Part shown: in pieces, positions 1 through 64,000 of the stretch
Position numbering within the stretch: position 1 is the stretch's first letter
Layout of the letters: every line of letters begins with the position of its first letter
Assembly (NCBI RefSeq): GCF_037975245.1
Contig: NC_092579.1
Coordinates: 7,711,001-7,775,000 of the forward strand
DNA from: Apostichopus japonicus
Taxonomy: Eukaryota; Echinodermata; Holothuroidea; Aspidochirotida; Stichopodidae
Length of the DNA stretch: 64,000 nt
Direction of reading: 5' to 3'
Made by a program: the position numbers and the translations under genes
Notes under the pieces: model-generated
What the model saw: the letters and a program-made list of their open reading frames with translations, nothing else
The model's database searches: none
Told to the model about the DNA's origin: nothing

Positions 1-850
1 AACTGCTAGGAAGAGAACTTTCTCGAGACTTGGCAAAGTGCCAGGAAACATATCGCTCATAGATCCTTGGCAAACTGCCAGAAAAAAAAAAAAAGGTACA
101 ACGTGGCACATTTGTTAAGAGAGGAGGGGGGGGGGGGGCCAAGCAGCCACCTGGCTTGACACGTGTAAGCTCAACTTTTACCGCAACGAGCTATCGACTA
201 CGTGAGCGATCCTATGGAATAAGCCTTTCTTGCTATTTCTTTGGTGAATACCAAGACAAACGCTTTAGTAAGTTGAAAAAGGGGTAGGATACAACCCCAG
301 CAAGTTACAAGCGCTAACACGCTCCGAACATACAGCATGCGCTTCATGAGCAATGTTCGATGTTCCGACATCTTAAGCAGAGTTGCATTTCGTAGCACCT
401 GATGGCCTAGTCTTGACTAGCCTAGGCGCTAGGTGGTTTCAATAGGAAGCTGGAAACCTTTACTGCACTACGAAATGGACACATCTCGACAGGAAGAGAT
501 TTGAGAAGTAACGGGTACGTTATCATAACATTCAATACGTGTTTATTACGTTAAATGTGGTGTTGATAAAACGTTGACATAAGATGTCTATGAGATATTA
601 CGTTATATTAATGTTATATTAATGTCTTAACGGAAATTGTTTTGAAATAATAGCCCCTAAAGGGTTTCGGTAACATATTTCTTACACCTCTAATAACGCT
701 ATCATAGCAAAAGACTAAACATTTAGTAACGCCTTTGTGTTTGCTGAGTAACTCCCTGGACTCCATTAAACAGCCAGGATTTATGAGGTGGAATTTCTAC
801 AAACCCACCCTACACATCCCCTGTTGGGAGTTTGTTCCTGGTGAGTAGGG
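1..850. other. Gene-free stretch with two short hairpins and a G run
   Basis: I see no coding exon here. Two near-identical 15-bp hairpins (TTGGCAAAGTGCCAG at 30-44 and TTGGCAAACTGCCAG at 67-81) are followed by an A run and a G run (about 127-138). The rest is unremarkable AT-rich sequence. The 66-residue frame at 198-398 has no recognisable motif and is not called. Confidence 0.5.
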
Positions 851-1090
851 CTGTAGCTTAGTTAGCTCAGTGGTTAAACCCGGTGCCTTCCAATCAAAAG
901 GTCCCCGGTTCAAGTCACCCCAAGATTAATGTATGTTGTCCAGTTACAGAGCTGTTGACAATTCATAGTCATGGACATTAAATATGAATGTACGAGACTG
1001 ACTTTGGTCAGCTTGCGGCTTTGATAAGCCAATGAGGCTTCTTCACAAGTTCCTACTTGCAGGATGATCTAAATTACATACACAAATACA
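851..1090 (+). mobile_element. tRNA-derived SINE (copy 1)
   Basis: The head looks like a tRNA gene with the two internal RNA polymerase III promoter boxes: an A box (TAGCTCAGTGG, about 863-873) and a B box (GGTTCAAGTC, 907-916). An unrelated body of about 150 bp ends near a CA/TA-rich tail. The tRNA part lacks a complete cloverleaf, so this is a SINE head and not a working tRNA gene. The 3' limit is approximate. Confidence 0.65.
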
Positions 1091-1187
1091 TACATATACT
1101 GTAGTTGTAAAAGCCACATAGCAGCTGTAGCATTGATTAAGACTCTCATGAAGCAAACTATCCATTCAGTACTCAATTTTTGGAGAG

Positions 1188-1435
1188 AACTGTGGTCAAG
1201 CGGTGTAGGCAGTGTACTGGTGATCTAAGGCTTGCAGGTTTTAGTCCTGGCCAGATCATTCTGTTGTTTCCTTGGGCAAGGCACTTTATATCCATTGCGT
1301 CTTTCCATCCAGGAGGGATTTCTCTCTGTTTAACAGGTTATTTTTGAGAAGGGTAATATTGCTAGCGCCTCTGGCTTCGTTATCGATAGATAGGCTGGCG
1401 CAGTTCAACCCTCAATATTATTATTAATATTATTT
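1188..1435 (+). mobile_element. tRNA-derived SINE (copy 2, different family)
   Basis: This second tRNA-like head has an A-box-like TGGTCAAGCGG and a B-box-like AGGTTTTAGTCC. It is followed by CCTTGGGCAAGGCACTTTA, a conserved block common in invertebrate SINE bodies, and by an ATT-rich tail at 1417-1433. Head, body and tail order supports a SINE. The head resembles Leu/Ser-type tRNAs, and its family differs from the SINE at 851. Confidence 0.65.
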
Positions 1436-2579
1436 TTCATGGAAAGAACCTCCATGAAACCTCCCTACAGGGTACAGCTTAGGTCTACATCATCAAGGCA
1501 GTACTTTTCTTCAGAGGTTTTCTGATTGCAACTGGTTGATAACTAAAGGGGTCATCAGCAGTACTGTGGTACTGCAAGCAGTACTGCGAGTGCTGCTGTA
1601 TTGCAGGCGCTAACAAGGTCATCATACAGGCCACTGTCCTTGACTTCTTTAGCAGCTTATACAGAGAAACCACTTTCCTGCACCACAGTGGCGTCAGCAG
1701 GGCAAAGGATCGGCCCCAACACCCTATTTGCAAAGATAACCAGGTTTCATGTACTTCCGCCTCGCTCTCAGGACTGTGGGGTCGGGGCTCTCTGGAGTCT
1801 TCCCAAGCCCAAGTACAGGGCACTTTGATCACCATCCTCTCAGACAACACGATGGTGGTGGCATACTGTACAGTAGCTACATCAATAGACAGGGTGGCAC
1901 CAGGGCAGAGGGACTGTGCCGTCTGGCATGGGAGACCCTCACCACAGCTGCAGAATCTGGCACGGCCCTATGGGTCTCCCATATAGCCAGAAAGGAGAGT
2001 GTGAGGGCCGATGCTCTGCCCAGGGGACAACTCGACCCCGACGAGTGAACCCTTCGCAAGGAATATGCGGTAGGTTTTTCCACATGTTCGGCATACCTCT
2101 GATAGACCTGCTTACGACAAAGGGCAACAATGGGCTGCCCATCTTTTGTAACAGGCGGTCCCACCTGCAGCCTTCCACATAGCACCAGGTCCCTGCCGTG
2201 AGATGGACCAGAGGTTTAAATTCTTCCCCCCCTTTGGCATGATCAGCCAGATACTGAGGAAGATTCGCAGCTCCAAGGGTAAATTCATCCTAGTGGCTCC
2301 CTCCGGACCCCGGGTCCCAGGCCGCAGGTCCCACACGCAGGCCCCAGACGGGGACGTCTGGTTTTCCAGACGGCTCCACGCTGGGCATTAGCCCAGACAT
2401 TGACCAGCTCACCAAAGGCATGGCTAATCGCCGTCCACGAGTCAGACAGTTAGCCCCCTCTGCGGGGCTCTCAGCAGTGCTGCATGCCCTGGCAGGGCCG
2501 CTGTACGAATCAACGGGGAACGCTTCCCTGGCTGCTCTTTCAAAGAAAACACTCTTCGTCATTGCGGTAGCGTCAGCGT

Positions 2580-3098
2580 GAAGGAGTTACCTCCAAGCCC
2601 TAACAACCAAACAGAACCACATCAGATTTGAGGGCCATGGGGCGAGGACGGTTCCAGACCCGTCCCTTATTGCCAAGAACCGGGCCTTGACTTTCTTGCC
2701 CGGGGACATTTTCTTTCCGGAAATCAAAACCCTTTCATCAGTGGCTGAGGACAAGCGATGGTGCCCAGTCAGGGCACTGAAGTGGTACTTAAACAGGACA
2801 GAGAAGTTGAGACAAACAACCTCCCTTTTCATCCTGCCACGACCACCTTAAACAGCAGCCGCCAAGGATACCCTATCCCGATGGCTAGTAGAGATGATCC
2901 ACCCGTTCACGATGGGGGGATACCCGGCCAAGAGATCACAACATCAGTGGGGCCTCGGCTTCCACAGCTCTCTCTGCCGGTATCCCGATACAGGACATCC
3001 TCAAGGTGGCAGCGTGGAAAACACCAACTACGTTCGTCGCCTGTTACTTACCTGACACTCTAGACGCCGAGGCAGCTCTTGGTAGCTCGGCGATGTGA
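2580..3098 (+). pseudogene. Tyrosine recombinase (YR) domain of the DIRS relic
   Basis: Reading across several frames, this segment shows ALTTKQNHIRFEGHG, then CPVRALKWYLNRTEKLR, a short shifted region, and an open C-terminus containing AGIPIQDILKVAAWKTPTTF and ending at the TGA at 3096-3098. These match the phage-integrase-like recombinase of DIRS retroelements, which replaces the DDE integrase and joins a circular DNA copy to the genome. At least two frameshifts separate the pieces, so this copy cannot make an enzyme. The last stretch (about 2970-3098) is the best preserved. Confidence 0.65.
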
Positions 3099-3156
3099 GG
3101 TCCGGTTGGTACTTGGTCCCACCCCTCGGGCCTCCCACCATCGGGCAGTGCCACTC

Positions 3157-3255
3157 GGTGCTAAGGTTGTGAGGAGACAGGTAAGCGAGGAGCGAAGTAA
3201 ATATTCCAAAACTTACTGGTTTGGATATTTACGAGTGACGAGCTTACCTGTCTCC
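3157..3255. repeat. Long imperfect palindrome inside the DIRS 3' end
   Basis: Arms GGAGACAGGTAAGC (3173-3186) and GCTTACCTGTCTCC (3242-3255) are exact inverted copies. The intervening 55 bp is itself nearly palindromic around GTAAATATTCCAAA and TTTGGATATTTAC. The 30 bp at 3157-3186 recur as a direct repeat at 3808-3837. Confidence 0.85.
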
Positions 3256-3807
3256 ATTCCCGCCTCCCTCCCCCGAGGGGGTGGGACACAGCCGGACGGG
3301 GGAGCAGTCGTTCGACTAGGCTCACGACTCCAAGCACAACACCAGATAGACAGAGCCAACAACTACTAAGAGTCACCGGCCAGGTCTATCGGTGAGGGTA
3401 ACTTTGCACCCTGTGTTTTTCATATGCGTACTCACCTAAGTTGTCTTAGGGTTAGCAAGTGTTGGGCCTTTACAGGATGAGGCTCCTTGTTAGGAAAAAG
3501 GGGTAGTTTCGCCTGCAGGGCTCAGGAGAGTGTCCCCCCTCCTTACCCGCTGCGGCGGGGAGGATTACACTCTCCCTGCTAGGAAGGCATCAGTGCCTTT
3601 TGTCAAGGGCTCACCTTTGAGAAGTTTAGTCGACGGGAGTCCTTGGGGGGTGGCCAGAGGATTCTGGCCACCCCTATTTCGGTGACCGTGAGGCCACTTT
3701 TAAGGAGTGGTCTCATGAGTAGTGAGGAGTGACCGAGGGGGGGGTTCGGTCATAGAGGGCGCACAGTGTTATTATTTTACCAGGACTTTATAGGCACGGT
3801 AGAATGA

Positions 3808-3880
3808 GGTGCTAAGGTTGTGAGGAGACAGGTAAGCTCGTCACTCGTAAATATCCAAACCAGTAAGTTTTGGAATATAT
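3808..3880. repeat. Second DIRS terminal copy with the palindrome interior inverted
   Basis: The first 30 bp (3808-3837) repeat 3157-3186 exactly. The next 40 bp (3838-3877) match the reverse complement of the interior of the first palindrome instead of its forward sequence. The loop is therefore flipped between the two copies. Confidence 0.85.
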
Positions 3881-4268
3881 ATGTACAGGGATTATGTTAA
3901 TTGTAGGTATAAACATCATACTGATTTTTTTAGCATTTAATGTAGCCAATTATAGAAATAAGCTGAGTTTCAAGACAGGTGTCGGTGGTATAGAGTTCAA
4001 GTTTAGTCTGGCTAAGATTCACCGGACAGTGATTAGTTTGCAACGTTCTGTTGCCTAGATTTGATGGCATGTGAAATAAATTTCATTGTTGAATATGTGC
4101 TGCATCTGCATGAAATCACCATCATCAGCCTCTAAAGAATGCTGCAGTGAATAATTTATCGGGTGTTGCATCACAAAATGCTATGCAGAATGGGAAAGTT
4201 GCTAAGAGTACAGTAAGTGCAGGGATGCATCTAGTGGTGTTTGTTCTATAGAAGAACCAGTGTGAGAC

Positions 4269-4680
4269 ATGTGTTATTACTTTATTAGTGTTTATCTGCG
4301 ATCAGCTACAGAATCCAGTATAAAATACTTCTTCTCACCTTCTGTGCTCATCATCTTGAACGGCCTGTGTACCTGTCACAACTTCTCTTGCCATATACTT
4401 CGTTCCTCCAACAAACTGTTTTTAACTGTTCCAAAACCACGATTGAAGAACTATGGTTACAGAAGCTTCCAATACTCTGGGTCTTATCTCTGGAACAAGT
4501 TACCAGATCACATTCGAACATGCTATAAACTTTCTACTTTCAAAAGTCTACTTAAGACCCATTTTTTCACTTGTTCTTTTGTAAATTAATTTACTTTCTT
4601 TGTAAAGCGCTTTGAGCAGTAACTTTTGTTTACTGATTTGGCGCTATATAAGTCTCATTTATTATTATTATTATTATAGG
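4269..4680 (+). mobile_element. 3' end of a CR1/L2-like non-LTR retrotransposon
   Basis: An open frame at 4269-4589 ends with a stretch typical of the extreme C-terminus of CR1/L2-clade reverse transcriptase proteins: PRLKNYGYRSFQYSG, then SYLWNKLPDHIR, then FKSLLKTHFF. It is followed by a short 3' UTR with GCGCTTTGAGCA and GGCGCTATATAAG and an ATT repeat tail (4660-4677), as in LINEs that end in short tandem repeats. All upstream protein is absent, so this is a 5'-truncated insertion on the + strand. Confidence 0.75.
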
Positions 4681-6357
4681 GTTTCAAGTGAGCTGCTGTT
4701 GTCTTCATAGCTTTGGAAAATACTCACCTACAGTACTGTAGTAAGTACTATAAACTAATGCCAAACCGTCACACGTACAGTACTTAGTTTAAATTTTAAA
4801 ACTTCTCTTTGCCAAACCTGAGAATCCTGAAACATGTATAATATCTTTAATATTAAACATAAAGTGATAGTTTGAACCAAAGTAGAAAGCTAGCCTAACT
4901 TTGACTACAATGCAGAAGACCCTTTTAAGCAAAGTCATACTTAGTCTGGTATTAAACTTCTTTGGAGGAAACGTTGATATCTAAACATCCACATCCAGCT
5001 GTCATTTATATCTAATTTTACTCTCCTACTCATTACACATACTGTACTCTGTCAGTTCTTACAGAGAAGTTTTCACTTGCCTGAAAAAGTTCTGAGGCAT
5101 GTTCTATAGATCATGTTTAAGTGAACTTGATATCTAAATCAATAAGCAGGGTTTGAGACTTGTGTCCGATGTCATCATGACCTGGTTGTTAGCTAGTGAT
5201 GATGAATCTGTGTGACTTCTCTGCTGTACATACTGTAAAGGCACCACTCCATGTGTACAGTATTGTACCTGTATGTGAGTGTTATTGGCAATGTGACAAC
5301 AACTGTTGTGGTCAGAGCCTCAGAGGCCTACTGTACAGTAGGGTTCATTTTATATTTGGAGAGAATCCAAGCATCCTGTGGGAAAAAAATGTCCTTCCAG
5401 AACCTCTTTCTTTGAATTCAGTTGAATTCTAATTCAAGGTACAAACTTGACAAAATTGTGGAAAATGTTTGTCAAGTTTAACCCTACAAGTATACTGCAA
5501 ATAAATATTCATATGTAAAAGTTATATACAAAATTCTAACAGACAAACTTAAGAACTAAAGGAGAATGTAACTACCATACATTCCTAGCAGAAAAGTTGT
5601 TTAGAATATGAAAAAAACAAATCAATGTACCCTAAATCTTGCCTTTCCCCCCATCAGTGGGTGCACTCCATGCCATTAAAGGGTGTCCCCCCCACCTTCA
5701 CCATCATTGTTGGGTCCACCTCCCTTGTTCACATTGAGAATTAAAAGAAGATCTAATGCCAAAAGGACGATCAACTACGTAGAGTGAATGCGCATGTACA
5801 CATGAACAGACCCTGCAATTGTTATCTCCCTTTTAGGGAGGATCCTAAGACCCACAAGGGCAATCAAGATTGTAGTGTGAATATTCAGGGGATCAAACAA
5901 CCTGAGATCTCTGGTTTAATACTTGCCCCCTCCTCACCATATCCCTTCCGTTAAAGTGTGTACTTGAGTTCTCCTAGGTATAAAGTAGCTAATCGATTAT
6001 TAAGCAATCATTGTGACATTTTCGCTGATTTGTTATGCAGGTCCAACACACCCTTTTCAATATGAACAAGTCCAGTGTCAGTTTTGTTACCTCTCCAGGG
6101 GGGGGGGGGCGGGGGGAGATCCGGATTTCATTTCAAATGTGAACATGACTTTTGTGTATTGGCAAAGCAGCTAGTGAATGAGACAAAGCCAGCTGCATTA
6201 ATCACGGTGTTTCAAACTTTGTAAGCTGCTGCATTTTGAATTGAATAGTTAAATCCAGCTGCATTAGCGGAATAATGTTTAATATAGTATAAATTTGTGT
6301 ATTTTTTTATATTGAAGGTGAGAACTTTGGGCCATACTTGAGGAGAGGGGAGGAACG
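4681..6357. other. Intergenic region upstream of the MXRA7-like gene
   Basis: No exon is supported here. It contains many short TACTGTA/ACAGTA words, a G-rich run at about 6098-6118 and an AT-rich stretch just before the MXRA7-like start. The 78-residue frame at 5196-5432 shows no motif. The promoter must lie near 6200-6350, but I see no clear core element. Confidence 0.4.
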
Positions 6358-9300
6358 ATGTCAGAACTTGTGCTTGAGACTGAATATTTGTTTTTCACCG
6401 TGGCCTCCGTTGCTACGCTACTGGTCGTCATCCTCAGCTGGAGGGTCTTACAATCTAAGAAAGATATACAGAGAGGATTAGACAAGAATCAGGTACAGTA
6501 TTACACCAGGCAGATAAACAGGCAGACAGACAGATAGACCAATCAGAAGAGGGATAAGTACAGTAACAAATTAATTTAGAGATACAAGAGTGGCAGTGAA
6601 ACTGACAACTGTATTAAGTGTTCATAACAGCTATGTATGCTTCCAAATGTATCACAATTCATGGATAAATCAGCAGGAAGATTACAGTACATTAGGAAAA
6701 TAAAGCCTTCAGAGAATTCTCTGCTGTGATGGGGCCGCACACAGAATGTGGTCAGTGCAAATTAGGGACAGGGGCGCCAGTGCGTGCCATATCGGCGTGG
6801 TCAAGGAGGGGGGCGGGGGACCCTGAAGTTTAACAAGTTTCATCATTTCACTTATATCAGCTTCATATCAAAAGAATATTGAAAAAATAAAAAAGTTGTG
6901 TATCTTTCTTCCCAAGGATTTTTCAACATACTGTAGCAAAGTTAATTGGTTCGGGGAGGGGAGCACCTAACAATTTGTTTGGGGACAAGTTCCCTCGCCA
7001 TGCCCCCCTTTTGGCAATGTCACTGATCTTGTAGAGGAAAGCATAGTACAGTAAAGTTGTGCTTTCAAACTGACACATAAAATATATATTTACTTCACTC
7101 TGCTTATATGTACAGTAAGACAATATCTTCAATGACAATTTGATGCAACTATGCCCCACTGTTTATGAACAATATTTATTGGTTTATTGATCATGCATAC
7201 TCTTTTGCAATGGATGAACCATAAGCTAGCATTAAGATCTGTTATTTCTCCCTCACAAATCACACTAGAAATTACTGAAATGTTAAGAACACCATAATAA
7301 CACGGTTGTGTGGCTTTCAGCATCTTTGTAAAATCTGATGAGATGGGATAATGGTTCTGCAATTCCTAACCTCTGATGGCCTCTGCTGGCATTTTGGAAC
7401 TAAATCACAACAAATTAAATTCCCTTTAGGAGTAAGGAAATGAATCGGAAATAAAAGAGAATTGTTTATCGTGAGTTGGGTCATTAGGCGCCGATGCGAT
7501 CTTCCTGGAGCAAAGTAAAATGTTGGATTTAGCTTGGGGGAGAATGGTCTCGCTTAATTTGCTTTTTTTCTTTGAACAAGATTTTGTTTTCTCGTCAAGC
7601 TTCAGTTTATCATCGGTTGGGTACATGATCTGTTGAATAAAGTTAAAATGGCCGACAGCAACGTTACATATTAGACAGTCATAGTAATGTATTGGATTAA
7701 TGGATAGTTGTGCGGTACTGGAGCTTTACTCAGTCAGTCTCCACACATTGGTACATTTTGGATGACGTCACTACGTCACTGTGTCACGAATCGTATCATC
7801 TCTATATTTTGGTTTCTCTGTTTGGTTTTGGCTTTGGTTCGATCAAATTTTTGCTACAGTAGAGAGTGCACAGCAGCATAGAGCAGCATTATAAACTAGT
7901 TACAGTGAGCATTCCTTATGAGAGTAGAAAAATAATCAGACTAATGATTTAATGTCACGTTTGATAATCGTGTTAACACTGTATTGTACGGATGACAACT
8001 GGGTGATGGATACATAGCTTTACACAATCTTCCTCATACTATTAGACAGTGTGTTAAAACTGTATGTACAGTAAGCATTGAAATCAGTGACAGGGGATCC
8101 TAATGGTATGTTGGAAGAAAATGACTGTGGAAGGTTCATATTCCCCTCCTTTTACCCATTATTGGCTGTAAGGAAATGCAAACACATAATTTGCCAATTT
8201 TAAACAATATTAATAGCCCTATCTGAGAGAAAAAGAAAAAAGAAAAAAAAAAGGGGTAGTATAGATATTTAAGGGTTATGTAGTATTTAATGGCCATCCT
8301 GTTTATGTGGTGATTAGTATTATTACATAAAGCCATCAACGCGGTCATTAGTATTGCCCACAGATACTGTATGCTCTTTAATTGTCAGATAATTGTCATA
8401 ATATAATTATTTGAATTTGTAGTTTGAGAGATTTACTGCTACCTTAACTTATCAGTTTCACTCATTGAGCCGTTTAATTTTTTAAACAATTAATCAATCT
8501 CAATGTCTGGGAATCAAACCCTCCAAGGAGAGTACAGTTAATATTTGGCTCGACGACGTCTGGGAATAATCCATCTGGGTTTATATCAGAACCTGCACGA
8601 GAGTAAAGTTTGAATATCGTCAGCGTCGTATGCAATATTATTGATGACCTTTAGGTAAAATACTGAAAATGTAAACTATAAATAATAGAATCGCCACGGA
8701 TGGGTTCATTTGTTTGACAGGGGTTTTTTCGTCTCTTTTTTTTTTATGAATCGTTCAGGGAGATGGCGATGATCAGGTGAAAGGAAAGCATTCAGAAGAT
8801 GAATTAGCAGATGTAGACAACTTACTTATAAAGAGTTCGGAATTGAAGATCCTTGATTCCAAAGATCTACAGAAGTTACAAGAAGGGGAAGACCAGGGCT
8901 CGCCCAGCAAATCCAGTGAGGACCCTAACGTGAAGCGTGTCAGAGCCAAAGAATTGGAGGAAGAATTAGTCAAAGAGATGACGGATAGCCAGCTAGATGA
9001 AGAAAGGAGGTAACGCCAGTAAACTCTTTTAACAATTGACCTTATCCATCTCAGGGGCATGGGGAACATTAGGGCAGGATGAGGGGGAGGTTCAACTGTG
9101 TCTCGTTAGAGGGAGAGTGAAGGGGGAGTGTAAAAGCTGTTTATAGAGGCTCATTCCTCCCCCTTTGCACGTGCAGGGTGACATCATTGTCTATCTCTGT
9201 GTATTTGTTTCGTTGTCCACACACTGCACACAAAGTGTTGTAGTTGATTGGGTAACGTGCTTACTTTGAATTACTGGGTTGCATCTATTGTAGTACATTT

Positions 9301-10644
9301 ATTCTTTAGCAATTTTTAATTTTTGTTTTAGTGAATCCCTCTCTATGGAAGTATTATACATATGATATGATTTAATTATTATTCTAGGCCTAATTATTAT
9401 TTTTTTACATCTTTAACCGATTTTTCAAAAGTATCGATCAAGAGATTTCAAATCATTTGAGTTGCGTTTATTAAATCATATTGTGTTGTTGCATTACTAG
9501 AACAGTTCATTTGGATTGTGAAAGGGTGTATGCTGTGTTTGTTGCGTGGTGTGCCCTCCTTCAACGGATTTCAACCCTCCGTGGTTGATAATCCATTGGA
9601 GACTTTGGAATTACCTAAGTGCAGGTTTTAAGCACATGTGCTGCATTGCAACATAAGTAGATTGATGATAGTTCAGTTAATATTTACTATCATTTTGGAT
9701 AGGAATAGCAGTTAGGTACATACTGTTCTTATGCCAGCGTGACATTTGTGCACTGCATGTTACCCGTGTTTAAATTTGAAGAAAGGAGGACAAGTTGTCC
9801 AGGCCTGAAAAATGTGTCTATAGTATGACTTTAAGGTTTCCTTTTCCTTTGTGGGATAACTTAATTTTTTTTAAAGGTTACCTGCTGTTCGTTGATATCA
9901 GTAGCAGTGACCAAAATCCAATTTGACAAAGGTGCAGTATTTGCCTTGTATGGTCAATATGAGAAATGTGTCTTCAGTATGACTTTAGAGTTTCCTTTTC
10001 CTTTGTGGGATAACTTAATTTTGTAAAGGTTACCTGCTGTTCGTTGATATCAGTAGCAGTGACCATAATCAAATTGGACAAAGGTGCAGTATTTGCCTTG
10101 TATAGTCAATATATGGTCGAAGGACTGTTACTATTGACAATTTGCCATTCTGAATATAAAAAACCTAAATCCTCTCAACGGATGCAAAATTGCAACATAC
10201 GCTATTTAAAAATGGTCACGTAGTGTCAAAAACCTTAAAGAAAGCTTTTAAGCAGTTATTGGCAATGTTGGTGTTCAGAATATTGGTTTGCAATTGTATT
10301 CATCATTTATTAACGTAATTTTTCTGTTTCCAAGTTGGCATAGTGCTATAAAACTGAGGGAGCCAGTCCTGACTGAACTTTGGTATTATCAAGCAAGCTG
10401 TTTTTTTTTGCTTTCCTTTTTAAGTTCTTTTTAATGAACGCATCTACTGTACTAAGGAAGTAATTTCTGTGTTCCAAGAATTGTCATATATATCGACCTG
10501 CCTAACATGTCTGTCGTTTCTCCTCTCTGTAGAGTTCGAGAAGAACAGTTAGCAGCCATCTTTAAACTGATGGAGGAAAACCAGGATAGGTTTGGTGTGG
10601 ATTCGGTGGAGGATGTGAAAAGCCAGTACAAACTGTATGCATGA
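6358..10644 (+). CDS. MXRA7: MXRA7-like small membrane protein, three exons
   Basis: The coding exons are 6358-6492, 8759-9009 and 10533-10644. All introns are GT-AG and phases agree (0, then 2), giving 165 residues and a TGA stop at 10642-10644. Exon 1 encodes a short lumenal start, one hydrophobic helix (about residues 12-29, LFFTVASVATLLVVILSW) and a basic flank. Exon 2 is acidic and low in complexity. It ends in a charged helix (VRAKELEEELVKEMTDSQLD) that runs into exon 3, whose REEQLAAIFKLMEENQDRFG and KSQYKLYA form the conserved C-terminal block of matrix-remodelling-associated protein 7. That family consists of small single-pass membrane proteins of poorly known function. The start ATG is in a good context (aacgATGtc). 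Identification rests on the C-terminal block and the overall layout. I see no paralogue nearby. Confidence 0.85.
7426..7626 (-). CDS. Unrecognised 66-residue frame antisense to MXRA7-like intron 1
   Basis: This is a lysine- and serine-rich open frame beginning at an ATG (MYPTDDKLKLDEKTKS...) just downstream of a possible splice acceptor (CAACAG) on the - strand. A perfect CRE-like palindrome, TGACGTCA (7763-7770), with two nearby CGTCAC half sites lies about 140 bp upstream in this direction. I do not recognise the protein. It could be a first coding exon of an antisense transcript or chance. Confidence 0.2.
   Translation of the reverse strand: MYPTDDKLKLDEKTKSCSKKKSKLSETILPQAKSNILLCSRKIASAPNDPTHDKQFSFISDSFPYS
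7763..7787. promoter_or_regulatory. CRE-like cluster (TGACGTCA plus half sites)
   Basis: TGACGTCA at 7763-7770 is the consensus CREB/ATF site. It is followed within 20 bp by ACGTCACT and GTGTCACG. Clustering of such sites is typical of promoters, but this cluster sits inside an intron of the MXRA7-like gene. It could serve an internal or antisense promoter. No other promoter element was recognised. Confidence 0.35.
9810..10117. repeat. Tandem duplication of about 154 bp in MXRA7-like intron 2
   Basis: Two head-to-tail copies start at about 9810 and 9964 (both AAATGTGTCT...). They share TTTCCTTTTCCTTTGTGGGA and GTTACCTGCTGTTCGTTGAT with few differences. The unit is AT-rich and non-coding. Confidence 0.85.
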
Positions 10645-12430
10645 ACAATACGTAGCTGGTATTGCCAGATACAAAAAAAACAAAAAGTTCTGTCCATATG
10701 CCTTTGGGTCAGTGCAAAGACACAATGAAACACAGTTTCCTTCTGCCTGTCTAGATGTTTTACAATTCTTTTCCAACGTTTGAAACAGCTGGAACATATT
10801 GCCAACTTTGTCCCTCTCTGGAGAACACAAAGTATATTTTTGCCTTGTTACTATTTAACGTTGAATTTTGCGTTGTTTATTCACACATAACTGGATACCC
10901 CATTAGTCTAATGAAGAGGTCCACATGGTTAAATACTATTTCACTTCTCCCAGTTAATGAGTTATTATCAATTAAAAGAATAGTCCAGAGTTCTTTTCGT
11001 ACTAATGATAGATAACACCAAAAATGCTTAACAACATTTCACCAAAGCATACGTATGTGATTTGCAGATTGAGAGCATATGACGATTGATACTTCACTAC
11101 CAGAAGCCGCCTAAAAGTTTTAACAGTACGAACAGGGTTGTGACATCATAGATTCACTTTGTCCAGACAGCCCAGACAGTATTTCCTGGGGGAGGGGGGA
11201 GGGGAAGGGGGCCTCTAATGCTGGGTACTGCTTGAAAACACCCCTTCCTAGCCATTACAGTATAACAATATTTCAGACCTGGTTTAGTGTGTTTTATATG
11301 TGTAGTATTTTGATTACAACAGAGCATTAGAGAAGTCCAGCAAAGTATAATTAACTAAATGAAGAGAACTATGGGTGATAATAGCCAATCAGCTTTACTT
11401 CAAGTTATTTACTGCTAATCTGTAAGTCAAACGAAAATAATATACATCTATATGCTTTCCTGAAGTGTTGTTTTGTAATTTTCAGGTTATCTGTCATTAA
11501 CATGATAAACCTCTGGACTCTTCTTTTTAAGTCTAATGAAGAAAATTTTGTATCCCACAAATTTAATGTAATAATCCTGTTAAAAAACAAAAACCACTAC
11601 AAAGTTTTCTTGCTAATTTAACCATTTCTGATGCAATTTTGATAGACTCAATTAAACTGGTGATATTGTATAGTTTAGTAACTTTCTTTGACCGGGGTGA
11701 AGGTTTCCTCAAGATGGTGGCAAAATTAAGGGCAATTCCAGCTTCTATTTATATTTAAGGATGGTATTTTGTGGGTTTGTGTTAAAATTTGTTTATATTG
11801 TGCAATGTTAGGAGAGCATATTACAGTAATTAGGATATTGGTGCTTAGCAAACAAGAAAGCAATGCTTATTTGAATATACCATTTCATTTTTTTTGCATT
11901 TATCTATATATATATATATACTGTATATACAGTTTCAATTCAAATGAGTTTTACTCTGGTAAAATATGTACAGTAATTGAACAAGTGAAAACTGACTGGG
12001 AAATTAAAGACAAATTTGAAGAAAAAAATAAAGCAAAGCATCTTTGTGGAGATTTATTCTGTTCTCACAAAAGCCTGGCCATTCTAGTAGTTAGTGATAC
12101 ATCAGGAGAAAATTATAGTTTTTCATGTTACATAGGCCTGATGTGAGGGAAGGGGAGGGGGTCTTCGGGGCCTACGGTGTGGGACCAGGGTTTAATTAGA
12201 GGGCCTGGGAAATATGGAGGGAGCATGGGTAAAAATGCCACCACTGTTCTTTCTAATTGTAGTATGGTTATATCCTGTCATTGGGATAGGGAGAAGGGGT
12301 TTGTTGTGGGTCATCCATTTATCAATATATTTTCCACTTCATCGGCATTACTCTTCGTCTGTGTTGTGTAAATTGCTTGTGTTGGTGTTGGTGCCTTGCA
12401 GCATATTGATGACGGCAAAGATTCTCAGTT
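10645..12430. other. Gene-free region downstream of the MXRA7-like gene
   Basis: This includes the MXRA7-like 3' UTR, whose end I cannot place because no AATAAA follows closely. It also has a G-rich tract near 11188-11213 and a TA repeat at about 11902-11932. The small frames at 10452-10830 and 11769-12371 have no motif and overlap the last MXRA7 exon or AT-rich sequence. Confidence 0.4.
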
Positions 12431-12489
12431 GAGCCGTCACAAAAGAAAACGCACTTCTGTGCGTGTTTTTGTCCCTTCTGTTACTGTTA

Positions 12490-12560
12490 CTTGCCATTTA
12501 GCCTTTGAAGAAGATCCTGCTAGGATCGAAACGTCAGGCACTCTTACTTTTACACACACA
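12490..12560 (+). mobile_element. Penelope-like repeat end with a hammerhead-like fold
   Basis: The order is GCCT, UUGAAGA, a strong 6-bp hairpin GATCCT-GCT-AGGATC, GAAAC, GTC, AGGC. This is the layout of a type I hammerhead: stem I from GCCT/AGGC, core, stem II, GAAA, cleavage triplet GUC. The core reads UUGAAGA against canonical CUGANGA, so C3 is U, and there is one extra A before stem II. Penelope-like elements are known to carry such motifs in their terminal repeats. The same block recurs in inverted pairs at 15592-15722. Confidence 0.5.
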
Positions 12561-12999
12561 CAAAAATGAAGAAAAGAAAACACACATAACCAATTTCTGT
12601 TATGTTGTCTGTTTTGAGATGTTGTTTGCTTCGGATATCTTTTTCTAAAACCTTTCTCTTTCTGAATTGACTTCAACAGATTTGTAATGTACAACGAACT
12701 GCTAAACTGTATCACTTTATACAAGGTGATTCTAAATACCAGTGCATGCAAAATGTTAACCAGAGAGCCTTTCCTTCTTAAAAAACCACTGATTGCCAAG
12801 TAAATGTCTTTCTTTGATAATGATTAACTAATTTAGTAGTTCTCTTTACAAAGTATGGCTTTAGGAATTGACTACTTCTCAAAGGGACTATAGCTTTTGT
12901 TTTGTTGCTAACTATGCTGAAATGGTAACAATGCTTTGAAAACTACGATACACCTCAATCGATCTCTTTGTTCAATGGGTTGGGAGAGGAGCTTGTGTT

Positions 13000-15090
13000 A
13001 ACTATGTTACTACTGAATGGTGAGACTATTTGAGCAAGTAATGTCTCTCAATGAAGTTTGGTGCTATCATGTGCTGCTGTGCTTTGCAGTCCCTTTAATA
13101 CAACTGCAAAGAATAAGTAGGTGCTGTCAAATAAATCAGGGAGTTTAATGTAGTTACCAGCTAATGCAGGGACAATTACGGTTGGGATAGATTGTCATGT
13201 AGATAGTATATATAAAGAGTTATTAGAAAATGTTGTGAGAGGAAGATAAAAACATTATCGTGGCAGTTATATACCAATCGAAGGAAACTAAAGTGTTATA
13301 ATGAAGCCTCTTCCAAGATGAGTTGAAATGGAAACTCATTAAGGCAAGAAAAGGAGGTCAGTCAGAAATTGAAAAATATCAGACAAATTGCATTTTATCG
13401 ATTCAATCCCTTATGTGTGATTAGGTTCTGATGCTGATTGTGTTGCTCTTTCAGAGGTGGATCCAGGGTTTTTGAAGGGGATGACATAGTCCTGGGTTCT
13501 TTAAATTTATTCCTGTGCAAGGCAGGGGGGGGGTGGGTTGTTTGGGGTCTCTTCCTCCCCAAAACCAAATCTTAGACATCAAATTGTATATTCTGAGGCA
13601 TATTTAGATAATATATTGGCTCTCTAATAGGTATAAATAGAAGATTGTGCATATACGTTAAGTGTGAAGTTGAAAGGGTAGGGGGGGGGGCGGTGGCAGT
13701 CTTCTTACAGACAGAGATTTCATACCTGCCAATTCAAACAGCTTTTACGGTGAGGCTCCCAGTTTTATATCTCACTGCTAACCCTAAGTATAAGCAGATT
13801 TGCAAGGAGTTGTTTGAATATTTGAGTCTTAAAACTATGAGTTTAATATTCGACTATATATATATAATATAATAATCTATACAAATAAAAAATAATATAT
13901 CTCCAGGTTTTATGGCACTACTCTCCAGGGACATTTTATATATCTGCCGGGGGATTCTTTTATAGGGGGAGAGGGATGGGGGGAGGGGGGAAATGCACCT
14001 TTGGGTGATTGACAGCTCTGCATAATGATAAATTACTATAACTACCTGGTTAAATTGGATTTGTTTACAGCTTATCGCTAATTCATATCTAATATTTCAT
14101 GAAATTTCTCTTGCCAACATGTAATTTGCCTGCTTACCAAGACCATGGAAGTCAGATACCTAAACATGTTATATATATATAGTTACTTTGCTGTTTTATC
14201 CATTCAGATGATGAAACTTGCATATACATTGCACTGCAATGCCAAGGCAAACCACATGGTTAAACAATGGGATATTTCCATATCTCCAGTTACCCAGGTT
14301 TGTTACTCATATCACAATAACACATCACAAATAATTTTGTATGTGTGTGTGTGTGTGTTATTGGAGGGTAGGGAAAGGAAGGGTGGGGTAAGGGTGCAGT
14401 CAAAACAGGTAAAAACTGATGTTATTGGAATCATTGGCCTAATATGTTACTCCATTGTAAAACTTTCATTTGTTTCCATTTTACATTAAAAACGAAGGGA
14501 AAAAAAATAATTTTAAGTGTATTATCCTTCTTGTATTAGCAGCAATAGTGATCAAAATTTCAATGTCCATCAAATGGAATTTGTTTTTCTTGGAATGGAG
14601 TCAGAATTTGGAATGAAGCTATCAACATGTTGGTCTTTCATATGCTTTTATTCACAATTAACTGGTTAGTCTACAAATTTCATCCCCGCAATCGATGTAA
14701 TCTTTACTTTTTAGAGGCTGTTATTTCTGTGCTATTTTGTATTTTGGTGTATTATTTGTGATGCTCAGCTTTTTAGCGTTATATTTTCTCGTTGTTACCC
14801 AAAGGTGAACACAGAAAACGCATTTCCTTTGGAAAACTAATTAATATTTAAGATTGTGAGCAAATATTTAAGTTGATAACAATTTTAACTAAGCTCTGTT
14901 GTTAATATGTCATAAGTACATATAGTAGGAATGTCAACACACAGACTGGTAGCGGGACTTAAGTTTCTCGTTGGGATTTCTGTAACTAATGAAACATATT
15001 CAGGGTTATGTTTGGGATAACGTTTGTCAGTATAGCATATCCATTATTTCCAAACATATTTTAATTTGCCTTTGGTCGACTAATTTCTTT
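13000..15090. other. Gene-free region with simple repeats and G runs
   Basis: The region holds a MITE-like terminus (CAGAGGTGGATCCAGG, about 13454), G runs near 13524 and 13681, a (TA) run at 13856-13866 and a (GT) run at 14342-14358. Open frames of 75-114 residues here are AT-rich and show no domain or splice support. Confidence 0.4.
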
Positions 15091-15097
15091 CCCTGTT

Positions 15098-15215
15098 GGA
15101 ATAATTGTGGTTTCACATATTCCCTTAACTTTTTTCTAATTTTGGAATAATTTTGGTTTCACATATTCCCTTAACTTTTTGCTAATTTTGGAATAATTTT
15201 GGTTTCACATATTCC
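15098..15215. repeat. Tandem repeat, 46-bp unit, about 2.6 copies
   Basis: Copies begin at 15098, 15144 and 15190, each with GGAATAATT(G/T)TGGTTTCACA and most of TATTCCCTTAACTTTTT. The copies are nearly identical, so the expansion is young. Confidence 0.9.
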
Positions 15216-15591
15216 GGTAGAAGAGTTTTTAGGCATTGTTCCTTGATCCCTTCATGTTAAATTTCCCTTCTTCTGTATTTCAACAGAAGAGATATTTGTC
15301 GAGTTCATTATAATTTCAAGTCTTAGAGTTGATCTGTTAGATTGTTAACACCTTGAAATTTGTTGCAAAAATTATATTTGCCTGTGAATGTATTTGTTTC
15401 AGTTCTTGTATAAAATTGCAATTGTATGAAATATACAGAAAATAAAATGAATCTTGGACTTTTTCTCTCTTGATTTTCATTCGTTCTAATTCCCTTAAGC
15501 TTTTCAAAATCATTGCCCCATTTTTCTTCTGGCAGAACTAAATTGCTTTCCAAACAATCTTGTCTACCAATATTTTTAATTGTATAAAAGT

Positions 15592-15722
15592 AAGTTGGTC
15601 TGACGTTTCGATCCTAGCAGGATTTTCTTCAAAGGCTAAATGACAAGTCATTTAGTCACTTGTCATTTAGCCTTTGAAGAAGATCCTGCTAGGATCGAAA
15701 CGTCAGACCAACTTACTTTTAT
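15592..15722. mobile_element. Head-to-head Penelope-like termini forming a palindrome of about 130 bp
   Basis: The segment AGTAAGTTGGTCTGACGTTT (minus copy) through the hammerhead-like block GATCC...AGGATC and the word AAGGCTAAATGACAAGT is followed, after about 9 bp, by its reverse complement. The plus copy repeats the 12490 motif. Arms are about 60 bp with one or two differences, so the locus can form a large cruciform. No Penelope reverse transcriptase or GIY-YIG frame is visible nearby. Confidence 0.8.
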
Positions 15723-15779
15723 ACATTCTCCTACACGGGCTCTCTAGTGGATAAGCAGTTTTGCTAACAGTTTTATTTT

Positions 15780-17500
15780 ATTTTAATATTTTTAATTCTA
15801 AACTGGGGCCTAAGTGCGTTGGTTCTAAATCAAAGGGGTTGCCACCAAAATTTGAGGTCGCATGGAAAGTCTGTAAGGTCATGAAATGTTTCTGCCTTCA
15901 AATTTTGACGTAGTATGAGTCAAGGCATCCCCTGCATGCCGTGACAAAGTAAGGATCAGCCCTGGGTGCCAACTATTCTAGCTACACCACTGGTTCTGTT
16001 TCTAAAAGCTAAGATTGCATCAGTTGTATCTAATATGGGAAATAATGCTGTTGAAAAGATATTTAATGCCAACATTAAATTTTTAAAAATTTAAAAATTC
16101 TGTCTTGAAATTGTACCAGATTTTCTTTCTGATATGTTCCAAAGAATCTCATTCACATGCAGCTCTTCAACCAATCATGTCTTACCCATATCACATTGCC
16201 AGCATCAAAAATATTTCTGAGTTTCCCTTGCTTGAAAATTTGAACTTGGTTTTATCTTGTTTTAAGTTCAGGTCGCTCTGAGATAAGCTTTCAAAAAGTG
16301 GGTGGTGATAGAAAAAGCCTTAGTATAAACTGAATCACAAAAAGATAACATGCATTTTAAAATTTGGTGAAATTCTATGAATATGGCATAACCTTCACAG
16401 ATGAGCTGCAAAAGTTTCTTTTCTGCCGTTAGAATAAACACAATTATTAATCTTTTATAGAAGAATGCCTTTTAATTTCATTACTTGTGCAAGCTCAAAG
16501 GATATGTCTTGTTTGCAAAAACATGCTAAGGTTGTAAGTAATACCATGTAAGAAAATCTGTGTGGAGTTTTAGATCATTTGCCCTGGTGGTGTTTGCTGT
16601 GACCATTTCCTCAGAGAAATTTATCTGTCAGAATATTCCATCGAACTGCAATATCTCAACAAAAGTCTTTTCCCATGCACCCTTAAAGGGATTGAAGACA
16701 CTCCCAAACCGCGTACGGCCATCTGAAAAAGTTAACATTCTGACGTACTTAGTGACGTTTTGTTTGTGTCGCTACAAAATGCAGACAGTAATGAAACGTG
16801 ATACCTTGTTATCTTTAGCTGGACCTGAGATGTCCATCGCTGAATCGCTTGTACACTGTGCTGTGGGTATTGACCTCAGGCTGAGGTCTTCAGCTGTATG
16901 TACTGACTGTGCACTAGCGTCTAATTACCGACGGTAGCAAGCTGTGTGTTTATTTTCTGGGATCGATGGTGGTGTCTAACACTTCTGTTACACCTCATTC
17001 GAAACTAGGTCAGATTACCGGCGTTAGACGTTTCTTTTTGCGCGAGTCTTCACACCCCTTAACATTTGTTCACCACCTCATCTATATGATGATGCAATTA
17101 AACAATTTCCTGATTGTTTGAAATGTTACCAACTTATATCGTTTGTGATACGAGATTGTAAAATTTTGCAGATTTTAAAGAAAACTTTTGTGGTCTATAA
17201 GATCAAACTCTAGAAAACAGAGAAAGAAGAAACTCAGCCTCTTTAAAACAAAATTACAATACTAGTATTTTGAAATACATTACTTATGTATTTCAGCATA
17301 GATTCTCTCAGACAGGCAATAAAAAACTCAAAATGCTATACACATGACTCACAATGATGAAAGCTTTACGGTAACACAGGCACAAAGCATAAACTATAGT
17401 ATGAGCAAACCAAGCAGGAGACTGAAATGGCAAACCAACGGCACATCGAGAGGATTGAGCTACTTGTATTTAAAGTGACCAGCTATAATGAACGATTGTA
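15780..17500. other. Gene-free region between Penelope-like repeat and FAM227-like gene end
   Basis: The sequence is AT-rich. The 125-residue frame at 16560-16937 has a hydrophobic start but no motif. It lies in sequence that looks like a repeat (CTTAAAGGGATTGAAGACAC, about 16681), so I do not call it a gene. Confidence 0.35.
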
Positions 17501-17507
17501 GTCATTG

Positions 17508-20500
17508 CTAAGATATTTCTTCATCTTGCTGTAGCAGGGCCTCTTCTACAGCTTGGGCAGCACCTGTGTTTACTTCATCAGCGTCTTTCTGTAAAGGGAA
17601 ATCAAAATTAAACAACAGCTGTGAAAAATAAGTACTAACTATTGTAAGAATTCTTGGAAACTGTCAAACAGAGTGGGTCACATTCATGGCTAAATGTGGA
17701 CAGAATAAAAGAAGAACTCTGCAAAGACAAAATAGAGAGAGAAAGAGAGACATGAGTTGATTATTCAATGAAATTTAATGATTTAGTAATCAAACTGTTT
17801 GCCAAAGGGGAGAAAAATAGGCAATCCTCTGATGTACATGATGTGAATATGTTCAGTGCTGATTAAGAATGCAGTTTATATGTATCTCTTAATAGGGTTC
17901 AAATCACTACAGCTCCATGGAGACACAAGATATTGATTTGGCCCAATGGCGTAGTAGCTAGCTGGGTTTCAGAGGAACCAGTTCAAGAGTGAGAGTGAGG
18001 CCCGTCACCCCTCAGATGTTCTTGATGAATGTAACGACCACAAAGTTCTGTTTGGTGGTCTTTACATTTGACTGGCAGTTACGATCCGTTGACTAACCAC
18101 ACCTTGGACATTTCGAGCCCCCCCTCCCCCAAAGACATGAGGGGCTCTGGTTCAATGACCTGTCTGAACTGCCTATTGCTATGCCTCAGATTCTGATGGG
18201 AAATGTATATAGCAAAATTCTGCCACATTTGTCCTGGAATTACTTTACTCCCTTCACCAATTAAAGGAAAAGAGACAATCTCTCAACACTCACCAAAAGT
18301 TCTAACACTAATAAATCACTCAGCCTTTTTACTTCCCTTGGTCGAGACATCAGTGAGTTTTCACGCCTGTGAAGAGGCAGAAATGACATCGTTTGATGAG
18401 GTAAAAATTGTTATTCCAAAATATAAATGTAGGTGTAATTACTGTAAAGATGATGAGGAAGCTATGTTGAAGGTCGGGATGGATAAATAATTATTTTGCC
18501 AAGAATTCAAGAGGAATTAAAGTAGACAACATGAGATCTTGGTCAGGGTCTTATTCACCACTGGGCCATTAAATGGGACCCAAATTACAGGGCAGAAAAA
18601 AGATGGGAAAAGTGACCTATTAGAAAATTATTTCCTTAACTTAACTTTATATATATATTATCTGTTTCGTTTGCCCTCGTCACACTAGTTTCCTAATAAA
18701 ATGGAATAGGAAATAACACACATCCATTGAATATTATTAAAAGAGAACTTTATCATGCATAAAATAAAATTAACTGCACGTCTGGATAAAATGTACACAT
18801 GATGCCCTGTGTAGGTTCTCTCATGGCAGATCGGGGGCCAAACCAAAACAATTTCTGACTCAGGGTGGCACGGAACAATTTATCTGTATTCCATCGCGAA
18901 TATGCTTTGCAAAATGGGTAAAACTGCAATACAAGTGTGACCATATATAGCTGTCGTTTGTACTACAGTAAGCATAGCATTTTATAAGAGACACAATTCA
19001 CAGCTTTCAACACTCCTTTAAAATATGAAATTTGAACACTAAATTAATCCCTGGGTCACCCCTCAAGAAGCCCCCGTAAATACAGCCCTGGTTTCACTAG
19101 CAGTTAAATGCTTTGAGGGAAGCAGTAAGCTCTTGTAGAGGGAACCTGAATCGGCGTTATCTAAATATCTAGCATCTCTGGGGGATATATGAATGACATA
19201 CGCGATATGCATTGTCACATTTGTTATGAGGCATATCATATTTGAGGGTAGCAGTAAATCATGTAGTGGGAACATGAGTCAGCGTTATCTATTCTTTGCG
19301 GGATACATGAATGACATAGTAATTTTTTTTAATGGGGCATATCAAGTTTAATTTTCCTGTTTGTTTTTCACTATTGTTGCTGGTCTTCTGTACAAGAGTT
19401 TACTTGTACAGCTTACAAGGTTTCTATCTTTATATTATTAACAAACAACACATCTTGCAACTCTTCAAATTCATACTGTAGCTTCCCAAAATTCACAAGA
19501 GTTTTCACAAGCTTAAAATGTAATAAAAAAAAATGAAAAATTAAATAAATTGCTGATAAGACGGCAACAACTATTTATTAAGTTTAACCTAGGTGGAGAG
19601 AAAGTAAGGTATTTTCTGACTTAAATAAAAAACAATAGTATAAAAAAAAGGAAAGCCTGTTTAAAATGTTATCTACTAAAACATCTTATAGTTGTACAAG
19701 TATGTATACAGATGATGTTTTATAACAACATCCCAGTTATCTAGAAAATTATTCATTTTAATAATGGCCAGTCTTCAGTGCACCACATCAGAATGTATTA
19801 TAAGCTAACTTACATTCATTCTAAGATCCATGAATTAGCTTCCATTTTCAAAGTCTTCCAATCTCTATCAGAATTCAAAACACCAAGAGTAGGCGTTCTG
19901 AATTAATTTTCTTTGAGGGCCAGCGAGAAACATTGGTCGGATACAGGATTAGAGAGAGAACTAAAACTCTCACATTTGGGACAATTGGGAAAAAGTACGC
20001 CAGTCGGATATTCTCAAGGCTACGGCCTTCAATTTCTTTTATTCCAGTATAAATTACAAAATTTATGAATAGGACACCTAATAATGATACATAAAAGATG
20101 TAAAAAAAAAAAAATTTACAATCATGAAAGCATGAACAAATAAGAAAAAAGATGGAGGATTAGAAGTTTGAAAGATTAAAAGGATTATAACAGAGATTCT
20201 AAGAACCCATTTTGAATATAAATGGCTGCTCTGTAGATAAATGAGTTCTCAAAAAGCATACTTCTAAAAGGTGGCAAAATAGAAGGATTTTGTAGATTGT
20301 ACTTGCTGGATCTATTGCACAGAGAGATCAACTCGGAGTGAAGTGGGTGATCTTTAGAACTAAGTATATTCTTAGCTAGTCTTATGAATTCATTTTTAGC
20401 AGCAGTGTTTACTTTACCAACCAGGCTTTCATAGTCAAAATTAAATATATTTGAGCAGTATTATGGGACTGCACACCCAGTCAGTTAAGGATTACAGAAA

Positions 20501-23500
20501 AGTGGGACTGAAATCTTTCCCGGACTGAATTCGGTCCACAGCTGGCCGCCTAATGAGAACCCTGACCTTGAGTTTATAGCTTAATTCTAGCTATATATTC
20601 TAGCTACCTTGAGTTTATAGCTTCTAGCTAAAGTGAAGGTATCCATAGTTCAGGGTTTTCACCAACATTGTGAAAGAAAATATTTAATATGGTGGGGAAC
20701 CTAATCTCCAACACTACCTAATATCCATAACGATAGTTGCCTTGCTGGAAGGATGAGCAAATTGTCAACCACTTAACAGACTTACCCCCTCAGTCACCTA
20801 ACTCCAGATTCTAGAATCTAATAAAGAAACATCAATTTTATAGTTTCAAGTTTTTCTAGGACATGTGGCAAGCCCCTTTAAATTGGAGTTTACTGTTCTG
20901 TGGACTTGGAAATACTTTCAGTGGTATTTTCACTAATGATGGGTAGAGAGCTATATGAACTTCAAAGAAGACATGTTTGTATTTTTAGTACATCCTCGTA
21001 CATTTCAATGTTCTGAGTGAGGTAATAAATGGTACATACTCTTAAATGTCACACCATGTAGCATTAACAGGCTATGCGATACCTCATCCTACCTCATGTG
21101 TTCCTTGAGCTGACGTTTCTGTTGCTTTATAAAGTGCGTGTGTTCTTTCAGTCCATCCTCAAACATCTTCTTGTAGCTCTCATCCAAATAACGAACAGAC
21201 TGGAATGAATCGTGTATGACATCTTGGTAAGTCTGCGAATCTGATGTAATTTATCCAGTCAAGGATTTCATCATTTGAGCAGAGAGAGAGAGAGGATCAA
21301 CCAGAGTAGAAGAAATATATATATCGTAAAAGTTTTCCTGATAAAATACGAGTATTACATTTTACAATGATTGTATATAAACATCAGATCTGCCTGCAGT
21401 TGTATTCAAGTTTCAACAAAACTTGAAACAAATGTTTTCATGATCACTGAGCATTTTAAATTTTTGACCTGCATGACAGACACTGGGTAGTGATGCAAAA
21501 TGAAACAGAAAATAGACCACAAGACAGTGCCTCGTAGTTAGTTTTCCATTTGAAAAAACAATGCCCCCTCCCACACACCCCCTCCCAAAAAAAAAAAAGA
21601 AAAAAAAAGAAAAAAAAAAAAAGGAAACTGGTGTTATTCTTCAGTTTAAGGAAAATATCCTTTGTAATTAGTTGCAATATAAAAGTCTGCTGTAAAAACC
21701 AAAAGTTAATTTCCAAAAACAGAAAAAAAAAACCCATAAAAAAAGAACAAAAATGAACAACTAAAGAAATGAACACACGAAGAATGATTGAACTAACTAT
21801 AGAATGAAGGAACGGATAAATAAATAGTGCAAAGGATATGGTGGCAGCTGATCAATTTCTGTTCTTTGTAAAAGTATCTCTGTTCCAGCTCTTTTTTGTA
21901 ATCCTTGCCTCTGCAGAAAGTGCTTGACCAATGGGCTCTGACCACTGCTGTTGAAAATACACTTAGCAAAGGTTGGCCCTTCTGAGACTGGGTGAGACTG
22001 TAAGCAGATTTGATGAAATATAGAAACAAAGAAGGAAAGGAAAAATACAGAAATGTAAAAATGTATTGTAGTTTCGATGATGGAAACTAGGTGCATCATG
22101 AAGGAATCAGACATCTTATAGGTTCCCTACTTGAGATAGTCATGTTTACAAGGATTTCAGACTTTCACCTCTGATGATCTCCACTAAAGAAACACTAGGG
22201 TTTAAATATTCAAAATGCAAAAAATGTGACTTCATCCAATGTTCCATTCTTGAGATACACAGGTCTACGTAGCTTTCACATTTTCAATTAATTGAAAGGT
22301 AACTGAAAGGTCTTTCACTTCCACCATAAATAATAGGTTTCTTGAACTCAAATGGAGGCATTTCAATTAAAATTAGATAAAATGTTTACAAGGGAAGGAT
22401 CACAGATGCACATATACATCCACACATATACATCCACACATAGACATCCGCATATAGACATCCGCACACAGTCATCCACACATAGACATCATAGCCAAAG
22501 ACATCCACACAAAGACATCCACACATACACACCCACACATAGACATCCACACATACACACCCACACCTAGACATCCACACATAGACATCCACACATACAC
22601 ACCCACACCTAGACATCCACACATAGACATCCACACATAGACATCCACACATAGACATCCACACATAGACACCCACACCTAGACATCCACACATACACAT
22701 CCACACATAGACATCCACACATAGACATCCACACATAGACATCCACACATAGACATCCACACATAGACACCCACACCTAGACATCCACATATACACATCC
22801 ACACATAGACATCCACACATAGACATCCACACATAGACATCCACACATAGACATCCACACATAGACATCCACACATAGACATCCACACATAGACATCCAC
22901 ACATAGACATCCACACATAGACATCCACACATAGACATCCACACATAGACATCCACACATAGACACCCACACCTAGACATCCACACATACACATCCACAC
23001 ATAGACATCCACACATAGACATCCACACATAGACATCCACACATAGACATCCACACATAGACACCCACACCTAGACATCCACACATACACATCCACACAT
23101 AGACATCCACACATAGACATCCACACATAGACATCCACACATAGACATCCACACATAGACACCCACACCTAGACATCCACACATACACATCCACACATAG
23201 ACATCCACACATACACATCCACACATAGACATCCACACATACACATCCACACATAGACATCCACACATTGACATCCACACATAGACATCCACACATATAC
23301 ACCTAGACATCCACACATAGACATCCACACATAGACATCCACACATAGACATCCACACATTGACATCCACACATACACATCCACACAAAGACATCCACAC
23401 ATAGACATCATAGCCAAAGACAGTGTACCTTAAAGCAGTCCAATGCATCTGTAGCATAATTACTCTCATCATCGAATGGGTTTGAAACAAAAGTATTTTA

Positions 23501-26500
23501 TCAGATTGCTGTCTTAATGCCAAGACAGATGGTTTACATCTTTGGAAAAGTCTGTTCCATTTTCAGAGCAAATTATTGATACTTAGGGTACATACCTAGC
23601 CTAGTCTTCTTTACACATAGGAATCGAGTCATCCAAAAAAAAAACACACACACACTAACACACACGCAAGAACAACAACGCAACGTTTATATATTTCAAA
23701 AAAGAACATCACATCATAGCTTTATTGATGAAGTGGAACATGGTTATGAGAGACATTCAGGGTACTTTGAAATACCAATCAGTTTGTGAAATGTCTGTTT
23801 AAGGCCGATCTGTTTTTATCCCTAGTTTGCCGAGACAAGCAATTGTTTGTATTCTAACACAATATGCTGAAAACTATTGTTTAATGATTTCCAAGAGTTA
23901 GGAAGCCAACAAAACTCAAAAAAGCTGCTCAAAAAAAAAGAATACTTCAATGTTATTGCTGTACATGACGCTGCAAACTAAAAGCCACGTACTGAAAAAA
24001 CAAAAACTAAGAAAAAACAAAGAATAAACCTTTCACCAAACCATTACTCTCAAAGTTTTCTTTGAAGATAAGTTTGAAAGCTTAGGCCGACAATTTTGAC
24101 AGGACGAATCAATGAAAGGTTCTTCTGACAAGTAATAGCCTACCTCTTTTGATTTTCGTAATCTGGAGACTTCAGCGAGACCGGAATGGGAGCTGGATTT
24201 CTTTGACGAATGCAGACTCCTATCTTCGCTGACTGACTTGTTGGGAGCCTTGGAAAGTACCCCTCCCTGTAGACTGTCACTTGGCTGCTTCACTACCTTT
24301 GACCCTTGACCTCTCTTCTTCCCACCCTTTGGGTTTCTGGATGAGGAAGAGCCATCACTGACCATTGAATCTTCATATTCCACTCTGTGTTCTTTGATCG
24401 GCTGCAACGGAGTGGATTTACTGAAAGGATGTTTCTCTGCGAACCGTTCCTTCGTTTGAGCCAGGGCTACCGCATCGATGGAATCACTCGTCTCATCTTT
24501 ATTTAATCCTCCTCCTCCTGCTCCTCCTCCTCCTCCTCCTAGGTGATCTCTCGTCATGGAAGACGAGATGCTACTATTGGATGGAGACATGACCCTCGCC
24601 TTCTTATCGGTCTTACTGCTTCTTAAGTCTTGTTCAGATAAAGCTAACGTTGAGTTTGTATCAACCCGGCTGATGTCATTTTCAGAAAAATCCAAGTTCA
24701 AGATGTTACCTGTTGAAATAAGGATTGGATTGGAGAGCATAGGAAGACAGGAGAAATTCTGTGCCCTTGAGGGTATAAATATTGACGTAGTAGATTAGAC
24801 AAACCTCAGCCTTAAATTTTTCTAGCACTCAAGTCACACAACACATATCGTTGAGTTGAGTTTGTATCAACCCGGCTGATGTCATTTTCAGAAAAATCCA
24901 AGTTCAAGATGTTACCTATTGATATAAGGATTGGATTGGAGAGCATAGGATGACAGGAGAAATTCTGTGCCCTTAAGGGTATAAATATTGACGTAGTAGA
25001 TTAGACAAACCTCAGCCTTAAAGTTTTCTAGTACTCACGTCACACAACACATATCTTGACCTCAGTGTCGTCAAGAATTGAGTGACTTAACTTCAAAGGT
25101 GTATAATGACTCAAACAGTTTCATGAACTGATGAACTCATTCCCCTTAGACATATTATACAAATGGCTCGAGAATCAACTGGAGTCTAGAAAAACACTGA
25201 CAGTGACTCCATTTGACTTTAAAAATGAAGTGAGTTGCTACAACTCATTTACACATTACATATGTTATCTGTTGAGCAGCTGTGTAAATGGAAGCATAAC
25301 ATGTGTTTGTAAGAGTGTACGCACACTACAAACAAGAAGTATTTTTGGCTTTGTAGAGCATCCACATCAAAGAAAAAAATACATCTTAAAAAAAAAGGAA
25401 CGAATGAAGTTGTTTTTAAAAGTTACTATCAATTCATGTAATTAAAGAATTAAAAATCTAAATTTAAACGAAATAAAAAGACTTAAAAACAATCAAAAGA
25501 AATGAAATAAAATATCCCACCTTTCTTAGAATCCTGCTTTAAGATTTCTTCTTTCCGAAGGTCTTTTGGCTCTAGTTTTTCAAAGTTCCAAGCACCCTTC
25601 CACGACTCTGGAGCAGGCTTGGTGCCGACTATCCACAAGCCTGTCAGGTCGCATATTCCACTGATGAAATCCCCCTGAAATTGGCGCCAGGAGTCTGGAA
25701 AGGCTGCACAGAATGCAGCATACATACCCTGAGCGAGCAAATCTGCATAACCCTGGAAACAGAAGAAGTTGAGAAGATGAAAGGATGTCAGAGACTTATG
25801 GGTTTGGACTTGTAACAACTTAAAAGACTTGTGACCCTGAAATTGTACAAAGAATGTATTTTAACTTAGGAAGTTTCATGTGTGTTGGCTCTTAACGTTG
25901 CATGATTACTGTTTTCTTGTATTGTTCTCTCTATTTACTAATGGGAGCGCTCTACTAGACAAGCCCTCTGGTGTTTTTTGGAGTGCTTCCTTTCACAATT
26001 TTCCCTGTTGTTGATATGTTTTGTCACGTAGTTAACTTCTCTGTATTTATATTGTGAAGAAACAAATAAATGAAATGAAATGATTCATGTCATGTGATAT
26101 TTTGGTCATTCAATGAATTCACTGTTTGAGTTGATTTTAAGTTTGGGTAAAAAAAACGTTGCCCTGGTAACAGGGTTCCATGGGTCACAGTTGAAAACCT
26201 CACCGACCAAATTTAGTGCATGCAACCTGCAAGCTGCACGTTGCCTAGCTGTGAGTTAATATACATTGCATAAAACAAAGAGTAATGATATGAAAATGAT
26301 TTACCTGGAAGAAGACATCTCTGTATTTAGGGTGGTTTGCTGATAAAAGCAGTTTCACATAGTTATGCGCTATCCTGTTGAAGAGTTTGGGTTGTACCAT
26401 TTTACTGGGATGATATCGGTTCAAGAAAAACCACCAAAATGAGTCCTGTAAGAAGAAAGAATGAAAGAAGTGTGACTGTCTACCAATATATACCTGTCCA

Positions 26501-29500
26501 AAAATGCAAATTTATTGTCAGAGAAAGACAGAGAGAGAGAGAGAGCATGGCATTTTGGTTTAAAGAAATCACTGACTTCCAAAGCAACGACTTGAAACAC
26601 TTCCAACCCGAACAACAAAGCAGCAGGAAGACAGCAAGAAGAAATGAACTTTTGTGAAACAAGTTGGTCTTGATGTCATTCATGGATACCCATTGAGCAA
26701 CTTAAATTTTTTTTACCCTAGAATAAATAGTCAACATTCAAGACAAGCTTAATCTTATGAGTTACAACAAACACATTGCAGAGTTGCACAAAGTCATGGC
26801 ATATCTTAAATTCAAGTAAATTCGACCCTGTCTGACTAGAGACAATCTCTTTGAAGTGGCACTGTGCATTAAATTTAAACAAAATATGGAAAAGTTAATG
26901 CCCATATGAAAAAGGAAAAATTAGGTTTAAATTACTAAGAGTATAACCATCTAGCTTGGTCCTTCTATTTGCAACAGAAACCAATTAGTAAGGCACACAC
27001 CTTGAAAGGTTTGCAATGCAGAGATATAACACAAACACTTAAATCTGTTGGACACACCATTTTTCTGTGGGCCCTATAGGATTTAAAAGTTAACATATGC
27101 AAACTCGGGGAAACCGAATGGTGGTAAGAACAAAGATCCCTTGGAATGAGAGTTGTCCTACAGTGTGTAAACTACATGAGCTGGTCCAAACAACATAATC
27201 TTACAATCCAATGCGATGCAAATCTTGTAAACAGGTGTACAATGGAGGATGTTAGCTGATACAACTCACTAGGTCTCAAGCATGCGGTACATTAATAGTT
27301 CCGTTTAGTCAGTGTTCCATGTTCATATACTCTTTTTTGAAATTTTTTTTTATACATAACCTCTCTTAAAAATCCCTTCCCTGCCAATTTTCTGGATTGT
27401 ATTGATTAAAATAAGGGGTGTGCTTTCATATTCTAAGGCATGCTAGGTACTGTGGCTCCTGACTGGGACTACTAGCAGAGAAATAGATAAATTGGGATCA
27501 CCACTACCTACTAGGGGCAGGATAGCTCAGAATAGATAAATAGGGATCACTGCCTACTAGGGGCGGGATAGCTCTGAAAATAGATAAATAGGGATCAACA
27601 CCTACTAGGGGCAGGATAGCTCAGAATAGATAAATAGGGATCACTGTCTACTAGGGGCAGGATAGCTTAGAATATCTAAATAGGGATCACCACCTACTAG
27701 GGGCAGGATAGCTCAGAATAGATAAATAGGGATCACTGCCTACTAGGGGTGGGATAGCTCTGAAAATAGATAAATAGGGATCACCACCTACTAGGGGCAG
27801 GATAGCTCAGAATAGATAATTAGGGATCACTGTCTACTAGGGGCAGGATGGCTCACAATAGATAAATAGGGATCACCACCTACCTGGGGCAGGATAGCTC
27901 ACAATAGATAAATAGGGATCAGCACCACCTACTAGGGGCAGGATAGTTCAGAATTGATATATAGGGATCACCACCTACTAGGGGCAGGATAGCTCAGAAT
28001 AGATAATTAGGGATCAGCACCACCTACTTGGGGCAGGATAGCTCAGAATAGATCAATAGGGATCACCACACCTAGGTGGTGCTGAATAGATAATTAGGGA
28101 TCACCGCCACCTACTTGGGGCAGGGTAGCCTAGTTGGTTCATGCACAGGACTTCATGTCACCCTGAGATCACAGGTAGGGGTTCCCTGTTCTAGCCAAAC
28201 TGTATTTTCCTCTTTAGAAGTTTCGGGTATAATGAAGAACAAAGTATCCTCTACATTAAACAATAGCAGAGTTGATACAAATGAAAAAAAAAACTTGAAA
28301 AAAAGAAAAGAAATGGGCAAGTGACTTACAATTAAGACAGCTTCAGACATTTTTGAATGAAATAGTCTCTTAAATTCCTCTTTGTAATGTGGTTTTTTAT
28401 CCAGACTTCTCTGGGCATCTGTGACTCGCATAAGGATGGTGATGGCTGAATCTAAGTCAGGCAGAGGTGTAAGTTTCTTGTTGTCAAATCCTCTAAACTG
28501 ATAGAGCTGAAGAAAAGAATCCGTGAAAAAAAAAACTCATCTTATCAAAAGTTAAAAAAAAAACAAATAATACCATACAAGTCAAACAGTTTTCGTATTA
28601 AATGTTCATTTCATTTGTAGGTTTCAGTTTTGACTGTCTCGCTAAGATGGCAAGCCTATTCATCAGTAGATGAGTAATACATTTTAAAAGATACGAGGGA
28701 GAATAGATGAAAAAATATTAGCTTTTCTTCTGGCCCACTAAATTATTTAACAAAGCATTCATGAAAATACAATTAATAAATAACAATAATAATAATAACA
28801 AAGATGTGTAATGCATCCACCCAGAAAAGGGCGCTCAGGGCACAAGAGCTTGAGGCATAGGGTGAGTTTTAAGCTTTTGGAAGGAGGAGACACTCTTAGC
28901 CATCTTGATTTCAAGTTGTAACATATTCCACAATCACGGTGTAGAGACTGAAAAAGATCTATCCCCTCCGAAAATGGTTGGATTTAGATTCCCTGAGAAG
29001 TAACTTGTCAATTTAACATAGATTTCGGGTCGGAATATATTCTTGAAGCATATGAGAGATGTATAAAGGTACCACATTGTGAAGAGACTTTTAGACAATC
29101 AACATTAGCTTGAAAACAGTTCTGTAAGTAACAGGAAGCCAATGCAGTTATATCAGGATCAGTGTTCCTTCTTTGTATAATGCTCCTCTAAGTAATGTTG
29201 ATGGTTTGAGACGTAGACGTCCCTCCTCATCTGATACCACCAGACTCATGATTCCACGCTCAAAGCGTTAAACTGGTGATAAATCTTTTCAAGTTATTGG
29301 TCCCCCGCCTCTAGAACCAGTTGCCTGTGGGGTATATGAGTGGCGGCTTCCATCTCGGTCTTTAAAGGTCTGATGAAAACATATTTATTTACTGCGGAGT
29401 AAATATTTGTTTTTCTTGCTTGTGTTTAGGCTTGGTGTTTGTTTTTTACTGTGTAGTTTACATTTTTTTCTTTATAGCTTTTCTTTTGTAAAGTTCTCTA

Positions 29501-30590
29501 ATATATATTCAAATCTACTGTTAAGACCTTACCTGACTAGCTGTGAAGTCATACATATTCAAATCTATCTATACATCATGTCATGTAGAATAGACACTTA
29601 CCTCCACAAGTTTTGGCTTTGTAGCTTTTGTTTCTTTCTGAAAAAAAAAGAAGAAAAAAGAGAAAAAAGAAAAGAAAAGAAAAAAAGGGGCATTAGAGAC
29701 TGTGCGAATAAAGAATGCAATGTAATGTTACAGTGGTGTAGCCTTCTATCAAAGAAAAAAGAACATCTCAAGCACAATTTAGTTTCAAAAGTTTACATAG
29801 TTGTATTATTTGCAGTTATACTTGTTAAGGATTTATTACGTGCGTTGAATCAGGATATGAAGGGAAGGAGGAGGAAACTGATGAGGATGGGCAGCTACAG
29901 AGAGGGGAAGAACAGGAGGGTAAGGTTGGTCCAGTCTACTTGTCAGCCCCTCTCCTACATCTACTCCAGCATCATGAGATTGACCTTTAACCCCCCCCAA
30001 AAAAAAAAAAAAAAAAAATAAATAAATAAAGACAACTACTGAATTTAGTGGGTGAGTGACAAGAGAAGGTAGTAACTGCTAACGTCACCAGTGAAAATGA
30101 AAAATTGTAGTAACATTACACATGTCATATCTCTGTTCATTTTCTATAAAGAACCTTATAATACCTTCTTCATCTTCGAAGTCTTGATCCGTTTAGCGAG
30201 GTACTTCCCTTTGTTTGTCTGATCAGCTGTTAGCGCTGTAAGTAGAAACAAATGAATTGATTCTAATATCAATTTAATTATAGTATACGTAAATTGTACG
30301 ATGCTTTTACATATCTCTATATATACATATATATATGTAACAAAGATTCAGATGTTCACTTCCTGTTGCAAAAGTGCTCAATACATAGAATTAGGGCTAC
30401 ATAATATAGTCTACCTATATGGCAACTTACAGCATGTTGTTACTCGAGTTTCACCCAACTAGACCGTGCTAGGAAAAATAACATATTAAAGTCACATGCA
30501 TACACGAATGTTTACGTCCAGTTGTCTGATGATCGCCACACAGGCGTGAAACTCGAGTAACAACATGCTATAAGTTACTGCATAGGTAGA

Positions 30591-30638
<48 letters not shown>

Positions 30639-31746
30639 TATATATATATATGTATATATTATTAGAGAAAACCAGAGAAATAAGAAATTACTCATAATTG
30701 ACAAAGAAGGAGTAAAGTTTTAGAAAATATATTTCAATGCCATGTGTTTGTTGTAACTCATAAGATTAAGATTGTTTTAAATGTTGACTATTTATTCTAG
30801 GGAATAAATTATTTAAGTAGCTCAATGGGTATCCATGAATGACATCAAGACAAAGTTATTTTCGGTCCCCCTGGGACCTTCGCCAGCTTTACTTGGCAGT
30901 CGAAGATTCGACTGCCAAGTATTGCAGTTTGTTTTCTGGTGGTTCCAGTTGAAAAAGACAATATACTTTTCTCATCCAATGACCCTATCTTTGTGAATAC
31001 ATAAATCTAAAGTTATCTTTCTTCAGAATGAATCAATTACATACTGGGACAGAATGAACATGCAACCTATGTTGTATTTATGGCATTGTAACTAATACTT
31101 TGCTTTGGGCTTGGCTATCATTTCTGAGACATGAGAAATGTAGTGATGTCAACAAAAGGCTGCAAATTACTTGTCCTTAAGAACATACATTTGTCATAGA
31201 CTGATATTATTGGATATTTTATGTCATAAATGAACAGTGATGAATGGGAAATATCTTCTTCATAAACCTGTTGAGTGAAACTCGATCAACATGGAATATA
31301 GACATCTGAAATAGGGGTTGGAGAAAAGGTCGATAAGCCTATTCTTCAGGTAGTATATTTTACTACCTGAATAAGGGCACATTAGGTGCTGAACATTGAA
31401 TTCCAGCGAGGTCTTTATCCAGTTTACTTATTCTGCAGATTTTCGACAGAAAGCTTCTTTTGACTGTTCCAAGAAGATTTTATTGTGTTCTTGGTCATTG
31501 CATTAATCCGAAAAGAGTGTTAACAATAGTTTGTTAGCAACCCCTCTTACACCTCCAAGAGGCCATTGAATCACCCAGGCGTGGTCTTGGCTCCACCCTA
31601 TTTGCACAAAGGAGCTTTAGTCATACTTTACTGACTTTATTGAATAAAGAAAAGATAAACACACGATGTTGGAAAACAGGGAGATTTGGCAATAGTCCCT
31701 AATTATATATGTGTGTATATTATTATATATATAAATATATATATAC

Positions 31747-31779
<33 letters not shown>

Positions 31780-32207
31780 TGTATATATATATATAAATGA
31801 AAATCGTAATGAGTTGGAAAATCAAGAACAGTGAAAAAACTTTCAGCCTCCACCGAGATTCGAACCCGGGCCTCCCGCTTTGTACGCGGATACGTATATA
31901 TATATATCTATATTTATATATGTTCAAAGTATCCGTTCAAAGTATCTCTTTCGAGATCGGTTTTAGGGATCACAAATAATTTCGAGTTGGTAAGCATCAT
32001 GTTTGATCTCTAGAGTAAGGCAAAAATGTCACCAAAACAGAACAAGTATTGTTGGATACAGGTGACAAAAGCCTACAATGGAATAACGTCCTTCCTTACC
32101 AGTTTCGAACCTATGCGTCCATCAGCCTAGTGGTTAGGGTGGCCCTAGTTCGAACCCGGTGGAGGCTGGAAGTTTTTTCACTGTTCTTGATTTTCCAACT
32201 TAGGTTT

Positions 32208-32252
<45 letters not shown>

Positions 32253-35200
32253 AATTTGTATTGAAATTGTAGTGAGTTGGTAAATCCAGAACTATGTTTT
32301 TATAGATATTAGCAATATTAATCTAGACTTGCCTTTAAAAAGAAAAGAACAACAAAGAAACAAACAGCAAAAGGTAATAAACAGGATGAATATATGCTTA
32401 CTTGATTTGACTGAGTAAATACCAGCAAATTGGTTAAGCTCTTTGACATCTCTTGCTGTTGATTAGAGAAAAAAATGGGAGAGCATGCAGGAAAGCAAGC
32501 AGTCTGGGTTTACTACATTAAAACAGACAATATATTATATGATATTCTATAGGACTTTAGGAATTAATATAAATAAGCAATAATAAAAGCAGTAATAAAA
32601 GCAATGGTTAGAGCAGCTGTTGCTTTGATTCCTCAAAACTCGCAGAATAATACCCGTACAACTGACACTCACTCCCTGAAAAATGGTAAAGTCTGACAGA
32701 GGCTTGGGTGGGCGGAGTCTGAAGAAGGCTTGAGTGGGCGGAGTCTGAAGGAGGCTTGAGTGGGCTGATTCTGAAGGAGGCTTGAGTGGGCTGAGTCTGA
32801 AGAAGGCTTGAGTGGGCGGAGTCTGAAGGAGGCTTGAGTGGGCTGATTCTGAAGGAGGCTTGAGTGGGCTGAGTCTGAAAAAGGCTTAAGTGGGCGGAGT
32901 CTGAAGCAGGCTTGAATTGGCTGAGTCTGAAGGAGGTTTTTGTGGGCGGAGTCTGAAGTAGGCTTGAGTGGGTGGAGTCTAAGAATTGGGATTGGGAGCA
33001 CAGTGTTACAATGTTACCCTGATTGTAGTGATTAGGTAGATGAGGAAACTGCGGAGAGGGTTAGAGAAGGAAGACTGGAGACAGGTAAGAGAGGAGTGAA
33101 GCAAATTCCCAAGTATTGTCATCAGTCTGAAATAAGAAATGTATTTTTCATCAACCTTACGACACCCTGAATTTTTCACGGCATGATGATAAAGAAAGGA
33201 AAACACACAGGTTGTAACAAATTTGTTGTGCATCACACTGTTTCATCTACAGTATTTGCATCCACAAAGCACCCCCCCTCCTCCCCACCCAAATAAGGAG
33301 GGCTGGGAAGACAAGGAGGTGTGGGGACTAATATTTGAGATAAAAAATTGTGTATTCTCACTGCATAAGATTCTTTTGGAAAAAAAGGATATGCAGGAGG
33401 GGCCAAGTCACATTATTGTCTTCTGGGCCTGACCTGACTTTTGTCGCCTGTAAGGTGATTGCATTAGTACTGTGGAAGATCTATTATTGAAGGCGGGGAT
33501 TGGATAAACCATTAATTATTGAGGGAGAGAATTGGATAAGCCATTTATTATTGAGGGAGACGATTGGATAAGCCATTTATTATTGAGGGAGAGGATTGGA
33601 TAAGCCATTTATTATTGAGGGAGACGATTGGATAAGCCATTTATTATTGAGGGAGAGGATTGGATAAGCCATTTGTTAGTGAGGGAGGGGATTGGATAAG
33701 CCATTTATTATTGAGGGAGAGGATTGGATAAGCCATTTGTTAGTGAGGGAGGGGATTGGATAAGCCATTTATTATTGAGGAAGGGGATTGGATAAGCCAT
33801 TTGTTAGTGAGGGAGGGGATTGGATAAGCCATTTATTATTGAGGGAGGGGATTGGATAAGCCATTTATTATTGAGGGAGGGGATTGGATAAGCCATTTGT
33901 TAGTGAGGGAGGGGATTGGATAAGCCATTTATTATTGAGGAAGGGGATTGGATAAGAAAGCTTACTAAGAAAGTATTATCTGAACCAAACGTTGTGAAAA
34001 CAACCAATTTACAGTCTTTGTATTTCAACTGAATGTACTGTTCAAATACAAGTTTGTCTTCCCCTTCGGCCTTTCCCACCCCCTCTCGCTGCAATTTGTA
34101 AGATCTGAGGTAGAAAAGGGTACCATGGACGAACTTCAAACACCAAGTAGACTACTTCTTGAGTAACCGTTTTTACCAGCCATGATTGTGGCACAGATGC
34201 ACATATACACCATCACCATTGTATCCATACCTTGGTTTTGTCTTCTGCAAGGAACCAAAATGCTCGTACGGTAGACTTTTTTTGAGACTGGGATTGGAGC
34301 AAGTACCTAGTTTACATATAAGACTTATGACCATGATAACATTAACATTAAAACAGAGGTTTATGGCAAATTTAATGTGGAAAGCAATAAACTATAGTGG
34401 CTGTATTAATTTATCATTTCAGTGGTTCTATTGAGAGAGACCAAACTTTGTTGACCCAAGATGAATGAAGATCTGCTGTCTATTATTATCATGCATCTAT
34501 TTGGCAGAGTTGTTTGCTTCCAGGCTGCTACAGCACACAAAGGTGAAAAGGTCATCATAGTAATAGAAGTCCAGTACAAACACTTCAAACCAATGGATTT
34601 TCCCAGTTATTTACAACTCACGCCCTTTGGATCCAGCAGATCTATACACTTATTTATATGCATGATTGTACATAATGACTGATAAAGTGAGTAGTGATGA
34701 AATGACTGTCAACAGTGGAGGCCAATTCCGGTACTTGTATAATTTATTTTGTGTGTGCATCATATAGGCAGTCACGGTCCACTGTTCAAAGGTCACAGAT
34801 ACAGAATGGCAATGTTAGGACTTGTCATATCTTGTCGAGAAGATAAGCACAGTTGGTCACCCAGACAGAGATTTCATCCACCGAAAAAAAATATTCAGGT
34901 GGCAGGCAATGTAATGCTTACAGGAAAGAGAAAAATATTTTACACTTTCAGTTGAAACACCACTTCAGAATCTAGTATTTAGATACATGGTTGTTTGAAT
35001 AAAGACTGTCTTTTTGGTTTACCAGATAAACCCTTCCTCGCTCCATGAAGTGGATCACAAGGGGCAGTCTGTGTTATCATCATAGTACTGTAGATGTTCT
35101 CAAAACCTTTTAATGACTTTCCTATCATGATATTGTTCTTGATTTGTCTTTGAAATGAAACACAATTTTGTATATATACTTGCTCAGTTTATATCAATGC

Positions 35201-38200
35201 TCTCTCTATTTAGAATTTCATCAATAAGTAACTTAATACTTATAAGAATATGATTTGCACCTTGGATATAAAATCATCTGAACATTAGAAAGGGACAGAA
35301 GGTTGCAAGCAACATTGTGAGAAAATGAATTTCAGCCAACAGAATATCCCTTTAATGGTTCAAACCTTAATAGACAGCTGACTTGGGTAATGATACTAGG
35401 AAAACTTTTACAGTCGACAACCTTAGTAATGCGATAGATAAATAATAATCATAACAATACGTATGCACAGAGCGTAAATGCCTTGCATCGAAATGGGAAA
35501 GTATACTTCACTGACTCTACTGGTTACTTCATACCAAAGACCTGTGTTTAATGTTACTGGTTACTTACCAAAACCTGTGTTTAATGTTACTGGTTACTTC
35601 ATACCAAAGACCTGTGTTTATTGTTCTTACCTTTCACAGGTCCATAGGTGTCCTGTGACGGGTAGAAGTAATCGTCGACATCAACATTTGAACCTTGACT
35701 TTCGATCACCAAAGAGGAAGCAAACATCTGTAGTTCTCTGTCCAAGTTTGCAATTCTTTTGTTAACTCTCTCGATACTGCCCACTAAAAATGCTGTACAG
35801 GAGCAGTTAAGGAAGGGAGGCTAGCCAATGGGAATGCATTGTGTAGTATATTGAGCAGAGTGACTATAAGCTTTTGTTGTTAAAGGTGATGCCAAGTCGG
35901 TAGTTCTGTTCTACAGTTCCTAGAAACGATTTTCTTCCCGAATCATTCATGCACATGTATAGGTCTTTGTTTTTAAATTAAGTTACTTTGCTATATATCT
36001 GTTGTTCACTTGCTCTAGTAGGCCTACAGTAAAGTTAAATAAATAAAAATACATACTTCAATTCTTGAGTTCTCTAATACTTTGTATCTTTTACTCAATT
36101 TATATAGATACTGTACGTAGCATTCAGCAGTATAATACAAATTGATATTTTTTAATGAATAAAGTTGCCAATGTTCAAACATTTTACATTTTCACTTGGG
36201 AATTTCTTGGTATCTTTACAAGATTAAACTAGAAAGATTTCTTTACATTCAAGGTGAAATTAAGAACATGGATTTTATTCAACCAGAGAATATATTTCTG
36301 ATGGTTACAGTGTTTGTGATGTTTTTATGTTATCTTTTGTTGAACCTACAATCACAATGCGGCCTATAAACCTAGGCCGACTACAGTAAGTCACAGGCCA
36401 ACCAACCCTAGCCCATACTTTGGAGCTTAAATTTCAGACTAACTTTACTTTCCTTAAGTACAGGGGAAATGCCATAAATATCAGAGCAATACCATCCATT
36501 TGAGTTCTCCAATATATGATTTAGCTAAAAGAAATTTGAACACAAAAATGAGAAATAGATGAATTTGTGTCAGTTTGTAACATGCACTTTAAACTGTCTT
36601 GCCGACCTCAATCCATATTACACAATCATTTAAATCGGCCTTGAAACAATATGTCTAAACATAGTTCATTATGTTAAGCAGCCACATGTGTGCATGTAAA
36701 GACTACAGTTTTAACTCACTTGATTCTTTTTACATATAAATTTACATAAATAAATTGAAGATGGAAACTATATATTTCTTCTGGATGCAAAAACACAACT
36801 TATTCTAGTTTGACCAGGATTGGGACCAAAAATGTCCCAGAAGCTAAGTTATATTATATATACTTCTAGGCTAGGTTTAGTTGCTACTACCTTTATCCAC
36901 TTGACTTCTAGCCTTGCACTCAATGTTAATAGGCAAGATTCACTAAAGTAACATCTACTAAACCACCCTTACAGTAACTTATCAGCAAAACAAACTTGTA
37001 TGGTCTTTCTTTTCATGCAGTATATGTCCAATTTGTCTACTTTGTTAACTTTCTGCGGCCAAAGCGGTCCTGGAAAATCCTTACACTACGTGTTTACTCT
37101 GGCTGATTAGTAAAGCACACTAGGCTGTCAAGTCTTCAGAAAGTCTTACATAACCTGTCAAAAAAATTGCTACTTCAACAAGTTCATAACCTATTAAACC
37201 ATACTGGAATTATTCCTTCTAAGTGACTTTCAATATTGGTACTGGAACACTTAAATAAAATTGAAGTTACCACACCAAATTTTAAGTTGTTAATGTAAGG
37301 AACCAGCCTAGGCCTAGTGTAGCTATTAGTAATAGAATTATACTCTCCCTGATCTGTTCTATGCCTTACTCACATGTTTACAGAAATAAATGGATTGTTT
37401 GTGTTTGCTATGTGTAAGTTGCATATCTTGTAGCCTGCTGTAGTGTAATATTTGTTCAGTATACGTTAGTCACGTTGGCCAAGTGCTACTGCCATTGCTA
37501 GCCTAAGTTAGGAATATAGGCTCTAGGATTAATAATTAGGGCCTAGTAGTATAGTCAGTATTGCGAAGTTCGGCATACTGCGAAGTTCGGACACCCTAAG
37601 AAATACACGATTTCACCATGAAAACCTACAGGAAGAGCCAAATTTCACCAAAAAGTACGAAGCTACAGTTATTTTCTCTCCAAAATGACCCGTGTGCAAG
37701 AAATTACTTACATATTTGTCAATAAAATGACGAAGATCTATGAAGTCTGTTACAATTACTGAAAGAGCAACTGCGCCACCAATTTTATCACCAGCGCCAC
37801 ACTGTGGGTTGCGTGTCCGAACTTCGCAATACTCTAGCAAAGAAATACCAGTTCCACAATCACGAAGAATCTTCTTGGAAAACAACTTGAAAACAGTTTG
37901 CAGGAAAGAAAGTTTGGCTGTGTATCGTAATATAACAAAATTCTCCCACCATATGAAGTATATTTTCAAATGATTTATACCAGAAGATTTACTTTTGGGG
38001 TGTTTTAAGTCTTAAGTATCCGAACTTCGAAGTCACCATGCTAGTACTTAGGCCTAATAATAGTAGCATGGTGGGCTCATAATTGACGCACTTAAGGATT
38101 TGATCAACGATATCTATCAAGGAAAAATCCAAATCACTCGACTGTATGTGTTTTTCTTATGTGTACTTCCTTAGAAATGTTATGATCTCAAAATATTTCA

Positions 38201-39557
38201 GGTTCTGTGCTTATGCACCGTACAATTGAGCAGAATTTGACCACAAAATGTCTGCCGTGTCAAGTTCTTTCATACCCCTAAATTGACACATTTGTTGAAA
38301 AGCTAACTGTAGTGTAGGCCTTAGTATACATCCATTGACTTTAGATGCTGTTTGTTATGCTCTGAGCCTCTAAGCTCAGACTGGTCAGGTTCCACAGAGC
38401 AGTGTTATCATATTGAGGTATTGTTGGTTATTTTTAGGGAGTAAGATTTCCAAATGACCAAAAAATGTGCAAAACTGGTGGGAGTGTGTTAAAAGCTTAA
38501 AAAATACCACAATTTGGTCAGCAAATAGCTGAAATGGATTCAAACTCATGAAATGTGTCATTCTGCTTGACTGCAAAAAGTTTAGGTGGCCTGCTGTATC
38601 GTTGCTTACTAATAATTGAAGGTGCGTCAATTACGGGGGTGCGTCAATTATGAAGCCTTTACTATATAGTCAGTATTGCGAAGTTCGCCATACTGCGAAG
38701 TTCGGGCACCCTAAGAAATACACGATTTTCACCATGAAAACCTACAGGAAGAGCCAAATTTCACCAAAAAGTACGAAGCTACAGTTATTTTCTCTCCAAA
38801 ATGACCCGTGTGCAAGAAATTACTTACATATTTGTCAATAAAATGACGAAGATCTATGAAGTCTGTTATAATTACTGAAAGAGCAACAGCGCCACCAATT
38901 TTTACCAGCGCCACACTGTAGGTTGCGTGGCCGAAATTCGCAATACTCTAGCAAGAAATACCAGTTCCACAATCACGAAGAATCTTCTTGGAAAACAACG
39001 TGAAAACAGTTTGCAGGAAAGAAAGTTTGGCCGTGTATCGTACTATAACAAAATTCTCCCACCATATGAAGTATATTTTCAAATGATTTATACCAGAAGA
39101 TTTAGTTTTGGGGTGTTTTAAGTCTTAAGTGGGCGAACTTCGAAGTCACCATCCTACTAATAGTAGGCCGAGATCTATGAGAGTCTTGCCATATCTATAA
39201 GAGGCCAAGACCTTGGCCTTAATAGTTATTGTGTAGCATTAATAACTTTCCCATAGCCTACAAACCAGAGTGAACGCCTAGTTTTACCGTTACTCTTACG
39301 TTAGTTCTACGTTTAAAAGCCCATTTTCTCTTCGGATTCGTGGAACTAGGCCAAGTGCTTATCTTAAGTCTATAGAGCATAGGCCTGGGGCCTAGGCAAT
39401 TTCCAAACGCTGAACGATTAATGTTGAAAAAGATACAAGGTTTCTGATTTTGTTCATCAATGATAGCTTCTTTGGCCTTGTCAAGCTCTTCTTTAGTTTC
39501 CAAATAGTCGTCCCGATACAAATTCATTGGAGAATTGGTTCGATTTATACCAGCCAT
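17508..39557 (-). CDS. FAM227: FAM227/FWWh-family gene, eleven predicted exons
   Basis: Exons in transcription order: 39557-39437 (ATG in AAAATGG context), 35783-35631, 32455-32402, 30235-30165, 29637-29602, 28506-28330, 26445-26305, 25752-25521, 24709-24144, 21232-21093 and 17588-17508. Every junction through exon 10 is GT-AG and phase-compatible, giving about 563 residues. Family evidence is in exons 6-8: LYQFRGFDNKKLTPLP, then DSFWWFFLNRYHPSKMVQPK (the FWWh signature) and GYADLLAQGMYAAFCAAFPD...LWIVGTKPAPESW. The exon 9 product is serine-rich and basic with a Gly run. The exon 10 product is a charged helix. FAM227 proteins are conserved in ciliated eukaryotes; their role is poorly known. 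Exon 1 uses a weak donor (TTgtatct) and is less certain. The exon 11 frame that looks coding (acidic, ending EEALLQQDEEIS) is out of phase with exon 10. A direct join stops after six codons, so one exon may be missing. FAM227A versus B cannot be decided. Confidence 0.8.
17935..18190 (+). mobile_element. Possible tRNA-derived SINE in a FAM227-like intron
   Basis: A weak A-box-like TGGCGTAGTAGC and a B-box-like AGTTCAAGAGT stand about 35 bp apart. The body that follows has GAGCCCCCCC and GAGGGGCTCT blocks in inverted orientation. The match is loose and the borders are unclear. Confidence 0.25.
19110..19318. repeat. Diverged tandem duplication, period about 128 bp
   Basis: Two copies share TTTGAGGG(A/T)AGCAGTAA, then GTAG(A/T)GGGAAC, CGTTATCTA and GGGATA(T/C)ATGAATGACATA. 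The copies begin near 19112 and 19240. It lies in the last FAM227-like intron. Confidence 0.75.
20183..20462 (-). mobile_element. Non-LTR reverse transcriptase C-terminal relic
   Basis: On the - strand an open stretch reads YESLVGKVNTAAKNEF, then LAKNILSSKDHPLHSEL and LPPFRSMLFENSFIYRA. This pattern (helix, HPLH..L, R.N...PPFR...F..SF..RA) is typical of the end of LINE proteins. It ends at a TAA and lies in an intron of the FAM227-like gene. Clade not determined. Confidence 0.5.
21588..21640. repeat. Purine-only A/G tract in intron
   Basis: A run of A with scattered G (about 21588-21624) follows CCCCCTCCC-type sequence. Reading frames through it (lysine- or phenylalanine-rich) are artefacts. 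Confidence 0.8.
22414..23425. repeat. 14-bp minisatellite with 98-bp higher-order structure
   Basis: About 1 kb is built of the 14-mer ACATCCACACATAG and variants. A marked variant containing CCCACACCTAG ends at 22570, 22612, 22682, 22780, 22976, 23074 and 23172. From 22682 on the spacings are 98 or 196 bp (7 or 14 units), a clear higher-order period. The same word, GACATCATAGCCAAAGACA, occurs near both ends (about 22487 and 23405). The array sits in the intron between FAM227-like exons 9 and 10. Because 14 is not a multiple of 3 and the unit lacks stops on one strand, it gives long frames of CGCLCVDVYVWMSM repeats that are not genes. Confidence 0.95.
24652..25063. repeat. 206-bp tandem duplication spanning a FAM227-like exon start
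   Basis: The unit starting at 24652 recurs at 24858 with few changes. It includes the first about 58 bp of exon 9 on the - strand, its splice acceptor and the adjoining intron. The upstream copy keeps an AG acceptor (ATCAATAG/GTAACATC), so a decoy partial exon precedes the real one. Confidence 0.9.
26653..26790. repeat. Dispersed repeat, inverted copy at 30727-30860
   Basis: The words TTGATGTCATTCATGGATAC and ATAAATAGTCAACATT reappear in reverse complement at 30727-30860, within another intron of the same gene. The 130-bp copies differ at several positions. Element type unknown. Confidence 0.85.
27478..28105. repeat. Minisatellite, unit about 46 bp, about 13 copies
   Basis: The core is CTACTAGGGGCAGGATAGCT followed by CAGAATAGATAAATAGGGAT and CACCAC. 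Copies vary by small insertions. The array lies between FAM227-like exons 6 and 7 and directly abuts a SINE head (28110-28200) that shares the GGGGCAG(G/A)(G/A)TAGC(C/T)(T/C)AG core. Confidence 0.9.
28110..28205 (+). mobile_element. tRNA-derived SINE head
   Basis: An A-box-like TAGCCTAGTTGG (about 28127) and a B-box-like GGTTCCCTGTTC (about 28178) stand 50 bp apart at the edge of the 46-bp minisatellite. The head, not the body, resembles the minisatellite unit. Confidence 0.45.
28780..29110 (-). mobile_element. CR1-like LINE 3' end, minus orientation
   Basis: The - strand reads PTIFGGDRSFSVSTP, a stop, LWNMLQLEIKMAKSVSSFQK and LKTHPMPQALVP, then a 3' tail of TAT/TTA units (28780-28800). The order 'GDR.FS...LWN.L...I......FK..LKT' is diagnostic of CR1-clade C-termini. 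A stop replaces one conserved residue. 5'-truncated. Confidence 0.7.
29160..29405 (+). mobile_element. LINE 3' end fragment, plus orientation
   Basis: The frame reads LRRRRPSSSDTTRLMIPRSK, then a stop, TGDKSFQVIGP and, after a shift, residues recalling LWNQLP and a final LMKTYLF-type helix. It lies head to tail against the opposite-strand LINE end at 28780-29110. Confidence 0.55.
30395..30600. mobile_element. Inverted Penelope-like termini with a near-complete hammerhead ribozyme
   Basis: Arms of about 55 bp (30395-30450 and 30547-30600) are inverted copies around GTTGTTACTCGAGTTTCAC and GTGAAACTCGAGTAACAAC. The + strand right arm completes a type I hammerhead: stem I GUUGU (30521-30525) with ACAAC (30560-30564); core CUGAUGA (30526-30532); stem II CGCC (30534-30537) with GGCG (30543-30546); GAAAC (30548-30552); a 2-bp stem III AC/GU around UCGA; cleavage triplet GUA (30557-30559). 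The only weak point is a U-U mismatch closing stem II. The left arm holds just the 3' half. Such minimal stem III hammerheads are known from Penelope-like elements. Confidence 0.75.
30598..30655. repeat. (TA)n microsatellite
   Basis: This is a nearly pure TA run abutting the hammerhead-bearing repeat. Similar TA runs adjoin the SINEs at 31.8 and 32.2 kb. Confidence 0.95.
30891..30920. repeat. Perfect 14-bp-arm hairpin
   Basis: ACTTGGCAGTCGAA and its exact reverse complement are separated by two bases. It lies next to the inverted dispersed repeat ending near 30860. Confidence 0.95.
31795..31895 (-). mobile_element. tRNA-derived SINE, minus copy
   Basis: On the - strand, GGTTCGAATC (B box) is followed by TCGGTGGAGGCTGAAAG, TTTTTTCACTGTTCTTGATT and TTCCAACTCATTAC. 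The same body is found on the + strand at 32120-32215. Both copies abut TA repeats. Confidence 0.7.
32120..32215 (+). mobile_element. tRNA-derived SINE, plus copy
   Basis: A box-like CAGCCTAGTGGTTAGGGT and B box-like AGTTCGAACCC are followed by GGTGGAGGCTGGAAGTTTTT and a (TA)n tail (about 32212-32250). It pairs in inverted orientation with the copy at 31795-31895. Confidence 0.7.
32692..32985. repeat. Minisatellite, 26-bp unit, about 11 copies
   Basis: The unit is GAGGCTTGAGTGGGCGGAGT plus CTGAAG, with CGGAG/CTGAT variants alternating. The - strand frame (SDSAHSSLLQNQPTQASFRL...) is a by-product. It lies between FAM227-like exons 2 and 3. Confidence 0.95.
33480..33957. repeat. Minisatellite, 31-bp unit, about 15 copies
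   Basis: The unit is GATTGGATAAGCCATTTATT plus ATTGAGGGAGG, with a TTTGTTAGTGAGG variant recurring at regular intervals. Same intron as the 26-bp array. Confidence 0.95.
35515..35622. repeat. Short tandem repeat next to exon 2 donor
   Basis: Three copies of TACTGGTTACTTCATACCAA followed by AGACCTGTGTTTAATGT (the middle one shortened) end just before the exon 2 splice donor at 35629-35630 of the FAM227-like gene. Confidence 0.85.
35790..37545. other. Intron sequence, nothing recognised
   Basis: This AT-rich part of the first FAM227-like intron has no exon, repeat array or transposon signature that I can support. Confidence 0.5.
37550..38040. mobile_element. Non-autonomous element, copy 1
   Basis: This 490-bp block recurs at 38665-39152 with about 97% identity by eye. 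It starts TATAGTCAGTATTGCGAAGT and ends CCGAACTTCGAAGTCACCAT, so GCGAAGTTCGG-type words mark both ends in inverted orientation. No protein of its own; frames here are coincidental. Confidence 0.75.
38077..38653. mobile_element. MITE with 15-bp terminal inverted repeats
   Basis: It begins TCATAATTGACGCAC (38077-38091) and ends with the exact reverse complement (38639-38653). A second GTGCGTCAATTA word lies just inside the right end. It separates the two copies of the GCGAAGTTCGG element. Non-coding. Confidence 0.8.
38665..39152. mobile_element. Non-autonomous element, copy 2
   Basis: Direct repeat of 37550-38040 at an offset of 1,115 bp, with a few substitutions and small indels. Confidence 0.75.
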
Positions 39558-39806
39558 TTTCAACCTTTGATGAAGATTTTGTGCTTTAATGGTTGCTAAG
39601 AGAGGCGCTTGTGATAGGGCATATGGAACATTTACAAAACCTATGGGCCTTATTCTGTCGTGGGTTGTTCGCAATCATATATCGTAGCAGTGTGGAATGG
39701 GGAGGGGGTGGGGAGGGGGGTAGGGATTGTTTGTGAGCAAAAAGGAATCAATTAAACACTCTTCTTCAGGATATCTGGCCTATATAGAAACTGAAACAAA
39801 ATATTT

Positions 39807-39887
39807 GTAATAATATTCACGTTTTGTGGTTACATGAATACTGATGAGTATTCATGTACCCTCAAAACGTGAATAGGCTATTATTAC
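39807..39887. repeat. Palindrome of 81 bp
   Basis: GTAATAATATTCACGTTTTG is matched by CAAAACGTGAATA..TATTATTAC, and TACATGAATACT by AGTATTCATGTA around a 4-bp loop. It is upstream of the FAM227-like start codon. Confidence 0.9.
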
Positions 39888-39933
39888 AAGCGCTACAGAA
39901 ATGCCATTATTATTATTTAGTCCTCTTCAAAAT

Positions 39934-39973
39934 GTAGTGCTATATTTTCTATGCATAGAAAATATTGCACTAC
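39934..39973. repeat. Palindrome of 40 bp
   Basis: GTAGTGCTATATTTTCTATG is followed at once by its inverted copy with one mismatch. It sits 46 bp after the preceding palindrome. Confidence 0.9.
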
Positions 39974-40275
39974 TTTTATAGAAGCTATATGCAGTGGCGC
40001 TTTAAAAATAAAAACCCGACCACACCCAAAACAGTACTTGTGAAATGCAACCTGGAACAGATGTGTTTTAAGTTTGTTCCTTAAACTTTTGAAGCAACAA
40101 CAAGACTGAATTTCAGTTGGTAAGCTGTTCCACTCCCTTGGACCTGCGACAGAAAAATGCGATCACCAAACATCCTCTTCCTAGTTCTCGGAACAACGTA
40201 ATTAGTTCCAGACCTAAAACAATTAACCAAATGTTTGGGAGCTTGGCTATTGATACATTTATATGACAATCTGAT

Positions 40276-40893
40276 CAGGGGCGGACTTGGTCTTAAAACC
40301 GACCCGGGCATTTTCCACCTAGACCGGCTCATTATTCATTAATATGCTACTTACATAGTGATCGCCGTCCTGGGGGAGGGGTCTAAGGGGAGGGGATGTC
40401 CCCCTCGCCATTGAGATATTTTTAAAGTTAAGGAATGCCCAGATGCAAAATGGTGCTTTATTTCTCAATTTTGTAGGTTACAATAATCCTTTAAAAATGA
40501 CCCCAAAATAATTTTCCGAAAGCAACACTTGATTAAAATGAGGAAAATTCAAAACGTTAACAAAAATAGTACTAAAATATATGTTTAGACTGGATTTTGT
40601 TTAGTTTATCAAGCATTTTGTGACAACAAGCTTTAAAAAAAAAATGAAAAAAAAACCTAAATAAATCCATTAGCACGGACGGGTTGTTACGAACTAATCG
40701 ACTAACTAACATGGTGATTTCATGAGCTTATTCCAACAGTTAAAAATAAATTTCTACACAGCCCGTCAATGTATTCTATTAACTATTGTGAAAATGGGCT
40801 GTAATTTTTTCCAGGCTCCCCAGCCCAACCGGCCCACCAGGGCACCGGCCCACTGGGCATTGCCAAAATGCCTGTGTGGCCAGTCCGCAACTG
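40276..40893. mobile_element. MITE inserted in the CR1/L2-like LINE
   Basis: The ends are inverted: CAGGGGCGGACTTGG at the left and, in reverse complement, CAGTTGCGGACTGGCC at the right. GCATTTT(C/G) and GGGC words also mirror. LINE coding remnants resume on both sides. CAGGGGCGGA-type ends are typical of many animal DNA-transposon derivatives. No target duplication is obvious. Confidence 0.65.
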
Positions 40894-42077
40894 TAGGACA
40901 TGCATAATAGTCTGAAAAGTATCAGAAGCTCTTTCAGACACTCAGTAGCACTATCAAATTTGTTCTTGTTAAGGATCAGCTCGGCGGCATATTTTTCACT
41001 CTTTGCAATTTGCAAAGGGCTGAATTAAGTAAACCATAAAGTAAAATGCAATAATAGTCCAGTTGGGATAAACCAAGGAAAGTATCACCTGTTCAAGAGA
41101 ATTTCTGAGATGGCTGCGTAACTGAGACTCTTATGCGATGCAATTAAACATAGCAGTTTTGCATTTCTCTGTCATGTGCGTGACAATAGACATTAAATTT
41201 CACTCTCCAGATAAACCCCATGCAAGATATACTATAGCTGTAGTTTCATTGACAGATGTTTAAATAATGTCAACTCCATCAATGGCTTACTTCCGAAGTT
41301 GCGTTGAGGTGCCGAATTTAATATACTCAGTTTTGCTACAATTCAATTTCTATCTGTTCACATGCATCCAATCATTGACAAATTTTGCACAGCCTCTCAA
41401 GCACTCCAATACGGTAACCCTCTTCTTCTGTACTTGATGCTTTAAAGGAACTGTAGTAGGAGCGATCATCTACGTAATACTCAATTCGAGATAACACCCG
41501 CCCTCTTTTTTAGGTTGTCAGTAACATAGTCTTGCGACGTACTTGGATACAAATTATATAACACGGGCCCGCGCAGCTCCCATGCGGAACAGAATAAAAG
41601 GAAGCTCCATTTCCTTAGAAAACGATTGTCCCAACATCACTTTTATTTTCCTCCCTTTAAAGTAGTTGCGAAGCCAGTCTAAAGCCATCACCTTTATTCC
41701 AAACTGGTTCTCAAGAACACGTAAGAGAACTGTATGGTCAACAGTGTCGAAGGCTGCTGAGAGGTAGAGGGATATACCACAGGCGTAACCATTTGCGTAT
41801 CCATGTTAAGCAATACGTCATATTCACCAGCTTTATCCGTACTGTTTCAGCATTGTATAATTCCCGATGATCACTAATGTAGTCAGGTAACACATTTTCA
41901 TTCATTATGTGCCCATTCAGGAGTGACAACATTCCCTTTTCTACAATTTTGGACATAAACTGTAAATTATTCACGGGCCTTTATATTTCCCGACAACCGT
42001 ATCAAGATCGGGTTTCTTTAAGAGGGGACAGACAGTAGCTGCTTTCCATAAAGGAGAAAAGGATCCAATAAAAGGGT

Positions 42078-42366
42078 CTAAATAGTTCGATCTGCACAAT
42101 TTACATTACAAGGTATTTTCATAGGGATTTTACAGAGGACTATTCTTGACACGTTTCAGGGGCAATACAAGCATAAACTTTGTTGAGAACTTGTTTACGA
42201 CACTAACAAGAATTCCACAAAGAATACCGTCTTGATTTACATTGTGCTTAAATCTCGCCACGGTTGAATTCATTAATTGATTGCATGCCCAGTTTTTACG
42301 CCGAGAATGCAATGCACCGTTGAGCCCGAATATGATAACTTTGCAACTTATTACTAACTCAATAGT
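42078..42366. repeat. Dispersed duplication, copy 1
   Basis: This block of about 290 bp recurs at 43906-44200 with roughly 90% identity, including TTTACGCCGAGAATGCAATG and CACCGTTGAGCCCGAAT. Non-coding. Confidence 0.85.
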
Positions 42367-42849
42367 TCAAGTAAAGGTCGATAGTGCTAAATATTCCATA
42401 ATAGACATTCACAGGTTCCGCATCAGTTTACACCAAACACAAGTATACATTGGCACGTTATGTTAACCGACTGCACGTTGAATATAAAAAATTGACAATT
42501 CGTGTGCAGGCTACGGCCGATGACCGACCCAATACGGATGATCGAGTCGTAATCCTTTTCGTGCATGTGACCGCACCCCCCCCCCTGAGTCCCTCCCGCA
42601 TGCCTAGTTATACCGCTAGCTTCTTGTTTGATTTTGTAACGTTGGACCTCTGATTATGGCAGCGGGTCATCAGTGACACATGTAACATCACACGTACAAG
42701 GCAAAAACCCACCCAGTAAATATCGATACTAAGCAAACTTTGCATCCCAGCCCCCATTTGCCGAAAAAAGACCCAGCTGACATTACAAAAAAGCATAAGT
42801 TTTCTAGTATTATTATCACATTGCATAAGCCTTAGCTTCCAGTTTTAAA

Positions 42850-43900
42850 GATAATAAATGAATTGATGGTATGAAGCCCGATAAATCGAAATACACGCAC
42901 TTTGACTAGTTGTATAAAGTTTTAAAAAAAATCTTTATTATATTTTAATTGGCATTTTAAAGAAATCATTTTAAAGATAGCGCGAAGTTTTTGTTTGTTT
43001 TACATGATTGATTTTATACCTAGTAAAGTGTCATTTTCTTTCCATGACTTAAAACTTAGCTATATATATATATTTAACTTGGAAACTGTTAATGCCTATA
43101 CTCGCCATCAGAAAGAAATAAACAAAAACAATATAATCAAAACAACAAATTAATTCTCAAGAATGCTTCTGTATTTCTCTGTGTATGATGCAAAATCGGT
43201 ATTAACAAATTGGTGAGACAATTACCCGCCTGCCTCGTTACTCTCTGAGCAATAATCGAAAATAGAGGGCTTGGTATCCGATGTTCATCCTACATCATCA
43301 CATGGATATAGTTTCAAATGAGCTGAGTTTGGCTTCCTAACCACTAGGCATAATCTTTCGTTCGAACAATATCGAAAGAAAACTTACATTTTTATATTTA
43401 AGCGCCACATCTCGTACCGTGGTAAACAAAATTAAGACATCGGGTACATTGATAGCTCGTTAAAGTGGTACTTTACGGATCTCGTGATAGGCTAACACCT
43501 TAGGATAGTAGAGATATTTTGTACGGCCTCAAGACACCGCAAAAGATGATTAGAAACAGTATTTGGCCGTGACGTTTTGGGTCAGTTAATTATTGGGCGG
43601 ATCACGTAAATAGGACCTTCTATTGATCTTTTTAATTGCCGGCTGTAATTAGCCCAGTAACAAAACATTTCTAAGTTCAATTTCATACAGGTAAAATATA
43701 TACAGTCGGTAGCAATAGCAATAGTAATTTACGATAGTAATTAGTAGATATAACGGTTCGTACAGGAGTTGACAACATACTTAACGCTGAATGTCATTGA
43801 AAAGAAATATGCGTGCCTTAATTGGCAAACAACAAAAAAACAAGGGAAAATAAAATAAAAGAAGAAAAGGTAAAGAAAGACGAAGAAAACAACACCAAAA
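42850..43900. other. Gene-free region
   Basis: AT-rich sequence with a short TA run near 43060 and no supported exon. Confidence 0.45.
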
Positions 43901-43905
43901 CAGGT

Positions 43906-44200
43906 CTAAATATAGTTCGATCTGCGCAATTTACATCACGAAAGGTATTTTCATAGGGATTTTACGGAGGAATATTCTCGACACGTTCCCAGGGGCAATA
44001 AAAGCATAACCTTTGTTGAGAACATGTTTACGACACTAACAATAATCCCACAAAGAATACCGTCTCGATTTACATTGTGCTTAAATCTCGCCACGGTTGA
44101 ATTCATTTATTGATTACATGCCCAATTTTTACGCCGAGAATGCAATGCACCGTTGAGCCCGAATTTTGATAATTTTGCAACTTATTACTAACTGAATAGT
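43906..44200. repeat. Dispersed duplication, copy 2
   Basis: Second copy of the 42078-42366 block in the same orientation. Confidence 0.85.
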
Positions 44201-44560
44201 ATATATACAGTCGGTTGCAATAGCAATAGTAATTTAGCAATATTTAACATTACTAGCAATATGAATATCTAGCTGTTATTAGTAGATACAACGGTTCGGA
44301 ACTGTACATGGTTGTGAGTGTTTCGAAGCACAACACTAGATGACAATATACAGTAGTATTTGGGCTAAGTCACCAATCTGCAGCTTCTGGTATTGTTCGG
44401 AATAAGGTTACAACTGTTCAATAAGATACCTTCCATAGTTTGGTCAGCACATGACCACAAGGATTGTCATATGAATATAGCAACAAGTGGGCAGTGCTGC
44501 TAAAGATGTCGATCCATCAGCCACCAGCCTTCCATCATTCCCTTACATGGGTAAAGTGGT

Positions 44561-45130
44561 AATTGGTGACATTTTGTGTGTTTGTCCCCGATCAATCCAA
44601 TTTTAGATGTAATAAACCAATTTGATCTCCTACACTAGCCCTAAACCTATACCTCTACAATTACATGTATAAACTATGTAAGCTGTTCCACTGAAAGGTG
44701 TTATGTACACAACTAGAAAATCTGTTTTATTAATAATATCGTCATTAAATTTATCTTTCTAATATTTACTTTTTAAGCCCGTCAAAATTTCGAAAATTTC
44801 CAGCACAACCACCAAAAACAAGAAAAGTATATTTTCTTAAAAAATAATTGGTGACATTTTGTGTGTTTGTCCCCGATCAATCCAATTTTGGATGTAATAA
44901 ACCAATTTGATCTCCTACACTAGCCCTAAACCTACCTCTACAATTACATGCATAAACTATGTAAGCTGTTCCACTGAAAGGTGTTATGTACACAACTAGA
45001 AAATCTGTTCTATCAATAATATCGTCTTTAAATTTATCTTTCTTATATTTATTTTTTAAGCCCGTCAAAATCTCGAAAATTTCCAGCACAACCACCAAAA
45101 ACAACAAAAGTCTATTTTCTTGAGAAGTAA
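44561..45130. repeat. 285-bp tandem duplication at the 3' end of the IgGFc/SUSD2-like gene
   Basis: Copies start at 44561 and 44846 (AATTGGTGACATTTTGTGTG) and differ by scattered changes. The second copy holds a minus-strand AATAAA (TTTATT at about 45048-45053), about 105 bp past the stop codon, and may provide the polyadenylation site. The first copy has TTTACT at that position. Confidence 0.9.
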
Positions 45131-45158
45131 TTGCAGGACTTGAATACGCATCTGTCAG

Positions 45159-48100
45159 TTAAACAACTTGATCTTTCTTTCCATATTGCTTGTGAATGAA
45201 ACAACCAATAACGACAATACACACTAAGCCACATATCACTGAGATCGTTGCTATTAATGCAACTATCAGACCACTGCTAGAGTTTTTGACACATGTTGGT
45301 AGGATTTCCGACCAAGATGTACTAGCAAGGCATGTAAGACTAGGTTGCCCCATCAGAGTAAACCCATTATTACAAGTAATGCTTATACTAAAACCAACGT
45401 CATACACATTTCCTTCGATAACACCATTTTCAACTGAACCAGGGGAACCACAACTCATGGCAACACACTTTGGTAGTTGTTGAGACCAGGTGCCATTAGA
45501 GTGACAAGTTACTTCACGATTTCCTTCTATATAGAAACCCCCATTGCAGGAGGCAACTACTGTGTAGCCCACAAGAAAAACACTACCGTTAATTCCCCCA
45601 TTCTCAATCTTCCCTGGATGACCACAACTGACAATTTTGACCAACTTCTCTTTAACTTCGTTGAATGATTTGATATCTCGAAGCGATGCATTCGCAAACG
45701 CGATGCTGTTTGTAGTGACAGCATCATACAAACACGTTACCGAGTCACCACAAATGAGTTTGACTTCCTCGCTGACGGAGTCAACATCCGGAAATGCCAG
45801 ATTAGGAAGAAATTCTGGATTAAAGAAGGTCGAGAAGTCAGATGGAGGTAAATAAGTGAATTTAGAAGTGTTTGTGTCAAGGATCCATTCAAGTCCAAAG
45901 TCAAAATGGGTTGCTTCCAATGTTGAGTTAGGCCGCAGTGAAGACCCGTTTGGTAAAATAAAGTCATCATCTGCGAGGTCATTAAAATTGCCTAGTAGTC
46001 CCTCTGTCTGTCCCTTAAAACCATCCGGTAATTGTAAAATAAATGACATCATTTCTGTGGTGATCCTAATCAATGCTGTTGCTCCAATATGAAGGCGTAT
46101 TGTGATTTCAGACACGTCAGGGTTAACTGTTAACCTCAGTCCACGGAAGTCTTGCTTTCGGATCAGATATCCATCGAAATATAGATCAACTTGTTCACCG
46201 TTCAAGAGAATGAGTGTCCCATTTAAAGGTGACCTTTGAACTTGAATTGTATCAGACATGTCAGAAGAAAGTACAAAGGCTGTGTAGACGCTTGCATCAG
46301 TACCAGCTAAAACCTCCATTCTGGCTTGAAATGTAAAGTTATGTAAAGAAGATTTGACCAAAACAAATTCACCGGCACCATTAAAAGTGAATTCTTTCCC
46401 GTCCAGACTGATGAAATGAGGATCTCCTGTGCCAATAGTTGGTCGTGGTGGCTGATAACCCGAACAATCATCTGATGGACGAAATTCATAGTAAGTTTCA
46501 CACTGACTTATCAATTTGCAGCAGGCTAGAAATGGAAGGACATCGAACCAAAAATGCTTTACGGTGCCGCAAAAGCCTCCAGGAGCAAAAGCATCAACCG
46601 TCCCACCTCCGGGAGGTCCAACGAGTATATTACCATCGGATCCATAACAGCACTGTTGTCCACTTCCTCCTGATCCTGAACGGTAACACGACGAGGCACC
46701 CGGGTGGAAATATCCAAGAGATGGATTTGCGTCAGTTTCAAAGTTTCCATCAGCTGCTGCCTGTTGATCGGTGCACGGACATGCTGGTAGATCGCCAACG
46801 CTAGCAGATTGCAACCAAGACGAGCAGATTGATCTACCAATCATTTTCAAAATAGCGCTGGATAGCACTTGAAACAAAGACTTTCCATTTGCTTTCAAGG
46901 TAATCACTGACAACGATAAACCAAACGAACTTAGTCCATTCAAACTTTCCGTTGGTATTTCCGATGGCATGAAACGAAATGTACCTACGTTTTCAACACT
47001 GCTTGCAATTTTAATATCGTTTGACCAAACAAATCCCTCATCTTGATCAAGTTCTCTACTGGCGACTTGAATTGAAATATCGATATATTCCACTGCAAAC
47101 AGTTTGGTTGGATCCCACTCAAGGATAATTTCTTTTTCTTTTGTAAAATCAATGTTACCTTCAATTTCATCTGATTGCAACACATTGAGTGTAGCAGGAA
47201 GGACATCTTGGGGAAGAATGTAAACATTTCCCCTGAAAGGAAAAGTTTCTTTGCCGTCAACGGTTACGTCCACAGTAACATACGATAGTTGTTGAAACCG
47301 CGGAGTAGTGCAGAAAATGGTGTAAACATCAAAAACATGACCAGGGACGTCAATCACTTTGTTATCTTGATTGAATCGACAAAACACATTTTCAGTATGT
47401 ACTTCATTACTTTCAAGACATGGAAGCGTGACAGTGAGTTGTTCTCCGCCAACCTCTCGCAAAAAGAAGGGTTCGATGTTTAGGAGGCGTTCGTCATTTG
47501 GAAGGAAGAGTCCAGCTGAATAGCCATACGTCTCGTCACGTTCATATCCATAAACAATTACAGAAAATGGGGACGCATCGATGTACGAGCTTTGTTCTAC
47601 GAAGAAGACCCCTTCTCCCTTTGGAACCTCTACCGTATATACATCATATGGTGTACCGGCTATGCTATGATGGCTATGACTGCTATCTTGTAAAATAGGT
47701 TCACCGTTCACAAGAATGGTCTCCGACTCATTTGATTTGACTATAATGTTGAGAAAATTAAAGAATCCTTCACTGTCTCCGCCAGATTTTGGAGGAGTAG
47801 AAAATCCAAAGATGTAGCTGAATTGTTCTTCAGAGGGAACCTGAATTATAGAAGGGTCAACAATGTTTTGGTTAATTGTTCTTAAAAGCTGCAAGACAGA
47901 AATGGGCTGATTTGAGGTGATGACCCCACTCCCTTGAAGCTCGCCTTGCCAAAATTCTCCGAGTTGCAATGTCACCGGTTCGATACCTGGAATGGTTACT
48001 TCTGAATTTTCGTAATAGGTGTGAATTACATACACTGATCGGTCATCAGCGGATCCTGTGGCCGTGTAAATATATGAACTGCTCCAGCTTTCTACTGGTA

Positions 48101-48899
48101 CCAACTGCTCCGAAAGCGTATCGCAAAAAGAACCCGGCGTTGATGCACATAAGCGACCCGTAAAAAAGGCAACTGGCTTGTTGGTTTCAATAACACTGCC
48201 CCCAATATATCCGGCGTTAGTATCGCTTACTAGTTGTACCACTTCATGTCTGTGAATCGTCAGTTGAATCGTATCGCCACTCAGGTAAGAGGTGCCATCG
48301 ATAGTGACTCCTGCGGTAAGGACGATCCTTACGGCAGTTTCATCCTCCACGCCTACAATAGCAAAGAGACTCGGCAGGTTATTGCTTCTATCATAGCTCA
48401 TTGCTACGTAAGATAGTCCAAGATTGTTCACTGGAATAGCCAAGAAAGCATCAGTTGTAAAAGGCGCGTAGTTAAGACCGTAAACAGATACATCGCTGGT
48501 TGCAATCACTTCAATGACCTTGTCACTATGTTCTGAGGTTGTACCTAGTAGTAATTCGGTCGGAACATTGATTCGCTTCGAGCTTCTCGCATCCAGAACA
48601 AACGTTGTTAGGTACGGCCCATCAATGCCAGAATACTTGCTGCTTATCGTGACTGATGTTGATTGATCGCTAAATGCAACAACGATCAATGAGAGTTCAG
48701 TCGTTAAGAGGTTAGAAAATTGATTGCCCGTAAATGCTATCACAAAATTACGCCCTCGGGTAATACCCGAACAAGTGTCTGCGTTCCCATCTACTCGAAA
48801 TAGTAAAGAAACCAAGACGTAGAGAGTAACCACAAACCTGCACGCCATTCCTATTGGTAGAGAATGTATAAACATGATTAGCCATCCTTTCTGAAACAT
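45159..48899 (-). CDS. IgGFc-binding / AMOP / VWD / Sushi single-pass membrane protein (SUSD2-like)
   Basis: One uninterrupted exon encodes 1,246 residues. A signal peptide follows Met18 (MACRFVVTLYVLVSLLF), which may be the true start (48848). Domains in order: IgGFc-binding N-terminal region (about 50-465); IPT/TIG-like (about 473-565, NIEPFFLREVGGEQL); Cys-rich AMOP-like block (about 690-805, ICSSWLQSAS...ACPCTDQQAA...CCYGSDGNIL); VWD (about 820-990, IGTGDPHFISLDGKEFTFNG and GLLGNFND); two Sushi/CCP domains (1092-1145, 1150-1203, each with four Cys and a Trp); a membrane helix (1209-1233); and a 13-residue tail ending KKDQVV. The IPT-AMOP-VWD-Sushi-TM order is that of SUSD2 and, in part, MUC4. 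The IgGFc-binding front is typical of echinoderm adhesion/mucus proteins. A role in cell adhesion or surface defence is inference. Several N-glycosylation sequons are visible. Confidence 0.9.
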   Translation of the reverse strand: MFQKGWLIMFIHSLPIGMACRFVVTLYVLVSLLFRVDGNADTCSGITRGRNFVIAFTGNQFSNLLTTELSLIVVAFSDQSTSVTISSKYSGIDGPYLTTFVLDARSSKRINVPTELLLGTTSEHSDKVIEVIATSDVSVYGLNYAPFTTDAFLAIPVNNLGLSYVAMSYDRSNNLPSLFAIVGVEDETAVRIVLTAGVTIDGTSYLSGDTIQLTIHRHEVVQLVSDTNAGYIGGSVIETNKPVAFFTGRLCASTPGSFCDTLSEQLVPVESWSSSYIYTATGSADDRSVYVIHTYYENSEVTIPGIEPVTLQLGEFWQGELQGSGVITSNQPISVLQLLRTINQNIVDPSIIQVPSEEQFSYIFGFSTPPKSGGDSEGFFNFLNIIVKSNESETILVNGEPILQDSSHSHHSIAGTPYDVYTVEVPKGEGVFFVEQSSYIDASPFSVIVYGYERDETYGYSAGLFLPNDERLLNIEPFFLREVGGEQLTVTLPCLESNEVHTENVFCRFNQDNKVIDVPGHVFDVYTIFCTTPRFQQLSYVTVDVTVDGKETFPFRGNVYILPQDVLPATLNVLQSDEIEGNIDFTKEKEIILEWDPTKLFAVEYIDISIQVASRELDQDEGFVWSNDIKIASSVENVGTFRFMPSEIPTESLNGLSSFGLSLSVITLKANGKSLFQVLSSAILKMIGRSICSSWLQSASVGDLPACPCTDQQAAADGNFETDANPSLGYFHPGASSCYRSGSGGSGQQCCYGSDGNILVGPPGGGTVDAFAPGGFCGTVKHFWFDVLPFLACCKLISQCETYYEFRPSDDCSGYQPPRPTIGTGDPHFISLDGKEFTFNGAGEFVLVKSSLHNFTFQARMEVLAGTDASVYTAFVLSSDMSDTIQVQRSPLNGTLILLNGEQVDLYFDGYLIRKQDFRGLRLTVNPDVSEITIRLHIGATALIRITTEMMSFILQLPDGFKGQTEGLLGNFNDLADDDFILPNGSSLRPNSTLEATHFDFGLEWILDTNTSKFTYLPPSDFSTFFNPEFLPNLAFPDVDSVSEEVKLICGDSVTCLYDAVTTNSIAFANASLRDIKSFNEVKEKLVKIVSCGHPGKIENGGINGSVFLVGYTVVASCNGGFYIEGNREVTCHSNGTWSQQLPKCVAMSCGSPGSVENGVIEGNVYDVGFSISITCNNGFTLMGQPSLTCLASTSWSEILPTCVKNSSSGLIVALIATISVICGLVCIVVIGCFIHKQYGKKDQVV

Positions 48900-49341
48900 T
48901 CAATGTTTATAGGTCACGAGAAAAAACAAGCGACAGAAATTAACAGCTGCCACTGTAAACGATTGCGCCTATAGTTGGCTTTCCTTTTGTCGCGGACGGC
49001 GATGTAAGTGAATCTATACGACAGTCAAAGCTTAGCATAGAACAACTGAAATCGTTTGGTTACAGTGTACTGATACTGTATCAGAACTCAGTTGCTAACG
49101 ATATGCATATGTTGTTCACATATACGTGGTGACGACTTTCTTTGCCGGCCATTTCACATATGCATGGGAAAGCAGAAAATTTTAATAACCAATTATGTAT
49201 TTCTTTGTAGACATGAACTAACCGATCCCTCACTCGTTTTTGGTGCTTTTGTATATTAATTGGTCACACAATCATGACGATGTAGTTTTCCTACAAACTT
49301 ATTTGCTCATTCGTAGAGATCGAGCGAATGAAAAACTCCAC

Positions 49342-49460
<119 letters not shown>

Positions 49461-50304
49461 TGGTAAATGGTGGAAATCGAGGTAATTCGTCCGTTTACAC
49501 ACCTTCCAATCGAGGTATCACCGACAATCGAGGAATACCTCGATTAGAAAAGTACTGGCGTGGCGCTATTTGTGATCCTTTAAATGCTAGGAAAGTGATT
49601 TTGGTTCAATTTGAAGTAGTACCTCGTTTGGCATCATGCCACCTTGTTTATATACATCTTTGTGTATACATGACTACGGCGCGATTTCACACAAAAATGT
49701 CAGTACCTCGATTACACGATGGACTGACGGCTGCGAGTCACTACATCGAATGGCAGGATCCCGCATGATTTCCTCGGTTTTGCGGTGGAAAACTGTCCCG
49801 TCGCAATACGGTGGTAAATATAAAATCACTTTTTTATTTAGTCAAAAATGTAATATGATCCTAATGTACCCGCTTGAATTCACTAATCGAAAAGCCATAG
49901 GGCCTAAGACTAGAGTTATGATTCGTGTTGACCATAGTCTAGGACTAAATGCCTAGGCCTATATATGTTGCTAGGCTATATATTTTAACAGCCATAACAT
50001 AAGGTTAGGCTCTGCAATAACATGCAGTACTATTTTGATAAGAGATAACAAGTGATCTCATCAGTGGTAGCCTATGAACTAATGCATGTGGGCCTAAGTT
50101 TGTATGGTCCTTAAAACCTGTGTTGAAATAATTTAGCCCTTTCATTTTTTTTTTGCGCCTACGAGATTATTGTTAGTTTGTTATTTATGCATTTACTTAA
50201 CTTGCATTTAGGGGAATGCATTCAGCCAAATTTCTTTCTTTCTTTCAATATAACTTAACTTAATTGTTAACATTGTCTCTGTGACATTGTTTTGTTCTTG
50301 ATAG

Positions 50305-52475
50305 ATGGGGCGCAGAAAATAACCTGATTATGCTGTAGCAGCTAGAGAATGGATAAATTCACATAATGAAGACCCACCTGGCTTTTACATTAAAGAAGTG
50401 TCACCCACGATTGGTGAGCATTACATGCATACATTTGTTAACCACAATGACATTAATTTAAGAGAATATGTATCTAGTTTGTAATATCTATTGTCCTTTA
50501 ACTGCCTACTGTCTAAACGTTTCTTTTTTATAAGTGTTTGTAGAAAAGTACACTGGGTCTACAATTGTATTACCCAGATAAAGAAGAACTATATGGACAT
50601 AGGTGGAAGATGCATGTTGTATATTTACTTGTTCTACTTACTACAGGTAAAGGGCTGTTTGCAGACAAAAGCTTCTCAAGAGGCGAATTTTTGGTGGAAT
50701 ACAAGGGGAAGTTGGAAGCAGCATCTAACTATGAAAATGTTGATGACCTGACATATGTTTACTATTTTGTTGATGGGAGGAAGGAGTTGTGGTAAGTAGG
50801 TCAAATGTCTTGTAATACCTCTTCTCATTCCACAGCAGCTTCTACTTGAATTGGATATGGTGTGTACTAAGCAGCATAAAAATGTGTTATAGTATCAGGA
50901 CCAAAGTAAATTTCCTTTCATATTATTAAATAAATGTTGTAGTTCTTTGAATAAACTCAGTTTGTGTAGCATTCCCTTCCTCATACCACATCATCTTATC
51001 ACCCAGTGCTGTAGGAATCAAGTCCTTTTGTTGTGGACTAGGACTCAGACCTGGGATGTCTTGCAGTCAGACTTGTCTCGGACTTCAGATCCCCTGGACT
51101 AGGTCTCAAGTCTGAGTCCAGATGTATTCCACATTCTGTATGTCAGTATAGTAGGAGTTAACACATTTGGCCACATAGTGGACCTTCACTAATTGATTGT
51201 ATTATCATAAGTGAAGAACTATGTAAACGATTGTGGTGCCAACTGAAGTTGTAGGTTTCATCAGTAGATGATTGCAAACAAATAATTTGACTTATTATTA
51301 CCAGTGCATTCACAACATTTACTTTCTTTCAGTGTTGATGCAACTTTGAACCATTGCTTAGGTAGATATGTTGGATTAAGAATATTTTTTATCATGAAGC
51401 GATTATGTGTGGCATTGCGAGATCAGGTCTGATATCACTAATCAGTTGGTCATGTACTGATGGCAATGCACATTTCTATTCAGTTTGAACGTTTGGTAAA
51501 ATCTAATTTGATGAAGCTGTATAGAATTGTATTTACAGTGACCAATCTCATAATGACTATGTGTTTTGTGAATTTATAGAAGTTGTAGAGGACCCTGGTG
51601 ATGCTGATAGTAATGATGAATGTTCAGATGCAGATGTTGAGGATAATGCTGCAGCACAGGAACTACAGGCACCAGAAGCAATGCTAGAAGAAACTGGTGA
51701 GTGTTTCTATTTTATACAACACCTAATTATATTCCGGCCATTTGATTGGTCAATTGCTCGTCGATTGCATGCAAAATCCGCTCTATTGCACTCTATGAAA
51801 TAGAACCATGGGTTATACTTTTTTGATAGCACTTTTTTCAATGGTAAGAGAGCAGAGAAACCCGTCTTTCCAAAACAATATGTTGCATGAGTGCATTTTA
51901 CATCCAATTATATCCAAATTTGAAGGTGTTGTATAAAACAAATAATGCATGGTTTCCATTCGTGCAATAGTGCAAATATTTCATTCGTTGAAAGATGTAA
52001 TTTGTTGCATTCAACTCGGCTGCGCCTCGTTGAATGGAACATTCCATCTTTCAACTCATGAAATATTTGCACTATTGCACTCATAACCATTCATTATTTG
52101 TATAACAATGAATGCAGGTAAAGTCAATCTCATAACAAAGCAATATTCACATATATAGTGTAGTAGGAATATGTAGTGGGAATGAAATGTTGTTTAAAGC
52201 AAGGTGATTACTTCCCCTTGTTTCCAATTAATCAAATCATTTACACTTCTGATGGTTAGTATGTTAAAAATATTAATTTTAGAGATATATTTGTGATTAC
52301 AGATGATAATGCATCCAAGGTTCGCAGTACTACAAGCTCTTCAAATGTGCCACAAAAGACTACAAAGAGGAAAGCCTGGAGCACGGATGAAAGGGACGCC
52401 ATAATGAAGCATTTTTCAGGGCTGATCTTACGGAACAAGCTTCCTGGCAAAACTGAGATTGAGATCATTGTGTAG
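50305..52475 (+). pseudogene. Decayed SET-domain (KMT5A-like) gene, five exons
   Basis: Exons by GT-AG and phase: 50305-50413, 50647-50791, 51333 to about 51425, 51580-51696, 52303-52475. Exon 1 opens MGRRK, then an in-frame TAA (50320-50322), then PDYAVAAREWINSHN and DPPGFYIKEVSPTI. Exon 2 is the start of a SET domain (GKGLFADKSFSRGEFLVEYK; VYYFVDGRKEL). Exon 3 gives CVDATLNHCLGRYVG, then the NH..C.P region is deleted and only a relic (RLCVALRD) remains before a stop. The catalytic Tyr and the GEE..YDY end are not found. Exon 4 is acidic. Exon 5 ends with RKAWSTDERDAIMKHFSGLI, a Trp-led helical module, and a stop. SET8/KMT5A enzymes methylate histone H4 Lys20; this copy should be inactive. 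Its location inside inverted repeats suggests mobile spread of the family. Confidence 0.7.
51710..52108. mobile_element. Two adjoining fold-back MITEs in a SET-gene intron
   Basis: TTTTATACAACACCT (51710-51724) is mirrored exactly at 51924-51938. From there a second fold starts: TTGTATAAAACAAATAATG ... GTGCAATAGTGCAAATATTT is mirrored by AAATATTTGCACTATTGCAC ... CATTATTTGTATAACAA (to 52108). The second is a palindrome of about 180 bp with a small spacer. Confidence 0.8.
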
Positions 52476-53169
52476 CGTATAGCATATGTTTGTCAGTTTC
52501 AAGGACTTAAACTTCTTTCTGGATCTATTTTGTGCATTATTCATGCAGGCTCAGTTATAACAGTGTTCATTCCTATTTACTTCACATGTTGTCATTTGTT
52601 ACATAAGTGGTGTATTTTAGCCTTCAAAAATGAAGTATGAAGTATGAAGTTTTTGTATAGATTGTAAAAGTATTAAGGAAGGTATATTTGATTTTGAGGA
52701 AACGTACAAGATTATCAGTAAGTATAAAGGGGCTTCTCAGTGACCAAGACCTGCCCTCCCATGAAATATGTACTTTACTTGTCTGATAAAACAGATTCTT
52801 TTAGTCACAATGTTCTACAAAGTTTGATATAAAGGGCTCCTTTTTCATCACCAAAACATAGCTAAAACTGGCAAGAAGGTATGGAACAGACTTGAAGAAG
52901 AAATGTTAGTGTTTATTCTAACCTACCTCTCATCACTTAATCTACTCTTTAATTAGTCTCCTTTTTATATTTTAACACGTTATACCACTTGTTTTATTGT
53001 TCATTTTAGAGAAAACATGTTTGTGTTGGAGTCACCTTTATGTTCGATCTTCTTTCTTGTCTATCGTAGTAAACACTAAAGCAAACTTCAAGGTTCAGTG
53101 GAGTACAACCAATACTTGTCTGTCCCTCCCAAACATAATATATGGCAATACAATGTTTCATGGTATAAG

Positions 53170-54910
53170 AAATGCCCTGATTCCTCGATTTGATGTTATG
53201 ATAGGCTCGATAGCTAGTCAAGTGTATATGCTATTCAATAGTCAGTACTTCCTTGGATGGTATATGGACTTCTGAAGTTTCATCAATGAAAAATATTCCA
53301 TGTTTCGGTTGTATTAGGAGTACATTGATTACTATATTCATGAACCCAAATGAAGAGTTTTTCTCGATTGTCGGGTGAATTTCTCAAGTTTACACACTGT
53401 TTAAATTATGACAGATACATATAGGTTAGCCGAAATAGTGTAAGCATTGAGTCGCATGTATATGGGTATATCTATTATATCATCCATTCGTGTATGCACC
53501 TCTGAACACAAATTGCTGTCCGACAAATTAGTCCCATGTCCGTTGACATAAGAAATACTCCTCGATGTGGCATTGTGACCTCTATTCAAACGCACAGCAT
53601 TGCCTCGATTGGTATGTGTACTTCTGAAGTTTACACATTTATGTTTACGTTAGATATGACAGAGGCATCATCAACTTGCCATCAGAGTGTAAAAGCCTAC
53701 CTTGACGTTCATTCGGTTGATTCTCAATATGCAGTTATATCGCGCCAATATAACACAATTATTGCCATAGAAGATATGCACTGATTCCTCGTTTTGATAT
53801 TATGACCGCTAATCGAGTGTATACTTTGACGTATAATCAGCATTACCTCGATTGGCATGTGGACTTCCGAAATAAACATTTAACATTTCTAGGTTATATC
53901 AGTAGCGTATTAATTGCTCGATTTGATAACATGACGGCTAATGAAATGCTTCGTTACTGTGTAGAAGAAATGCACTGATTCCTCGTTTTGATATTATGAC
54001 CGCTAATCGAGTGTATACTTTGACGTATAATCAGCATTACCTCGATTGGCATGTGGACTTCCGAAATAAACATTTAACATTTCTCGGTTATATCAGTAGC
54101 GTATTAATTGCTCGATTTGATATCATGACGGCTAATGAAATGCTTCGTTACTGTGTAGAAGAAATGCACTTATTCCTCGATTTGATATTATGACCGCTAA
54201 TCGAGTGTATACTTTGACGTATAATCAGCATTACCTCGATTGGCATGTGGACTTATGAATAAACATTTAACATTTCTCGGCCACATAGTAAATTAACTGC
54301 TCGATTTGATATCATATCAGTACTTGCGAACTTCTGAAGTATATACATGACTTTTTGACATCACGGATCAAATATTCTTAAGTTGTGTAATAACACAACA
54401 TAACCCAACCGTCGCTTACGTAAAAAATAAATCGATCCTGAAAACTCGTTATTCAGAGTTGTCTCAATTGGTGTGCGGAATTCTGACTGGTCATCCATGA
54501 ACAATATCCTTTATACAGGAAATGTGCACGATTCAGTAACCCCGATTGATATGTAGACTTCTAAAGTAACAATCTACAGCGGTTCCTCGATTTGGTAGTG
54601 AAATGGACAACCTAGTGTAACAATGTGTATCTTAGTATTTCCTCTATTGATATGTAGACTTATTATGAGGAGTAAATTACCTCGTTTTCCCGATTCTGGC
54701 TTCACGATAGGTGTGTATGTGTGTTAAATCATTACCTCGTTTTGTATGTACACATCTCATTGCCAAGATAAGTTCCAACGATCAACTTCGGCACATATGA
54801 TGCTCTCACAGGTAACCTACTACTACCACTCAAAAGGGTGGACCTCTCTGAAGGTTTTCTAGGGTTTCCTCGTTTGTAAGGTTCAGTACGGACTACCTCG
54901 TTTGCCACCA
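53170..54910. repeat. Right subterminal repeat array of the SET-gene element
   Basis: TACCTCGATTGGCATGTGGA and TTCCTCGATTTGATATTATG words recur many times. A 194-bp unit is tandem at 53781, 53975 and 54169 with very high identity; outer copies are diverged. Related words occur at 49476-49775. Confidence 0.9.
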
Positions 54911-55339
54911 AGCACACGTATGTGTGCGTGTGTGTGTGTATGTGTACATGTATGATATGATATTAATCATATATGTACTACGACAGTCTCATAATACCTG
55001 AGATGTTTTTACATGTTCTTCAATTATATTAAAAAAAAATCAAACACTACAGGCGTTACACAATAATGCTAAAGCCTATACTGCAGCCCTATCGTTAAGC
55101 TTGACTTAAGGCAAGCTAAGTAACAAATATATTCATGAACAGAACAGGATATCCTGAAAGGGTCCACACATAATGATTGCCTGACCGCGCGACCCCACTC
55201 ACCCATAAGCTAAATTCGGCCCTGGTGATAGAATTCAGCTTTCTACTTCTAAGATACAAAATATCGTTCAGTTTTTCGTTCTTTTAGAGACTGTCCTTAA
55301 AAAGCATTTCTTAATTGGGCTGCGTTCAACTTAGAATAA

Positions 55340-56590
55340 ATTTCCTTTGATCTAATTTTTTTATTCAAAATGAAATGAAAATAACATTTGTTACAAATAT
55401 ATCAATTTTATTTGTCTCAACTCTTTTGGCTTTTGTATTTACAACTTATATACTTTAAGCTATATTTAATATCATCGGATAAATCCCTTCCTTTGCTAAA
55501 AATAGTTTAAAGAATGCTATTGCAATATCTTGAGAGAAGTTCAATCACAAAATTTCACATACGCGGTAATATAATCCTGAAGATTTTGCATTCAGATAAC
55601 GATGAATGTGAAACATCAGAAGTTTATATATTGTATACTTAACTAATTTTTCGATTGCAATCTTACTTGGAATGGGAACTCTACGGAATTGGTAGACAGT
55701 TGTTCACCTACGTTGTATCTTCGACAAACTGATGTGCGTGATAGCTTGAGTCAGTTCAAATATAAATTCAATGGACAGTTGGGCGCCATAAAGAAACGTC
55801 TTATATTTACACAGTACTCCTGAGGGTAGAACAATCAGTTCATTTTTTTCACAGTCGAACTATTTGAACACCACACCTCATATGTTTATTTCGCTGTTGG
55901 GAAAGACTGGTAGGGTTTCCCCCTACTTCTTCCCAATGATGTCAGTTGTTGGACGGGAACCAACAATTCAAGCAGGGCCACAATACCCTTGTCCAGAGAC
56001 GTAGCTAAGGCCTGATGATGGGGGGGGGGGGGGCTGTAGTGTCTGAAATTCCAACTGGATGGGTTTTGAAGCCAGAAAATTCCGACTGCTGCTTTGTACC
56101 CCCTCCCCCACCCACCCGGCGATGGTTATTTGTATAAACCTCATACCTTTTTTATGGTCATTACTTCTGAGGAAGATAATTGTCTACTCCTAAGCTTTAC
56201 ATAATTATGTGGGCCCGATTCCACGAACAAAAATAACAACTGAACTATTTAAAAAAAATATATTCTAGTCTAAGTTTGGCCAAAATAGTTTTACATCTAT
56301 CTTCTACAACTGTATAAGATGTAATTGTCTGAAATATAAAATACGAACTGCCACTGACTAGCATTGAGTGTTTTAATTGTTTACAATAGAGACAATATAT
56401 ATAAAGCGACGTAGCCAGGAATTTGCAAGGGGGTGGGATCACATTTTGCGATTGATATGGGGGAGGGTTTAAGGGGAGGGGGTGTCCCCCTCCCCTTTGA
56501 AGAATTTTTGAACAATTGAAGGTCCTTAGATACGATCTGGTGCAATGTTTTGCCAGTTTTATCATGATCATATGATATCATATTATGTTA
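55340..56590. repeat. Segmental duplication, copy 1
   Basis: This block of about 1.25 kb is repeated at 56620-58800. Shared words include TTTTGGCTTTTGTATTTACA, AGGAAGATAATTGTCTACTC and GCGACGTAGCCAGGAATTTG. It includes MITE-like ends (GACGTAGCTAAGG, ACGTAGCCAGG). Confidence 0.85.
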
Positions 56591-56619
56591 TAGTTATATG
56601 TTAAGTTATATTTAAGTAG

Positions 56620-58810
56620 AATCAATTTCCTTTGATATAATTGTTTTATTCAAAATGAAATAAAAATAACATTTGCTACAGATATATCAGTTTTATTTGT
56701 CATCATAACTCTTTTGGCTTTTGTATTTACAACTTATATACTTTAAGCTATACTTAATATCATCGGATAAATCCCTTCCTTTGCTAAAAATAGTTTATAG
56801 AATTGCTATTGCAATATCTTGAGAGAAGTTCAATCACAAAATTTCACATACGCGGTAACATATTCCTGAAGATTTTGCATTCAGATAACGATGAATGTGA
56901 AACATCAGAAGAAGGTTATATAATGTATACTAAATAATATTTCGATTGCAATCTTACCTGAAATGTGAACTCTACGGAATTGTTAGACAGTTTTACACCT
57001 ATGTTGTATCTTCGACAAACTGATGTGCGTGATAGCTTGAGTCAGTTCAAATATAAATTCAATAGACAGTTGGGCGCAATAGAGAAAGGACTGATATTTA
57101 CACACAGTACGCCTGAGTGTGTAACAATCATTTTTCACAGTCGAACTATTTTGTCTCGCTGTTGGGAAAGACTGGTAGGGTTTCCCCCTAGTTCTTCCCA
57201 ATGATATCAATTGTTGGACGGGGGGGGGGGGGGGGGTGTAGTGTCTGAAATTCCAACTAGATTGGTTTTGAAGCCAGACATTTCCGACTGCTGCTTTGTA
57301 ACCCTCCTCCCCCACCCACCCGGCGCTACGTCAACGATACGGTCTATGTCAGTCAGAAACCCTATCTTTCTCGACTGCACTTTTGTTCCGAACTTTTTGT
57401 CGATTCATTTGTACCCACTGGCCCTCACTTCACAAACTCATTAATCACTCTGGTTAAGCAAGTAAGCGACTGAGTATAAGTTATATATGCTTGAAGGCTA
57501 CAAAGACCACTAACTACAAAATCTATGTTAATGTAACAAAGGGGTAGGCCCTAAACTTTTTTCAACAAATTATATTCGACGACATAATGAATTACCATAA
57601 ACACTGTGCTTTTACATAGCGCGCTTAATATTATTATTTTTTTTGGGGGGGGGGCTGGGGTGGGGAGGGCGGGCATATTTATCATTCACATAAACAATCT
57701 GCCTATCATCTTCGTCATGGACCAATAGAGTTCTTAGAAATAAGTATAAAAACATACTGTAAAAACATACAGTTTTCAGTGGTTGCGGTTCTCACCTAGG
57801 CCTTTATATAAATTCGATATGAACAAATTCGGTGACGATATACGCTAACCCGTATAAACTAATAACCTGATAGTTACCTCTGCTCTAAGATGAATGGAAA
57901 AAGTTTGCATCTACAACCGTGACTAAAACTAGTAGTGTTTTGGAGGCAGCCATATGCATATTAAATAGCTGTAAAGGGCGCTAATATTCAATTTAGTCAG
58001 TCTGACTATGCCAATGCGAAATCGTAGCCGGGAAATATCTGTAGGGCGGGGAGGATGCAATGGAGGAACAAACTAACTATCGCCCACATGTTACATACAC
58101 CAAACTATTTACCCAATAATTTAAAAATAAAGTGCAACACCTTCGATGGTGGTAAAATCGAGAGGTTTCTCAACATCATTGATTTCTCGGCCACTGCACA
58201 ATTGAGATGATCAGTTGTAACTATAGTTAAACAATATTTATAATTTGCACCACAAAAAATGAAGGAAATGACCAAGAAGTTAAATTTTAGGCCAATCCAC
58301 GAACACTGTTTTCACTGCTCAAACCTTAGTTATTTGTATAAACCTCATACCTTTTTTATATTTTTATGGTCATTACTTCTGAGGAAGATAATTGTCTACT
58401 CCTAAGCTAAACATAATTATGTGGGCCCGATTCCGCGAACAAAATTAACAACTGAACTATTTTATAAAATATATTCTAGTGTAAATTTGGCCAAAATAGT
58501 CTTACATCTGTCTTTAACAACTGTATAAGATGTAATTGTCTGAAATATAAAATACGAATTACCACTAACAAGCATTGAGTGTTTTAATTGTTTACAATAG
58601 AGACAATATATATGCAGCGACGTAGCCAGGAATTTGCAAGGGGGTGGGATCACATTTTGCGATTGATATGGGGAAAGGGTCTAAGGGGATGGGTTGTTCC
58701 CCTCCCCTTTAAGAAATTTTTGAACAATTGTAGGTCCTTAGATGCAAATTGGTGCATTGTTTTGCCAGTTTCATCATTATCATATGATATCATATTATCA
58801 GCAGATTTTG
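56620..58810. repeat. Segmental duplication, copy 2, with about 1 kb extra
   Basis: The first part (56620-57325) matches 55340-56125 and the last part (58330-58800) matches 56128-56590. The 57326-58330 segment is absent from copy 1, which joins CACCCGGCG directly to a short linker and TTATTTGTATAAAC. A G run of about 17 lies near 57219-57236. Confidence 0.85.
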
Positions 58811-61800
58811 TTTCCGGTTTGAATTATTCTGTTACATGTTCTTTTACATATTATATCAGAAAGACAAACGTAGTGCTCTTTTACAAGTTTTCCAGTAGGA
58901 TGATTCTTGTTTGTTGTCCAATGTCTGGACTTTAATACATTTGACGAACTTAACTGATGGACAATATAAACTTCCATATTTAGCAGTGTAATAATTATTT
59001 ATAGGAAGCGCGTGTCACGCACGATTGCTAGCTTAGCTTCATAACATGCTGTTCGTCGAGTGTTCGTGCAACAACTTATGACGAATCATAGAAAGGATGA
59101 GAACGCACGTTGTCGTCGTCGTTGTGCATCCGGTTCGTGACTCTCCATCGAGTGCGGTTAGGTAGGATATATGTATTTTATTACACAGTGGCCATCTGTA
59201 GGCTTGTAATAGGCTATAGGCCAAAGTTAGCTTTTGCATCTGCCAAACTAAGTAGCTGAATCAGTAGGCCTGAATGTTACTACGATTATAATCGAGTTAA
59301 CGGAGCTGACGAGTATTCAAGATCAACAGAGCACTGACAAAATACCATGCAAAAAACACAAAAAAACACAGTTTCTACACTGAAAGGGGTGGGGGGGGGG
59401 GTGGGGCGAGCAGTTGCTCCCACTGCTCCCCCTGGCTACGTCCCTGATATATACTGAACTTACTTGAAGCTAGCGAACAGGGTCAACCCACCCAATAGCA
59501 AAATTAGTACATAAATAAACCGAATTGAAGCTGGCGAACGTTGTACGGTAGTTCTATTAGGCTTTTTTTTTTTTAGAGTATTCAAAATCATACGAAGTGT
59601 GGAGTATAAGGATCGTGAGATGCAATTTTTCAAAGTGGCAAGGAAAACGTGGTAAATATGACTGATTAAAGGTCAATTTTGACCAAAATTTTTCAATTTT
59701 TAGGTCATTCACAATCACAGAGTATATGCGTATATGCCTAGGTAAATTAGAGTGCGACAGTCGGAAATTCAGACTGTCGCACTCCAATTTTCCAACTATC
59801 GTCAGTTTTACCAAGTTTGGGGGGGGGGGAGAGACCCCCCTACACCCCTCTAGAGACGCCCCTGCGCTTGTCCTGTAACGTGTATCCCAATTGAGATACA
59901 CAAAACCCTGAGTATGTAAAACGATATTCGCGCAGTGATCCACTCTCATTCTTAGCCTCTTACGAATTGGAACTGTGATTATTTGATCATGACGATGGTG
60001 CATAGACATACATGGGACATAATATATGTCATATGCTTGCTGGCATAGGTGTATAAAGTTCAAAGTTCATACAGGCTATTCTATCATATCAAACCCCGGG
60101 GTGAATGCGCCGAACCGACTACATGTGACGAGAACTGCAAATAACAAGGACAACAAAGTGGCAGATAATTGAAAAATTCGCTGTGACGAAAGCAATTTTG
60201 CTGGACCTTATTACTCGCACTTAGATTCATGCTATTTTCAACTTCAAGTTTGCGAACGTCGTCGTGTTCATGCTAAGTGTGCAAGATAACCTCTAAGACT
60301 TGGACAAGCCCAAACGAGCACTGATGGTTGTAAGAGGCAAACGCAACCAGTTGAGAAATTTGTTTATGAACGTACTGCGGAGTATATTATTTGAGTTGAT
60401 TAATCGTCAGTAGAGTATTAAAGTTTAATCCTTTCATCCTTTGTCTTTGTATTAGAAACTGCCCCTTGTTAGATCAAATTAAATTTGATGTACCATAATC
60501 ATGCAAAGAGAACGAAGAACGAATGAATTAAGTGGTATATTAGTATTACTTGTGTTGAGTTTTTTCGCCTTTTCTAGTAGTGCAAATTTTGTTTCAATTA
60601 TGATATCGTTCGAACCTTCTGCAGTGAGTTTATGCCATTCTTTCTCATTCGCGACCATGCAGTTGCCAGATCACATTTAAAGGTACTAGACTGCATGAAC
60701 AGTGTGAAGGCTCGAAAATATTCTTTATTTATGTCCAGTACGGTTGTTGTGATTATCGACTTGAAAGTAATTTGATAATAGCATTCCAAATTGGCTAGAC
60801 GATTGATGTAAATAAACACATTTCTTTGCGTGTTATGGAACAACTCACATGATGATAGTGAATAAAGTACTTGCATGCTAATGCAAGTACACAATGCAAG
60901 TAAACATGCTAATGGGAATTGAAGTATGTTGTGGCGAAGTAAGAGTATATGAAATATCACAGGCGCATGTTCTCTAACGTTGAGTAAATTCAAGACTAGA
61001 ACTGCTTGTTGACGTGGGACCGTTTTCAAGTGATCTCGATATTCCCACTTGTAGTCAAACATTAACTCATTTTCGTCAGTGTTTACCATGTGGCACAGAT
61101 ATAAAAAAGAGACTTAGTGACAGAATTTAGTCTTGTTATGCCATAAAACAAGAACGAAATCATTGAGCGTCAGTGATGTATCTATAATTATTTCGGTTCT
61201 TTAAGGTATAATTTAGCTTTCAAATATGCTTGATGTATGGAAATCTCTCTTTTCCTTAAGAACGACAGTCCTAAATGTTGATGTTAATCCATTGTTTTAA
61301 AAACCTCTTATAAAGGACCTCTTTTGTTTTCATAGAGTACCCTTGTATGAAAATCGAATTTGTCTATGGAAGTGTTATATATATATTATACACATGTTCT
61401 TTGAGAACATAAAAGTCGTACGTTTTCTTATTGACTTTTGCGATGCATCTGCATAATTGACCTTATGATCTCCGCGTTCGATTAAGCAGTCCAGCCACTC
61501 AATTGATTAGCATTAGATGTGTTAAGGGACATTACTTATAACAAGAAATAGATATACAAATACAACCTGGACTGACCAAATTGGCTTTTAAATGGTATAC
61601 AATATATCAAGACCATAGAGGTATTCAACTTTGTCTGGGTTGTCATGCCAAATGAAATCAAAGATAATGTACTCAACTTCTTTAATGAAACTTTTTAGCG
61701 GATTTGAAAGAATTAAGAACAAATATACTAGTTGAGATAGCGCGAGGCTTGTAACAGTTGTATTCCTTCCAACTGGGGTTACATCTCTAGTGGACCAGAA

Positions 61801-61850
61801 ACATCAACAATGATTAAGTCTTGAGAGTTTAGGAATGAAATTCAAACGAA
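58811..61850. other. Gene-free region with MITE ends and G runs
   Basis: It includes a CCTGGCTACGTCCCTG end at about 59431-59446 next to a G run and a CTAGAGACGCCCCTG end near 59850-59866. These resemble termini of CAGGG(G)CGT/GACGTAGCCAGG-type DNA-transposon derivatives. Frames at 59557-60063 and 60598-61089 (- strand) have no recognisable domain or splice support. Confidence 0.4.
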
Positions 61851-63000
61851 ATAGATCGTCGCTGTTGTTATAAGAAATGTACTGGATCTTGAGTAAGTTT
61901 AATGCCGCACTCATTAATGAGCACTGGAATACGATGAATAAACGGACCCAACGGAAACAGGTAAGACTTGCTAAAGTTCACAGCAAGACCAGCCCAGCAA
62001 ACACAAACACGTTTTTGAAACGTTATTAAGACGTTTCGTCTTTTGTTTTGATAACATTATTTGTGGTGTAATAAATATGTCACGAAAACGTTTTCAGGTT
62101 ATTATTTCGAACCATTTTTTCGTAAAAACATTAATATAACATTAATATCTAATGAAAACGTTATGCCGACGTTTTTATAACACGACATTTAACGTTATAA
62201 AAATATATTTTAGAGGCTCTTTTAAACATGTTATGATAACGTTTTGTGTTTGCTGGGAGACGAGATCTTGACGTTTTTAAAAACACGAAGAGTTTCCTCA
62301 AGATGCTCTGTTATGACCACTAATAAAGACAGTATCATATTACGCGTATTGAGGCAACCTTGTTTCATTTCCGGCAATATTAATACCCCTTAGAATGTTA
62401 TTCCTATTAATTTTCAAAGCTTAAATTTCTGCATAGAATGAAAATGTAAGGGCTTAGATGGCAGCCCTGCCTAACACCTCTCTTAATTGAAAAGAAAATT
62501 GTAGTACAACTATTGTTGCAAATAAAAACATTACTGTTGTTATAGAGATCATGAACCAACTTTTCGAAGCTATTTCCTAAGCAGACCTTCACAGTCTGGC
62601 TCTTTGTCATTAACCATCCAGAAAAAAGGCTTGTTTACGATCATTTAGAACAATTTTGTGAAGCAAGATAGCAGTAATAATGTATCTACCGCCCTGATGT
62701 CTTTCTTTCTTGATAACAGTAAAAAGTCTGGCTTGAATAAAATAGTCACCCCAACCCCCGAATACAAGTAAAAAGATGAAAGATATGCTTCCGCCCCATC
62801 CATTGCACCAATACCTTTCATCACCCAAACAGCTGTGGGTCTCTTGAATGAAAGATATATCACACTTACGTCTATGTATTCATTACAGAAAACAAAGCTG
62901 CCTTCGTTTCTTTACTTGTCCAATACCTCTGGAATTATTTATAAAAACAATGGTTAAATCAGCCGCCATTTGTAGACCTTTAAAGGCACTGAAGGGTTTG
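61850..63000 (-). mobile_element. L1/Tx1-like LINE relic (endonuclease plus reverse transcriptase pieces)
   Basis: On the - strand: an ORF2 start-like AADLTIVFINNSRGIGQVKK (about 62970); the APE endonuclease motif ISFIQETHSCLGDERYW (about 62850) with GVTILFKPDF; then, after an internal deletion, reverse transcriptase LYNNSNVFICNN and IKRGVRQGCHLSPYIFIL (62407-62540). A YADD-type site follows in which a stop interrupts the motif (YA-stop-YDTVF, about 62320), and GLAVNFSKSYLFPLGPF lies beyond a MITE. QETH and RGVRQGC..SPY..IL are typical of the L1/Tx1 group. Multiple stops and deletions make it dead. Confidence 0.75.
61993..62257. mobile_element. MITE with CCCAGCAAACACAAA ends inside the L1/Tx1-like LINE
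   Basis: The left end is CCCAGCAAACACAAACACGT and the right end in reverse complement is CCCAGCAAACACAAAACGTT. The interior is rich in AACGTT/ACGTTT words. Flanks AGACCAG and AGACGAG agree at 6 of 7, suggesting a 7-8-bp target duplication. The LINE frame continues on each side (KISS | GLAVNF). Confidence 0.85.
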
Positions 63001-64000
63001 AAAAAGACAGCATACATTAACAGTAAATAGAGTTGTGAGAAATTTTTAAAGTGACATGGAGGAGTAAGTAATATAAAACACAGAAAAAGACGATCAAACC
63101 TAACGGATGCAAAAAAGTGTCCGTCAGACAAAACGTCTTCATATTGGGTAACAAAGCAGAAATAGAAACTTCCATATTATAACTACGAAGCCGAAGAGAA
63201 GAAGTTAATGTTAGAAAAGTATCCAGGATCTGCCTTGTAATAGTATGGCTTTTTCTTAAAGTCTCCAATCCTTCCATGAATTCCCCTACATGCCCGCTAA
63301 CGAAACGAAGTGTGATACCTCCCTTAAACAACTCTTGAACTATCCACGAAATTATAATCTTTGTAACTTTTATGGAAGATTTGGATATTTAAAAGGATTG
63401 TCTGGTAGCCCTAAGAAGTTATCTTAAAAAACGATAAATAATTTTCCAAACATGTTGTCAAAGTATGAGAACGCTAATGTTGCGTTTGACAGTTAGATAT
63501 GTTTTCAAAAACTCCTTAAGCCTCCATATATGCAGTAGATCAGTGGTTTCGTGGTCTTTGTGTAACTCCAAGATAAGTTTTAACAGCAGGCTCTTCGTTG
63601 TTTATATATCGCGCTGTCCAGCTGAACGCGAAGAATGTTCACATGTAGGCTACTTCAGCGATTTCGAAGAACTGTTAATGAACTGTGGTTTGAGTGTGTA
63701 TGACATGCAACGCTATGTACGTATACAACTGGGCATGATAGGCTGCATAAGTTTGCGATATGTACGCTATATATGTCATTATTTGATACTGGGTTACTAA
63801 AGTGTGACATGCATGTTCAAAAATGAATTACACAAAGGTATCTATTTGAGTGCTGATTCTGGTTCTCCGGTGAATGTCGAACACAATTAGTAATGTTAAA
63901 AGATAATACAGTATTAAGAAAGGTGGATTTGAGGCAAATAAAAAGGACAAGTGATGATGTTAACGTATGTGTAAGGGTTTTAGCCACTGAAAATAATTAT
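63000..64000. other. Window end, no supported gene
   Basis: This may contain further upstream (ORF1) sequence of the L1/Tx1-like LINE on the - strand, but I could not confirm any motif. The + strand frame at 63465-63800 shows no domain. Confidence 0.3.

What the first reader, a model, noticed from the sequence alone, without database searches (positions are those of the whole stretch)
49468..54910. SET-domain gene carried between terminal inverted repeats
A 5.4-kb segment starts and ends with inverted repeats that match in two blocks over about 55 bp. It has many subterminal CGAGGTA-type repeats on both sides and touches GT microsatellite at both ends. The only gene-like content is a multi-exon KMT5A-like SET gene. 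SET genes are not standard cargo of DNA transposons, and no transposase is visible. It may be a non-autonomous member of an undescribed element family, or a family in which the SET protein helps control chromatin at the insertion. Caution: the repeated motif raises chance matches, but the TGGTGG and ACCTT flanks lie outside it.
Basis: partly seen in the sequence, partly recalled or inferred. Interest (0 to 1): 0.9.

Follow-up and report, generated by a model that had tools for sequence, protein, structure and literature searches.

The report
SET-domain tyrosine-recombinase transposon, deleted copy
The segment is a shortened copy of a sea cucumber jumping element whose own DNA-moving enzyme, a tyrosine recombinase, appears to be fused to a histone-methyltransferase-like SET domain and which lands at TG repeats; such a fusion could let an element alter the chromatin around itself.

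Summary
The window is from a sea cucumber genome (Apostichopus japonicus or very close). The 5.47-kb segment (49456-54922) has real inverted ends; three copies elsewhere in the genome share both ends (92-99% identity over aligned parts) but are 9.8-10.9 kb long. The window copy is an internal-deletion derivative. SET is not separate cargo: in copy A the SET exons lie just upstream of one long exon holding a linker, a zinc-finger-like segment and a tyrosine recombinase (YR), and the window's last two 'SET gene' exons are the YR gene's 3' end. Splicing is inferred. The YR call rests on a confident model (pLDDT 90.7) matching XerH and Cre, and on conserved R, K, R, H and Y. SET exons lie upstream of YR in 7 of 10 families sampled; SET-YR fusion proteins occur in two fishes. 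Motif sites stand at fixed distances from the tips in the four families compared at each end. Insertions sit at TG runs, as reported for some CryptonV elements. Best reading: a Crypton-like transposon with a chromatin-modifier-like domain in its recombinase. No empty site was seen, and whether Repbase already describes the fusion could not be checked.

The parts
49456..54922 (+). whole element, internally deleted copy (5467 bp); TGCGTTGG at the left tip, CACACGTATG at the right tip (the TG at each tip cannot be assigned to element or target)
   Evidence: same two ends in copies A (C7), B and C (C17) of the same genome; A-B homology stops at the ends
49424..49455 (.). left flanking TG run, read as target, outside the element
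   Evidence: left flank of copy A is not a TG run; TRF row 49424-49457
54923..54946 (.). right flanking TG-rich run, read as target (outer border by eye)
49475..49534 (+). left end sites: 9-base motif beginning 20, 53 and 71 nt from the left tip (CGAGG core in this family)
   Evidence: same three offsets in 4 of 4 families compared on the left
54867..54903 (-). right end sites: same motif beginning 20 and 48 nt from the right tip, inverted
   Evidence: same two offsets in 4 of 4 families compared on the right
50305..50413 (+). SET part, exon 1 (starts MGRRK; in-frame stop at codon 6 in this copy); splice border by inspection
   Evidence: tblastn to P0005, 92% over 39 residues
50647..50791 (+). 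SET part, exon 2 (GKGLFADKSFSRGEFLVEY...); borders by inspection
   Evidence: PF00856 in the joined exons 1-3, 19.6 bits, below its 22.4 cutoff
51333..51370 (+). SET part, exon 3, cut short by deletion junction 1
   Evidence: homology to copy A breaks at 51370 / A 15088 and resumes at A 19080
51370..51371 (.). deletion junction 1: about 3.99 kb missing relative to copy A (rest of SET, linker, zinc finger, the YR catalytic domain)
51580..51696 (+). recombinase gene, penultimate exon (EVVEDPGDADSN...)
   Evidence: 93% over 41 residues to P0002
52303..52464 (+). recombinase gene, last exon (WSTDERDAIMKHF tail), truncated at junction 2
   Evidence: 95% over 58 residues to P0002
52464..52465 (.). 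deletion junction 2: about 0.67 kb missing relative to copy A
   Evidence: 52464 = A 20109, resumes A 20778
53181..54910 (-). long right subterminal array of CCTCG motifs including a 194-bp tandem repeat (53768-54315)

Best explanation
This is a deletion derivative of a Crypton-like DNA transposon whose longer form encodes one protein: KMT5A-type SET domain, long low-complexity linker, C2H2-like zinc-finger segment, tyrosine recombinase, and a short C-terminal tail. Shown by sequence: shared ends, gene layout, YR fold and catalytic residues (in relatives), SET similarity, end-site layout, position at TG runs. Inferred: that the exons are spliced into one mRNA; that the recombinase excises the element as a circle by joining the two tips and inserts it at a TG step of a (TG)n run, which leaves TG on both sides and no distinctive target duplication; that the sites 20-71 nt from the tips bind the recombinase or its zinc finger; and that the SET domain methylates histone or another protein at the element or target. 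The window copy could move only if a full copy supplies the protein.
Against: No transcript, empty site, circle or new insertion was seen; genome searches for the ends did not complete. SET lacks the canonical NHS motif (ND or NHG in 7 of 7 aligned). The H of the recombinase HxxR box is T in 64 of 68. Pfam sees PF00589 weakly: of 8 proteins scanned, 1 passes the cutoff, 3 fall just below it and 4 show no match. Foldseek gave 0 PDB rows at E 0.001 or better. SET was not found upstream of YR in 3 of 10 families (F3, F6, F7), 113 of 120 listed relatives show no SET domain (many are single exons), and two oyster proteins have BRCT domains instead. SET and YR identities over 7 elements do not correlate significantly (Mantel r 0.12, 1439 of 5000 permutations reached it), so a single ancient fusion is not proven. 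Copies B and C each have a frame break.
Confidence: 0.85

Rival explanations
1. A DDE-type TIR transposon captured a host KMT5A-like gene as cargo; the recombinase exons are incidental.
For: Inverted ends with many subterminal motif repeats resemble CACTA- or MuDR-like ends (resemblance recalled, not tested); SET genes are reported in HarbingerS and MuDR elements (passage).
Against: In copy A no open frame of 110 codons or more on either strand except the SET-linker-YR exon and one 113-codon frame (shorter exons were not excluded). SET linker and YR share that exon, and SET-YR fusions exist in two fishes. The same end layout occurs in F2 and F4, which carry the same kind of recombinase.
Confidence: 0.05
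2. SET and YR are separate genes that sit side by side in one composite element.
For: In A and the window the SET exons are separate from the YR exon and no transcript was seen; 3 of 10 families show no SET upstream.
Against: SET exon 2 and 3 matches upstream on the same strand in 7 families; single-protein fusions in two fish species; in F9 SET exon 3 and the start of the YR match share one open frame.
Confidence: 0.08
3. The fusion is real but the SET domain is catalytically dead and acts only as a protein- or chromatin-binding module. (This is a sub-case of the best explanation, so its odds overlap with it.)
For: The NHS motif is replaced by ND or NHG in 7 of 7 elements aligned.
Against: The GxG of the SAM site is kept in 6 of 7 and the YxYG tyrosines in 7 of 7 (YDYG in 5).
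Confidence: 0.35

Closest known systems
CryptonV (Crypton DNA transposons with a tyrosine recombinase; Kapitonov and Jurka, Repbase Reports 2012, not seen, cited in PMC8869645)
   Same: DNA transposon with a tyrosine recombinase; some families insert specifically in microsatellites (passage)
Cryptons in general (PMC3212892, abstract and passages)
   Same: YR is the only recombinase found in copy A; no distinctive target duplication seen
   Different: A passage says the original Cryptons have neither TIRs nor long direct repeats; here the tips carry inverted motif sites. The Crypton-derived DUF3504 domain was not listed in my Pfam scans, and HxxR is TxxR
HarbingerS and MuDR elements with SET genes, Phytophthora (PMC12730594, passages)
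   Same: a SET gene inside a DNA transposon
   Different: different transposase class (DDE, recalled); here SET is joined to a tyrosine recombinase, in animals
SETMAR/Metnase (recalled; titles and abstract starts)
   Same: SET domain fused to a transposase-derived part
   Different: a domesticated primate gene with a mariner DDE transposase; here several copies of a mobile family with YR
KMT5A/SETD8
   Same: best PDB match of the SET part
   Different: NHS motif changed; joined to a recombinase; mobile

Membership tests
Tyrosine recombinase superfamily | YR fold | tested here: met
Tyrosine recombinase superfamily | catalytic R, K, R, H, Y | tested here: met
   R215, K260, H360 68/68; R334 67/68; Y369 65/65 non-gap
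Tyrosine recombinase superfamily | H of the HxxR box | tested here: not met
   T in 64 of 68 at that column; read as a variation because the fold and the other residues agree, but it tells against full conformity
Crypton | YR as the element's only recombinase | tested here: met
   Open frames of 110 codons or more in copy A; smaller exons not excluded
Crypton | no terminal inverted repeats | tested here: not met
   inverted motif sites at both tips; so it is not filed as a Crypton, only as Crypton-like
CryptonV | insertion in microsatellites (some families) | tested here: met
   TG runs at tips of W, A, B, C, F2, F3, F4, F10
CryptonV | YR sequence groups with CryptonV | not testable with these tools
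   no Repbase sequences
KMT5A-type SET methyltransferase | closest to KMT5A among solved SET proteins | tested here: met
   P0040: KMT5A 6.4e-24, next different SET protein (4ldg) 9.3e-16
KMT5A-type SET methyltransferase | NHS motif | tested here: not met
   ND or NHG in 7 of 7
KMT5A-type SET methyltransferase | H4K20 methylation | not testable with these tools
   needs assay
HarbingerS | Harbinger DDE transposase | tested here: inconclusive
   none seen among open frames of 110 codons or more in copy A; no search with a Harbinger profile was made

The most novel reading that the evidence does not exclude
A widespread animal lineage of transposons uses a recombinase that is also a histone methyltransferase: it marks chromatin at its own ends or at the TG-run target while recombining, so integration and local chromatin state are set by one protein.
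Probability: 0.3. Interest if true: 0.88.

Novelty: new variant of a known kind. Interest (0 to 1): 0.72.

Why it matters
It shows a transposon recombinase of animals with a chromatin-modifier-like domain built in, in several families of one sea cucumber and in two fishes. It offers a natural system to ask whether mobile elements set chromatin at their own insertion sites, and it may explain some multicopy KMT5A-like genes in animal genomes (the last point is inference).

Tried and rejected
DDE TIR transposon with cargo: disfavoured for the reasons given. Chance origin of the inverted ends: rejected. A host SET locus with TIRs by accident: rejected, since three other loci share both ends. Profile libraries: Pfam, NCBIfam and PHROGs gave no YR call for the first relatives. 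PDB by sequence gave nothing convincing for P0002 (one row, E 0.97). The first structure model was weak (pLDDT 62.2) and was not used. Agreement of SET and YR: the first run held one family in the wrong orientation (r 0.28, 240 of 5000) and was discarded; the corrected run is not significant. The right end of F4 was first misread because its flanks are a shared repeat; corrected. A weak-match look for SET in F3, F6 and F7 printed nothing and may have failed on an option; absence in F6 and F7 rests on the search at E 1e-3 in that call, in F3 also, whose printed output was cut. SET exons further than 7-8 kb upstream would have been missed.

The 68 proteins of the YR alignment were picked by hand from the 120 listed, to thin near-duplicates. 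The end-site motif was written after looking at these ends, and the tips inside TG runs were placed by eye (F2 and F10 by analogy); the spacings between sites (33 and 18 nt left, 28 nt right) do not depend on tip placement.

Literature: listings (20 of 20 shown; 20 of 470; 20 of 812; 25 of 88; 7 of 7; 15 of 31) showed no title on a SET-YR fusion. Passages of PMC9406493 and PMC3537659 and PMC5753468 did not mention one. Six further searches failed. So I cannot say it is unpublished.

Full report
Origin. The window maps to G000:C19:7711001-7775000, an assembly of 671.6 Mb in 35 contigs. The translated exons match four proteins named Apostichopus japonicus at 95-96% over the matched parts, and one unnamed protein at 90%. 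The source is that sea cucumber or a close relative.

Observation. The two ends align as inverted repeats far above chance: score 21, reached by 1 of 3000 same-spacing pairs, 2 of 3000 pairs inside the motif arrays and 0 of 2000 shuffles.

The SET gene is a composite. Exons at 50305-50413, 50647-50791 and 51333-51370 (borders by inspection) encode the start of a KMT5A-like SET domain. The exons at 51580-51696 and 52303-52464 match a different protein, P0002. P0002 carries RKHIATVSQ...GHDIRTHRAYYRLP, which looked like a tyrosine recombinase C-terminus (a recalled lead, tested below).

Other copies. A genome search with P0008, a Holothuria relative, found 103 places; 101 of 176 first-look candidates were scored, so this is a lower bound. 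The three best, at 75-76% identity, were fetched with 30 kb each. All three carry the window's two ends: A 10.26 kb (C7), B 10.94 kb and C 9.77 kb (C17). Identity to the window copy is 92-99% over aligned parts. Relative to A the window copy lacks about 3.99 kb and 0.67 kb. A-B homology stops at the element ends; B and C also share a right flank because both lie in the same dispersed repeat. The long exon of A is open; B has a frame break in the linker and C one in the YR.

One gene. In copy A a single open exon of 1095 codons runs from the SET-side linker through a C2H2-like segment to the end of the YR domain. SET exons 1-3 lie just upstream on the same strand. Splicing was inferred; no transcript was seen. 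Fish proteins P0040 (Festucalex cinctus) and P0069 (Solea senegalensis) hold PF00856 and the YR region in one chain. Of 130 relatives found (7998 candidates scored) 120 were listed: 7 carry PF00856 (two fish species, isoforms included), 2 carry BRCT (Saccostrea), 4 carry PF00589, and 113 show no SET domain. Many listed proteins are single exons, so fusions may be undercounted. Named sources include oysters, starfish, sea urchins, a nemertean, a barnacle, a hemichordate and fishes.

Other families. I sampled upstream DNA of 10 YR families, this one included, out of those seen. SET exon 2 and 3 matches were found in 7 (W/A, F2, F4, F5, F9, F10, F11) and none in 3 (F3, F6, F7) within about 7-8 kb. 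In F9, SET exon 3 lies in an open frame of 973 codons reaching the end of the fetched piece; by position the YR match starts in the same frame, which the search lists as 1263 codons. Among five sea cucumber families with both parts, identities are 29-50% for YR and 33-46% for SET. Over seven elements, two fishes included, the two do not correlate significantly (r 0.12, 1439 of 5000), although the closest pairs F2-F4 and the two fishes agree. Repeated capture or domain exchange is not excluded.

End layout. Left tips of W, F4, F2 and F10, and right tips of W, F2, F3 and F4, carry a nine-base motif at offsets 20, 53, 71 (left) and 20, 48 (right) in 4 of 4 families each. The core differs by family (CGAGG, GCGGA, GGGGA). 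Random quadruples shared no offset in 20000 trials. The motif was written after seeing the ends and the tips were placed by eye in TG runs. F4's tips were compared in two copies; those of F2, F3 and F10 rest on one copy each.

Target. TG runs flank both sides of W, B and C. In A only the right side has a run; the left flank reads ccatttt|TGCGTT. F2 and F4 (both sides), F3 (right) and F10 (left) also meet TG runs, several within one dispersed repeat. The ends of F5, F6, F7, F9 and F11 were not determined. No empty site was seen.

Placement. A passage in PMC8869645 says some CryptonV families insert in microsatellites. A passage in PMC3212892 says the original Cryptons lack terminal inverted repeats (abstract). 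A passage in PMC12730594 says SET genes occur in HarbingerS and MuDR families of Phytophthora. No paper was read whole. I therefore call it a Crypton-like YR transposon, probably near CryptonV, of a SET-fused kind, without claiming membership.

Limits. Copy number of the window family, empty sites and the spread of deleted copies remain open, because genome searches with the ends did not complete. Whether the SET domain is active is unknown. In this revision the HarbingerS row was lowered to inconclusive and several counts were made exact; the odds did not change.

Noticed in passing
window 51962-52080: A 40-nt inverted repeat (93%) with 39 nt between, inside the element; near here the window and copy A differ by about 60-70 bp.
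   Followed up: partly
L013 about 2597-2834 (C17): What looks like a small element of about 200 bp with a similar left tip (TGCGTTTG) and CCGAGGAC motifs lies at a TG run immediately left of copy B.
   Followed up: partly
L016, L020, L027, L028, L036 and right flanks of F3, F4, C: Several families sit in the TG run of one dispersed repeat (GGAACCTATG..TTCA..TTGGC(GT)nGACGCTT.GCTTG).
   Followed up: partly
P0022, P0090 (Saccostrea): The same recombinase with BRCT domains at the N-terminus and no SET domain listed.
   Followed up: partly
window 45159-48899 (-): A 1246-codon open frame with a secreted look (IgGFc-binding and complement-control-like by eye; no search made).
   Followed up: no
window 1485-3369: G+C-rich stretch with retroelement-like open frames (by eye).
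   Followed up: no
window 22409-23409: 14-bp tandem repeat of about 72 copies.
   Followed up: no
G000:C8:7747951-7751346: A 210-bp tandem array of about 16 copies in the left part of the 16.8-kb F4 element.
   Followed up: no
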